A stretch of DNA of 42,761 nucleotides from Candidatus Aveggerthella stercoripullorum. GTDB lineage: Bacteria > Actinomycetota > Coriobacteriia > Coriobacteriales > Eggerthellaceae. The stretch lies in contig DVGB01000005.1 of the NCBI GenBank assembly GCA_018712955.1, forward strand, positions 1 through 42,761. The letters are read 5' to 3'. This document shows, in pieces, positions 1 to 42,761 of this stretch. Each line of letters begins with the position of its first letter. Positions within the stretch are counted from its first letter, which is position 1. The translations under genes were made by a program, and so were the position numbers. Below the pieces are notes generated by a model. It was not told the origin of the DNA and made no database searches. It saw only the letters and a program-made list of their open reading frames with translations.

Positions 1-75
1 CATGAGGGAGATGATGGCCAAAAGAAAGGTTGAATGAGCTGCACACCTAGGCGATAACGGGCGCACAATCTAATG

Positions 76-119
76 AAATGGGCGGTGTTCACATTCGTGC
101 GAGCATCGCCCATTTTTCA
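76..119 (+). terminator. rho-independent terminator
   Basis: A 9-bp inverted repeat (AAATGGGCG at 76-84, CGCCCATTT at 107-115) is followed by a short T run. It would end transcription entering from the left edge. Two rightward frames end just before it (stops near 33 and 37), so the tail of one upstream gene may lie in bases 1-37, but the sequence is too short to identify. Confidence 0.6.
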
Positions 120-271
120 TGCGAATAATCACTCTTTGGCAGGAATAGAGCTGGTTTTCTTAAAATCAGCAATTTTCACAAGAAAAATTGTGAATTTTCC
201 CCTGGCTGCCGCTCTCCACCGCTCCTCCGTTCAGAAAGTTGCAATTCACCATCTGGACGGAGGAATTACAA

Positions 272-560
272 ATGACAACCATCAACTTGAAAGAGTTTTT
301 CTATTGGTACAAGGCAGACGAGTACATAGAGGTGACGGATGAAGTGGCTGAGGAACTGCGGGCCGATAAGCGGTATGAAGTCACCCACCACCGGCGTATG
401 AAACGCAACAAAGCCAACTACTCCCTGGACGCGGACGACGGCATTGAATATGCCGCCTGCGAGTTTGAACCCTCTCTGGAAAAGGCTTTGGACCTAATGG
501 AGCAGTGGGTGCGGTGCTATAAGGAAAGGGCCTGCCGCCTGCGTACCGCAGGCAGCAAGC
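272..560 (+). pseudogene. truncated sigma-factor-like gene of integrative-element type
   Basis: The reading frame starts at ATG 272 behind GGAGG (259-263). Its N-terminus (MTTINLKEFFYWYKADEYIE) and the later NYSLDADDGIE stretch resemble the small sigma-70-like regulators carried by clostridial integrative conjugative elements. Those proteins continue into a C-terminal helix-turn-helix (region 4). Here recognisable similarity fades at about residue 90, and the frame then runs without a stop into sequence antisense to the sulfatase gene, so the DNA-binding half is missing. The exact end is arbitrary. I infer a remnant of a mobile element truncated when the downstream cargo or a deletion was introduced. 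The family assignment is by remembered motif only. Confidence 0.5.
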
Positions 561-562
561 CC
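528..562 (-). terminator. terminator of the alkylsulfatase gene
   Basis: A long imperfect hairpin (GGGC 528-531 with GCCC 559-562, and GCCTGCG 537-543 with CGCAGGC 547-553) lies 25 bp beyond the stop of the leftward gene. On the minus strand it is followed by TTTCCTTAT, so it fits a rho-independent terminator for that gene pair. Confidence 0.55.
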
Positions 563-586
563 TCTCTATCCCGGAATTTTATACCC

Positions 587-2575
587 CTATGGCTCGATGA
601 TGGCAAAGTCGGGGGTAAACACCACCACATGCCCGCAGACAGCCTCCAGCAGGCCGGCCTCATCCTGAATTTCAGCCTGCGCTCTCACCGTTTCCGCGCT
701 GCCCTGGAGCAGGGCGAAGAGCGCGGCCTTGGGCATTCGCCAGACAGCGTCGGCATCGGCGGCCTGCACACCCTCCTGGTAGAGGAGCACCCCGGCGCGC
801 AGGGTGAGGACAAACTCCTCCCCGGTGTCGGTGACCACCAGGTTGACGGTGCCGTCGAGATCCTCCACCGCGCTGCTGTCCAGGCGGATACCCAGGTATT
901 CCAGCATCAAATCCACGCCCATCTTCCTCTGCACCTCACCGGAGCCGCTGGTGGGATTGGTGGTTACACCGTTCTGCCGCAGCTCCTGGGCACCGGTGAG
1001 ATAGGCGTTGCGCCAGGGGCCGGACTCTGCTTGATAACCCAGCTGCTCCAAGGCGTCGGCGCACAGGTAGCGGGCGTCCAGGTTCTCCGGGTCGGCGTAT
1101 ACCAGGGCGTTGGTGATCTGAGCTACCCACTGGTACTCCCCCTTTTCAAAGTCCGCCCGGGCCATCTCCAGCACTTTGTCCGTATCCCCCAGATATTCCA
1201 CCAGCTTCTGGGCGTATGCCGTGGGGGTCAGCTCGTCCAGGTGGATGGGATTGGCATCGTACCAGCCCATATACTTCTGATAGACCGCCTTTACATTATG
1301 CTTGAGGGTGCCGTAATACTGCCGTGTGTACCATACCTGCTCCAGGTCGGCAGGCAGCCGGATCATCTCGGCGATCTCGGTATCGGTATAGCCCTGGTTG
1401 ATATAGAACAGGGTCTGGTCGTGGATAAACTTATAGACCGCCGCCGTGTCCTCCATATACGCCCGGATCACGTCGTTGCCCCAATGGGGCCAGTTGTGGG
1501 ACTGAAACACTACCTGGGCCTCGTCCCCGTAGCGGGCCAGGGCCTCCATAATGTAGTTGGCCCAGGCGTTGCCGTCCCGCACCTGGGCGCCCCGGAGGGT
1601 ATACAGGTTGTGGAGGGTGCCGGTGCAGTTCTCGGCCAGCCACAGGGCTTTCTTTTCCGGCAGCCAGGTATTCATCTCAGCAGGGGCCTCGGTGCCGGGG
1701 GTCATCTGGAACTCAAAGGTCACCCCATCGATAACCCGGATCTCCCCCGTCTGGGTAATGGTATCAGTGGGAGAGAGATAGGAGATGGTGCCAGTGGACT
1801 GCCCCATACCGATGCCGATGCACATGGCTCCCTCCCCGTCCTTGTCCAGCAGAGTGCCGTACTGGTAAGCGGCCCGGCGGCCCATGGCGGTGCCGGCATA
1901 CACATTTTCGCTGATGGCGTGCTCCTCAAAGCCCTCAGGGGCAATGATGGGGATATTTTCTTCCGCCGCCTGCTCCTCGGAGATAATCCCCCGAATGCCG
2001 CCGAAGTGATCCACGTGGGAGTGGCTGATGATGACACCCATAACGGGGTACTCCCCCAACTGGCTGTCCACCAGCTCCATGGCGGCCTGGGCACACTCCA
2101 CCGACATGAGGGGGTCGAACACAATCCAGCCGGTATCGCCCTTGACAAAGGTAATATTGGACATGTCGTAGCCCCGCACCTGATAGATGCCGTCGGCCAC
2201 CTGAAACAGGCCGTAGATGTGGTTGAGCTGCGTGTTGCGCCACAGGCTAGGGTTAACGGTGTCGGGGGCAGAGGCGTCCTCCAGGAAGGCATAGGCGTCC
2301 TGGCTCCAGATCACCTTGCCGCTCTCGTCTTTGAGCTCCAGGAATTCCGGGGCACAGATCAGGCCTCTCTGGGCAAACTCCAGCTCCTGCTGGTCGTCAA
2401 AGTCCAGCTGGTCATAGACGCTCTGATTTATCTGGGCCGTAATTTCTGTAGCTCCCTTCTGCTCTGCGGTGAGCTCGGGCGCTCCTTCCTCCGCCGCCGG
2501 CGTCTCCTGACAGCCGGAGAGGAGGGAGACCGCAATGCCCGCCAAGCAGAGAAGCGCTATCCATCTCTTTTTCAT
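587..2575 (-). CDS. alkylsulfatase-type metallo-beta-lactamase lipoprotein
   Basis: The 662-aa product begins with a lipoprotein signal (KRWIALLCLAG, lipobox LLSGC) and so should be anchored outside the membrane. The metallo-beta-lactamase core carries the zinc motif SHSHVDHFGG at about residue 185, followed by WLAENCTGTLHNLYTLRGAQ and QSHNWPHWGN, which are typical of SdsA1/BDS1-type alkylsulfatases. A dimerisation segment (QKYMGWYDANP) and an SCP2-like C-terminal domain follow, so the full family architecture is present. That family hydrolyses sulfate esters such as dodecyl sulfate; the natural substrate here is unknown. The start is set by AGGAGGA seven bases upstream. It lies 21 bp downstream of the other lipoprotein gene, so the two probably share a transcript. 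Confidence 0.85.
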   Translation of the reverse strand: MKKRWIALLCLAGIAVSLLSGCQETPAAEEGAPELTAEQKGATEITAQINQSVYDQLDFDDQQELEFAQRGLICAPEFLELKDESGKVIWSQDAYAFLEDASAPDTVNPSLWRNTQLNHIYGLFQVADGIYQVRGYDMSNITFVKGDTGWIVFDPLMSVECAQAAMELVDSQLGEYPVMGVIISHSHVDHFGGIRGIISEEQAAEENIPIIAPEGFEEHAISENVYAGTAMGRRAAYQYGTLLDKDGEGAMCIGIGMGQSTGTISYLSPTDTITQTGEIRVIDGVTFEFQMTPGTEAPAEMNTWLPEKKALWLAENCTGTLHNLYTLRGAQVRDGNAWANYIMEALARYGDEAQVVFQSHNWPHWGNDVIRAYMEDTAAVYKFIHDQTLFYINQGYTDTEIAEMIRLPADLEQVWYTRQYYGTLKHNVKAVYQKYMGWYDANPIHLDELTPTAYAQKLVEYLGDTDKVLEMARADFEKGEYQWVAQITNALVYADPENLDARYLCADALEQLGYQAESGPWRNAYLTGAQELRQNGVTTNPTSGSGEVQRKMGVDLMLEYLGIRLDSSAVEDLDGTVNLVVTDTGEEFVLTLRAGVLLYQEGVQAADADAVWRMPKAALFALLQGSAETVRAQAEIQDEAGLLEAVCGHVVVFTPDFAIIEP

Positions 2576-2596
2576 CTCTGATTCCTCCTATCCCAT

Positions 2597-4639
2597 TCAG
2601 TCCTGCTTCCGGGCCAGCACCAGGGCGAAGCTCCCCTGGTACTCCCGCTCCGACCGGTCCAGCCCGCACCCGTCGGAGATGGCAAAGCGCAGCTCATAGA
2701 TCCCGGTCTCGTCCAGGGCCCGGCTCTTCTCCAGAGGCCGGCCGTCCTGTCCATACAGAGCCCAGGCTGCGGTCATCTCCCGCAGCTGGCCGGCCTGATC
2801 CTGATAGAACAGGGTGTAATTGTCCGGTCTGGCGGACAGACCGTTGAGACGCAGGGCCAAGGTCTCCTCCCCCCGCAGATTGTCTACCGTCACGTCCATC
2901 AGATAGCTTGCGGCCTGAAACCCATCAGGCAAGGCGCTGTCGTCCAGCCGGGAGCGGCCGGTGTTCTCTGCGGGGATCTCTCTGGCGGGACTCTGGGGCA
3001 GATAGGCAAACACATCCCGCCAGCACACCATCTCCATGGCGTTGGTGGGGCAGTAAAGGCCGTTGCCCGCCGGGTCGGCAATGAGGCCTACCGCCAGGTT
3101 GTTGTAGCCCGGCGCTGCAGACACGTCCGCCGTCAGCAGGGACTGGCCGGTGTCAAAGTCCAGCACCTCGTAGCGCCACATGCCGCTCTCCCCATCCTGC
3201 CAGTACCCGTAGAGATAGCCGGTGGCAGTACTCAGCTTGATCATGGCAGTCTCGCGGACGTCCGGCCGGGACCAGATCTTCTCCGCCGTATAGCCGCTGT
3301 CCGTCTTAATAAAATCCACCCGCTCCACACCGGGAGCAATAAAGGCGTTGCCCTGGGCCATCCAGTTAGCGTCATAGATATTGTCATAAGACTGGATAGC
3401 GGAGTCGGCGTCAGGGTCGGCCAGGCCGGCGTCGCCCGCTCCGAACCAGTTGGCTACGGTAACTGATACCGTACCCTCACCGCCGTCATAGACCAGGATG
3501 GAGTTCTCCACCGACACGGGCACCTCCTCTCCCAGATCATCCAGCACCGGGATCTGGGCCACAATCTCGCCGGTCTGAGAAGAGAGGGCCAGCAGGTTGA
3601 TGGGATCCAGGTTGTCGGTGAAGAGGATCAGATCCCCGGTCAGGGTGGGGGTGGTGCCGCTGCCCCAGGACAGGCCGCCGCCGGTGTAGCCGGAGCCCTC
3701 CCGGGCATCGTTGGCGCCGCCGCTTTCATAGGGGGTACGCCATGTCACCTGGACGCCGTCCTGCGCTGTCAGCATGTAGCAGGCCATATTGGTGAGGATC
3801 ACCGCCCCGTCCGGGTTGGCGGCAATGCCGTTTTCCGCCCCCTCCCCCTGGGCCAGAGGGTAGAAGAAGATATGGCCCTCCAGGGACACCTCCTCGCCTG
3901 TGTCCAGCTGCTGCATGTAGTCCCGGGAGATGTAGCCCAGAAATCCGGCGGGGTCCCGGCCGGGGTCAATGCGGAAGCCGCCGGTGGTGAACCACAGGTT
4001 GCCCTGGTAGTCGTACACCACACTCAGCAGCCGCTGGTCGATGTCCTCGCCCAGGGCTTTCACCGCCTGCTCCACGATGTCCACATCCATGACTTTTTCA
4101 AAGGTGGGCAGAACCCCGCCCTCCTCATCCATGGTGCGCAGCACCAGCAGATGGCCGTGGGAGGTGGGGGCCACAACCCGATCCGCCCAGTCCACGAAGG
4201 AGTAAGAGATCTGGAAGGAATAGCCGCCCCCATCATCCCGGGCAGGCACGAAGGAGCCGGCGCGGGTAATCACGTCCCCGTCCATGTCCGTAATGGAGAT
4301 ACCCCCCAGGAAGGGAGTAATGGCGTTGCCCCGGCTGTCATAAAAGGCGGCAGAGGGAGCGTGTATGTTCTGAGTCTCCAGGGAGACGGACACCTGGGAG
4401 CATATGCCCAGAGGAGCCGCCCCATCGGTGACGTCAGTGGCGTATACGTCGTTGTGGATAGAGTTGTCGCTGTCCGCCATATAGGGGTTGGCCGACACAT
4501 CCTTCACCGGAAGGGGGCGGGGAATCAGGGCGGCGGGCCTTTCGGCTTCCGTCTGATCATCCATTGGGGCGGCACAGCCCGCCAGAAGGCCCAGGGTAAG
4601 CAGTGCGGCGCAGCCCAAAAACAGCACCTGTTTCATCAT
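2597..4639 (-). CDS. large lipoprotein of unknown function, possible beta-propeller
   Basis: The 680-aa protein has a clear lipoprotein signal (VLFLGCAALLTLGLLAGCA). I do not recognise a named family. The body contains recurring short blocks typical of blade-repeat proteins, for example DYQGNLWFTTGGF, NPDGAVILTNMACYML, TLTGDLILFTDNLDP and TATGYLYGYWQDG. These suggest a beta-propeller that reads or binds a ligand at the cell surface; this is inference. GGGAGGG precedes the start, and two ATGs are adjacent (4639 and 4636). The alkylsulfatase-type gene follows after 21 bp on the same strand, so the product may serve in sulfated-compound capture or processing. No catalytic motif is visible. Confidence 0.7.
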   Translation of the reverse strand: MMKQVLFLGCAALLTLGLLAGCAAPMDDQTEAERPAALIPRPLPVKDVSANPYMADSDNSIHNDVYATDVTDGAAPLGICSQVSVSLETQNIHAPSAAFYDSRGNAITPFLGGISITDMDGDVITRAGSFVPARDDGGGYSFQISYSFVDWADRVVAPTSHGHLLVLRTMDEEGGVLPTFEKVMDVDIVEQAVKALGEDIDQRLLSVVYDYQGNLWFTTGGFRIDPGRDPAGFLGYISRDYMQQLDTGEEVSLEGHIFFYPLAQGEGAENGIAANPDGAVILTNMACYMLTAQDGVQVTWRTPYESGGANDAREGSGYTGGGLSWGSGTTPTLTGDLILFTDNLDPINLLALSSQTGEIVAQIPVLDDLGEEVPVSVENSILVYDGGEGTVSVTVANWFGAGDAGLADPDADSAIQSYDNIYDANWMAQGNAFIAPGVERVDFIKTDSGYTAEKIWSRPDVRETAMIKLSTATGYLYGYWQDGESGMWRYEVLDFDTGQSLLTADVSAAPGYNNLAVGLIADPAGNGLYCPTNAMEMVCWRDVFAYLPQSPAREIPAENTGRSRLDDSALPDGFQAASYLMDVTVDNLRGEETLALRLNGLSARPDNYTLFYQDQAGQLREMTAAWALYGQDGRPLEKSRALDETGIYELRFAISDGCGLDRSEREYQGSFALVLARKQD

Positions 4640-4741
4640 ATCCCTCCCGTATCGGTTAAGCAGGTGCTATTTTAAAAAAAAGCGGAGGGCTGCCGCCAGT
4701 ACGAAAGATGACAGTCCACTCATCAAAACTCGTACTTGACA

Positions 4742-4775
4742 GGCAAACGCCGCTCCGTACGGAGCGGCGTTTGCC
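4742..4775. repeat. perfect 34-bp palindrome
   Basis: GGCAAACGCCGCTCCGT (4742-4758) is followed without a loop by its exact reverse complement (4759-4775). A second inverted pair, TGCCGCCAG (4691-4699) and CTGGCGGCA (4791-4799), flanks it. It lies between the end of the LytTR gene and the start of the lipoprotein gene, both leftward. No T run follows on either strand, so it may be an operator or a T-less terminator. Confidence 0.8.
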
Positions 4776-4822
4776 AATATCTGTAATCATCTGGCGGCAC
4801 AGAAGGCATCAAGCGCCCTCTC

Positions 4823-5185
4823 TCAACCGCCCCGCCTGTTCCGGGCAAAGAGGAATTCCTCCCAGGCCCGCCGGGCCTTGCCCATCAGCTCCCGGCGGAT
4901 GGGGATGTTTTTGCCGTCAGCCATGACAAAGCACCGCAGGTCGGCGTCCATGTGTCCCACAAAGGCCAGGTGGGCCAGAAAGCTCTTGTGGGTCTGAAAA
5001 AAGGGCTGACCGGTCAGCCGCTGAGCCACAGCGGAAACCTTCTCATAGGCGGTCTTGACTGTCCCGTCCTTCAGATGGATGTTCACCACATGACCCTGCT
5101 GCTCCAGGTAAAAGATGTCGGAGACAGGAATTTCCTCCCGCACCCCGCCGCGCTGGATGGTAAGGGCGGGGTGGATTGGCAACAC
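4823..5185 (-). CDS. LytTR DNA-binding domain fragment (response regulator cut by IS)
   Basis: About 115 native residues remain of a LytTR-family transcription factor. The core GGVREEIPVSDIFYLEQQGH, HLKDGTVKTAYEKVSAV and FFQTHKSFLAHLAFV is the beta-rich LytTR DNA-binding domain. Complete relatives have an N-terminal receiver domain, which is absent. The first five codons (down to 5171) come from the insertion-sequence end, so the ATG at 5185 is fortuitous. The gene is leftward like the two lipoprotein genes downstream, which makes it a candidate former regulator of them. The fragment probably has no native promoter and is likely non-functional in signal reception. Confidence 0.75.
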   Translation of the reverse strand: MLPIHPALTIQRGGVREEIPVSDIFYLEQQGHVVNIHLKDGTVKTAYEKVSAVAQRLTGQPFFQTHKSFLAHLAFVGHMDADLRCFVMADGKNIPIRRELMGKARRAWEEFLFARNRRGG

Positions 5186-6079
5186 TTATTTGGACGGTTT
5201 CGACAGGATCAGCCCCGCCTTCCTGAACTCGACGGGGCTCATGTAGCCGAGCGTCGAGCGGATCCTGAAGTTGTTGTGCCAGTGCACGCAGTCGGACAGC
5301 TTGGCCTGCAGGTCGCGGAGGTCGGAGAAGCCGTCCCTGTAGGCCAGCTCCGCCTTGAGGACCTTGTTCGTCGACTCGTCGGCCGCGTTGTCGTAGGGGC
5401 AGCCCTTGGCGGAGAGCGACCGCTCGATGCCGAACGCCTCGAGCATGAGGCCGATCTCGGCGTTGTCGAGCTCGCTGCCGCGGTCGGTGCGGGAGACCTC
5501 GATGTCCGGGATCGGGAACTCCAGGGTCGCGAAGGCCGCCTTGACGAGCTTCGCCCCCTTGCTGCTTCCCGCCGAGCGGCCGACGACCTCCCTGCTGCAG
5601 AGGTCGACGGGCAGGCGGACGCAGCGCCAGGAGCCGCCGGCGCGCACGCAGGCGAGGTCGCTGCGGACGTGCGTGCGCGGCGCGCGCCCGTCGAAGGGCC
5701 GGCCGAGCACGCTCGGCAGCTCCGCCTCGTTCGGCTTGCCCGGGCGCGCCTTGAAGCGCTTCCTCCCGTGCGCGCTCGAGAGGCCGTCCTCCCTCATGAC
5801 GCGGGATATCCGCCTGCGGCTCGCGACGACGCCGCGCCGCTCGAGCGGCGCTTTGGCCTTCCTCGCGCCGTGCCCGCCCTTGCCCTCCGCACGGACGGCG
5901 GGAGCGTCGGGCTCGACGGGGTCCGGCGCGGGCGGGGGCTCCGGGCGCGGGCGGGGGCAGTGGTAGGTCGAGCGCGGCACGCCGAGGATCTCGCACTGCG
6001 CCGATGCCGGGCAGCGGTCGGCGTTGGCCGCTATCGCCGTCGCTTTCGCGCGAACATCGGCGCCGCTTGCTTTAGGACG
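5186..6079 (-). CDS. IS3-family transposase OrfB (integrase core)
   Basis: This is the catalytic half of the IS3 transposase. It shows the short helical segment CEILGVPRSTYHC, then an rve-type core with RSDLACVRAGGSWRCVRLPVDL (first Asp), SRTDRGSELDNAEI (second Asp), CPYDNAADESTNKVLKAEL (Glu) and the usual tail WHNNFRIRSTLGYMSPVEF. The catalytic D-D-E set therefore appears intact. No ATG, GTG or TTG codon lies in this frame near the orfA overlap, so the product should arise as an OrfAB fusion by -1 frameshifting. Candidate slip positions are the AAAG runs just before the orfA stop. The upstream limit given is the approximate start of the overlap. The stop TAA is at 5186-5188, inside the left terminal repeat. 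Confidence 0.8.
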   Translation of the reverse strand, partial: RPKASGADVRAKATAIAANADRCPASAQCEILGVPRSTYHCPRPRPEPPPAPDPVEPDAPAVRAEGKGGHGARKAKAPLERRGVVASRRRISRVMREDGLSSAHGRKRFKARPGKPNEAELPSVLGRPFDGRAPRTHVRSDLACVRAGGSWRCVRLPVDLCSREVVGRSAGSSKGAKLVKAAFATLEFPIPDIEVSRTDRGSELDNAEIGLMLEAFGIERSLSAKGCPYDNAADESTNKVLKAELAYRDGFSDLRDLQAKLSDCVHWHNNFRIRSTLGYMSPVEFRKAGLILSKPSK

Positions 6080-6327
6080 CCGACCTCCATGCGGAGCCCC
6101 TTGCTCTCGCGCTCCAGCTCGATGACCCTGCTCTGCTCGGGCGTCCTGTTGTCGGCGGCGTGCGGCGAGCCGGCGGCGTCGATGGAGTCGATCCGCCTTC
6201 GCAGCGTCGTGCTCCCGAGATCGTGCTCGCGCATGATCTCGCTTGGCGGCTTCCCTGCGCTGTAGAGCGACGCAATCTGCCTCTTGAGCTCGTCGGTGAA
6301 ATGCCTCGGGCGCTTTGGGTCGGCCAT
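6031..6327 (-). CDS. IS3-family transposase OrfA (helix-turn-helix)
   Basis: The 98-residue OrfA starts at ATG 6327 behind GGAGG. It contains the helix-turn-helix FTDELKRQIASLYSAGKPPS with EIMREHDLGSTTLRRRI, which binds the terminal repeats. A leucine-zipper-like stretch follows (SRVIELERESKGLRMEVGVLKQA) and in the family mediates multimerisation. It overlaps OrfB in the -1 frame by roughly 50 bases, the standard IS3 arrangement for making OrfA alone as regulator and OrfAB as transposase. There are no internal stops or frameshifts, so the element may still be active. Confidence 0.85.
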   Translation of the reverse strand: MADPKRPRHFTDELKRQIASLYSAGKPPSEIMREHDLGSTTLRRRIDSIDAAGSPHAADNRTPEQSRVIELERESKGLRMEVGVLKQAAPMFARKRRR

Positions 6328-6384
6328 CCGAGCCTCCTTCCGCAGGCCCTCGTGAAACTGTCCAACCTGGTGTAGCCAATCCAC

Positions 6385-7533
6385 GCTTCGACCGGCGTGC
6401 TTTCGGTCTCGAACCCGCTGCAGGCAGCGGAGGTGACGGGCGTCGACGACGCGTATTCTTACACGGGCGACCCTATCGAGCCGGTGCCGACCGTCGTGCT
6501 GGACGGTACGGTCCTTATTGCGGGCGTCGACTACGAGGTGTCCTATCGCGACAACGTGAACGCAGGCCAGGCCTCGATGGTCGTGACGGGCAAGGGTGCG
6601 CACGCTGATCTGTCGATTACGGTGCCGTTCACGATCGAGCCCGCTCGCATCGTGGGCGTCGAGGTCGAGATGGAGGACGCGTACTTCTACACGGGAAGCC
6701 CCGTCGAGCCGAAGCCGTCGGTTTCCTTCGGCGGCAAAGAGCTAGGGGAAGGCTCCGATTACCTCCTGTCCTACGAATGGAACACGGATGTGGGCACGGC
6801 GCGCCTGCACCTTGACGGCATAGGCAACTTCGCTGGCACGGCATACGTCGACTTCCGCATCGCCTACGAGATAACGGCGGACATGGTCGCGCCCATTCCC
6901 GACCAGGAATGGAACGGCTTTGCCGTCACGCCGGACGTGACGGTCGTCCACGATGGCAGAGAGCTCTCCCTGTCATCCGACTACACGGTCTCTTACCTGG
7001 GTAACGACCGGCAGGGAACCGCGTACGCCATCGTCACGGGCAAGGGCGATTACGCGGGCACGGTGCGCGTGCCCTTCAAGGTGGGCGGGGAGGTCGTCTA
7101 CCTTGATGCGGGGGAGTGGGCGGACGGCACCTCGTACGCCTGGGCGACCTCCTATATCGCGCGGGCGTCCGAGGCGGGCTACGTTTCCGGCTACGAAGTT
7201 CCGGGCGGGTACGAGTTCAGGCCGCGCAACCACGTCACGCGCGCCGAGGTCGCCACGATCTTGTACCGGTGCACGGTCGCCGATTCGACGCCGTCCCTGG
7301 ATGCAGGAAAGTTTCCTGACAGCACGGAAGCGTTCGAGTCCACGGAAGACTGGCGCGAACTCGGCGCCCTGAACGTCGCCTGGGCGGAGCCGTACTTCGT
7401 CTGGACGTGCGACACGGGCATCCTGAGCGGCTCTGCCGGCCCGACAGGCCTGGAGCTTAAGCCGAACGACTACGCCGACCGGGCGCAAATGGCGAAGATC
7501 ATCGTGGTCGCCGCCGAAACGGTCGGCGCTTAG
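6385..7533 (+). CDS. 5'-truncated surface protein with MBG-like repeats and SLH-like C-terminus
   Basis: The frame is open from the right edge of the insertion sequence, so the native N-terminus, including any signal peptide, is lost; GTG 6397 is only the first possible start. Three related repeats of about 75 residues follow (YTGDPIEPVPTVVLDGTVLI with DYEVSYRDN; YTGSPVEPKPSVSFGGKEL with DYLLSYEWN; WNGFAVTPDVTVVHDGREL with DYTVSYLGN). They fit the MBG/YDG-type beta-sandwich found in bacterial surface proteins. The C-terminus has two S-layer-homology-like segments (ASEAGYVSGYEV...PRNHVTRAEVATILYR and CDTGILSGS...LKPNDYADRAQMAKII), which suggests wall attachment. Adhesion or matrix function is inferred. 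Confidence 0.75.
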   Translation, partial: ASTGVLSVSNPLQAAEVTGVDDAYSYTGDPIEPVPTVVLDGTVLIAGVDYEVSYRDNVNAGQASMVVTGKGAHADLSITVPFTIEPARIVGVEVEMEDAYFYTGSPVEPKPSVSFGGKELGEGSDYLLSYEWNTDVGTARLHLDGIGNFAGTAYVDFRIAYEITADMVAPIPDQEWNGFAVTPDVTVVHDGRELSLSSDYTVSYLGNDRQGTAYAIVTGKGDYAGTVRVPFKVGGEVVYLDAGEWADGTSYAWATSYIARASEAGYVSGYEVPGGYEFRPRNHVTRAEVATILYRCTVADSTPSLDAGKFPDSTEAFESTEDWRELGALNVAWAEPYFVWTCDTGILSGSAGPTGLELKPNDYADRAQMAKIIVVAAETVGA

Positions 7534-7539
7534 GCGCCG

Positions 7540-7581
7540 AAGCCCGCCTGTGCGGCGAAATGCGGTGCAGGCGGGCTTTTT
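7540..7581 (+). terminator. terminator of the surface-protein fragment
   Basis: AAGCCCGCCTG (7540-7550) pairs perfectly with CAGGCGGGCTT (7568-7578) around a 17-nt loop and is followed by a T run to 7581. It lies 7 bp after the stop codon. Confidence 0.9.
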
Positions 7582-7688
7582 CGCGCCCTGGCACAGGACG
7601 TGCTGCATTCCGCCCACCCTTTTGCCGTCGGGTTTGGTGCTTGTCCGGTGAAAATTTGCGCGTGGGTCGCAGAGGCTGGCAGGAGCCG

Positions 7689-7694
7689 TATAAT
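7689..7694 (+). promoter_or_regulatory. -10 box of the carboxylase operon promoter
   Basis: A perfect TATAAT lies 130 bp upstream of the carboxyltransferase start in the 290-bp gap 7534-7823. The -35 at the usual distance (GTCGCA, 7666-7671) is poor, so the -35 assignment is uncertain. Apart from this and the terminator at 7540, the gap shows nothing recognisable. Confidence 0.5.
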
Positions 7695-7823
7695 AGCCCA
7701 ATGCCAAATTTGGCAGGGAGCGAAAGACCACAGCGCGCTGACGCGGGCTTGCGCCGCCAAGGGCGGTCGCATGGACGCTCCACGTCTCGCGTTCTTTGAA
7801 TGAGGAAGAAGGGGTGCAAGGTC

Positions 7824-9724
<1,901 letters not shown>

Positions 9725-9725
<1 letters not shown>

Positions 9726-11077
9726 TGTTCGATAAAATCCTGATTGCAAACCGCGGCGAGGTCGCCCTGCGCATCATGCGCGCCTGCAAGGAGCTGGGCG
9801 TGAAGACCGTCGCGGTCTACTCAACCGAAGACGAGGACACCTATCCGGTGCAATACGCCGACGAAGCCGTCTGCATTGGACCGGCGCCCGCGAACAAAAG
9901 CTACCTGGTGATGCCTTCCATCATCATGGCGGCGAAGAACCATGGGTGCCAGGCTATCCATCCGGGCTACGGCTTCTTGGCGGAGAACGCCGACTTCGCC
10001 CGCGCATGCGCGGAGAACGACATCGTCTTCATCGGCCCGTCTCCTGAGTGCATCGAGGGCATGGGCGACAAGTCGACGGCGCGCGAGACCATGCGCGCCT
10101 GCGGCGTGCCCACCGTCCCTGGCTCTGACGGCATCGTCGACACCGTGGAAGAAGCTCAGGCTTTCGCCGAGCGCGTCGGCTACCCGGTGCTCATCAAGGC
10201 TACGGCAGGCGGCGGCGGCAAAGGCATGCGCGAAGTGCACGATCCGGCCGACCTCGCGTCTGAATTCCAGGCAGCCCGTACCGAAGCGCAGGCCGCATTC
10301 GGCAACGGCGACGTATACCTGGAAAAACTCGTTCTGCGTCCGCGCCATGTGGAGATCCAGGTTCTGGCGGACGACTTCGGCACGCGCGTTTCGCTCTGCG
10401 AACGCGACTGCTCGATTCAGCGCCGCCACCAGAAACTGCTCGAAGAGGCTCCCAGCCCGGCGCTCACGGAGGAAATCCGCCGTGCAATGGGCGTGGCCGC
10501 CATCAAGGCAGTGCGCGCGGTCGACTACCGCAACGCCGGCACGATCGAATTCTTGCTCGACCAGGACGGAAAGTTCTACTTCATGGAGATGAACACCCGT
10601 GTGCAGGTCGAGCATCCGGTCACGGAAGAGATTACCTTCACGGACATCGTGAAGGAGCAGATCCGCATTGCTTCGGGCGAGCCGATGAGCTGCGGCGAGC
10701 GCGCTCCCTTCGTCCCGCACGGGCATGCTATCGAATTCCGCATTAACGCGGAAGATCCGGAGCATGGCTTCCGTCCCTGCCCGGGCACCATCACGCGCTT
10801 CGAGCCCCCGGCAGGTCCGGGCGTGCGCGTGGAAAGCTACGTGCACACGGGATCGCGCATCTCTCCGTACTACGATTCCCTCGTTGCCAAACTCATCGTG
10901 CGCGGCTCGGATCGCGCCGAGGCCATCGCCCGCGGCAAGCGTGCGCTCGAAGAGTTCAAGATCGAGGGCATCAAGACCACGATCCCGTTCCACCAGCGCG
11001 TGCTGGAGAACGAGTGCTTCCTTGCAGGCGATGCGTGCACTGACTTCATTGAAACGCAGATGGGAGATGTCCTATGA
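9725..11077 (+). CDS. accC: biotin carboxylase subunit
   Basis: The 450-aa protein is a standard-length biotin carboxylase, which carboxylates the biotin on the carrier using ATP and bicarbonate. It shows the N-terminal FDKILIANRGEVALRIMRAC, the ATP-grasp glycine loop KATAGGGGKGMR, the EKLVLRPRHVEIQVLADD and CERDCSIQRRHQKLLEEAPS blocks, the catalytic MEMNTRVQVEHPVTE segment and the C-terminal PSYDSLVAKLI-type motif (SPYYDSLVAKLIV). ATG 9725 overlaps the stop of the carboxyltransferase-AccB gene, so translation is coupled. It can serve the fused carboxylase and, if free carrier is made, acetyl-CoA carboxylase. accA and accD are not in this window. Its own stop overlaps the next start (ATGA). 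Confidence 0.95.
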
Positions 11078-11409
11078 GCGAACTGAACCTTGAAGGCATG
11101 GCCATCGCTCCCGGCGTCGTGGAGACCATCGTCTCCTTGGCGGTGCGCGATGTGGACGGCGTGGTCTCTGTCGGTTCGGCGAGCGGTCTGCGCCTCTTTG
11201 GCGGCCGTCCGTCCGGCCAGGGCATTGAGGTCACGGTGGACGAAAACGACGAGCTTCATGTCGACGTTCACGTGGACGTTCGCTACGGCGCTTCGCTGCC
11301 CCAGGTTGCGGAGAACATTCGCACGTCGGTTGCGGATGCCGTGACCACCCAGGTGGGCTTGAACGTCGCCGCGGTGGACGTGTACGTCGAAGCGATCCAG
11401 TTCGAGTAA
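11074..11409 (+). CDS. Asp23/Gls24 family protein
   Basis: The 111-aa protein belongs to the Asp23/Gls24 (DUF322) family: GMAIAPGVVETIVSLAVRDVDGV, GLRLFGG, VTVDENDELHVDVHVDVRYG and the C-terminal VGLNVAAVDVYVEAI. Firmicute relatives (YqhY) sit between accC and nusB and are linked to control of acetyl-CoA carboxylase, with Asp23 itself acting near the envelope. The same position here, with a 4-bp ATGA overlap with accC, supports a related role. No transmembrane segment is present. The product is not specific enough for a gene symbol. Confidence 0.85.
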   Translation: MSELNLEGMAIAPGVVETIVSLAVRDVDGVVSVGSASGLRLFGGRPSGQGIEVTVDENDELHVDVHVDVRYGASLPQVAENIRTSVADAVTTQVGLNVAAVDVYVEAIQFE

Positions 11410-11600
11410 CAGATAATGCGCGGGCCTTTGCCCGCGTGACATACGGCGTCCGAACGGCTTGCGTCGGATGGCGGCGACCAACAGCTGCTGTCTGGGCGAA
11501 GGCGTTCGGACGCCCCTTGCTTGCGCGGAAGGCACTGTTTTCGGCGCAAGACCCTTACGTGTACACAGATGCGATCTTTGAGAAGGAAAGACCGAGGGCA
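11410..11600 (+). other. structured spacer with three hairpins before nusB
   Basis: Three consecutive inverted repeats fill this 191-bp gap. They are CGCGGGC/GCCCGCG (11419-11436, 4-nt loop), GGCGTCCGAACG/CGTTCGGACGCC (11445-11514, perfect 12 bp around 46 nt) and CTTGCGC/GCGCAAG (11520-11550). None is followed by a T run, so simple termination is unlikely. It may be a structured leader or attenuator of the nusB-xseB-dxs genes. I do not recognise a known riboswitch. Confidence 0.55.
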
Positions 11601-12248
11601 ATGAGCAAAAAAACCAAGCGTCCGCACCATCATCATGAGCGCACGGAAGCGCGGCGGCTTGCTTTGCAGATGCTCTACCAGAGCGAAATGCTGGAAAAGT
11701 CACCGAGCGCTATCCTTGACGAGGCGAACTATGTCGCAGAGGAGGGCGTGCCTTCCGCGTATGCGCAGCGCCTGCTTCGCGGAGTGGAAGAGCATCGCGA
11801 GGAGATAGACGACGAACTGCGCGTCTCGTCCGAGAACTGGACGCTTTCGCGCATGTCGGCAGTCGATCGCTCGCTTTTGCGCGTGGCAGTCTACGAAATG
11901 CTCTACGTGGACGAAGTGCCGCTTTCGGTCTCCATTAACGAGGCGGTCGAACTGGCGAAAAGCTTCGGCGGCGGAGATGACTCCCATCGCTTCGTGAACG
12001 GAATTCTGGGCAGGATTGCCCGCAGCATCGAAGCGGAAGGAAAGAAGGCTGCCGAAGCGCAGGAGCCTGAGCCGTCCGCCATCGACCTGGTTGCAGCAGC
12101 GTTCGCGCGCGAACAGCAGGAGAGGGGCGATGCGGAAGCCCAGGCAGAGAGCGCTGCGCCAGCCGAGGAATCCACAGCAGAGAGCGTCCTGTCCGACGAC
12201 GCGGTTTGCGCCGTTGAGGGAACCGTTCGCTCCGTCCAGAACGCGTAG
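11601..12248 (+). CDS. nusB: transcription antitermination factor NusB with acidic tail
   Basis: The 215-aa product carries the NusB fold: RTEARRLALQMLYQSEM, YAQRLLRGVEEHREEIDDELRVSSENWTLSRMSAVDRSLLRVAVYEML, and PLSVSINEAVELAKSFGGGDDSHRFVNGILGRIAR. NusB binds boxA RNA with S10 and supports antitermination on rRNA operons. After the usual domain (about residue 145) comes a 70-residue Ala/Glu-rich tail predicted to be disordered, which is longer than in typical NusB. A basic His-rich N-terminus (KKTKRPHHHHER) precedes the fold. The start at 11601 is chosen over upstream in-frame extensions because family similarity begins there. xseB follows after 7 bp. Confidence 0.9.
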   Translation: MSKKTKRPHHHHERTEARRLALQMLYQSEMLEKSPSAILDEANYVAEEGVPSAYAQRLLRGVEEHREEIDDELRVSSENWTLSRMSAVDRSLLRVAVYEMLYVDEVPLSVSINEAVELAKSFGGGDDSHRFVNGILGRIARSIEAEGKKAAEAQEPEPSAIDLVAAAFAREQQERGDAEAQAESAAPAEESTAESVLSDDAVCAVEGTVRSVQNA

Positions 12249-12255
12249 GCTTACC

Positions 12256-12525
12256 ATGGACGAGAAGACGCCGAACGTCGAACCGCACGAAGGCAACCAT
12301 CCTGTCGCAGAAGATGCGGCAGACATGCCGAACGAGCGTGCCATGACCGCGGACGGTCCAGAGGAGGAGAGCGGGCCGTTCGCAGAAGTCCGGGGTCGCC
12401 TGGAAGAGATCGTACGCGAGGTCGGGCGTGAGGATATTTCCCTTGACGCCGCGCTTGACCTGTACGAAGAGGCGGTCAAGCTGGGCACGAAAGCGACCGA
12501 ACTGCTCGAAGGGCAGGCGTCGTGA
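12256..12525 (+). CDS. xseB: exodeoxyribonuclease VII small subunit
   Basis: The 89-aa product has the XseB signature in its second half (FAEVRGRLEEIVREVGREDISLDAALDLYEEAVKLGTKATELLE). It is a short helical protein that packs on XseA in the nuclease that degrades single-stranded DNA to oligonucleotides. The first 35 residues are an acidic extension not seen in typical XseB. It sits between nusB and dxs, as in many Gram-positive genomes, but the large subunit xseA, usually adjacent, is not in this window. The start ATG 12256 has no strong ribosome site, consistent with coupling to nusB 7 bp upstream. An internal ATG at 12343 could also be used. Confidence 0.85.
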   Translation: MDEKTPNVEPHEGNHPVAEDAADMPNERAMTADGPEEESGPFAEVRGRLEEIVREVGREDISLDAALDLYEEAVKLGTKATELLEGQAS

Positions 12526-12542
12526 AGAAAGGGGACGCAGGA

Positions 12543-14420
12543 ATGGAACCGAGGATTCTGGATGCCATCAGCTCGCCGCGCGACCTGAAAGTGCTGACCG
12601 AAGACGAGCTGGGCATTCTTGCGAACGAGATTCGCCAAGAGATCGTGGCGGTGACCTCGCGTACGGGCGGTCATGTCGCTTCCAGCCTCGGTGCGGTCGA
12701 GATCATCCTTGCGCTCCATTCCCTTCTCGACTGTCCGAAGGACAAGATCGTCTTCGACGTCGGGCATCAGGCATATGCGCACAAGCTGGTGACCGGCCGC
12801 CTTGACGCATTCAAGACATTGCGCCAGTACGAAGGTCTTTCGGGGTTCACAAAGCCCGACGAAAGCCCTTACGACGTGCATTATTCCGGGCATGCGTCCG
12901 ATTCGGTGTCCATAGCGGTCGGCCTGGCGAAGGCCCGTGCGCTCAAAGGCACTGACGAAAAGATCGTTGCGGTGATCGGTGACGCGTCCCTTGCCGGAGG
13001 CATGGCCTTCGAAGCCCTTAATACCATCGGGCAGGCGCAGCTGCCGCTTGTCATCATCCTGAACGACAACGAGATGTCCATTTCTCGCAACGTGGGCGCT
13101 TTGGTAAAGCATCTCGGGTTCATGCGTGCTACGAAGGAATATCGAGAGACGCGCGACCATGTGCAGGATTTCCTTGAGCAGCGTGGCAAAATCGGCGAAA
13201 GTGCCGTCAACCTGGGAAGGAACCTGAAAGATTCGCTCAAGCAGCTGGTGATTCCCAACGCTATGATCTTCGAACAGCTGGGCATTCTGTGCACGGCGCC
13301 CATCGACGGGCATGACATCCATGCATTGCGCGAAACGCTTGCGAGCGTGCTTGAGGCGGACGGCCCGGTGCTTGTGCACGTGGTGACCAAGAAGGGCCAC
13401 GGCTATGCGCCCGCTGAAGCCGATCCCGAGACATTCCATGGGGTTGGGCCCTATGACATTGAGTCGGGCGCGCTGAAGAAGAAAACGGGCGGCGCTCCGT
13501 CCTGGACGAGCGTATTCGGAGAGGCACTGCTGCACGAGGCGGAGCAGGACCCTGACGTGGTGGGCATCACAGCTGCGATGAAAGGCGGCACGGGCCTTAC
13601 CAAGCTGGGCGAGAAGTTCCCGGACCGCTGCATCGATGCAGGCATCGCCGAGGAGAACGCCGTGGGCATGGCGGCAGGGCTTGCATTCGGTGGCAAGAAG
13701 CCGGTCGTGGCCATCTACTCCACGTTCATGCAGCGCGCTATAGACCAGATGATCCTGGACAACGTGCTGTCGTGCAACGATGTCGTGTTCGCGCTCGATC
13801 GCGCAGGCCTGGTAGGCGACGACGGCCCGACGCACCATGGCGTTTTCGACCTGGTCTATGCGCGCATGATGCCGGGCATGCGGGTGTTCGCGCCTGCTGA
13901 CGAAGCCGAATTGGTGCACGGCCTGCACACGGCCCTTGCCCTGGGCGGACCGTTCTGCCTGCGCTATCCGCGCGGGGCCGCGGAAGGGGTTCCGCTGCCC
14001 GATTCCCCCGAGGTTCTGGAACCGGGCGTGGCGCGACGTTTGCGCGAAGGCGAAGACGTGGCGATTCTGGCACTCGGGCGCATGGTGGGACATGCGCTTG
14101 CTGCCGCGGACATCCTTGCGGAATCAGGCGTCGAGGCACGTGTGGTGGACCTTCGTTGGGCGAAGCCGCTCGACCGAAAGGCCATCAAGAACGCGGCAAA
14201 GACCAAGCTTGTCGTCACGGTCGAAGAAGGCGTGGTGACCGGCGGCGTGGGAGAAGGCGTTCTGGAGATTCTCTCCGAAATGGGCGAGGCGACACCAACG
14301 CTCGTCATGGGCATTCCGGACCGTTTTGTCGGACAGGGCAAAGTGGACCAGCTCTTTAAAGAAATCGAGCTCGATGCAGAAGGCATCGCACGCCGCATCA
14401 AGCAAAAGCTCCAAAGCTAG
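12543..14420 (+). CDS. dxs: 1-deoxy-D-xylulose-5-phosphate synthase
   Basis: The 625-aa enzyme condenses pyruvate and glyceraldehyde-3-phosphate with thiamine diphosphate, the entry step of the methylerythritol phosphate route to isoprenoids. Family motifs include SLGAVEIILALH, FDVGHQAYAHKLVTGR, the diphosphate/magnesium motif GDASLAGGMAFEALN, the linker glycine-rich HGVGPYDIESG, the catalytic glutamate block IDAGIAEENAVGMAAGLA, and DRAGLVGDDGPTHHGVFD. The length is normal. The start at 12543 has AAAGGGG eight bases upstream; an overlapping GTG at 12522 inside the xseB stop is less likely. It is the last gene of the nusB-xseB-dxs unit and is followed by a strong terminator. Confidence 0.96.
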   Translation: MEPRILDAISSPRDLKVLTEDELGILANEIRQEIVAVTSRTGGHVASSLGAVEIILALHSLLDCPKDKIVFDVGHQAYAHKLVTGRLDAFKTLRQYEGLSGFTKPDESPYDVHYSGHASDSVSIAVGLAKARALKGTDEKIVAVIGDASLAGGMAFEALNTIGQAQLPLVIILNDNEMSISRNVGALVKHLGFMRATKEYRETRDHVQDFLEQRGKIGESAVNLGRNLKDSLKQLVIPNAMIFEQLGILCTAPIDGHDIHALRETLASVLEADGPVLVHVVTKKGHGYAPAEADPETFHGVGPYDIESGALKKKTGGAPSWTSVFGEALLHEAEQDPDVVGITAAMKGGTGLTKLGEKFPDRCIDAGIAEENAVGMAAGLAFGGKKPVVAIYSTFMQRAIDQMILDNVLSCNDVVFALDRAGLVGDDGPTHHGVFDLVYARMMPGMRVFAPADEAELVHGLHTALALGGPFCLRYPRGAAEGVPLPDSPEVLEPGVARRLREGEDVAILALGRMVGHALAAADILAESGVEARVVDLRWAKPLDRKAIKNAAKTKLVVTVEEGVVTGGVGEGVLEILSEMGEATPTLVMGIPDRFVGQGKVDQLFKEIELDAEGIARRIKQKLQS

Positions 14421-14422
14421 CG

Positions 14423-14451
14423 AAAAGCCTCCGGTCATGCCGGAGGTTTTT
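14423..14451. terminator. terminator of dxs, possibly bidirectional
   Basis: CCTCCGG (14428-14434) pairs with CCGGAGG (14440-14446) around a 5-nt loop. It is flanked by AAAA on the left and TTTTT on the right, so it can act in both directions between dxs and the convergent GNAT gene. Confidence 0.9.
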
Positions 14452-14541
14452 CAGTTCGGGGCGAATTGTGCGCTGTGCCGTGCGATGCCGGGGCGTCGAG
14501 TCCTTTGGGCGGCAGCGTTGGGCGGTAGATTACGATGGCCG

Positions 14542-15093
14542 CTAGGACAGCGCGACCTCTTTGGCCATGATGTAGTCGTCCATGACGTAGCCGTTTCCGA
14601 TATCGCTCACGCTGTCCTCGGCAATGTGCCAACCGCGTCCTTTGTAGGCGCGAATGCCCATTTCATTGTGCTTGTTGACGTGCAGATAGAGGGAAGAAAG
14701 GCCGTTTGCGCGGCAGAAATCCTCGCAGAAATCGAGCATGCGGCTGGCATAGTGCTTACCGCGCTCCTCCTTGAGCAGGTATACCTTCGAGACGAAAAGC
14801 TTGCCCTCTCCAGGCTGGATGTCCGTCGCCAGTTCGCCTTCGGGCGTTTCAGGGCGCACGGAAAGGTAGCCGACGCGTTTGCCGGCCTCATCGAGCACGA
14901 ACCAGTACAGGTAGCCTTCTTGGCGGATTTCGTACTTAATAGGCTCGAAGCTCTGCATGGTGTCCACCATGTAGTCGATCTGGCCTTCGGACAAAACGAT
15001 AGGCCAGTATTCGTGCCAGATGGCAGATGCCATGTCTGCCATGTCGCGGATGGCGACGTCTGTGCAGACGGGAATGAGGGAGATGGAGGACAT
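14542..15093 (-). CDS. GNAT family N-acetyltransferase
   Basis: The 183-aa protein shows a GNAT fold: LYWFVLDEAGKRVGYLSVRP (beta strands), LFVSKVYLLKEERGKHYASRMLDFCEDFC (acetyl-CoA pyrophosphate loop with R-G-K-H-Y-A) and LYLHVNKHNEMGIRAYKGRGWHIAED (motif B). Such enzymes transfer an acetyl group from acetyl-CoA to an amine; the acceptor cannot be predicted. The start at 15093 is supported by AAAGGAAA just upstream; an in-frame ATG eleven codons earlier lacks one. It is a single gene convergent with dxs. Confidence 0.85.
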   Translation of the reverse strand: MSSISLIPVCTDVAIRDMADMASAIWHEYWPIVLSEGQIDYMVDTMQSFEPIKYEIRQEGYLYWFVLDEAGKRVGYLSVRPETPEGELATDIQPGEGKLFVSKVYLLKEERGKHYASRMLDFCEDFCRANGLSSLYLHVNKHNEMGIRAYKGRGWHIAEDSVSDIGNGYVMDDYIMAKEVALS

Positions 15094-15535
15094 GCGATTT
15101 CCTTTCGTGCGACGCGGACTCTTCAAGCGTTATCCATTGTAGTCCTTCCATTTAACGCGCAGGCTTCTTCTTCGTCCGTTCAGGGCAGGGCAAGGGGCAT
15201 TCCGCTTGCCCAAAAGGGATTACCGCAGCGTTACCGCAGGCTTCGGAAAGAAGCTGCCCTGCAACAGGGATTCTTATCTTTTTTGTATATCGCCGATGAA
15301 ATATGCAAAAGTAAGCGCTATTTCATGTGCGATATTTCCGTGAGGTAACGCCTGTGTGTACGCAGGATTGCCAAACAAAGTCAGCTGCGTTAACGACGCC
15401 GACCGAAATGAACTGGTCATATTCACCCGACACCATGAGGTAGCAAGGCGGCGCGCAGACGATGCAGGGTAGCGCTTCTACATCGGTTCCTAGGCGTTGC
15501 CGTATACGAAGCGTATACGAAAGAGGGTGAAGGAA
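15094..15535. other. long intergenic region upstream of amt
   Basis: This 442-bp gap has no convincing gene. It contains an AT-rich stretch (15270-15340) with overlapping inverted repeats: TGAAATA/TATTTCA at 15297-15325 and GAAATAT/ATATTTC at 15298-15338. There is also a direct repeat of TTACCGCAG near 15220-15240 and a tandem repeat CGTATACGAA at 15501 and 15512, just before the amt ribosome site. These are plausible regulator-binding positions for nitrogen control, but no clear -35/-10 pair stands out. Confidence 0.4.
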
Positions 15536-16810
15536 ATGTTCGATACAGGCACGACGGCATTCATGCTTGTGTGCGCCATGCTCGTGCTGCTCATGACGCC
15601 CGGCCTCGCGTTTTTCTACGGCGGTTTGTCGCGCCGCAAGAACGTGGTCAACACCATGGCTATGTGCATGGCAGTGTTGGGGGTCGTGGGCGTGCTATGG
15701 GTGGCGGCAGGCTGGTCGTTCGCCTACGGTGGCGACGGTTCGCTGCCGTTCTTCGGCGGTTTCGACCAGCTTGGTCTTGCCGGGCTTGTCCAGAACCTCC
15801 TGGCCGAGGAGGGGACGGCAGTGAGCCATGGCACATACCCGGCTATTGCGGACGTGGCATTTCAGTTGGCGTTCGCGGCGATCACGTGCGCCATCATCAC
15901 GGGTGCGGTGGCAGGCCGCATGAAGTTCGGCGCGGTCGTGCTGTTCGTGGCTATTTGGGTGCTTGCGGTCTACGCGCCGCTTGCCCACATGGTCTGGGGC
16001 GGGGAAGGCTCGCTTATCGGCGAGATGATCGGCGCGCTGGATTTCGCCGGAGGCGACGTGGTGCATATCTCCTCAGGCCTGACGGGCTTGGTGCTGTGCG
16101 TGCTGCTGGGACGGCGCAAGGGCTTTGGCATGATGAACTATCGTCCGCACAATGTGCCTTTCGTCGTGCTGGGCGCGACGCTCTTATGGTTCGGCTGGTT
16201 CGGGTTCAATGCGGGTTCGGAATTCGCCGCGGACGGCGTGGCAGCTCTTGCGTTGCTTAACACCGTGGTCTCGTCGTGCGCAGGCTTGCTGTCTTGGATA
16301 CTGGTCGAACGGGCAAAGGTGGGCAAGCCCACGCTCGTAGGGGCGGCAACGGGCTTGGTCGCAGGCCTTGTCGGCATTACGCCGTCTGCCGGCTTCGTGG
16401 AACCGTGGGCAGCGATCGTTATCGGGGCGCTCACGTCTCCTGCCTGCTATGTGGCGATATCGTTCTGCAAAGCAAAGCTCGGCTACGACGACGCGCTCGA
16501 CGCGTTCGGCTGCCACTGCGTCGGCGGTATCGTGGGCGGTATTCTCACGGGCCTGTTCTGCGTGCCGGAGTTGTCCTGGACCGACTTTGGCGGCCTGCTG
16601 TATACCGGCGATGCGACGTTGCTGCTGGCGCAGGTGGAGGGCATTGCCGTCACGGTGGCATTCGTGGGCGTTGCTGCAGCGGCGATCGGGCTGGTGGTGA
16701 AGGCGATCTTCCGGGGAAGCCTGCGCGTGCCAGAGGCGGACGAAGCGCTCGGTTTGGATGTTGCGGAACATGGCGAGTCCGCGTACCCCGCATACTTGGG
16801 GCTCGACTAG
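15536..16810 (+). CDS. amt: ammonium transporter, Amt family
   Basis: The 424-aa membrane protein is a full-length Amt/Rh channel with about eleven transmembrane helices. It shows MLVLLMTPGLAFFYGGLSRRKNVVNTM, the periplasmic-gate and pore regions with AVYAPLAHMVWGG (first pore His of the twin-His family is in a related later segment), DFAGGDVVHISSGLTGLVLC, WFGWFGFNAGSEFAAD and DAFGCHCVGGIVGGILTGLF. It moves ammonium into the cell. The start at 15536 follows GAAGGA; a frame extension to 15497 has no ribosome site. The PII gene begins 15 bp after the stop, the standard amt-glnK coupling in which PII blocks the channel when nitrogen is sufficient. Confidence 0.95.
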   Translation: MFDTGTTAFMLVCAMLVLLMTPGLAFFYGGLSRRKNVVNTMAMCMAVLGVVGVLWVAAGWSFAYGGDGSLPFFGGFDQLGLAGLVQNLLAEEGTAVSHGTYPAIADVAFQLAFAAITCAIITGAVAGRMKFGAVVLFVAIWVLAVYAPLAHMVWGGEGSLIGEMIGALDFAGGDVVHISSGLTGLVLCVLLGRRKGFGMMNYRPHNVPFVVLGATLLWFGWFGFNAGSEFAADGVAALALLNTVVSSCAGLLSWILVERAKVGKPTLVGAATGLVAGLVGITPSAGFVEPWAAIVIGALTSPACYVAISFCKAKLGYDDALDAFGCHCVGGIVGGILTGLFCVPELSWTDFGGLLYTGDATLLLAQVEGIAVTVAFVGVAAAAIGLVVKAIFRGSLRVPEADEALGLDVAEHGESAYPAYLGLD

Positions 16811-16825
16811 GAAGGAAGTTCGCGC

Positions 16826-17164
16826 ATGAAAAGGATTACGGCCATCATTCGCCCTGAGAAGATGGAGCCTCTCAAGGATGCATTGTTCGCTGCGAACATC
16901 AGCGGTATGACCATCTCGCAAGTGCAGGGATGTGGTGCGCAGCATGGGTGGAAAGAATACTACCGTGGTTCTGAGGTTCTGTTGAACATGGTGCCGAAGG
17001 TAAAGTTCGAAATCGTGACAGACGACGCGCTGGTTGACAAGCTGGTGGACCTCATCGTGACGACGGCGCGTACCGGAGAGGTGGGCGATGGCAAAATCTT
17101 TATCTCGCCGGTAGAGGACGCCGTGCGCATCAGGACGGGAGAACGCGGTGCCGCAGCGCTGTAG
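16826..17164 (+). CDS. glnK: PII nitrogen regulatory protein lacking Tyr51
   Basis: The 112-aa PII protein starts at 16826 behind GGAAGG. MKRITAIIRPEKMEPLKDAL, GMTISQVQGCG, VPKVKFEIVTDD and the C-terminal TGEVGDGKIFISPVEDAVRIRTGE are canonical, including the nucleotide-binding segments. In the T-loop the usual ELYRGAEY is EYYRGSEV: position 51, the tyrosine that is uridylylated in proteobacteria and adenylylated in other Actinobacteria, is valine. Tyr46 remains. This PII therefore probably senses ATP/ADP and 2-oxoglutarate without covalent modification. Its partner is the Amt channel encoded 15 bp upstream. Confidence 0.93.
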   Translation: MKRITAIIRPEKMEPLKDALFAANISGMTISQVQGCGAQHGWKEYYRGSEVLLNMVPKVKFEIVTDDALVDKLVDLIVTTARTGEVGDGKIFISPVEDAVRIRTGERGAAAL

Positions 17165-17301
17165 TCCTGGCGCGCGCAAGGGAGGCAAGGCGTTCCCGCC
17201 CGTCATCGGCCTTTGCCGTTCATGAAGGAATCGTTGGCAGTGCGCGAAAAGAGTTCCGAAGCACGCTCGTTGGTGTTAGGCTACTAACAATAACAGTTCC
17301 T

Positions 17302-17318
17302 GATAAAGAAATAGTATC
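17302..17318. promoter_or_regulatory. candidate Fur/PerR operator
   Basis: GATA (17302-17305) and TATC (17315-17318) form the ends of an AT-rich imperfect inverted repeat in an otherwise GC-rich 234-bp gap (17165-17398), 80 bp before the Fur-family gene. Fur-family genes often repress themselves. The match to a known box is weak. Nothing else is recognisable in the gap. Confidence 0.25.
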
Positions 17319-17398
17319 GCGTTGTCGACCACCTTCTTTTATCAGTCATGAGACCGACCGCCGACCGGCGACGTACGCCGATACCTGCCAAGGACGTG

Positions 17399-17833
17399 AT
17401 GACCATGACCGCCCAGACAGCCGCACCCACACGCAACACCGTGCAGCGTGCGCTCGTGATGGACGCAGTGAGGTCGTTGCACGGTACGCACCCCACCTCC
17501 GCGGACATCTACGAAATCGTGCACGCAGAGCATCCGCATGTTTCGCGCGCCACGGTATACCGGAATCTTGGCGTGCTTGCAGAGCGTGGCGAGATTTTGC
17601 GCGTGGAGGTTCCGAACGGCGCCGACCGTTACGACTTGCGCGCGACGCCCCATTACCACCTGAAATGCCAAGCCTGCGGATGCGTGCTCGACGCCGACAT
17701 GCCGTACCACGCAGACTTGGCCGACGAGCTGACCGACACGCACGGGTTCCGCGTGACCGGGCATACCATCCTGTTCACCGGCTTGTGTGCGGAGTGCCGT
17801 GCGGCCGCCCAGGAGGCCGCTATCAGGGGCTAG
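17399..17833 (+). CDS. Fur/PerR-family metalloregulator
   Basis: The product is a 144-aa Fur-family repressor. A winged helix (RNTVQRALVMDAVRSLHGTHPTSADIYEIV, VSRATVYRNLGVLAERGEILRVEVPNGADRYD) is followed by the dimerisation domain with the metal-binding LRATPHYHLKCQACGCVLD and GLCAECRAAA. Two CxxC pairs give a structural zinc site, and the HYH motif plus nearby aspartates resemble the PerR regulatory site. Whether it responds to iron, zinc or peroxide cannot be told. AAGGA at 17390-17394 supports a start at 17399 or 17405; the earlier ATG at 17348 lacks a ribosome site. It stands alone, with no terminator visible after it. Confidence 0.88.
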   Translation: MTMTAQTAAPTRNTVQRALVMDAVRSLHGTHPTSADIYEIVHAEHPHVSRATVYRNLGVLAERGEILRVEVPNGADRYDLRATPHYHLKCQACGCVLDADMPYHADLADELTDTHGFRVTGHTILFTGLCAECRAAAQEAAIRG

Positions 17834-17974
17834 CCACGTTCGGTCGGCAGGGCCAGTGCACCGTCGCGCTGGCGTTCGGATAAACTTGCGAATTAAGCCT
17901 CCAAAACCGCTCGCGCCTCAAGATGTGAATCTCTTCCCGAGACAGGAAAGTCCGGCGGTGCTTCGAGCGTGCTG

Positions 17975-17983
17975 TGATATACT
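17975..17983 (+). promoter_or_regulatory. extended -10 promoter of rpsA
   Basis: TGATATACT is an extended -10 (TG, one base, TATACT at 17978-17983). The predicted transcript would begin near 17990, exactly where a hairpin GCTTGCG/CGCAAGC (17990-18012) starts. No good -35 is seen, as is common with extended -10 elements. Confidence 0.55.
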
Positions 17984-18131
17984 AACCGGGCTTGCGTCAG
18001 AGGGGCGCAAGCAGTACGTATAGGCCCCCGAGACATGTTTGTTGCAGCATGCGCGGCTCGTGCAAGCGAACATGGATATGTTAGAAGCAACCATGGCGAA
18101 GGGTCCCCGTTTTATTCGGAAGGGGTCCATT

Positions 18132-19331
18132 TTGACCGAAATCAAGAACACGTCCGTCATCGAGTTCGACGACATCACCGACGACCAGATGAATCAGATG
18201 ATCGACGGCACGCTGACCGACTTCGACGAGGGCGACCTGGTCGACGGCACCGTCGTGAAGATCGAGCATGACGAAGTGCTCGTGGACATCGGATTCAAGA
18301 GCGAAGGCGTGGTTCCGTCCCGCGAGCTCTCCATCCGCAAGGATGCCGATCCGTCCGACATCGTGAACCTGGGCGACAAGATCGAGGCCCTCGTTCTCCA
18401 GAAGGAGGACAAGGACGGCCGCCTGATCCTCTCCAAGAAGCGTGCCGAGTACGAGCGCGCTTGGATTTCTGTCGAGGAGAAGTTCAAGGCCGGCGAGACC
18501 GTCACGGGCGAGGTCATCGAGGTCGTCAAGGGCGGCTTGATCCTGGACATCGGCCTGCGCGGCTTCCTGCCGGCATCCCTCGTGGACCTTCGCCGCGTCA
18601 AGGACCTGGACATGTACCTGGGCACCGAGATCGAAGCCCGCGTTATCGAGATGGATCGCAACCGCAACAACGTCGTTCTTTCTCGTCGCGTGCTGCTTGA
18701 GGAAGGCCGCAAGAACGAGCGCGCCGAAATCCTCTCCAAGCTCTCCAAGGGCATGCGCCTCAAGGGCACCGTTTCCTCCATCGTGGACTTCGGCGCCTTC
18801 GTGGACCTGGGCGGCATCGACGGTCTGGTTCACATCTCCGAGCTCTCCTGGAGCCACGTCAATCATCCGTCCGAGGTTGTCAAGGTTGGCGACGAAGTCG
18901 AGGTCGAGGTTCTCGACGTCGATCTGCAGCGCGAGCGCATTTCCCTCGGCCTCAAGCAGACCACGGAGGACCCGTGGATCAAGCTGGTCGAGAACTACCC
19001 GGTCGGCTCCATCGTGGACGGCAAGGTTACGAAGATCGTCCCGTTCGGCGCTTTCGTGGAGCTGGGCTCCAACGTCGAGGGCCTGGTGCACATCTCTGAG
19101 ATGTCCCCGCGCCACATCGACGCCCCGCAGCAGGTCGTGCATGTGGGCGACGTCGTGAAGGTCAAGGTCATGGACATCAACTCCGAGCGTCGTCGCATCT
19201 CCCTGTCCATGAAGGCTGCTGCTGACGAGCTGGGCTTTGAGATCGAAGTCGACGAGTCCGTCGTCGTCGAGGAGCGCCCGCGCAAGAAGCGCGAGGACAA
19301 GCAGCCCAAGGCTGAAGAGGCTGCCGAATAA
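18132..19331 (+). CDS. rpsA: 30S ribosomal protein S1
   Basis: The product is S1 with four S1 RNA-binding repeats. Each starts near a G(D/E)xVxGxV block: [67 protein letters not shown] and [22 protein letters not shown]. An acidic and basic tail ([19 protein letters not shown]) ends it. It helps the ribosome bind mRNA. I place the start at TTG 18132 (first residues [18 protein letters not shown]) because GGAAGGGG lies six bases before it. In-frame ATGs at 18039, 18072 and 18093 would add up to 31 residues but have weak or no ribosome sites. The 140-nt leader may allow self-regulation, as in other bacteria. A strong terminator follows. Confidence 0.92.
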
Positions 19332-19338
19332 AGCACGC

Positions 19339-19350
19339 CACCACGTGGTG
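19339..19350. repeat. 12-bp palindrome after rpsA
   Basis: CACCACGTGGTG is a perfect 12-bp palindrome 8 bp after the rpsA stop and just before the terminator. It could add a small hairpin to the 3' end of the transcript. Confidence 0.5.
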
Positions 19351-19366
19351 ACAGCTTATGCATAAG

Positions 19367-19398
19367 AAAGGGCGGAGCCACATGGCTCCGCCCTTTTT
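19367..19398. terminator. bidirectional terminator between rpsA and the leftward membrane gene
   Basis: AAAGGGCGGAGCC (19367-19379) pairs with GGCTCCGCCCTTT (19384-19396) around a 4-nt loop, with a T run on the right and an A-rich left flank. It serves rpsA and can also stop the convergent unit ending at 19451. Confidence 0.92.
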
Positions 19399-19450
19399 GC
19401 GCGCTGGTGCAAATTGATTCTTCGCACCAGCGCCGAAGAAGGTTTTGCCT

Positions 19451-20020
19451 CTATTCGGTGGGGTAGGAGGCGGCGTCTTCGTCGTCGGGCGCGCTCTCCT
19501 TGGCGGCTCCGTACGGCGCACTGTTTCGGGAATCCGCGGTATCGCCCGCTGCGCCAGCCGCCCGCTGCGCTTCCTCGGCTTCTCGCACCGCTTTGGCCTC
19601 GCGGGCTGCTATGCGCGCCTTTGCGGCCTCTATCCGCTTTTTGCTATCTCGCTCGAGCTCGTTGATGACGTAGTCGGTATCGCGTGCTATCTGGGCTTTC
19701 GCCTTCTGGATTCTTTTGCTCGACAAATCGTCCATCTTGAACTTTCGGTGTGCCTTGAAGCCAAGGAAGTAGCCGACGAGTATTGCCGCGAGCGTCCAGA
19801 CGATCAGCAGGATGTTGCGCAGGAAATCGCCAGCTCCTTCAGTAAGCGTGAGCTGTCGGGATATGTCGTAGTCGCCCGTGGACAGGTAGTTGAGCGCTAT
19901 GAGAACGACGCCAATGCCAAAGGTGCCGACGGCGAGCCCGAGGAACACGACGACAAGGAATACAAGGCTGGAAGCGGCATCCCCGAGTCGCTCTTTGAGC
20001 GTTTTCTGCCGTTTCGTCAT
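19451..20020 (-). CDS. two-TM membrane protein with long coiled coil
   Basis: The 189-aa protein is of unknown function. Two hydrophobic helices (SSLVFLVVVFLGLAVGTFGIGVVLIAL and NILLIVWTLAAILVGYFLGF) flank an extracytoplasmic loop of about 30 residues. A charged Ala/Lys/Glu helix follows (KAKAQIARDTDYVINELERD, KKRIEAAKARIAAREAKAVREAEEAQRAA), a likely cytoplasmic coiled coil, then an acidic tail. Its ATG overlaps the stop of the acyltransferase gene by four bases, so the two are translationally coupled and may form one membrane complex for cell-envelope acylation. This is an inference from position only. Confidence 0.75.
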   Translation of the reverse strand: MTKRQKTLKERLGDAASSLVFLVVVFLGLAVGTFGIGVVLIALNYLSTGDYDISRQLTLTEGAGDFLRNILLIVWTLAAILVGYFLGFKAHRKFKMDDLSSKRIQKAKAQIARDTDYVINELERDSKKRIEAAKARIAAREAKAVREAEEAQRAAGAAGDTADSRNSAPYGAAKESAPDDEDAASYPTE

Positions 20021-21942
20021 GCCGCATCCCCCGCATTCTCTTCTGCGTCAGCTGTGCCGCCTTCGGCCTCTTCGGCGCCTTCCGTGCCGTTTTCGTCCGT
20101 TGCGTCGCTCGTGTCGCCGTCCGTCGTTTCGCCTTCCGTGGTTTCGGGTTCGGGCGGATTCGGCGTGTCTCCGACGGCATCGTGGATAAGCCCGATGAAG
20201 GCCTGCACGCCGACTTCGGTCAGATGCGTGCCATCTCCGTCGAAGTATTCGTCGTGGTTTGCGCTCGCTCCGTACCAGTCGATGAGCGTAACGTTCTCAT
20301 GGTTCGCTGCAACCGTCGTGATGGCGTCGTTAACGGAAGTTTCCCATGTGTTCGGGGTGCGTATGGTGAGCAGGTAGACCTTTTTGTCTGCGCCGACAAG
20401 CGTCAGGAGCTCTTCCAATTGGTCTTCGGCAAGCACGCCGTTCGTGCCGAGCGCAACGACGATATGCTCTCCGACAAGATTCTGGTCGCTATAGTATTGG
20501 TAGACTTCCTGCCCGACGGTGAGCTGTCGGCTCGTCGCAGCGTCCAAATGGCCGCCAGGCCACTGGGCGTTGAAGGCATCGGTCGCTCGAAGGGACACGG
20601 AGTCGCCGATCATGAGCGGGTCGTACTTCCACGGCCCTTCCTCTGCTTCGGGCTGTGGCTCTGGGGGAGGGGTCTGCTGCTCTTCCTGCTGCATGAGAGC
20701 GTTCGGGTCGTTCAAGGCGGACGTGTTCGGAACGACCGCGCAGCCGACGAAGGCAACGCCGCATACGAGCACGCACGCGACGGCGGGAACGGCATGCTGC
20801 TGTAGCCAGAGGGGCAGATTCACGCTGCCTGCACGCACGCTCTTGAAGAACTCCCCGAGCTTTCCTTTGCGGATGGGATTTTCTACGAAATGGTACGAAA
20901 GCGCCGAAACGCCCATGATGATGCCCAGCTGCAAGAGCAGGTAGAGCAGGTTCGGGTCGGCGGTCGAATTGCGCGGGTTCATGAGCAGCAAAATCGGGTA
21001 ATGCCACAAGTACATGCCGTAGGATCGCTTGCCAATCCACACGAACGGCGTCAGGCCGAGCGCGCGGCCGAACATACTGCGCGGGTGCACGATGACGGCG
21101 ATGACGGTTGCCGTGAGGATGGACGCGAGTACCAGCCCGCCGCGGTACAGGAGGGGCGAATAATCGTCCACGAAAACGACCATGCACAACAGGCCAACGA
21201 ACGCGACAATGCCGACGGCATCGAACAAGGCAAGCTCCTTGCGTGCCATGCGAGAACCGCTGCGTTCGTTAAGCTGGTAGGCGGGCCAAACGTAGGCGAG
21301 CCATGCGCCCGCTAAAAGCGAGAATGCGCGCGTGTCGGTGCCGTAGTACACGCGGCTTGGGTCGGCGGTCGGGTTATAAAGGACTGCCATCAGAATGGCG
21401 CTCACGGCGGCAAGCACGAGCGTCGTGCGACGTTGTGCCGTCTTTCCTACGCCCGCTTTGCCCAGCGCTAAAAGCAGCAGCGGCCACACGACGTAGAACT
21501 GTTCCTCGATGGCGAGCGACCAGAAATGCGTAACAGGCGACGGAGCGCCGATGGCCTCGAAATACGAGATGTCCGCGAAAACGTACCACCAGTTCGTAAA
21601 CCAGAGCAGCGCGGGCAGCAGGTCGCGCCGCAGTTTTGTGAGCAGCTCATGGTCGAAGATGACGAACAGCGCCATGCAGACGATGATGACCAGCGCGATA
21701 GCAGGGAACAACCGTCTCACGCGGCGAAGCCAGAAGTTCTTCAGGTCGATGGTCTTCGTGTTGTCCCATTCGACGAGCAGAAGGCTGGTAATAAGGTAGC
21801 CGGAAAGCACGAAGAAGACGGTGACGCCCAGCAAGCCGCCCTGTGCGAAGGGAAGCCCCATGTGGTAGGCGATAACGGCAAGGACAGCGAAAGCGCGCAG
21901 GCCGTCCAAAGCGGGAATATAGCGATTCTTCGTGCGGGGCAT
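20017..21942 (-). CDS. OatA-type membrane acyltransferase with SGNH domain
   Basis: The 641-aa protein has an N-terminal acyltransferase-3 domain of about ten transmembrane helices, with RYIPALDGLRAFAVLAVIAYH containing the conserved His, and GVTVFFVLSGYLIT, FWLRRVRRLFPA and THFWSLAIEEQFYVVWPL. A Pro/Glu linker (QQEEQQTPPPEPQPEAEEG) leads to an extracytoplasmic SGNH esterase-like domain with DPLMIGDSVSLRA (Ser), VVALGTNG (Asn) and DGDGTHLTEVGVQAF (Asp, His). This is the OatA/OafA architecture, which moves an acetyl group across the membrane and onto peptidoglycan or another surface polymer. An acidic Thr/Asp tail ends it. AAGGAAA supports the start at 21942. The next gene overlaps its stop by 4 bp. 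Confidence 0.9.
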   Translation of the reverse strand: MPRTKNRYIPALDGLRAFAVLAVIAYHMGLPFAQGGLLGVTVFFVLSGYLITSLLLVEWDNTKTIDLKNFWLRRVRRLFPAIALVIIVCMALFVIFDHELLTKLRRDLLPALLWFTNWWYVFADISYFEAIGAPSPVTHFWSLAIEEQFYVVWPLLLLALGKAGVGKTAQRRTTLVLAAVSAILMAVLYNPTADPSRVYYGTDTRAFSLLAGAWLAYVWPAYQLNERSGSRMARKELALFDAVGIVAFVGLLCMVVFVDDYSPLLYRGGLVLASILTATVIAVIVHPRSMFGRALGLTPFVWIGKRSYGMYLWHYPILLLMNPRNSTADPNLLYLLLQLGIIMGVSALSYHFVENPIRKGKLGEFFKSVRAGSVNLPLWLQQHAVPAVACVLVCGVAFVGCAVVPNTSALNDPNALMQQEEQQTPPPEPQPEAEEGPWKYDPLMIGDSVSLRATDAFNAQWPGGHLDAATSRQLTVGQEVYQYYSDQNLVGEHIVVALGTNGVLAEDQLEELLTLVGADKKVYLLTIRTPNTWETSVNDAITTVAANHENVTLIDWYGASANHDEYFDGDGTHLTEVGVQAFIGLIHDAVGDTPNPPEPETTEGETTDGDTSDATDENGTEGAEEAEGGTADAEENAGDAA

Positions 21943-22066
21943 GGCAGTTTCCTTGGAGCGTTGAAAGTGTGGGTGGAAATGCCTGCTTCGTCTAAAGAAG
22001 GGCGGAGCAGCGATAGAACATAGTAGCACGCTTAAGGTTCGCGTGGAGGCGCCATCTGTCGTCATC

Positions 22067-22072
22067 TATAAT
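22067..22072 (+). promoter_or_regulatory. -10 box of the mnmA promoter
   Basis: A perfect TATAAT lies about 100 bp before the mnmA start in the gap between the divergent acyltransferase and mnmA. The -35 at standard spacing (TGGAGG, 22044-22049) is poor. Confidence 0.45.
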
Positions 22073-22174
22073 TGTTCGGCAATGTGCGGTTTCGCAGTCG
22101 TTTTGCGGCGTGTGCGCAGGAACGGATCTGCGGAACCGTTCGCGTCCGGGAACGTGCCATGAGAGGGGGCAGGC

Positions 22175-23239
22175 GTGAGCGAGAGCAAGGGTCGTGTGGC
22201 GCTGGGCATGAGCGGTGGCGTCGACAGCTCGGCGTCTGCTGCGGTGCTTTTGTCAGAAGGCTGGGGCGTGGTCGGCGTCACGTGCGTATTCCAGGATGAT
22301 GAGCGTTCGGAAGCGGCCGTGCGGGATGCAAGGGCGGTCTGCGAGCGTTTGCATATACCCCATGTGGTGCGCGACAGCACGACGACCTTCGAGCAGTGCG
22401 TGGTGGCTCCCTTCGTCGAAGGCTATGCGCGCGGTATCACGCCGAGCCCCTGCGTCGGCTGCAATGCTTCTTGCAAAATCCCCGAGCTCATCGCGGTTGC
22501 GGACGAGCATGGCTGCGACCGGGTGGCCACAGGGCATTACGCGCGCATTGCCCAGCATGCTGAAAGCGGCCGGTATATGGTGCGCACGGCGCTCGATGAC
22601 GCGAAAGACCAGAGCTACATGCTTTCCCTTCTCTCGCAAGAGCAGCTTTCTCGGCTGCTCCTTCCGCTGGGAGGCGTGACGAAGCTGGCGGTGCGCACGA
22701 TGGCGGAAGATCTAAGCCTGCCGGTTGCACACAAGCCAGAAAGCCAGGACATCTGCTTTGTGCAGGGCGATTATGCGGACTTTCTCGGCGCGCGAGGGGT
22801 GGAAGGAGAGCCGGGGTCTATCGTCGATACCGCCGGGCGCGAAGTCGGGCGGCATCGAGGACTGCACCGTTACACGATCGGGCAGCGTAAAGGCCTGGGG
22901 ATTGGCGGTGCTCCCGAACCGTATTTCGTGGTTGAGAAAGACATGGGGCGCAATCAGCTCGTGGTCGGGTTCAAAGACGAGGCGTTCGTCCGGAGTGTGC
23001 AAACGGGCGGCATGAACTGGCAGGCGATTTCCGGCATCGAGGAGCCTCTGCCGTGCATGTGCAAGCTTCGCTACCGGTCCGTGCCGTGCGCGTGCACGCT
23101 TTTCCCGACTTCGGACGGCACCGTGCGCGTACAGCTCGAAACGCCGCAGCCTATCACCGCCCCCGGCCAGTATGCGGTTTTCTATGCAGGAACGACCGTT
23201 CTGGGCGGCGGCGTTATCATGGCCGTCGAACGAGGCTGA
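22175..23239 (+). CDS. mnmA: tRNA-specific 2-thiouridylase
   Basis: The 354-aa enzyme adds sulfur to U34 of tRNAs for Lys, Glu and Gln. Visible features are the PP-loop ALGMSGGVDSSASA, the first catalytic cysteine in TPSPCVGCNASCK, ATGHYARI, the second cysteine in KPESQDICFVQGDYADFL, the GLHRYTIGQRKGLGIG block and the C-terminal beta barrel ending ITAPGQYAVFYAG. The length is normal. The start is GTG 22175 behind GAGAGGGGGC; the ATG at 22159 is out of frame. No cysteine desulfurase gene, often adjacent, is present here. Confidence 0.95.
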   Translation: MSESKGRVALGMSGGVDSSASAAVLLSEGWGVVGVTCVFQDDERSEAAVRDARAVCERLHIPHVVRDSTTTFEQCVVAPFVEGYARGITPSPCVGCNASCKIPELIAVADEHGCDRVATGHYARIAQHAESGRYMVRTALDDAKDQSYMLSLLSQEQLSRLLLPLGGVTKLAVRTMAEDLSLPVAHKPESQDICFVQGDYADFLGARGVEGEPGSIVDTAGREVGRHRGLHRYTIGQRKGLGIGGAPEPYFVVEKDMGRNQLVVGFKDEAFVRSVQTGGMNWQAISGIEEPLPCMCKLRYRSVPCACTLFPTSDGTVRVQLETPQPITAPGQYAVFYAGTTVLGGGVIMAVERG

Positions 23240-23351
23240 AGCTTTTGGCGGGGTTTCTCTCCTGCCAGACATCTTCGGGCGCGAGGTTTTCTGCCGAGCG
23301 GCCCGTCCTTGCCAGACAGGGCAGGAAGTGCGCTAAAGAAAGGAAGGATGC

Positions 23352-24680
23352 ATGTCCCAAGAATACAGAGTGAAGGTGGCAAAGTTCGGCGGAAGCTCCG
23401 TGGCCAGCTCGTGGCAGTTTCGCAAAGTGCGCGACATCGTGGCGGCAGATCCCGCGCGTCGATTCGTCGTGGTGTCTGCTGTGGGCAAGCGGGACAAGCA
23501 CGACGTGAAGGTCACCGACCTTCTTTATCTGGTGAACGCGCACTTGCACTATCACGTCAGCTGCGATGACCTGTTCGGCACTATTGGCGTCCGCCTGTCT
23601 GAGATTGCGCGCGAACTGGGCATCTCATATCCCATCAGCCAGGAGTTCGGCCTGTTTCGCGAGCGTGCGAAGACCGGTTGCTATACAGAGGAGTTCATCG
23701 TCAGCCGGGGAGAGTACTTCACCGCGCGCATGATGGCGGAGTTTTTGGACATGCCGTTCGTGGACGCGGCAGATGCCGTGGTGTTCAATCACGACGGAAC
23801 ACTGAACAAAGAGCGTACGGGCGAACGTTTGCGCAAGGCAGCCCAGGATTGTGCGGGCCGCTTTGTCATGCCGGGCTTTTACGGCGCCACCGAAGATGGA
23901 CAGATTAAATTGTTCGACCGCGGCGGCAGCGATATTTCCGGATCCGTCGTGGCGCGCTGCCTGGGCGCGGACCTGTACGAAAACTGGACGGACGTGTCGG
24001 GCTTTTTGACGGCCGACCCCCGCATCGTGGACGATCCGCTGCCCATTCCGCATGTCACCTATGCCGAACTGCGCGAGCTTTCCTACATGGGCGCAAGCGT
24101 CCTGCACGAGGATGCGGTATTCCCTGTAAAGGAGGCGGGCATTCCGCTCGTGATTAAGAACACAAACCGGCCTGACGATGCTGGTACGGTCATCAGTGCG
24201 GCAGACGACGCCGAAAGCCGCCAGATTGCGGGCGTGACCGGCCGTCGTGGCTTTGTTGCGGTTCGCACGACGCACGCGCGCTCGGTGCCTGTCTCGTCGG
24301 CGCTTTGCCGGGTGCTCGCGGTCGTAGAGCGTTTCCGTGTCGATGTCGAACGCGTCTCCACAGGGCTGGGGTCGTGCACGCTGCTGTTCGAGGCGGATGC
24401 CGTCAAGGAATGCTTGTACCCGCTTGTTGCGGCCATCGAGCGCGAGGCGGGGCCGGAGAGCCTGGAAGTGGTAAAAGACCTGGCGCTCGTCTCCACAGTT
24501 GGCCGCGCCCTTCCCGATCGGCCTGAACTGTCCGGACGCCTTTTTGACGCTTTGGGGCGCGCGGGCATCGACGTGCCGTTTGCCAGCCGCAATCCGGAAG
24601 AGATCAGCGTGACCGTGGGCGTGCAGGAGGCGTCGTTCGAAGATGCCATCCGCGCGATTTACGCGGCATTCGTAAGCTAG
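23352..24680 (+). CDS. lysC: aspartate kinase
   Basis: The 442-aa enzyme phosphorylates aspartate, the first step toward lysine, threonine, methionine and diaminopimelate. KVAKFGGSSVASSWQFRKV, VVVSAVGKRDKHDVKVTDLL, FIVSRGEYFTARMMAEFL, DRGGSDISGSVVARCLGADLYENWTD and VSGFLTADPRIVDDPLPIPHVTYAELRELSYMGASVLHEDA form the kinase domain. Two ACT domains follow from about residue 300 for end-product feedback. The length fits the single-polypeptide form seen in clostridia and Coriobacteriia; the Asp-kinase of corynebacteria is about 420 aa with a different layout. AAGGAAGG precedes ATG 23352. It is followed after 8 bp by coaE. Confidence 0.93.
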   Translation: MSQEYRVKVAKFGGSSVASSWQFRKVRDIVAADPARRFVVVSAVGKRDKHDVKVTDLLYLVNAHLHYHVSCDDLFGTIGVRLSEIARELGISYPISQEFGLFRERAKTGCYTEEFIVSRGEYFTARMMAEFLDMPFVDAADAVVFNHDGTLNKERTGERLRKAAQDCAGRFVMPGFYGATEDGQIKLFDRGGSDISGSVVARCLGADLYENWTDVSGFLTADPRIVDDPLPIPHVTYAELRELSYMGASVLHEDAVFPVKEAGIPLVIKNTNRPDDAGTVISAADDAESRQIAGVTGRRGFVAVRTTHARSVPVSSALCRVLAVVERFRVDVERVSTGLGSCTLLFEADAVKECLYPLVAAIEREAGPESLEVVKDLALVSTVGRALPDRPELSGRLFDALGRAGIDVPFASRNPEEISVTVGVQEASFEDAIRAIYAAFVS

Positions 24681-24688
24681 GGTGGTCC

Positions 24689-25504
24689 ATGAAGAATCGG
24701 CAAGTGGCGAACGCTGACCGTTGTGGTAGCAGTCACGACGAGAGAGCGGGCGGTGAACCGTGCGAAGCTGTTGCCGCCGTCGCTGAAGGCGGGCGGAACG
24801 AGCGGCGTGTCGAAGGGGGGGTGCGCGCTGCCGGGAAAGAAGGCATTTGCGACGCTGAAACGGTGCCTGTTCGGCCATGGACCGTATACCTTATAGGCGG
24901 CATCGGCTCGGGCAAGTCCAGCGTGGTGGCACGCTTGCGCGAATGGGGCGTTCCGGTGTGCGATCTGGACGAGACGGGGCATCGAGCATTGTGCCTGCCG
25001 GAAGTGAAGGACGCTTTGCGGCGTGCATTCGGTGCGTGCGTATTTGACGAGTGTGGGGATGTAGTGCGTCGTGCGCTCGCCCGGGAGGCGTTTGCCACTC
25101 CTGAGGGGACGGCAACGCTGAATCGCATCACGACGAAGTCCATCGTGAAGCTGCTTGACGAATGGCTTGCGCGCCAGGCGGCGCTCGCTGCTCGCCGGGG
25201 CGATAGCGCGCCTGTCTGCGTGGTGGAGGTTTCCGCCTACGATGGACCGAACGGGAGATTTCCTGACCCAGACGAGATACTGGCGGTCGTCGCTCCGCTG
25301 GAGGCGCGCATCGAGCGTGCGATGACAAACGGCTTTGAGGAAAAGGACGTGCGCGCGCGCATTGCACGACAGCCGCTTGACAGCGAACGGCGTGCATGGG
25401 CGGACGCGGTCATCGAGAACGATGGCGATATGGCGCAGTTGCATGCAGCGGTCGACGCGTGGTGGCTTTCGCATTCTCGGAATGCCTGCCCTGCGACCTC
25501 GTAA
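24689..25504 (+). CDS. coaE: dephospho-CoA kinase with N-terminal extension
   Basis: The 271-aa product contains a CoaE core from about residue 64: P-loop VYLIGGIGSGKSSVV, VCDLDETGH, RALAREAFATPEGTATLNRI, the lid and base-sensing block MTNGFEEKDVRARIARQPL, and ADAVIENDGD. CoaE performs the last step of coenzyme A synthesis. Several positions depart from the family norm: the motif usually beginning G-x-T-G-S-G-K has Ile for Thr, and the usual LLFE is VSAYDG. The first 60 residues are a charged, Gly/Glu-rich extension absent from typical 200-aa CoaE. A GTG at 24865 would remove it, but the upstream ATG, 8 bp after lysC, has GGGTGG before it. I keep the longer form with caution about the start. 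Confidence 0.8.
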   Translation: MKNRQVANADRCGSSHDERAGGEPCEAVAAVAEGGRNERRVEGGVRAAGKEGICDAETVPVRPWTVYLIGGIGSGKSSVVARLREWGVPVCDLDETGHRALCLPEVKDALRRAFGACVFDECGDVVRRALAREAFATPEGTATLNRITTKSIVKLLDEWLARQAALAARRGDSAPVCVVEVSAYDGPNGRFPDPDEILAVVAPLEARIERAMTNGFEEKDVRARIARQPLDSERRAWADAVIENDGDMAQLHAAVDAWWLSHSRNACPATS

Positions 25505-25551
25505 TCCGGCGGCTTCCTGCGCCTTTCTTTTCGCCGTCCGGACCTGCGGTG

Positions 25552-25581
25552 CTGGCATTGGCGGCATCCAGCGTGGATAAT
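25552..25581 (+). promoter_or_regulatory. possible purH promoter
   Basis: CTGGCA (25552-25557) and GATAAT (25576-25581) are separated by 18 bp, 57 bp before the purH start. The match is moderate. Confidence 0.35.
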
Positions 25582-25638
25582 GGCTGCATGAGACAAACGA
25601 GCATGCCGGCCGACAGGCATGGCAGGAAGGACGAGAGC

Positions 25639-27240
25639 ATGGCGGAGAACCCCCAAGTCAAGCGCGTTCTGATGTCCGTGACGGACAAGACGGGCGTCGT
25701 GGAGTTTGCAAAGGCGCTGCACGACGAATTCGGCGCGCAGATCATCTCAACGGGCGGTACGGCGCGCGTCATTGCGGAGGCGGGCGTTCCGGTAACTCCT
25801 ATCGACGAGGTCACCCAGTTTCCGGAGATGATGGACGGCCGCGTCAAGACGCTGCATCCCATGGTGCACGGTGGGCTTCTGGCGAAGCGCGATAACGCGA
25901 AGCACATGGCGGAAGCGGCCGAGCACGGCATCGAAATGATCGACATGGTCGTCGTGAACCTCTATGCCTTCGAGAAGACGGTAGAAAGCGGTGCTGACTT
26001 CGCGACCTGCATCGAGAATATCGACATCGGCGGCCCGTCCATGCTGCGTTCTGCGGCGAAGAACCACGAATCGGTCGCCGTGGTCACCGACCCCGCCAGC
26101 TACGACGCCATCCTTGAGGAGATGCGCGCCAACGGCGGTGCCACTACGCTCGAGACCCGCCGCAACCTGGCGCTGAAGGTCTTCCAGACCACGAATGCCT
26201 ACGACGGCGCTATCGCGCGTTGGATGGAGGCTCAGCTGGCTGAGACCCCGGCGGACGACGCTGCCGAATTCCCCGCAGAGCGCGACCTGCACTTGGTCAA
26301 GCAGCAGGACCTTCGCTATGGCGAGAATCCGCACCAGAATGCACTGTTCTATCGCCTGGACGAATTCGCGAGCGCGCACAGCCTCGTCAACGCCGAGCAG
26401 CTCAACGGCAAGGAGCTTTCCTACAACAACATCCTCGACACAGACGCCTGCTGGGCGCTCGTGCGCGAATTCGACGAGCCTGCAGTCGTGATCTTGAAGC
26501 ACCAGAATCCGTGCGGATCCGCTACGGCGGCATCGGTCGTGGAGGCCTACGACAAGGCATTTGCATGCGACCCGAAGAGCGCGTTCGGCGGCATCATTGC
26601 GGCGAATGTGCCGGTGACGCAGGAGATGGTGGAGCACATCAACGAGAACAAGCAGTTCATCGAGGTCGTCATCGCCCCTGAGTACGAAGCGGGCGCACTT
26701 GAACTGCTGCAGCAGAAGAAGAACGTGCGCGTACTGCGCACGGGCGGCGTTGATGCTCCGGCGTCCGTCGAGTTCCGCTCCGTCGACGGCGGCATGCTTG
26801 CCCAAACCGTCGACCGTGTGAACGAGGTGCCCGAAGACTTCACGGTGCCCACCGACCGCAAGCCCACGCCGGAAGAGATGCATGAGCTGCTGTTCGCCTG
26901 GCGTGTGTGCAAGGGCGTGAAGTCGAACGCCATCCTTGTGTCGAAAGACCATGCGGGCATTGGCATGGGCCCAGGCCAGCCGAACCGCGTTGACTCTGCC
27001 GAGCTTGCGTGCAAGCGCGCCCATGAGGCGTGCGAGCGCATGGGCATTCCGGCAGAAGGCCTGGTAGCGGCCTCTGACGCGTTCTTCCCGTTCCGCGACA
27101 ACATCGATACGCTTGCAGGCTACGGTGTGACCGCGATTATCCAGCCGGGCGGTTCCATCCGTGACGACGAGAGCATCCAGGCGTGCAACGAGCACGGCAT
27201 CGCCATGGTCTTCACGGGCCATCGTCACTTCAGGCACTAA
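25639..27240 (+). CDS. purH: bifunctional AICAR transformylase/IMP cyclohydrolase
   Basis: The 533-aa enzyme carries out the last two steps of IMP synthesis. The N-terminal cyclohydrolase (MGS-like) domain shows [33 protein letters not shown] and [19 protein letters not shown]. The C-terminal AICAR transformylase has [40 protein letters not shown] with the catalytic Lys-His, [14 protein letters not shown] and [16 protein letters not shown]. The length is normal. Start 25639 has AGGAAGGA seven bases upstream; an in-frame ATG at 25588 lacks a comparable site. A possible promoter lies at 25552-25581. Confidence 0.96.
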
Positions 27241-27314
27241 GAGCGTTCTGCCGGCCTGCCGGTCGGCGAACCGCTCGACACCAGGGCGCTTTCTGGCGTT
27301 TTCTCTGGTCGTTC

Positions 27315-27356
27315 AAAAGCCCTGCGGCGGACTATGGTCTGCTGCAGGGCTCTTTT
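27315..27356 (+). terminator. terminator of purH
   Basis: AGCCCTGC (27318-27325) pairs with GCAGGGCT (27344-27351) around an 18-nt loop and is followed by CTTTT. It lies 78 bp after the purH stop. Confidence 0.85.
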
Positions 27357-27357
27357 C

Positions 27358-27382
27358 ATGAGAAAAGGGACCGTTTTCTCAT
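27358..27382. repeat. palindromic repeat, copy 1
   Basis: ATGAGAAAA (27358-27366) is the exact complement of TTTTCTCAT (27374-27382), with a 7-nt loop GGGACCG. A related palindrome beginning ATGAGAAAAGGG occurs at 37585 after glmS. It directly follows the purH terminator. The rest of the 27383-27544 gap shows nothing recognisable. Confidence 0.7.
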
Positions 27383-27544
27383 TGCTGCCGTCAGTCTCAA
27401 TCCAGTTCCGACGCGTCCTTGCTTCCGCTTAGCTCGCCAAAAGGGCGCCTGCTGGTCGTGGTGTGCCCGGACGGCCGCCTGCCGGAAGTACGCTTGCGCG
27501 CTGCCTGAGGATACGCGCAAGAGAGTGCAGTGCGCACGTCTTCC

Positions 27545-27892
27545 CTACGCTTTCGGGCGCTCATATTTTTCTTGGACGGCTGCAGGGAGGTTTTCGTAAG
27601 AGACTTCCTCCCAGCTGACGACGCCGCGGAAAGGGAGCACCTCAAGCTTCAGGAATGCATCATCGCGCAGCATGCGCTCGGCCTTGAACACGGTTTCTTC
27701 CCCGCTTCCGTTCTCGTCGAAGGACTCCAGGCGATATTGGTAGCGCATGTCGGAATCTTGCAGCGTTTCGAAGCGGCCATTGTCGATTTGTGTCCAGCGA
27801 AGGGCGGGGTCTCCGGTCACGGCGTTAAGCAGCCAAGCGCAGCCGCCTACGACGATGACGGCTGCGGCAATCCCGATAACAAGTTTCTTCAT
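27545..27892 (-). CDS. YxeA-family secreted protein
   Basis: The 115-aa product has an N-terminal hydrophobic signal or anchor (LVIGIAAAVIVVGGCAWLL). The remainder fits the YxeA (DUF1093) family: YQYRLESFDENGSGEETVFKA, MLRDDAFLKLEVLPFRGVVSWEEV and ENLPAAVQEKY. Members are small secreted or membrane-anchored beta-rich proteins with no known biochemical role. AGGAGG just upstream supports the start at 27892. The Cys at about residue 18 lies inside the hydrophobic stretch but does not form a clear lipobox. It is a single leftward gene. Confidence 0.8.
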   Translation of the reverse strand: MKKLVIGIAAAVIVVGGCAWLLNAVTGDPALRWTQIDNGRFETLQDSDMRYQYRLESFDENGSGEETVFKAERMLRDDAFLKLEVLPFRGVVSWEEVSYENLPAAVQEKYERPKA

Positions 27893-28147
27893 GGCGCGTA
27901 CCTCCTGAGAGTCGGGGCAGAAAGTCCTGCGTGTCGTTCTGCCGTTAAGGTACGTGCCGTTCCTTGCATTTTCCTTGCGGAGTGTTTACTGCCTGGTGAC
28001 GTTCGGGCTGTGAGCGATTCTGGCCGCTTTGCTTCAGTGCTTTTACGGATGGTGCAGTGGACGGAGCGAACGGTGGAAGGCCGGTCTGCCCTTCATGCGG
28101 CAGACAATGAAGGCGGTCATGGACAAGAGCGCGGGAAGAACCCGGCG

Positions 28148-28969
28148 TTAAGCCGCCGCTTTCTTTGCTTTCTGGTACGCCTCCCAATCCTGCTTCAGGT
28201 TGGTCACGTCGAAATACAGCGCGAACAGGGCTGCAATGCTGAGCCCTAAGGACACAGGTGCGCCTGCGCGCGGCATGAGGACGAACAGCCAGGGGCCAAA
28301 GAGCATGAGCACGGGGATGATAAGAATCCATGCGCATCCGCCCATGCGGCGAAAGTACACGAACAGCGACCCGAGCACATAGATGAACAGTCCTATTGCC
28401 AGGTTGCCGACTGCGGCAAGCAAAGCGACCAATGCCACTTTCACGCCGACGACCAGCGCATTCGCTCGCAGTTCTTCAGTCGCTTCCTTAAGCCGTTCTT
28501 GCGGTGTTTGCGTGACGGTCGTCTGCGCGTAGACGGTGAAATCGAACGGATCGAAAGGATTCGAAGCGCCCGGGCGCTGTCCTGCGCCCGTTGTTCCGGT
28601 CTGGCGCGTGTCGTCCCAGGAGGTCCATACCCAGCCAGCGCCGAAAGGCCAGTCTGCAAAAGGGTCGCCCTGTGACGAGCCGCCTTGCGGTGGACGCCCG
28701 TACGAAGCCCCGCCGTACGGGGTGGCGTACGGGTTGCTTGCGCCTGCGCGCCGCGGGTCGAATTCGGGATCCCATTTGCGCGAAAGTAGAACGTCGCGCG
28801 CTTCGTTGATGAGCTTGGTCTTTTCCTCTGCCTCTGCGTGCTTAGCGGAGTTCTGGGCGAACTGGTCGGGATGGTTTTCGCGCACTTTCTTACGGTGCGC
28901 GGCTTTCACGGCGTCGTCGCTGGCGCCGTCGGTCAGTCCAAGTATTTTCAGGGCTTCAGATTTCTTCAT
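28148..28969 (-). CDS. J-domain membrane protein
   Basis: The 273-aa protein has an N-terminal J domain (SEALKILGLTDGASDDAVKAAHRKKVRENHPDQF with the HPD tripeptide, then EKTKLINEARDVLLSRKW). J domains stimulate Hsp70 ATPase. A Gly/Pro/Tyr/Asn-rich flexible region follows (about residues 75-150), then three or four hydrophobic helices (ALVVGVKVALVALLAAVGNLAIGLFIYVLGSLFVYF, CAWILIIPVLMLFGPWLFVLM, VSLGLSIAALFALYF). It lacks the zinc fingers and client domains of DnaJ, so it probably recruits DnaK to the membrane. The start at 28969 is preferred over a GTG three codons earlier; neither has a strong ribosome site. There is no neighbour in the same direction. Confidence 0.85.
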   Translation of the reverse strand: MKKSEALKILGLTDGASDDAVKAAHRKKVRENHPDQFAQNSAKHAEAEEKTKLINEARDVLLSRKWDPEFDPRRAGASNPYATPYGGASYGRPPQGGSSQGDPFADWPFGAGWVWTSWDDTRQTGTTGAGQRPGASNPFDPFDFTVYAQTTVTQTPQERLKEATEELRANALVVGVKVALVALLAAVGNLAIGLFIYVLGSLFVYFRRMGGCAWILIIPVLMLFGPWLFVLMPRAGAPVSLGLSIAALFALYFDVTNLKQDWEAYQKAKKAAA

Positions 28970-29145
28970 GCAGTTCACTATACGGGGAGTGCCGAGCAGG
29001 GGGAAGAAGGCAAAGGCCTGCTGTCATCAGGGCGTAAGAAAATGCGCGCTTTCGCCACGAAACCGGCCGCGCGCGAATTGGCAGATTGCGCGGCGAGCGG
29101 TCGCCTTCTTGTTGTGAACGAACGCAAAAGAAAAATGAACGTTCT

Positions 29146-29173
29146 TTGGCGGGCTGGAAAGGCATGTTAGGAT
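29146..29173 (+). promoter_or_regulatory. promoter of the cell-wall hydrolase gene
   Basis: TTGGCG (29146-29151) and TAGGAT (29168-29173) are 16 bp apart, about 50 bp before the start at 29222, in an AT-richer part of the gap between the divergent J-domain gene and this gene. Confidence 0.5.
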
Positions 29174-29221
29174 AAACGATTGTAATGTAGGTTCGTCGAT
29201 TATTCTGTTTTGAGGGAGCAT

Positions 29222-30916
29222 ATGCGCAAACAAGTACTTTCATGCGTCGTTGCCGGAGCGCTCGTTTTTTCGACGCCGCTCGTAGGCAGCGTTGCCCTCG
29301 CTGAAGACAGCTCTCATGTGGATGAGCTGCGAAAGGTCAGTCAAAGCCTTGAGAACACGTACCTGGGCAACCAGGTTGACAAGCTGCTTGCCCAGATCGA
29401 TGCAGGGGTTTCTCCCGAAGAGCAGGCTGCCATTGAAGCGCAGATAGAAAAACTGCTCGCGCAGGCTGTCGAAGAAGGATTGTTACCGGAGTCCGCGCTC
29501 GACCAGGCGGGCATCACGCCCGAAGGGTCCGAGGAGGGCGAATCCGACGTTGAAGGGGAAGGTCCGGCAGAGGATGTTGCCCCGAGCGCGCCCGTGGAGG
29601 ACGAAGGCTCCAACCCAGAGAAGCCTGGCGGCGAAACGGATATCGTGCCGCCCGCAGAGGAAGTCACTCCTCCTGCTGAAGACGAAGGAAAAGACCCTGA
29701 GGTTCCGCCAGAGAACGAAGGGGAAGAAGAGGAAAGCGGCGAGCCTGAAGCTCCTGAGCAGGACGTCCCGGTAACGCCGTCGCCCGAGCCGACTCCGGAT
29801 GTTCCGCAGACTCCGGAAACCCCGCAGGCGCCTACTGAACCCTCTGTGCCTGAGCCGGAGACTTCTGCTCCGCAGGAGCCTGCGCCCACGCCTCCGACCA
29901 CGCTGCCGCTCGTTCCGGAAGCGAATTCGTTCGACTCTGGCGAGGTGCCGCGCTACAACTATGCGGAAGACATGGACACGGAAAAGTTCATTGCGCTCAT
30001 CGGCGAACAGGCTCGTTCCATCGCGCAGGAGCATGACCTGTATGCTTCCGTCATGATTGCCCAGGCCATCTTGGAGAGCGCTTCGGGTAAAAGCGAGCTT
30101 TCGCAAGCGCCGAACAACAACCTGTTCGGCATCAAGGGCGCTTGGGAGGACGAAAACGGCAAAAAGCACAGCGTTTCGTTCCTCACCTCCGAAGACGACG
30201 GCACGGGGTCGCTCTATCAGATCGTGAGCGGATTCCGCGCTTACGACACGCTGGCAGACTCCCTTGAGGATTACGCCCAGCTGCTCACGGACGACATGGG
30301 CACGTTCTACCAGGGAGCGTGGAAAAAGAACGCCGAAACCTATACCGATGCTGCCCAGTGGCTTGAAGGCCGTTATGCCACGGACACGCACTATGCCGAA
30401 AAGCTTGTGGGCCTTATCGAAACCTACGAGCTCGACCGTTTTGACGAGGCGCTCTCTTGGACGCCAGTCGACGAGGACGTTGATTTGACGGACTTGCTGG
30501 CAGAGGCCACCTCGCATCTTGGCACCGCGTACACGTGGGGCGGTGCGAGCCCGCTGACCGGCTTCGACTGCTCTGGTCTTGTGCAGTGGGCCTACAAGGA
30601 AGCGCTCGACATTGACCTTCCGCGTACGACCTACGAACAGTGCCTCGAGGGCGAGCTCGTTCCCTTCGACGACCTGCACCCGGGCGACCTGCTGTTCTTC
30701 GAGGACGGCGGTGATGTCCACCATGTTGCCCTGTACCTGGGCGACGGCTTCTACCTCCACGCTCCGCAGCAGGGCGAGCCGGTCAAGGTGACTAGCATGG
30801 AGGAGTACGAGCCTGATTTCGCACGCCGCATCGTTCCCACGCGTCCGGTCGAGGAGGCCCCCGTGGTCTCCAAGGTGCTTGTCGGCCTGAAGGGCCTGCT
30901 GCCTCGTTTGGGCTAA
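29222..30916 (+). CDS. secreted two-domain peptidoglycan hydrolase (glucosaminidase plus NlpC/P60)
   Basis: The 564-aa protein has a Sec signal (KQVLSCVVAGALVFSTPLVGSVALAE). Next come a helical segment (about 28-95) and a 140-residue Glu/Pro-rich linker with repeated PEAPE/PETP-like runs. A glucosaminidase domain follows at about 255-400 (FIALIGEQARSIAQEHDLYA, SVMIAQAILESASGKSELSQ, NNNLFGIKGAW, YATDTHYAEKLVGLIE). The C-terminal NlpC/P60 cysteine peptidase is at about 425-550 (GTAYTWGGASPLTGFDCSGL with Cys450; VHHVALYLGDG with His near 500). It should cut both the glycan and the stem peptide of peptidoglycan, so it is likely an autolysin for cell separation or turnover. It starts at ATG 29222 behind GAGGGAG. 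A strong terminator follows. Confidence 0.92.
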   Translation: MRKQVLSCVVAGALVFSTPLVGSVALAEDSSHVDELRKVSQSLENTYLGNQVDKLLAQIDAGVSPEEQAAIEAQIEKLLAQAVEEGLLPESALDQAGITPEGSEEGESDVEGEGPAEDVAPSAPVEDEGSNPEKPGGETDIVPPAEEVTPPAEDEGKDPEVPPENEGEEEESGEPEAPEQDVPVTPSPEPTPDVPQTPETPQAPTEPSVPEPETSAPQEPAPTPPTTLPLVPEANSFDSGEVPRYNYAEDMDTEKFIALIGEQARSIAQEHDLYASVMIAQAILESASGKSELSQAPNNNLFGIKGAWEDENGKKHSVSFLTSEDDGTGSLYQIVSGFRAYDTLADSLEDYAQLLTDDMGTFYQGAWKKNAETYTDAAQWLEGRYATDTHYAEKLVGLIETYELDRFDEALSWTPVDEDVDLTDLLAEATSHLGTAYTWGGASPLTGFDCSGLVQWAYKEALDIDLPRTTYEQCLEGELVPFDDLHPGDLLFFEDGGDVHHVALYLGDGFYLHAPQQGEPVKVTSMEEYEPDFARRIVPTRPVEEAPVVSKVLVGLKGLLPRLG

Positions 30917-30945
30917 GCCCTTGCCGGAAAAAGCGATCGTTCATG

Positions 30946-30976
30946 CGTCCCGCACATTTTGTGCGGGACGTTTTTT
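30946..30976 (+). terminator. terminator of the hydrolase gene
   Basis: CGTCCCGCAC (30946-30955) pairs perfectly with GTGCGGGACG (30961-30970) around ATTTT and is followed by six T residues. The rest of the 372-bp gap to 31288 shows only a small GGGGG/CCCCC hairpin near 31150 and no clear promoter for the cytochrome gene. Confidence 0.93.
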
Positions 30977-31288
30977 ATGCCCGCCAACGTCGCGGGGGTG
31001 CGCAAGACTCGGCGCTCGATGACGTTCGCTGTGGCTCCGCCGTGGCGGCTTTGACTGCTTCTAGCATCGCACGGTTATGCATTTCCGCAGTTCAGCCATG
31101 GTCATCCGCGCGATTTCGCACGAAACGGGTGAAGCGTTCGCACCGTGCGGGGGAACCCCCTTATCGCGCGTGCGCGTACTCTATCCCGGGCAAAATGCTT
31201 TCGTTCTTTCGCGCTCGTTCGAGACGGCGCGAGCCGAATACGAGAGGCGGCAAACCGGACGAAAGCGCGATGCAAGAAAGGGGAAATC

Positions 31289-31960
31289 ATGGAGGAGAAA
31301 ACGACGCAGACATCCGAAGGCGCCGCGAAGTCGCCGAAGCGGAAGAAGCCTCTCATCATCGCCGTCGTGGCCGTCGCGGTGCTTGTGGTCGCAGGCGCAG
31401 GCATGTGGGTTTGGCATGAGCAGCCGAGCTTCTGTGGCGCTATCTGCCACACGCCGATGACCGAATACGTCGCGACCTACGACCAGGAAGAGGGACAGCC
31501 TGGCACCGACAAATACGGCAACACGGTGGAGAACACTTCCGGCATGCTCGCGGTGACGCACAAAGCCGAAGGCGAAGACTGCCTGTCCTGCCACATCCCG
31601 ACGCTGGGCGAGCAGGTTACCGAAGGCATGAATTGGGTGAGCGGCAACTACCAGTTCCCGCTTGAGGAGCGCACCGCTTCCGATCTGACCGAAGCGCGCG
31701 GCGTGGACCAGGACCAGTTCTGCCTGAACGGCGACTGCCATGACGTGACCAACCGCGAAGAGCTGCTCGAGGCCACGTCCGACATCGAATTCAACCCGCA
31801 TGAGACCCAGCACGGCGAGATGGCATGCACCGACTGCCACAAAGCCCATCGCCCGTCCGTCATGATCTGCGCGCAGTGCCATGACGACGAGGCGGAGGTT
31901 CCCGAGGGATGGGTTACCTACGACGAGTCCCTGGAAGTTCTGCCGGGGAACAACGCGTAA
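31289..31960 (+). CDS. membrane-anchored multiheme cytochrome c
   Basis: The 223-aa protein has one N-terminal transmembrane anchor (about residues 20-41) and an outward heme domain. Three canonical heme motifs are present (CLSCH at 98, CTDCH at 180, CAQCH at 194). Two more have longer spacings, CGAICH at 49 (CX3CH, followed by a possible Met ligand in HTPM) and CLNGDCH at 145 (CX4CH), for up to five hemes. This is like the NapC/NirT and cytochrome c3-type quinol-linked donors common in Eggerthellaceae. It probably passes electrons from menaquinol to the flavoprotein encoded 47 bp downstream. The start at 31289 follows AAAGGGG. Confidence 0.88.
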   Translation: MEEKTTQTSEGAAKSPKRKKPLIIAVVAVAVLVVAGAGMWVWHEQPSFCGAICHTPMTEYVATYDQEEGQPGTDKYGNTVENTSGMLAVTHKAEGEDCLSCHIPTLGEQVTEGMNWVSGNYQFPLEERTASDLTEARGVDQDQFCLNGDCHDVTNREELLEATSDIEFNPHETQHGEMACTDCHKAHRPSVMICAQCHDDEAEVPEGWVTYDESLEVLPGNNA

Positions 31961-32007
31961 GGTCGGAAGGTTTGCAGCTTTTGCTGCTTGAAAGCGAGGC
32001 ATAGACA

Positions 32008-33513
32008 ATGGCTGAAAACTACAATCGCGGCAACGTGGTCGTGAATCGCCGTTCGTTCGTCAAAGGCGCGTTCGGCGCGGGCATGCTGGGAATGCTTTCC
32101 TTGGCGGGTCTGACCGGCTGCGCTCCGAAAAGCGAGCAGAGCTCCGATATCGACGGCGGCACGTTCGATATCGTCGTCATCGGCGCGGGCGGCGCAGGCA
32201 TGACCGCTGCCATCAGCTCCCATGATGCGGGCGCAAAGGTCATCCTGCTCGAGAAGATGTCCGTTGCGGGCGGCAACACCGTATGCGCTGAGGGCGGCAT
32301 GAACGCCTGCTGCACGAAGGTGCAGGCGGAAGAGGGCATCGAGGACAGCGTGGAACTGTTCGCCAACGACACGTTCGTCGGCGGCCACAATCTGGGCAAC
32401 ATGGACCTGATCAACTTCATGTGCGAGAACTCCAATGCGGCGCTTGAGCGCCTGTCTGAGCGCGGCATGTACCTGACGCGCCTTTCCACCTCCGGCGGCG
32501 CGTCTGTCAAGCGCATCCATCGTCCTGAAGATGGCAGCGCGGTCGGCGCGTACCTGGTCCGCCATATGTGCGAGCGTTGTGCCGAACGCGGCATCGAGGC
32601 GGTAACCCAGATGGACGTCAAGGAGATCGTGACGGACGAGTCCGGCGCAGTCGCCGGTGTGCGCGCCGTGAATCTGCGCACGGGCGCATCCACCCTGTTC
32701 AATGCGAAGGCCGTTATTCTGGCGGCGGGCGGTTTCGGCGCGAACCATCAAATGCTCGCGCAGTACCGTCCCGAATTGCTCGAGGCGGTCACCACGAACC
32801 ATCCGGGCGCCACGGGTGACGGCATCATGATGGCCGAGGCCATTGGCGCGGGCCTGGTGGACATCGAGCAAATCCAGGTGCACCCGACGGTCGAGCAGTC
32901 CACTTCTATCCTGCTCTCCGAGGGCATTCGCGGTGACGGTGCCATCCTCGTGAACTCCGAGGGCAACCGCTTCACCAACGAGCTGCTCACCCGCGACGTG
33001 GTCTCTGCGAACGAATGGGCGCAGCCGGGCGGCTGGGCGTACGCCATCTTCGACCATGAGGTCTACGAGGCCAACACCTCGATCGAGAACAAGTTCGTGA
33101 AGCGCGACCTGGTAGTCATCGCCGACACGCTCGAGGAGCTTTCCCAGAACATCGAGGTCAATCCCGAGAACTTCATGGCTGCGCTTACCGCGTACAACGA
33201 CGCCATCGCCAACAACCAGCCCGACCCGATGGGCCGCGAAAAGAGCCGTTACCCCATCGTGAACGCCCCGTTCTATGCGGTGAAGGTGGCTCCGGGTATT
33301 CATCACACCATGGGCGGCGTCCGCATCAACACGAAGGCTGAGGTCCTCACGGACGAGGGCGAGGTTATTCCCGGCCTGTACGCAGCGGGCGAGGTTACGG
33401 GCGGTATCCATGGCGGCAACCGTCTCGGCGGCAACGCAATCTGCGACATCAACGTCTTCGGACACCGCGCTGCCGAAAGCGCCGTGGAGTACGTGGGCGT
33501 TTCCGCGTCGTAG
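32008..33513 (+). CDS. Tat-exported FAD-dependent fumarate-reductase-type flavoprotein
   Basis: The 501-aa protein has a twin-arginine signal (VNRRSFVKGAFGAGML) that also carries a lipobox-like LTGCA. The FAD-binding fold follows (FDIVVIGAGGAGMTAAISSH, LLEKMSVAGGNTVCAEGGMNA). Active-site blocks match fumarate reductases of the flavocytochrome c type: IQVHPT (H292), GIRGDGAILVNSEGNRFTNEL (R308, the likely proton-donor arginine), APGIHHTMGGVRINTKA (H432/433) and GGIHGGNRLGGNAI (R472). Gut Coriobacteriia use this superfamily with many acceptors (fumarate, urocanate, plant and drug enoates), so the substrate is open. It pairs with the heme protein just upstream. GAAAGCGAGG lies near the start. 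Confidence 0.92.
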   Translation: MAENYNRGNVVVNRRSFVKGAFGAGMLGMLSLAGLTGCAPKSEQSSDIDGGTFDIVVIGAGGAGMTAAISSHDAGAKVILLEKMSVAGGNTVCAEGGMNACCTKVQAEEGIEDSVELFANDTFVGGHNLGNMDLINFMCENSNAALERLSERGMYLTRLSTSGGASVKRIHRPEDGSAVGAYLVRHMCERCAERGIEAVTQMDVKEIVTDESGAVAGVRAVNLRTGASTLFNAKAVILAAGGFGANHQMLAQYRPELLEAVTTNHPGATGDGIMMAEAIGAGLVDIEQIQVHPTVEQSTSILLSEGIRGDGAILVNSEGNRFTNELLTRDVVSANEWAQPGGWAYAIFDHEVYEANTSIENKFVKRDLVVIADTLEELSQNIEVNPENFMAALTAYNDAIANNQPDPMGREKSRYPIVNAPFYAVKVAPGIHHTMGGVRINTKAEVLTDEGEVIPGLYAAGEVTGGIHGGNRLGGNAICDINVFGHRAAESAVEYVGVSAS

Positions 33514-33611
33514 CCTGCTGAGGCTCAGGGAGAGAGCCGTTCGTAAGGGCCGCGAGCGCACGAGGCTGCATGCAGCTGCGTTTCGCCTGCACGTCGGCCC
33601 TTGTTCTGCAC

Positions 33612-33644
33612 AAGCGTCCATGCCGTTGCGGCATGGACGCTTTT
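33612..33644 (+). terminator. terminator of the cytochrome-flavoprotein operon
   Basis: AAGCGTCCATGCC (33612-33624) pairs with GGCATGGACGCTT (33630-33642) around 5 nt and is followed by TTTT. It separates the reductase operon from the regulator gene. Confidence 0.93.
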
Positions 33645-33678
33645 CCTCGTTGAAGGAGCTGTTGTGTTTTTTCGAAGC

Positions 33679-33687
33679 TGGTATAGT
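33679..33687 (+). promoter_or_regulatory. extended -10 promoter of the LuxR regulator
   Basis: TGGTATAGT is an extended -10 (TG, one base, TATAGT at 33682-33687), 37 bp before the GTG start. A CTGTTG at 33659 could be a weak -35 with a 17-bp spacer. Confidence 0.5.
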
Positions 33688-33723
33688 GTCCCGAGGGGTT
33701 GGTCGCAGGTAGGGGAGGAACGC

Positions 33724-35484
33724 GTGACCGCTGGTCAGAGCCATAAAGCATGCGAGCAGAGCGTCGCGTCGTACCTGCGCGGTCTTCTCCCGTCGTTTTC
33801 GCTGTACTTTCTGGGCCTGCTTGCAGTCCGCGTGTGGTTGCAAAGCGCCGTCTACGACCGGTATCTTTCCACGGACGCGGGGTTCATCACGGTCGCTTCG
33901 AACGTGATCCGTGTGGTGTTCATTGCCATCCTGCTTGCTGTTGCGGTGCGTCAAGACTTCCCAGAGCGCAGGCTCAGTGCGCTTGCGGTTGTTTCCGTCG
34001 TTTCCATGACTGCCGCGAGCGTGCTGTTCCTTTTCGAGCTGGAGACCGGCATCACCTGGCTTATGTGGCCCGCATGCCTTCTTGCGGGCTTTGGCATCAT
34101 CTGGGGTGGCGGCATGTGGATGCGCTTTTACGAGCGCCTTCGGCCGGGAGAGTCGTTGTTCTGTCTGTTCCTTTCTCTTGCGGGCAGTTGTGTCATCGGG
34201 TTTTTCTTGGGGCTCATTCCAGAGAACGTGACTCATCTTGTCGGCATTCTGATGCCAGTGACCTCGCTTTTTGCCTACCAGCGCGCCCTATCGGCACTTG
34301 ACGAGCGGGATGGGAAGATGGCTGACGCGCAAACTTGCACGCCGTCCTCTTGCTACGACAAGGAGCCGCGCTCGACGTTCGTGCGCCTTGTCGTGGGCGT
34401 GGCGCTGTTCAACCTGGCGCTTGGCCTGGCGCGCGGCTTTCCGCACGGCGACGCAATCCCGCTCCCGGTTGCCTACCAGTTTGCGCATCAGTTCGGTACG
34501 TGCCTGCTGTTCCTGCTTGTTGTTTGGTGGGCGCTCGTTAAAAGGCGCGGCGTGCGCTTTTCGACTCTCTGGATCATTTCGATCTCGTTCATCATCGTCG
34601 GCGTGCTGCTGCTTTCCTTCGCAGACCCGAATCTTATGGCGTCGGGCGCGACGTTCATTTCCATTGCGAACACCTTCACGCTTGGGGTGCTGTGGTACTG
34701 CAGCTACGACATCGGCCGTCATCTGAGCATTCCCGCCTATGCCGTGTTGGGTGTTGCATGGATCGCCCACCTGTTGCCTCGCGAGATTGGCAGGAGCGCC
34801 ATTTGGCTTATCGGCCCGAGCGACCACCTAACTGTCGTCGTGATGGTGGCCATGGTGGTGCTGATTGCGGTGAGCATCGGCTTTATTATGAACGATTCCA
34901 TTCCTACGTTGCGCCCGTTCTTCGCCGAGCTGAACGGCATGCGTGCGCCAGCCGTCTCATCTGAGGAGGTCTTTGTTCCGGTCGGCGTGTCGGATTCGAC
35001 CAGCTCGGCGCTTGAAACGACGACGCGCGAAGACACGGACGGACAGGAGGCAGCCCTGTCGGCTGAAGGATTGCCTCGCATGGAAGCATGCAAGGACGAA
35101 GGGACGGGAGCATCGCATGCTGCCGGACTTTCGGCAGACATGCGCGTTCCTGCCCCTGTGAAAACAGGCGGGGACAAAACGCCTTGCGATGCTGTTGCGA
35201 CGCTCAAGGCTCCTCTTCCGACCGAAAGCAAGGAGGACCGCGCGTTTGCGCTGTTGCGCGAGCGTCATTTCCTTACGGACCGCGAGGTCGAGGTCGCGCG
35301 CCTCATGGCGCAGGGCAGGAGCAAGGCTGCGATTGCGGGTAAGCTCTTTTTGTCGGAGAACACGGTGCGCACCCACGCGCGCAACCTGTACGCGAAGCTG
35401 GACGTCCATAATCGCCAGGAGCTGTTGGACGCTATCGAGTCTGCATGCGAGGCGTGCGCAGAGGACGAACCGCCGACCGCTTGA
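33724..35484 (+). CDS. LuxR-family regulator with multi-TM sensor domain
   Basis: The 586-aa protein starts at GTG 33724 behind AGGGGAGGAA. Residues 1 to about 400 form roughly twelve hydrophobic helices (for example SFSLYFLGLLAVRVWLQS, WLMWPACLLAGFGIIWGGGM, LTVVVMVAMVVLIAVSIGF). A low-complexity cytoplasmic linker of about 110 residues follows, then a LuxR helix-turn-helix at the C-terminus (LTDREVEVARLMAQGRSKAA, KLFLSENTVRTHARNLYAKLDVHNRQELLDAI). Proteins of this layout are abundant in Eggerthellaceae, where they often flank respiratory reductase genes. It probably senses a substrate or electron-flow signal in the membrane and controls the adjacent cytochrome-flavoprotein genes. The signal is unknown. 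Confidence 0.9.
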   Translation: MTAGQSHKACEQSVASYLRGLLPSFSLYFLGLLAVRVWLQSAVYDRYLSTDAGFITVASNVIRVVFIAILLAVAVRQDFPERRLSALAVVSVVSMTAASVLFLFELETGITWLMWPACLLAGFGIIWGGGMWMRFYERLRPGESLFCLFLSLAGSCVIGFFLGLIPENVTHLVGILMPVTSLFAYQRALSALDERDGKMADAQTCTPSSCYDKEPRSTFVRLVVGVALFNLALGLARGFPHGDAIPLPVAYQFAHQFGTCLLFLLVVWWALVKRRGVRFSTLWIISISFIIVGVLLLSFADPNLMASGATFISIANTFTLGVLWYCSYDIGRHLSIPAYAVLGVAWIAHLLPREIGRSAIWLIGPSDHLTVVVMVAMVVLIAVSIGFIMNDSIPTLRPFFAELNGMRAPAVSSEEVFVPVGVSDSTSSALETTTREDTDGQEAALSAEGLPRMEACKDEGTGASHAAGLSADMRVPAPVKTGGDKTPCDAVATLKAPLPTESKEDRAFALLRERHFLTDREVEVARLMAQGRSKAAIAGKLFLSENTVRTHARNLYAKLDVHNRQELLDAIESACEACAEDEPPTA

Positions 35485-35705
35485 TTTCCAGCGCGTTTCG
35501 TCCTGTCCGCAAGCGGCCTCGCGAAAGGTGCCAGCGGACAGTGCTGCGCCGTTTTCCCGCATTCACCCTGTACGAAAAGAAAGCGAAATCTGCGCGAATA
35601 GAATGCTGCCGAACAGGCGCCCGGCGTCTTGGCCTATGCTGCGTGCGGTTTTGCCGTCGCAGCTTCGGGGCGCTGCCGTTTTCGAGCAGACGAGGAGTTG
35701 CGCGC

Positions 35706-37538
35706 ATGTGCGGTATCGTAGGGTGCACCGGTAGCATGCCGGTGAAAAAGGTGCTGGTCGAAGGGCTGAAGCGGCTTGAATACCGCGGATACGACTCCGC
35801 GGGCGTCGCCATTCAGCAGGACGGCGCGCTTGAAGTGGTGCATCGCGTGGGCAAAGTCGCCGGCCTGGAAAGCGAGCTTGCCTGTCGCGACCTTAGGGGT
35901 ACGTGCGGCATTGGACATACGCGCTGGGCGACGCACGGCCGTCCTTCCACGGTGAACGCCCATCCCCATGCTTCCTGCGATGGGCGCATAGCCGTCGTGC
36001 ACAACGGCATCATCGAGAACTTTGCCGAATTGCGCGAGCAGCTGCAGGCGCGCGGCCATGTCTTCGCGAGCGAAACCGACACGGAAGTCCTGGCGCACCT
36101 GCTGGAAGAAGCCTACGCCGAATGTCCGGGCGACTTGCTGACGGCACTGCGCCGTGCGCTGCAGCACGTTATTGGCGCATACGGCGTTGCTGCGGTCTGC
36201 GCGGACGAGCCAGGCGTCATCGCGTGCGCGCGAAAAGACTCGCCCATTGTGGTGGGCCGCGGAAAGGACGCTTCCTACGTTGCCTCAGACATCATTGCGC
36301 TTATTGACGCTACGCGCGATGTCGTCGTGCTCGAGGATGGCCAGCTTGCGCGCTTGACTCCCGAAAGCATTACGTACTTCGACGAGCGCGGTCGCGAAAT
36401 CGAGCCGGAGATCACCCATGTCGACTGGGATGTCGACCTGGCGGAAAAAGGCGGCTATCCCGACTTCATGCTCAAGGAAATCCACGAGCAGCCGCGCGTT
36501 GTGCGCGATACGCTGGCGGGACGCATGGTGGGAGGCGAGCTGTCCATCGACGAGCTGGGGCTTTCCTACGAAGAGCTTAACCTGATCGACCGCGTTTACG
36601 TTATTGCGTGCGGCACGAGCTACCACGCGGGGCTTATCGCGAAAAACCTTATCGAACGGTGGGCGCGTATCCCAACGGAGGTCGAGGTCGCGAGCGAATT
36701 CCGCTATCGCAACCCCATCATCACCCCCTCTACGCTCGTGGTGGCGGTTTCCCAGTCTGGCGAGACGGCCGACACGCTGGCCGCCATTCGCGATGCGCGC
36801 ATTCGCGGCGCGAAGGTCTTCGGCATCACGAACGTGGTAGGAAGCCCGGTGGCGCGCGAATCCGATGGCGTTATCTACACGAAAGCGAACAAAGAGATTG
36901 CCGTCGCGTCCACGAAGTCGTTTTTGGGCCAGGTCGTGAGCCTTACCTTGCTGGCGTTGCTGCTTGCGCAGACGAAGGGCCGGTTGACCACCGCGCAGGT
37001 GCGCCTGCTCTTCCGCGAGCTGGGCGACACGGCGGAGCAGATTGAGCGCATCCTGCACGACACTGAAGCGATAGACGAGGCGGCTTATGCGTGCAAGGAT
37101 GCTGCGAGCGCACTGTTTGTCGGACGTGGCATCGGGTCTGCTATCTGCTATGAGGGCGCGCTCAAGCTCAAAGAGATCAGCTACCTGCATGCCGAGGCCT
37201 ATGCTGCCGGCGAAATGAAGCATGGGCCCATTGCGCTGATCGACGACGGTTTCCCGGTCATTGCCGTGGCGACCGAAAGCCCTGTGTACGACAAGCTGGT
37301 CTCGAACTTGAAAGAGTGCGAAGCCCGCGGTGCGCTCATCGTCGCCATTGCGACGGAAGGGGACGAAGAGATCAAAAAGATCGCCCGGCATGTCATCTAC
37401 GTTCCCAAAGTGCGCGACTGTTTCACGCCCATTACCGCAAGCGTTCCCTTGCAGCTGTTCGCTCGTGCTATCGCGCTTTTGCGCGGATGCGACGTCGACC
37501 AGCCGCGCAACCTCGCGAAAAGCGTCACGGTCGAGTAG
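35706..37538 (+). CDS. glmS: glutamine-fructose-6-phosphate aminotransferase (isomerizing)
   Basis: The 610-aa enzyme makes glucosamine-6-phosphate for peptidoglycan. The glutaminase domain begins with the catalytic Cys2 (MCGIVGCTGSMPVKKVLVEGLKRLEYRGYDSAG) and has GHTRWATHGRP and HNGIIENFAELREQL. Two SIS domains follow (YVIACGTSYHAGLIAKNLIE, VAVSQSGETADTLAAIRDAR, ASTKSFLGQVVSLTLL, ALFVGRGIGSAICYEGALKLKEISYLHAEAYAAGEMKHGPIALI), and it ends DQPRNLAKSVTVE, the invariant C-terminus. The length is normal. GAGGAG precedes the start. No glmS ribozyme is visible in the 221-bp upstream gap; a TAGAAT at 35599 could be a -10. Confidence 0.97.
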   Translation: MCGIVGCTGSMPVKKVLVEGLKRLEYRGYDSAGVAIQQDGALEVVHRVGKVAGLESELACRDLRGTCGIGHTRWATHGRPSTVNAHPHASCDGRIAVVHNGIIENFAELREQLQARGHVFASETDTEVLAHLLEEAYAECPGDLLTALRRALQHVIGAYGVAAVCADEPGVIACARKDSPIVVGRGKDASYVASDIIALIDATRDVVVLEDGQLARLTPESITYFDERGREIEPEITHVDWDVDLAEKGGYPDFMLKEIHEQPRVVRDTLAGRMVGGELSIDELGLSYEELNLIDRVYVIACGTSYHAGLIAKNLIERWARIPTEVEVASEFRYRNPIITPSTLVVAVSQSGETADTLAAIRDARIRGAKVFGITNVVGSPVARESDGVIYTKANKEIAVASTKSFLGQVVSLTLLALLLAQTKGRLTTAQVRLLFRELGDTAEQIERILHDTEAIDEAAYACKDAASALFVGRGIGSAICYEGALKLKEISYLHAEAYAAGEMKHGPIALIDDGFPVIAVATESPVYDKLVSNLKECEARGALIVAIATEGDEEIKKIARHVIYVPKVRDCFTPITASVPLQLFARAIALLRGCDVDQPRNLAKSVTVE

Positions 37539-37584
37539 CGGTCCTGTCGGCTCCTGTCGCCAGAATCGTTCAACGTCGCACCGC

Positions 37585-37615
37585 ATGAGAAAAGGGGTCA
37601 GTCACTTTATCTCAT
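37585..37615. repeat. palindromic repeat, copy 2
   Basis: ATGAGA (37585-37590) pairs with TCTCAT (37610-37615), and the inner AAA pairs with TTT once one base is bulged. The loop is GGGGTCAGTCAC. It shares ATGAGAAAAGGG with copy 1 at 27358. It lies 47 bp after the glmS stop, so it may double as a terminator-like hairpin. Confidence 0.65.
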
Positions 37616-37769
37616 TTCCACGTCCTACAGACAGGGTTGGTCGAATGCGGAAAGTGGCTGCTCCTTTTTCTCGTCCGCGCTGGTGCACGTGCCTGATTCA
37701 GGAAGCTTGCATTGGGGAGAGCAGGGTTCGCGTACAATGGGCGAAAACGACAACGCGAGGAAGGGCGGC

Positions 37770-38375
37770 ATGGCGCGGGCGACGAGCAAGGAAAAGGCCG
37801 AAGCATTGCTGGCAAGCGTGTCGGCGGGAGTCGACGGCACGGTAGGGTCCGGCGTGTCCATCGTGAAGGTGGCCCGCATGAAAGCCGTGCTCAGTCGCAC
37901 GCCTTCGTTTGCGCGCAAGGTGTTCTCGGCGGAAGAGCGCGCATTCTGCGAACGTCATGCGCTTCCTGAAGTTCCGTTCGCCCTGCGTTTCGCCGCGAAA
38001 TCGGCTGTCGCCCGCGCACTCGGTATCGAGCGGGAAGACGGTATGGGCGTGCGCGATGTGGAGGTTCGTTTGAGTTCAAAGGGCCGTCCTTTCGTCGTTC
38101 TCTCGGGAGCGGCACGACGTTTTGCGCAGGAGCAGGGTGTCGTCGATCTGCCCCTTTCGCTCTCGTTCACGCACACCGATGCCGTCGCATGCGCGCTTGC
38201 CATCACGCGCGATTCGCAGCGTGCGGCTGCAGAGCGCATCGACCAGAAGCAAGAGCTTGCCCGCCAGTTCAAAGAGGCGCGAGCGTTGCTGGACGAAATG
38301 GGCGGATCGGCTGAGCAGAAGGAAGAGGATGCCGTGCGCGCGCAAAGCGAGGCTCCCGGCGAAAACGAAGGGTAG
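37770..38375 (+). CDS. AcpS-like protein lacking the usual metal-binding acids
   Basis: The 201-aa protein resembles holo-[acyl-carrier-protein] synthase, which attaches phosphopantetheine to ACP. Recognisable blocks are GSGVSIVKVARMKAVL, FARKVFSAEERAFCERH, LRFAAKSAVARALG, GVRDVEVRLSSKGRPFVVLSG and LSLSFTHTDAVACALAI. The family's magnesium ligands are an Asp in G-x-D-I-V and a Glu in A-x-K-E-A. Here both are Ser (GVSIV and AAKSA), and the next acidic residue (usually IVEIAR) is Lys. The protein is also longer than the usual 120-130 aa at both ends. Activity is doubtful. Start 37770 follows AGGAAGG; an ATG at 37737 overlaps a TACAAT that may be the -10. nnrD follows after 89 bp. Confidence 0.75.
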   Translation: MARATSKEKAEALLASVSAGVDGTVGSGVSIVKVARMKAVLSRTPSFARKVFSAEERAFCERHALPEVPFALRFAAKSAVARALGIEREDGMGVRDVEVRLSSKGRPFVVLSGAARRFAQEQGVVDLPLSLSFTHTDAVACALAITRDSQRAAAERIDQKQELARQFKEARALLDEMGGSAEQKEEDAVRAQSEAPGENEG

Positions 38376-38464
38376 GATGCGGTTTCGCGCGCGGGGCGCA
38401 GCGCGCATGCGGAAGGCGGAAGGAGCGAGCGGGATTGCGCCCGCTCGGGAAGGAGGCCAGCGCT

Positions 38465-39400
38465 ATGAAGCAATACGGACCGGTCGAACTGGCGGATTTG
38501 CTGCCGTTTCCTGACCCGCTCTGCCACAAGTATTCGCGCGGTAAGCTCACGCTGCTCGTGGGCTCCGCCACGTATCCAGGCGCCGCCAGCCTGGCTGCCC
38601 TGGCCAGCCAGCGTGCAGGCGCGGGGTATACGGCGGTCTACACCGAAGGGTCCATCGTGCATCAAGTGCAGGCGTACCAGCCCTCGCTTGTCGTGCGTTC
38701 GTGGTCGGATTGGGACACGCAGTACGTGGCCGCGTCCGAGCCCGACCGTCCGTGCGCTTATCTGGTGGGCAGCGGTTTCGATGACTTGGACACGTACACA
38801 TCCCAGCTTACCCGTCGGCTCCTGAAGTCCGCCGACGCGCCGGTGCTGGTGGACGGCGGTGCGCTCAACATCCTGTCTGCGAAGAAGATTCGCGATCTGA
38901 CCGCGCAGCGTTATCGGCGCGGGCAAACGACCATCGTCACGCCCCATATGGGCGAAGCGGCCCGCCTGGCGAAGATATTCAACCTCAAGACGACCGAACC
39001 TGACGAAATGGCATTGCAGCTTGCGCAGGCGTACGGTGTGATCTGCGTCCTGAAAAGCCATGACACGTTCATTTCCGACGGCCAGGAAATCCTTGCCATG
39101 CGCGAGGGCACGGCCGCGCTTGCGAAAGCGGGCACGGGCGACGTGCTGGCGGGCATCATCGGCGGTCTTTTGGCGCAGGGCATGGACGCGGTCGATGCCT
39201 GCGTGCTCGGCACGACGCTCCATGCGCGTGCGGGCGTTTTCGCGTCGGACGACCTGACGGAAATCTGCGTGTGCGCAGAAGACATCATCCGCTATCTGCC
39301 CCATGCCATCAAAAGCCTGATCAAAGGAAAGCAGGAAGAGCAAGTGGGGGAGATCACCGAGAGCTTCGGCCCGGACGTGACGGGGACATGGAGCTTGTAA
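38465..39400 (+). CDS. nnrD: ADP-dependent NAD(P)H-hydrate dehydratase
   Basis: The 311-aa protein is the YjeF C-terminal/ribokinase-like enzyme that repairs hydrated NADH and NADPH. KLTLLVGSATYPGAASLAALASQRAGAG, LVGSGFDD, LVDGGALNILS, TIVTPHMGEAARLAKIF, CVLKSHDTFISDG and the anion-hole/catalytic GTAALAKAGTGDVLAGIIGGLLAQGMDAVDAC are typical. The epimerase domain NnrE, often fused at the N-terminus, is absent. AGGAGG lies nine bases before ATG 38465. A GC hairpin CGAGCGGG/CCCGCTCG (38426-38447) immediately precedes that site and could affect translation. The AcpS-like gene upstream is a common neighbour of this family. Confidence 0.92.
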   Translation: MKQYGPVELADLLPFPDPLCHKYSRGKLTLLVGSATYPGAASLAALASQRAGAGYTAVYTEGSIVHQVQAYQPSLVVRSWSDWDTQYVAASEPDRPCAYLVGSGFDDLDTYTSQLTRRLLKSADAPVLVDGGALNILSAKKIRDLTAQRYRRGQTTIVTPHMGEAARLAKIFNLKTTEPDEMALQLAQAYGVICVLKSHDTFISDGQEILAMREGTAALAKAGTGDVLAGIIGGLLAQGMDAVDACVLGTTLHARAGVFASDDLTEICVCAEDIIRYLPHAIKSLIKGKQEEQVGEITESFGPDVTGTWSL

Positions 39401-39492
39401 GCGGCGACCAGGGTCTCTTTCGTCGAAGAAAAAGCGGTTGTGCCAGGTGGGAGAATGCTCCAGGGCTTCTTTCCGCCCGGTGCGCTGGGAGT

Positions 39493-39524
39493 AAGGCGGA
39501 TGCTGTGACCGAGCGTCCGCCTTT
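39493..39524 (+). terminator. terminator after nnrD
   Basis: AAGGCGGA (39493-39500) pairs with TCCGCCTT (39516-39523) around a loop that can itself pair (GCT/AGC). It is followed by a short, interrupted T run. It lies 93 bp after the stop. Confidence 0.65.
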
Positions 39525-39657
39525 CGTTTGCATGCCGAATTGCAACGATACGGCACCAGATTTACGCAGGTGGCATTCTTGCCGTCGCCGAGCGACATGG
39601 CCGGCGTATGATGGGGTCAAGGAGGCAAAACATGCCTCGCGAGAGAAAGGGGCCGTC

Positions 39658-40191
39658 ATGGCCACGTACAAGAAGAAATGGGATTGGACGCTCATCGTCA
39701 TCGGCGTTCTGTTGATTGTCTGCGGCATCGTCGCTGCCACGTATCCGGGATTGACGCTTGTCATCATCACGACGATGGTCGGTATCGGCTATCTGCTTTC
39801 GGGTGTGGGCGATGTCGCTGCGTACTTCAAGCTGCGCAAACACATGGACGTGAGCGGCTGGGCGCTGGCGTACGCCGTGCTCGACATCGTGCTCGGCGCG
39901 CTCTTGCTGCTCTATCCGGTTGCGTTCATGGCGCTCGTGCCATGGATCGTTGCGTTCGGCTTCCTGCTGTTCGGCATTGTCGAGATCTGGATTTCCGTCA
40001 AAGCGAAGCAGGCGGGCGGTCCCAACTGGGGGCTCGGTATGGTCTCGGGCGTTGTGAACATCCTGTGCGCACTCGCCCTGTTCTTTGTTCCGGCAAGCTT
40101 TGCGCTGTTCATTGCCCTGATGGCGGTATGGCGCGGTATCAAGCTCATCGGCGATGGCATCACCGTAGGCAAGGTCGTGCGCATGCGCTAG
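39658..40191 (+). CDS. HdeD-like (DUF308) membrane protein
   Basis: The 177-aa protein has six hydrophobic helices arranged as three pairs, for example WTLIVIGVLLIVCGIVAATYPGLTLVIITTMVGIGYLLSG, ALAYAVLDIVLGALLLLYPVAFMALVPWIVAFGFLLFGIVEI and LGMVSGVVNILCALALFFVPASFALFIALMAVWRGIKLI. The repeated VGxLLxxxGxxxxxxPxxxL pattern is the HdeD/DUF308 signature; in Escherichia coli HdeD is tied to acid resistance, but the biochemical role is unknown. The start at 39658 follows GAAAGGGG. It is a single gene closed by a strong terminator. Confidence 0.85.
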   Translation: MATYKKKWDWTLIVIGVLLIVCGIVAATYPGLTLVIITTMVGIGYLLSGVGDVAAYFKLRKHMDVSGWALAYAVLDIVLGALLLLYPVAFMALVPWIVAFGFLLFGIVEIWISVKAKQAGGPNWGLGMVSGVVNILCALALFFVPASFALFIALMAVWRGIKLIGDGITVGKVVRMR

Positions 40192-40202
40192 CAGGCGCAT
40201 GA

Positions 40203-42452
<2,250 letters not shown>

Positions 42453-42459
42453 GGACGCC

Positions 42460-42761
42460 ATGGACGCAAAAAGGCCGAAGGAGCAGAAACGAACAGAGAG
42501 CCCGGCAAAGCAGGCGTGCCCAGGGAATCCGGCAGAATCGAAGAAACCGAAGAAGCGCCGTCTGGACGAAGTGCTCGTGGAGGCGGGCTATTTCCCGGAC
42601 GCGGGCGCGGCGTTGCGCGCGGTCATGGCGCGCGAAGTGAAGGTGGACGACGTGTACGTGTCCAGTGCTGCCGTGAAGGTGACACCGGATGCCGACATCG
42701 TCGTGCGCGGGCGGAAACAGTTTGTCTCTCGCGGCGGCCATAAGCTCCAGGGTGCGCTCGA
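42460..42761 (+). CDS. tlyA: TlyA-type rRNA methyltransferase / hemolysin A, N-terminal part
   Basis: The first 100 residues are in the window and the gene runs off the right edge. After a basic low-complexity start (KRPKEQKRTESPAKQ) comes an S4 RNA-binding domain (KKRRLDEVLVEAGYFPDAGA, LRAVMAREVKVDDVYV, GRKQFVSRGGHKLQGAL). The SRGG(H/L)KL block marks entry into the FtsJ-like methyltransferase domain of TlyA proteins, which 2'-O-methylate cytidines in 16S and 23S rRNA. It begins 7 bp after the ligA stop, so it is co-transcribed. The catalytic part cannot be checked here. Confidence 0.88.
   Translation, partial: MDAKRPKEQKRTESPAKQACPGNPAESKKPKKRRLDEVLVEAGYFPDAGAALRAVMAREVKVDDVYVSSAAVKVTPDADIVVRGRKQFVSRGGHKLQGAL

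Follow-up and report, generated by a model that had tools for sequence, protein, structure and literature searches.

An IS3-family element between clostridial-type and coriobacterial DNA in a draft genome, and a probable second edge of the foreign DNA on another contig

The window analysed in this study is a stretch of 42,761 bases, which is the whole of contig C43. The source genome (G000) is a draft of 2.18 Mb in 115 contigs, with a completeness of 85.8% and a contamination of 0.4%. The contig begins with a clostridial block, followed by an IS3-family element and then by coriobacterial DNA. The gene on each side of the element is broken. The features are as follows:

1–5171, no strand: clostridial (Flavonifractor-like) block at the 5′ contig end, assigned from nucleotide identity and Markov score
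272–526, + strand: 5′ part (85 codons) of a sigma factor-like HTH gene, 55–63% alike at the amino acid level in G407, G250 and G469
587–2575, − strand: intact gene of an alkylsulfatase-type protein with a metallo-beta-lactamase fold, 662 aa (PF14863, PF14864, PF00753)
2597–4639, − strand: intact gene of a putative lipoprotein, 680 aa, no Pfam family, 46–84% alike at the amino acid level in nine clostridial loci
4823–5171, − strand: 3′ part of a LytTR response-regulator gene (PF04397), with intact homologues at L050 and L051
5172–6383, − strand: IS3-family element, 1212 bp, 70% GC, with orfA at about 6031–6327 and orfB at about 5186–6046, both on the − strand
5172–5201, no strand: terminal inverted repeat on the orfB side (24/30 match)
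6354–6383, no strand: terminal inverted repeat on the orfA side (24/30 match)
6384–7533, + strand: 3′ part of a coriobacterial surface-protein gene with repeats and a C-terminal SLH domain (PF00395), no start
7800–9725, + strand: carboxylase/biotin-carrier gene (PF02436, PF00682, PF00364), which fixes the synteny with contig C149 of genome G002 (efp ... carboxylase)

The element at 5172–6383 reads TGGATTGGC...GCCAATCCA. Its ends agree at 24 of 30 positions, and none of 200,000 random pairs of 30 bases from the window was equally good. The same two ends were present in all full-length relatives, so the bounds are exact to the base. OrfA and OrfB lie in two frames and were assigned to IS3 by NF033516 (E = 7.6e-51, score 173.5 against a cut-off of 160 bits). 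Their Pfam domains include HTH_Tnp_1 and rve (PF13333, PF00665 and PF01527). The element thus has an rve/DDE transposase, an upstream HTH OrfA in another frame and inverted repeats at both ends, as in the IS3 family. The sequence-only reading of this DNA had named an IS3 element with these bounds and matching ends, and it was right on all three points. It had also noted that the flanks are GGG and CGC and hold no target duplication, which is true of the window copy.

The block to the left of the IS showed 81.6% nucleotide identity to a Flavonifractor MAG (L050) over 591–5166 and 79.4% to a second clostridial MAG over 693–4742. Positions 200–460 were 69–72% identical to three further genomes of the Flavonifractor-like genus. 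A near-identical clostridial donor was not found in the genomes searched, the best reaching 82% at the nucleotide level. Outside the clostridia, the lipoprotein had one hit among 60 relatives and one among 396 Coriobacteriia, in each case the source genome itself. The remaining LytTR ORF encodes 120 aa, with the DNA-binding domain (PF04397) at residues 19–105, and its open frame continues to 5185, inside the IS. Intact homologues have 240 aa and an N-terminal receiver, which the window copy has lost. The gene lies on the − strand and runs away from the IS, so the receiver end is the part that was lost; the claim that it had been cut before its DNA-binding domain was the wrong way round. The alignments to native LytTR genes end at 5166 and 5170, and the IS starts at 5172. 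An alignment that reaches to within about a base of the IS edge points to a genuine IS end within a clostridial gene, and not to a random mis-join.

Smaller features were also seen in the block. The peptide at 272–526 matched a plasmid record annotated as a sigma factor-like HTH protein, and its similarity ends near 526, short of the hairpin that follows the alkylsulfatase gene. This stretch is probably an older break in the clostridial block, left by a mobile element. Positions 1–620 gave no phage match and one weak plasmid match. A short motif at 519–566 has 83–85% matches in G090, G468 and G474 of the Flavonifractor-like genus and is probably a repeated extragenic or terminator sequence. 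A strong perfect inverted repeat (4742–4775) lies between the lipoprotein and LytTR genes. Just before it, 4695–4741 has an 83% match at a second site in G060, next to the same genes.

A third-order Markov score was used to separate clostridial-type from native DNA. The left pieces scored −0.025 to −0.075, the IS +0.068 and the right pieces +0.034 to +0.086. The held-out native pieces (n = 97) had a mean of +0.057, with one below zero, which was the end of contig C6. The held-out clostridial pieces (n = 42) had a mean of −0.044, with none above zero. A wider clostridial set lay closer to zero (above zero: G061 30/70, G186 7/20, G060 0/63, G062 0/67), so the score is best at recognising a Flavonifractor-like donor type.

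On the right side, 39 of the 41 genomes searched (own genome included) had matches within 6384–12000, and 6384–42761 is coriobacterial. The surface gene has an open frame that reaches the IS edge and no signal peptide. Taken together, the identities, the genome matches and a score that is negative to the left and positive to the right of the IS confirm the earlier picture of a clostridial-looking block next to an actinobacterial surface-protein gene without its 5′ end.

The missing 5′ end probably lies on contig C6. In G002, a genome of the same genus, aroB-pepP-efp sit upstream of the gene that matches the window carboxylase gene at 7800. From translations, we take the whole order upstream of the G002 carboxylase gene to be aroK-aroB-pepP-efp-LytTR regulator-kinase. 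Synteny comparison with G002 located aroB-pepP-efp of the source genome on C6. Behind efp, a surface gene with a signal peptide starts at 3877, oriented as expected for the window surface gene. The sequence then shifts at about 5175–5240 (change point at 5175, flat to 5240), and the Markov score is −0.041 over 5240–6578, where the contig ends, compared with +0.049 over 4800–5240. The stretch G000:C6 from 3877 to about 5240 is the probable 5′ half of the surface gene. Synteny and orientation suggest that the two halves are one gene; both halves were not found in one protein of any relative searched.

Three genes lie in the tail of C6: one truncated, one small and one with a signal peptide. Relatives of the last were only clostridial in the fetched DNA, at 28–30% amino acid identity in two genomes. 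In G121 a surface gene next to the LytTR gene is 30% like the C6 tail, and in G062 the 28% match is close to the lipoprotein gene. The peptides used in this comparison were those of the alkylsulfatase, the lipoprotein, the receiver and the sigma factor-like gene, and the third C6 peptide. Composition and these weak matches suggest that the C6 tail is of clostridial type. There is no IS at the C6 joint. A reciprocal exchange between the clostridial and coriobacterial loci is not claimed, as G060, G061 and G187 had no matching arrangement.

A survey of the source genome covered 99 of the 115 contigs in 4278 scoring windows of 1 kb, with masked ones left unscored. Twelve of these fell below zero, five on C6, four on C21 and three on C74, the last two contigs being marginal. 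C21, C74 and C29 were rejected as further clostridial-type stretches because of their marginal scores; judging from translations, C21 and C74 hold membrane-protein genes there. We fetched 180 contig ends, dropped eight masked ones and scored 172, or 174 with the two ends of the window. The negative ends among the 172 were the 3′ end of C6 (−0.025) and, marginally, the 5′ end of C21 (−0.004); ends other than those of C6 had a mean of 0.070. The window itself scored −0.036 at its 5′ end and +0.057 at its 3′ end. The two clear clostridial-type ends among the 174 both face the same broken surface gene. The two foreign-native edges of a possible island were found on two contigs, the window and C6, and none of the 99 contigs sampled out of 115 held the stretch that would lie between them.

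In the source genome, 23 groups of contigs, including one of masked contigs, share end overlaps of exactly 131 bases. These exact overlaps suggest a graph that was probably built with k = 131. The overlaps (for example L161 1–131, on C6) let the order of several contigs be read off, and C64 continues the 3′ end of the window.

Nine further full-length copies of the IS, plus many fragments, were found in 8 of 396 Coriobacteriia. The IS was not found in the nine clostridial carriers of the block, in 400 genomes of the clostridial family (longest match within the IS, 65 nt) or in 391 genomes of the clostridial class (a 63-nt match in one genome). The two large searches covered sampled groups, with two candidates scored per genome. 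Full-length copies in eight Coriobacteriia, set against none found in about 790 clostridial genomes, indicate that the IS family is coriobacterial. Contigs of six genomes (G052, G511, G579, G601, G654 and G540) end within the IS, and several assemblies stop inside it at 55, 77 or 114 bases.

Some copies have features of their own. A second IS of the same kind is present in the source genome on C84 (L002, 223–1408), and its terminal inverted repeat seems to run three bases past the element (TGA/TCA). Two copies in different families (L133 on G739:C31 and L134 on G648:C1) have the same flanks and are 99.6% identical over the surrounding 4.2 kb, which reflects either a recent transfer between the families or contamination. 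The copy in G044 (L025 on C22), 92% identical to the window IS, has SGL where other copies have SDL, at the presumed first catalytic Asp, and is thus probably inactive. Recombination inside the IS between two variants was rejected, because the identity profile against two 92% copies shows no switch.

Target duplications were judged in eight full-length copies from other genomes, representing seven independent sites, as L133 and L134 count as one. A 3-bp duplication (AGG) was found only at L136, and the other six of the seven sites had none. Four contig ends in G052 pair as ACG and CCT, which suggests 3-bp duplications there as well. The IS family makes 3-bp duplications at simple insertions, but most full copies judged are without one. 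The lack of a duplication at the window copy is therefore not unusual for the family (one of eight full copies elsewhere has one) and is not diagnostic. The same six sites would agree with a simple single insertion in which the IS landed on a boundary that already existed and mutation later erased the duplication. However, each IS edge coincides exactly with the break in its neighbouring gene, LytTR on one side and the surface gene on the other, and the boundary would have had to lie at that very base. We regard this explanation as very improbable.

Two copies of the IS may instead have recombined, one in the surface gene and one in acquired clostridial DNA, with loss of the outer flanks. An exact IS between the unrelated flanks GGG and CGC would be explained in this way, and the 3-bp duplications made by the family at simple insertions speak in the same direction. 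However, no other copy of the window IS was found in the source genome, where the nearest is the C84 copy at 72% identity (draft genomes lose repeats), and the C6 edge has no IS. This form of the event seems unlikely, and its share is counted within the probability of the main reading.

The main reading, to which we give a probability of roughly 55%, is that the surface gene truly contains clostridial DNA and that an IS3-type adjacent deletion left the IS at one edge of that DNA. The exact IS, its clostridial and coriobacterial sides and the C6 counterpart at the syntenic place are the observations to be explained. Clostridial DNA would have entered a coriobacterium and become inserted within the surface gene or beside it. 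A transposition would then have brought the host IS into the clostridial LytTR gene. Starting at one end of the IS, an adjacent deletion would have removed the receiver half of LytTR, the remaining foreign DNA on that side and part of the surface gene. A single IS with unrelated flanks and without a target duplication would remain, as is seen in the window. The island would have one edge on C6 at about 5240, where the 5′ half of the surface gene is joined directly to a clostridial-type gene, and the other at the window IS. We infer that foreign DNA joins C6 and the window in one molecule and that the steps followed in this order. Recombination between two IS copies and adjacent deletion would look alike without an ancestor.

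The contig passes through an IS that breaks other assemblies, as would be expected if the IS has a single context here. Assemblers take contigs of smaller k forward and prune weak branches, so this passage is support and not proof. Several observations stand against an island. The assembly is a draft of metagenome type, and both clostridial stretches are contig ends. The lipoprotein of the block was found in no other of the 396 Coriobacteriia. The clostridial genes are intact and unameliorated, as a chimera would also give, and those at both edges are cut, with no tidy end of a mobile element seen. The undeleted locus, with the IS and the DNA deleted later, was not found in any strain; the nearest clostridial relative is 82% identical at the nucleotide level. 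A plasmid-borne island was rejected, since the lipoprotein, the C6 tail and the IS had no match in the plasmid collection, and a phage-borne island was rejected for lack of a match in viral contigs. The most detailed version of the history is doubtful. In it, the roughly 6.5 kb seen on the two contigs would be chromosomal-type clostridial DNA, captured recently between phyla by IS-anchored illegitimate recombination with no homology at the other edge, and the surface protein would be switched off.

Chimeric contigs are a recognised problem of metagenome assembly. The LytTR gene of a clostridium in the same sample, interrupted by the IS, and a coriobacterial surface gene interrupted by the IS could have been joined by an assembler that crossed the shared 1.2-kb repeat, with the C6 tail as a second mis-join. 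The draft state of the genome would suit such an error, as would a foreign block that is intact, unameliorated and placed at a contig end (the window is one whole contig of 115), a lipoprotein without a relative in any other coriobacterium, and an IS known to break other assemblies. Against this, the IS was not found in the sampled groups of about 790 clostridial genomes. The C6 joint has no IS, and a crossing at an IS leaves it unexplained. The assembler would also have had to prune differently at the two IS ends, keeping the clostridial branch at one and the coriobacterial branch at the other. If two mis-joins had arisen independently among the roughly 174 ends, the chance of both pointing to one gene would be about 1/173. 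We give a metagenomic chimera a somewhat less than even chance.

The sequence-only reading had offered two choices, recombination between two IS copies or an assembly that collapsed two copies of the same IS. The contig does contain the boundary of unlike blocks, an exact IS and a broken gene on either side. The choice itself was incomplete, because missing duplications are usual in the family and also follow from an IS3-type adjacent deletion. Collapse of two copies is weakened, since it needs the IS in a clostridium and the searches of 9, 400 and 391 genomes did not find it there. It also leaves C6 unexplained, where no IS stands at the change to clostridial-type DNA. An assembly artefact has become less likely but is not refuted.

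If the island is real, unaltered clostridial chromosomal genes were recently transferred into a gut actinobacterium, an IS marks one edge and a surface protein was disrupted. If it is not real, the contig shows how an IS can bring 5 kb of DNA from another phylum into a draft whose contamination was put at 0.4%. Either way, the two contig edges are concrete sites for testing.

The window IS, which probably belongs to the IS150 group, resembles the IS3 family in its two overlapping frames, an OrfA with HTH_Tnp_1, an OrfB with HTH_21 and rve, a length of about 1.2 kb and its TGG...CCA ends. Its relatives make 3-bp duplications at simple insertions, as IS3 elements do. Unlike a typical IS3 element, the window copy lacks a duplication, and the DNA on its two sides is of different phyla. 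For IS150, also of the IS3 family, PMC11708052, on the E. coli long-term evolution experiment, describes a large deletion in 14 of 83 IS events, with a duplication in none of the 14. The window resembles the adjacent deletions described there in having one IS, unrelated flanks, no duplication and a loss of adjacent sequence. Those deletions occurred within one genome, whereas the window has foreign DNA on one side and no ancestor for comparison. In homology-facilitated illegitimate recombination (PMC3240628), shared sequence joins one end of the foreign DNA, whereas the other end is joined with no such sequence. The IS edge and the C6 edge would fit these two types of end. Here the mechanism would require the shared IS in the donor, and the IS was not found in the clostridial genomes searched. 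All parts of the finding are of known kinds, and what is new beyond the sequence-only reading is the second, matching edge on C6.

Follow-up and report, generated by a model that had tools for sequence, protein, structure and literature searches.

The gene acpS1, carried by a 42,761-nucleotide stretch of DNA from Candidatus Aveggerthella stercoripullorum, a member of a genus of gut bacteria (the whole of which is called the window hereafter), appears to encode a natural pseudoenzyme, and to be neither a broken gene nor a new kind of catalyst. AcpS, the holo-ACP synthase, is a group I PPTase required for lipid synthesis; it is as a rule essential and also serves as a drug target. The reading that we favour, and hold with moderate confidence, is that this essential enzyme was displaced and that the old AcpS persists without catalytic activity, as a pseudoenzyme that probably binds ACP. 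An annotation based on profiles only would label acpS1 a holo-ACP synthase.

The frame of acpS1 runs uninterrupted on the forward strand from the ATG at 37770 to the stop codon ending at 38375 and encodes 201 aa, so that the intact reading frame reported in the initial annotation is confirmed. Upstream, on the same strand, lies glmS (35445-37538), assigned by tblastn synteny in relatives; the listed open reading frame starts at 35445 and similarity to the relatives is found only from about 35700. Downstream, also on the forward strand, lies nnrD, encoding the NAD(P)H-hydrate dehydratase (38465-39400), identified by synteny and by the TIGR00196 profile (170 bits for a cut-off of 130). In most Eggerthellaceae genomes compared by tblastn, acpS likewise lies between glmS and nnrD (glmS-acpS-nnrD). 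The acpS1 product passes the Pfam ACPS profile PF01648 (37.6 bits, cut-off 25) and TIGR00556 (60.4 bits, cut-off 45.35). With the equivalog profile TIGR00516 (cut-off 59.8), the AcpS1 of the window fails with 55.3 bits and the copy of Ca. Aveggerthella excrementigallinarum (G001) passes with 63.0 bits. In the tree, AcpS1 branches on a long stem within the clade formed by the AcpS of Eggerthellaceae. This position, together with the glmS-nnrD locus, makes AcpS1 orthologous to the catalytic enzyme rather than a stray paralogue. It shares with the Coriobacteriia AcpS encoded at glmS-acpS-nnrD, a family with about 50-67% identity, the same locus, the same fold, an N-terminal extension and a C-terminal helix. 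It differs from these orthologues by a serine at both Mg ligands and by the loss of Arg101 and Thr86, to which the window copy adds the loss of Lys82. The initial annotation had singled out a protein about 70 residues longer than usual; since the N-terminal extension and the C-terminal helix are also found in the intact relatives, these extra residues are a property of the class and nothing special to AcpS1.

Other open reading frames of the window were identified by eye. A coaE-like frame (dephospho-CoA kinase, the final step of CoA synthesis) lies at 24689-25504 and shares the window with the CoA-dependent AcpS, probably by coincidence. At 31145-35484, frames resembling a multihaem cytochrome, a FAD-dependent fumarate reductase and a LuxR-type membrane regulator follow each other, a pattern familiar in Eggerthellaceae respiratory operons. 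On the minus strand, at 5043-6379 and 587-4639, an IS3-type transposase-like frame stands beside frames resembling an alkyl-sulfatase-like metallo-hydrolase and one more lipoprotein of the secreted type. The contig may be foreign or mobile at this end.

The replacement of both metal ligands by serine was borne out. In AcpS1, the GxDIVEI motif has become GVSIVKV and the FAxKEA motif (FAAKEA) has become FAAKSA. According to the alignment, Ser30 (codon TCC, 37857-37859, forward strand) replaces the Mg-binding Asp (Asp8 in B. subtilis, Asp9 in E. coli) and Ser78 (codon TCG, 38001-38003, forward strand) replaces the Mg-binding Glu (Glu58 in B. subtilis). The genus was sampled with three genomes, namely that of the window, G001 and an uncultured Coriobacteriia bacterium (G002), all of which are fragmented drafts and at least two of which are metagenome-derived according to their titles. 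All three encode Ser at both positions, which are Asp and Glu, respectively, in 54 out of 54 intact family members. A scan of the genome collection, run with the alignment as query and with a pattern that accepted Ser as well as Asp at the position of the first ligand, returned 80 loci, with Asp in 78 and Glu in 78; the other two, both Ser/Ser, are those of G001 and G002. The losses are thus specific to the genus and predate its species. A copy with Asp and Glu restored in the same genus, which the initial annotation had named as the observation that would speak against its reading, was not encountered. Each of the two serine codons differs from those of the original residue by at least two base changes and is present in two other species, which excludes a sequencing error.

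The changes extend beyond the two metal ligands. Among the 54 intact Eggerthellaceae AcpS, 54 core positions are conserved at 95% or more, and nine of them are altered in all three Aveggerthella: Leu27, which is near the metal-ligand Asp, Asp30, Ile34, Tyr59, His69, Glu78, Thr86, Phe88 and Arg101. Position 101, an Arg in every intact member (54/54), is Leu in the three Aveggerthella (window codon 38070-38072, forward strand) and is aligned with Asn81 of B. anthracis AcpS, which contacts the 3'-phosphate of CoA (PMC3447402). Thr86 belongs, by our alignment, to the loop whose Gly contacts adenine (PMC3447402). Two further losses are found in the window copy alone: Gly87 is changed into Glu, and the general-acid Lys82 (Lys62) is replaced by Arg (codon 38013-38015, forward strand, by alignment), Lys being kept in G001 and G002. 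The initial annotation had also pointed to a Lys in place of a neighbouring acidic residue. Lys33 is indeed present in the window (codon AAG, 37866-37868), but it is not diagnostic because position 33 varies among intact enzymes: some relatives whose Asp/Glu pair is preserved have D, Q, S or K there; within the genus it is restricted to the window, both congeners having Glu. It was therefore dropped from the meaningful changes.

We then considered whether acpS1 is under selection. Its frame is intact in the three species. The dN/dS ratios calculated on the core and tail were 0.141 (0.083-0.230), 0.122 (0.068-0.199) and 0.124 (0.039-0.262) for the three pairs, of which those involving the window are partly saturated at synonymous sites (pS 0.55-0.61), so that an unsaturated ratio comes only from the pair of congeners (dS 0.26), with a wide interval. 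No bootstrap value exceeded 0.40. By comparison, the ratio was 0.139 for acpS2, the second AcpS gene described below, about 0.04 for nnrD and about 0.07 for glmS; its median over 881 pairs of intact AcpS of the family, obtained with the same measure, was 0.24. Neither of the features by which a pseudogene is recognised, a broken frame or the lack of purifying selection, was found. We thus conclude with high confidence that acpS1 is retained by selection. The distance of the genus to the intact members, expressed relative to the family mean, was 1.67-fold for the AcpS core, 1.14-fold for GlmS and 1.12-fold for NnrD. A fast genus stem combined with low dN/dS ratios corresponds to a single burst of change after which constraint set in again, the course to be expected of a protein that takes on a different role.

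The clear acceleration on the genus stem would also be produced by a decaying relic, that is an acpS1 drifting since AcpS2 took over, bound to be lost and still open by chance only. The window copy, having lost Lys82 and Gly87 in addition to what its congeners lost, even matches what continuing erosion would give. Such a relic is nevertheless unlikely: the frame has stayed intact in three species in spite of a synonymous divergence of the congeners from the window of about 1 or above, the protein is held no more loosely than intact AcpS pairs are, and the tail motif is unaltered.

The second AcpS was found by searching the whole genome of the window with the Pfam ACPS profile, which covers both the AcpS and the Sfp types. 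Exactly two matches scored above the cut-off, acpS1 and one other, acpS2 (contig C40, 28156-28542), which rules out acpS1 as the only copy of the genome. A search for a second AcpS or Sfp-type transferase had been suggested by the initial annotation, according to which the variant must work if no other AcpS exists. This argument falls away, since acpS2 encodes intact Asp and Glu ligands within the motifs GIGIDTVEI and FAVKEA. In G002, a genome 98% complete, acpS2 is present in the same neighbourhood, as judged by synteny. In G001, the contig breaks off within the flanking gene, shortly before the place expected for acpS2, so that the lack of the gene there is explained by the assembly. From its intact motifs and conserved position, AcpS2 is very probably the working enzyme.

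AcpS2 shares about 33% identity with AcpS1, lies outside the Coriobacteriia AcpS clade in the tree and lacks the C-terminal tail of the class. The identity and the separate place in the tree rule out a recent duplication as the origin of acpS2. No close donor was found among 396 genomes of the phylum, where the best matches reached about 43%, and the search for a plasmid or phage origin yielded no phage match and a single weak match to a plasmid, with 35% identity. AcpS2 groups, on long branches and with uncertainty, with the second AcpS of an Eggerthellaceae genome (G023, L054:5929-6318), which is itself intact. Both proteins belong to the AcpS family and, unlike AcpS1, have kept the Asp and the Glu; they form a separate lineage devoid of the class tail and encoded away from the glmS-nnrD locus. 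By eye, the G023 gene is near genes resembling butyrate/acetate kinase and phosphotransacylase genes.

Pairs made of an enzyme and a pseudoenzyme are common, and the two proteins could function together as hetero-trimers, AcpS2 ensuring catalysis and AcpS1 supplying ACP docking or the tail that AcpS2 lacks. AcpS is a trimer with active sites at the subunit interfaces (PMC3447402), which would suit such an assembly. An identity as low as that between AcpS1 and AcpS2, and the loss from AcpS1 of residues of the CoA pocket, make these mixed oligomers quite unlikely. Displacement of the old enzyme, with AcpS1 kept as a pseudoenzyme, remains the reading that we prefer.

AcpS1 itself is in all likelihood catalytically dead, judging from its sequence and by analogy with mutated homologues. 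With both metal ligands and part of the CoA site lost, it is most safely read as having lost catalysis. The non-catalytic protein envisaged in the initial annotation gains support, and the regulatory function proposed there is possible. In the human PPTase, replacing Asp129 by Ala or Glu181 by Ala or Gln decreased kcat by 3 orders of magnitude and the efficiency by about 4 orders, while the Km for CoA was hardly altered (PMC2148441). As these single mutants (D129A, E181A and E181Q), changed at positions equivalent to those lost in AcpS1, are nearly dead, AcpS1 with its two serines should be inactive; the human protein differs in being a group II enzyme with single changes made in vitro (PMC2148441). 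The E. coli AcpS D9A mutant in complex with CoA (PDB 5xuh) carries an engineered loss of the same Asp; it is a laboratory point mutant with an intact Glu and CoA site, whereas AcpS1 is a natural double loss accompanied by further changes. The G001 and G002 copies, which retain Lys82, might conceivably keep some residual activity. A literature search of limited reach retrieved no publication on a natural AcpS pseudoenzyme, which is weak evidence.

Loss of the ligands could in principle be compensated if AcpS1 were still a transferase working by another mechanism, with the metal held by other groups or by the phosphates and water alone. The candidate groups are Glu89 and the adjacent Asp90, which lie in the loop that follows what was once the GTG motif. 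Glu89 is the sole genus-specific conserved acid of the core, being present in the three Aveggerthella at a position acidic in 2% of the intact relatives. The retention of Lys82 in two of the three Aveggerthella points in the same direction, and some ACP-related enzymes tolerate the loss of residues assigned as catalytic, as reported for FabG without its triad (PMC7973133). Another mechanism is nonetheless very unlikely, as single losses already cost the human enzyme about 10^4 in efficiency where AcpS1 has both ligands gone, Arg101 and Thr86 of the CoA site are lost as well, an intact AcpS2 removes the need for it, and the Glu89-Asp90 pair would, by the alignment, come after the Gly-Thr-Gly loop, close to where adenine is bound and away from the metal.

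The features kept by AcpS1 are those of the fold, of ACP docking and of the tail. The alignment-based AlphaFold2 model reached a pLDDT of 86.9, a confidence partly borrowed from the mostly intact homologues on which the model is built; the single-sequence prediction was poor (pLDDT of 53.8). The best PDB match of the model was the AcpS structure 3qmn (Z-score of 21.2, 124 residues at 1.4 Å), followed by 5xuh (Z-score of 20.3). These matches span residues 23-146 and the tail helix falls outside. Arg36 of AcpS1 is invariant in the family and corresponds to Arg14 of B. subtilis, the ACP-docking Arg. In the complex of L. plantarum AcpS with DltC1, Arg15, conserved in B. subtilis, docks the carrier Asp beside the reactive Ser (PMC9338922). 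The C-terminal helix, defined from the alignment and modelled as a helix, comprises residues 150-177 (QRAAAERIDQKQELARQFKEARALLDEM, 38217-38300, forward strand). It is common to the Coriobacteriia AcpS (relatives L092-L163), with the pattern R..P.EELA.QFKEAR.LLDE, and absent from the E. coli and B. subtilis enzymes. Seven of its positions are conserved at 95% or more in the intact members (Arg156, Leu163, Phe167, Lys168, Arg171, Leu174 and Asp175), several of them being as invariant as catalytic ones, and all seven are retained in the three Aveggerthella.

These observations can be arranged into a scenario of displacement. In an ancestor of Ca. Aveggerthella, the distantly related AcpS2 would have taken over the 4'-phosphopantetheinylation of ACP, as its intact motifs and conserved position suggest. 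The AcpS of the glmS-nnrD locus, as its sequence shows, no longer has the Mg2+ ligands and has lost part of the CoA site; these changes would have come after the takeover and, by analogy with the measured mutants, should have abolished transfer. Purifying selection has kept the protein together with its fold, its docking Arg and the C-terminal helix of the class. Finally, AcpS1 may bind ACP, or a partner through the C-terminal helix, and thereby serve to buffer ACP or AcpS2, to present it or to regulate it; this is the weakest step. With an AcpS swapped and the dead original kept, retention is very unlikely to be due to phosphopantetheinyl transfer, and the loss of the metal and CoA features with preservation of the docking and tail features favours binding. 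A role in binding ACP or a partner is accordingly plausible at somewhat below even odds, the ACP-binding idea resting mainly on the single docking Arg and on overall conservation. More tentatively, the old AcpS could be a dedicated non-catalytic ACP-binder, serving as regulator, buffer or partner of AcpS2 and acting through its docking face and C-terminal helix; AcpS would then have, throughout the class, a second job that outlives catalysis. Aveggerthella would provide a clean separation of AcpS functions, in which the possible non-catalytic role of AcpS and the meaning of the helix become directly testable.

Two ACP genes, both with an intact DSL motif, were found in each of the three Aveggerthella genomes. 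The number of ACP genes varies within the family and no link between the second ACP and acpS1 was inferred. The two genes were located at C71:18602-18796 (L173) and C18:15835-16029 (L174) in G000. By eye, one Aveggerthella ACP gene belongs to a FAS cluster, comprising a MarR-like gene, acp, an enoyl reductase gene, fabD, fabG and fabF, and the other is solitary.
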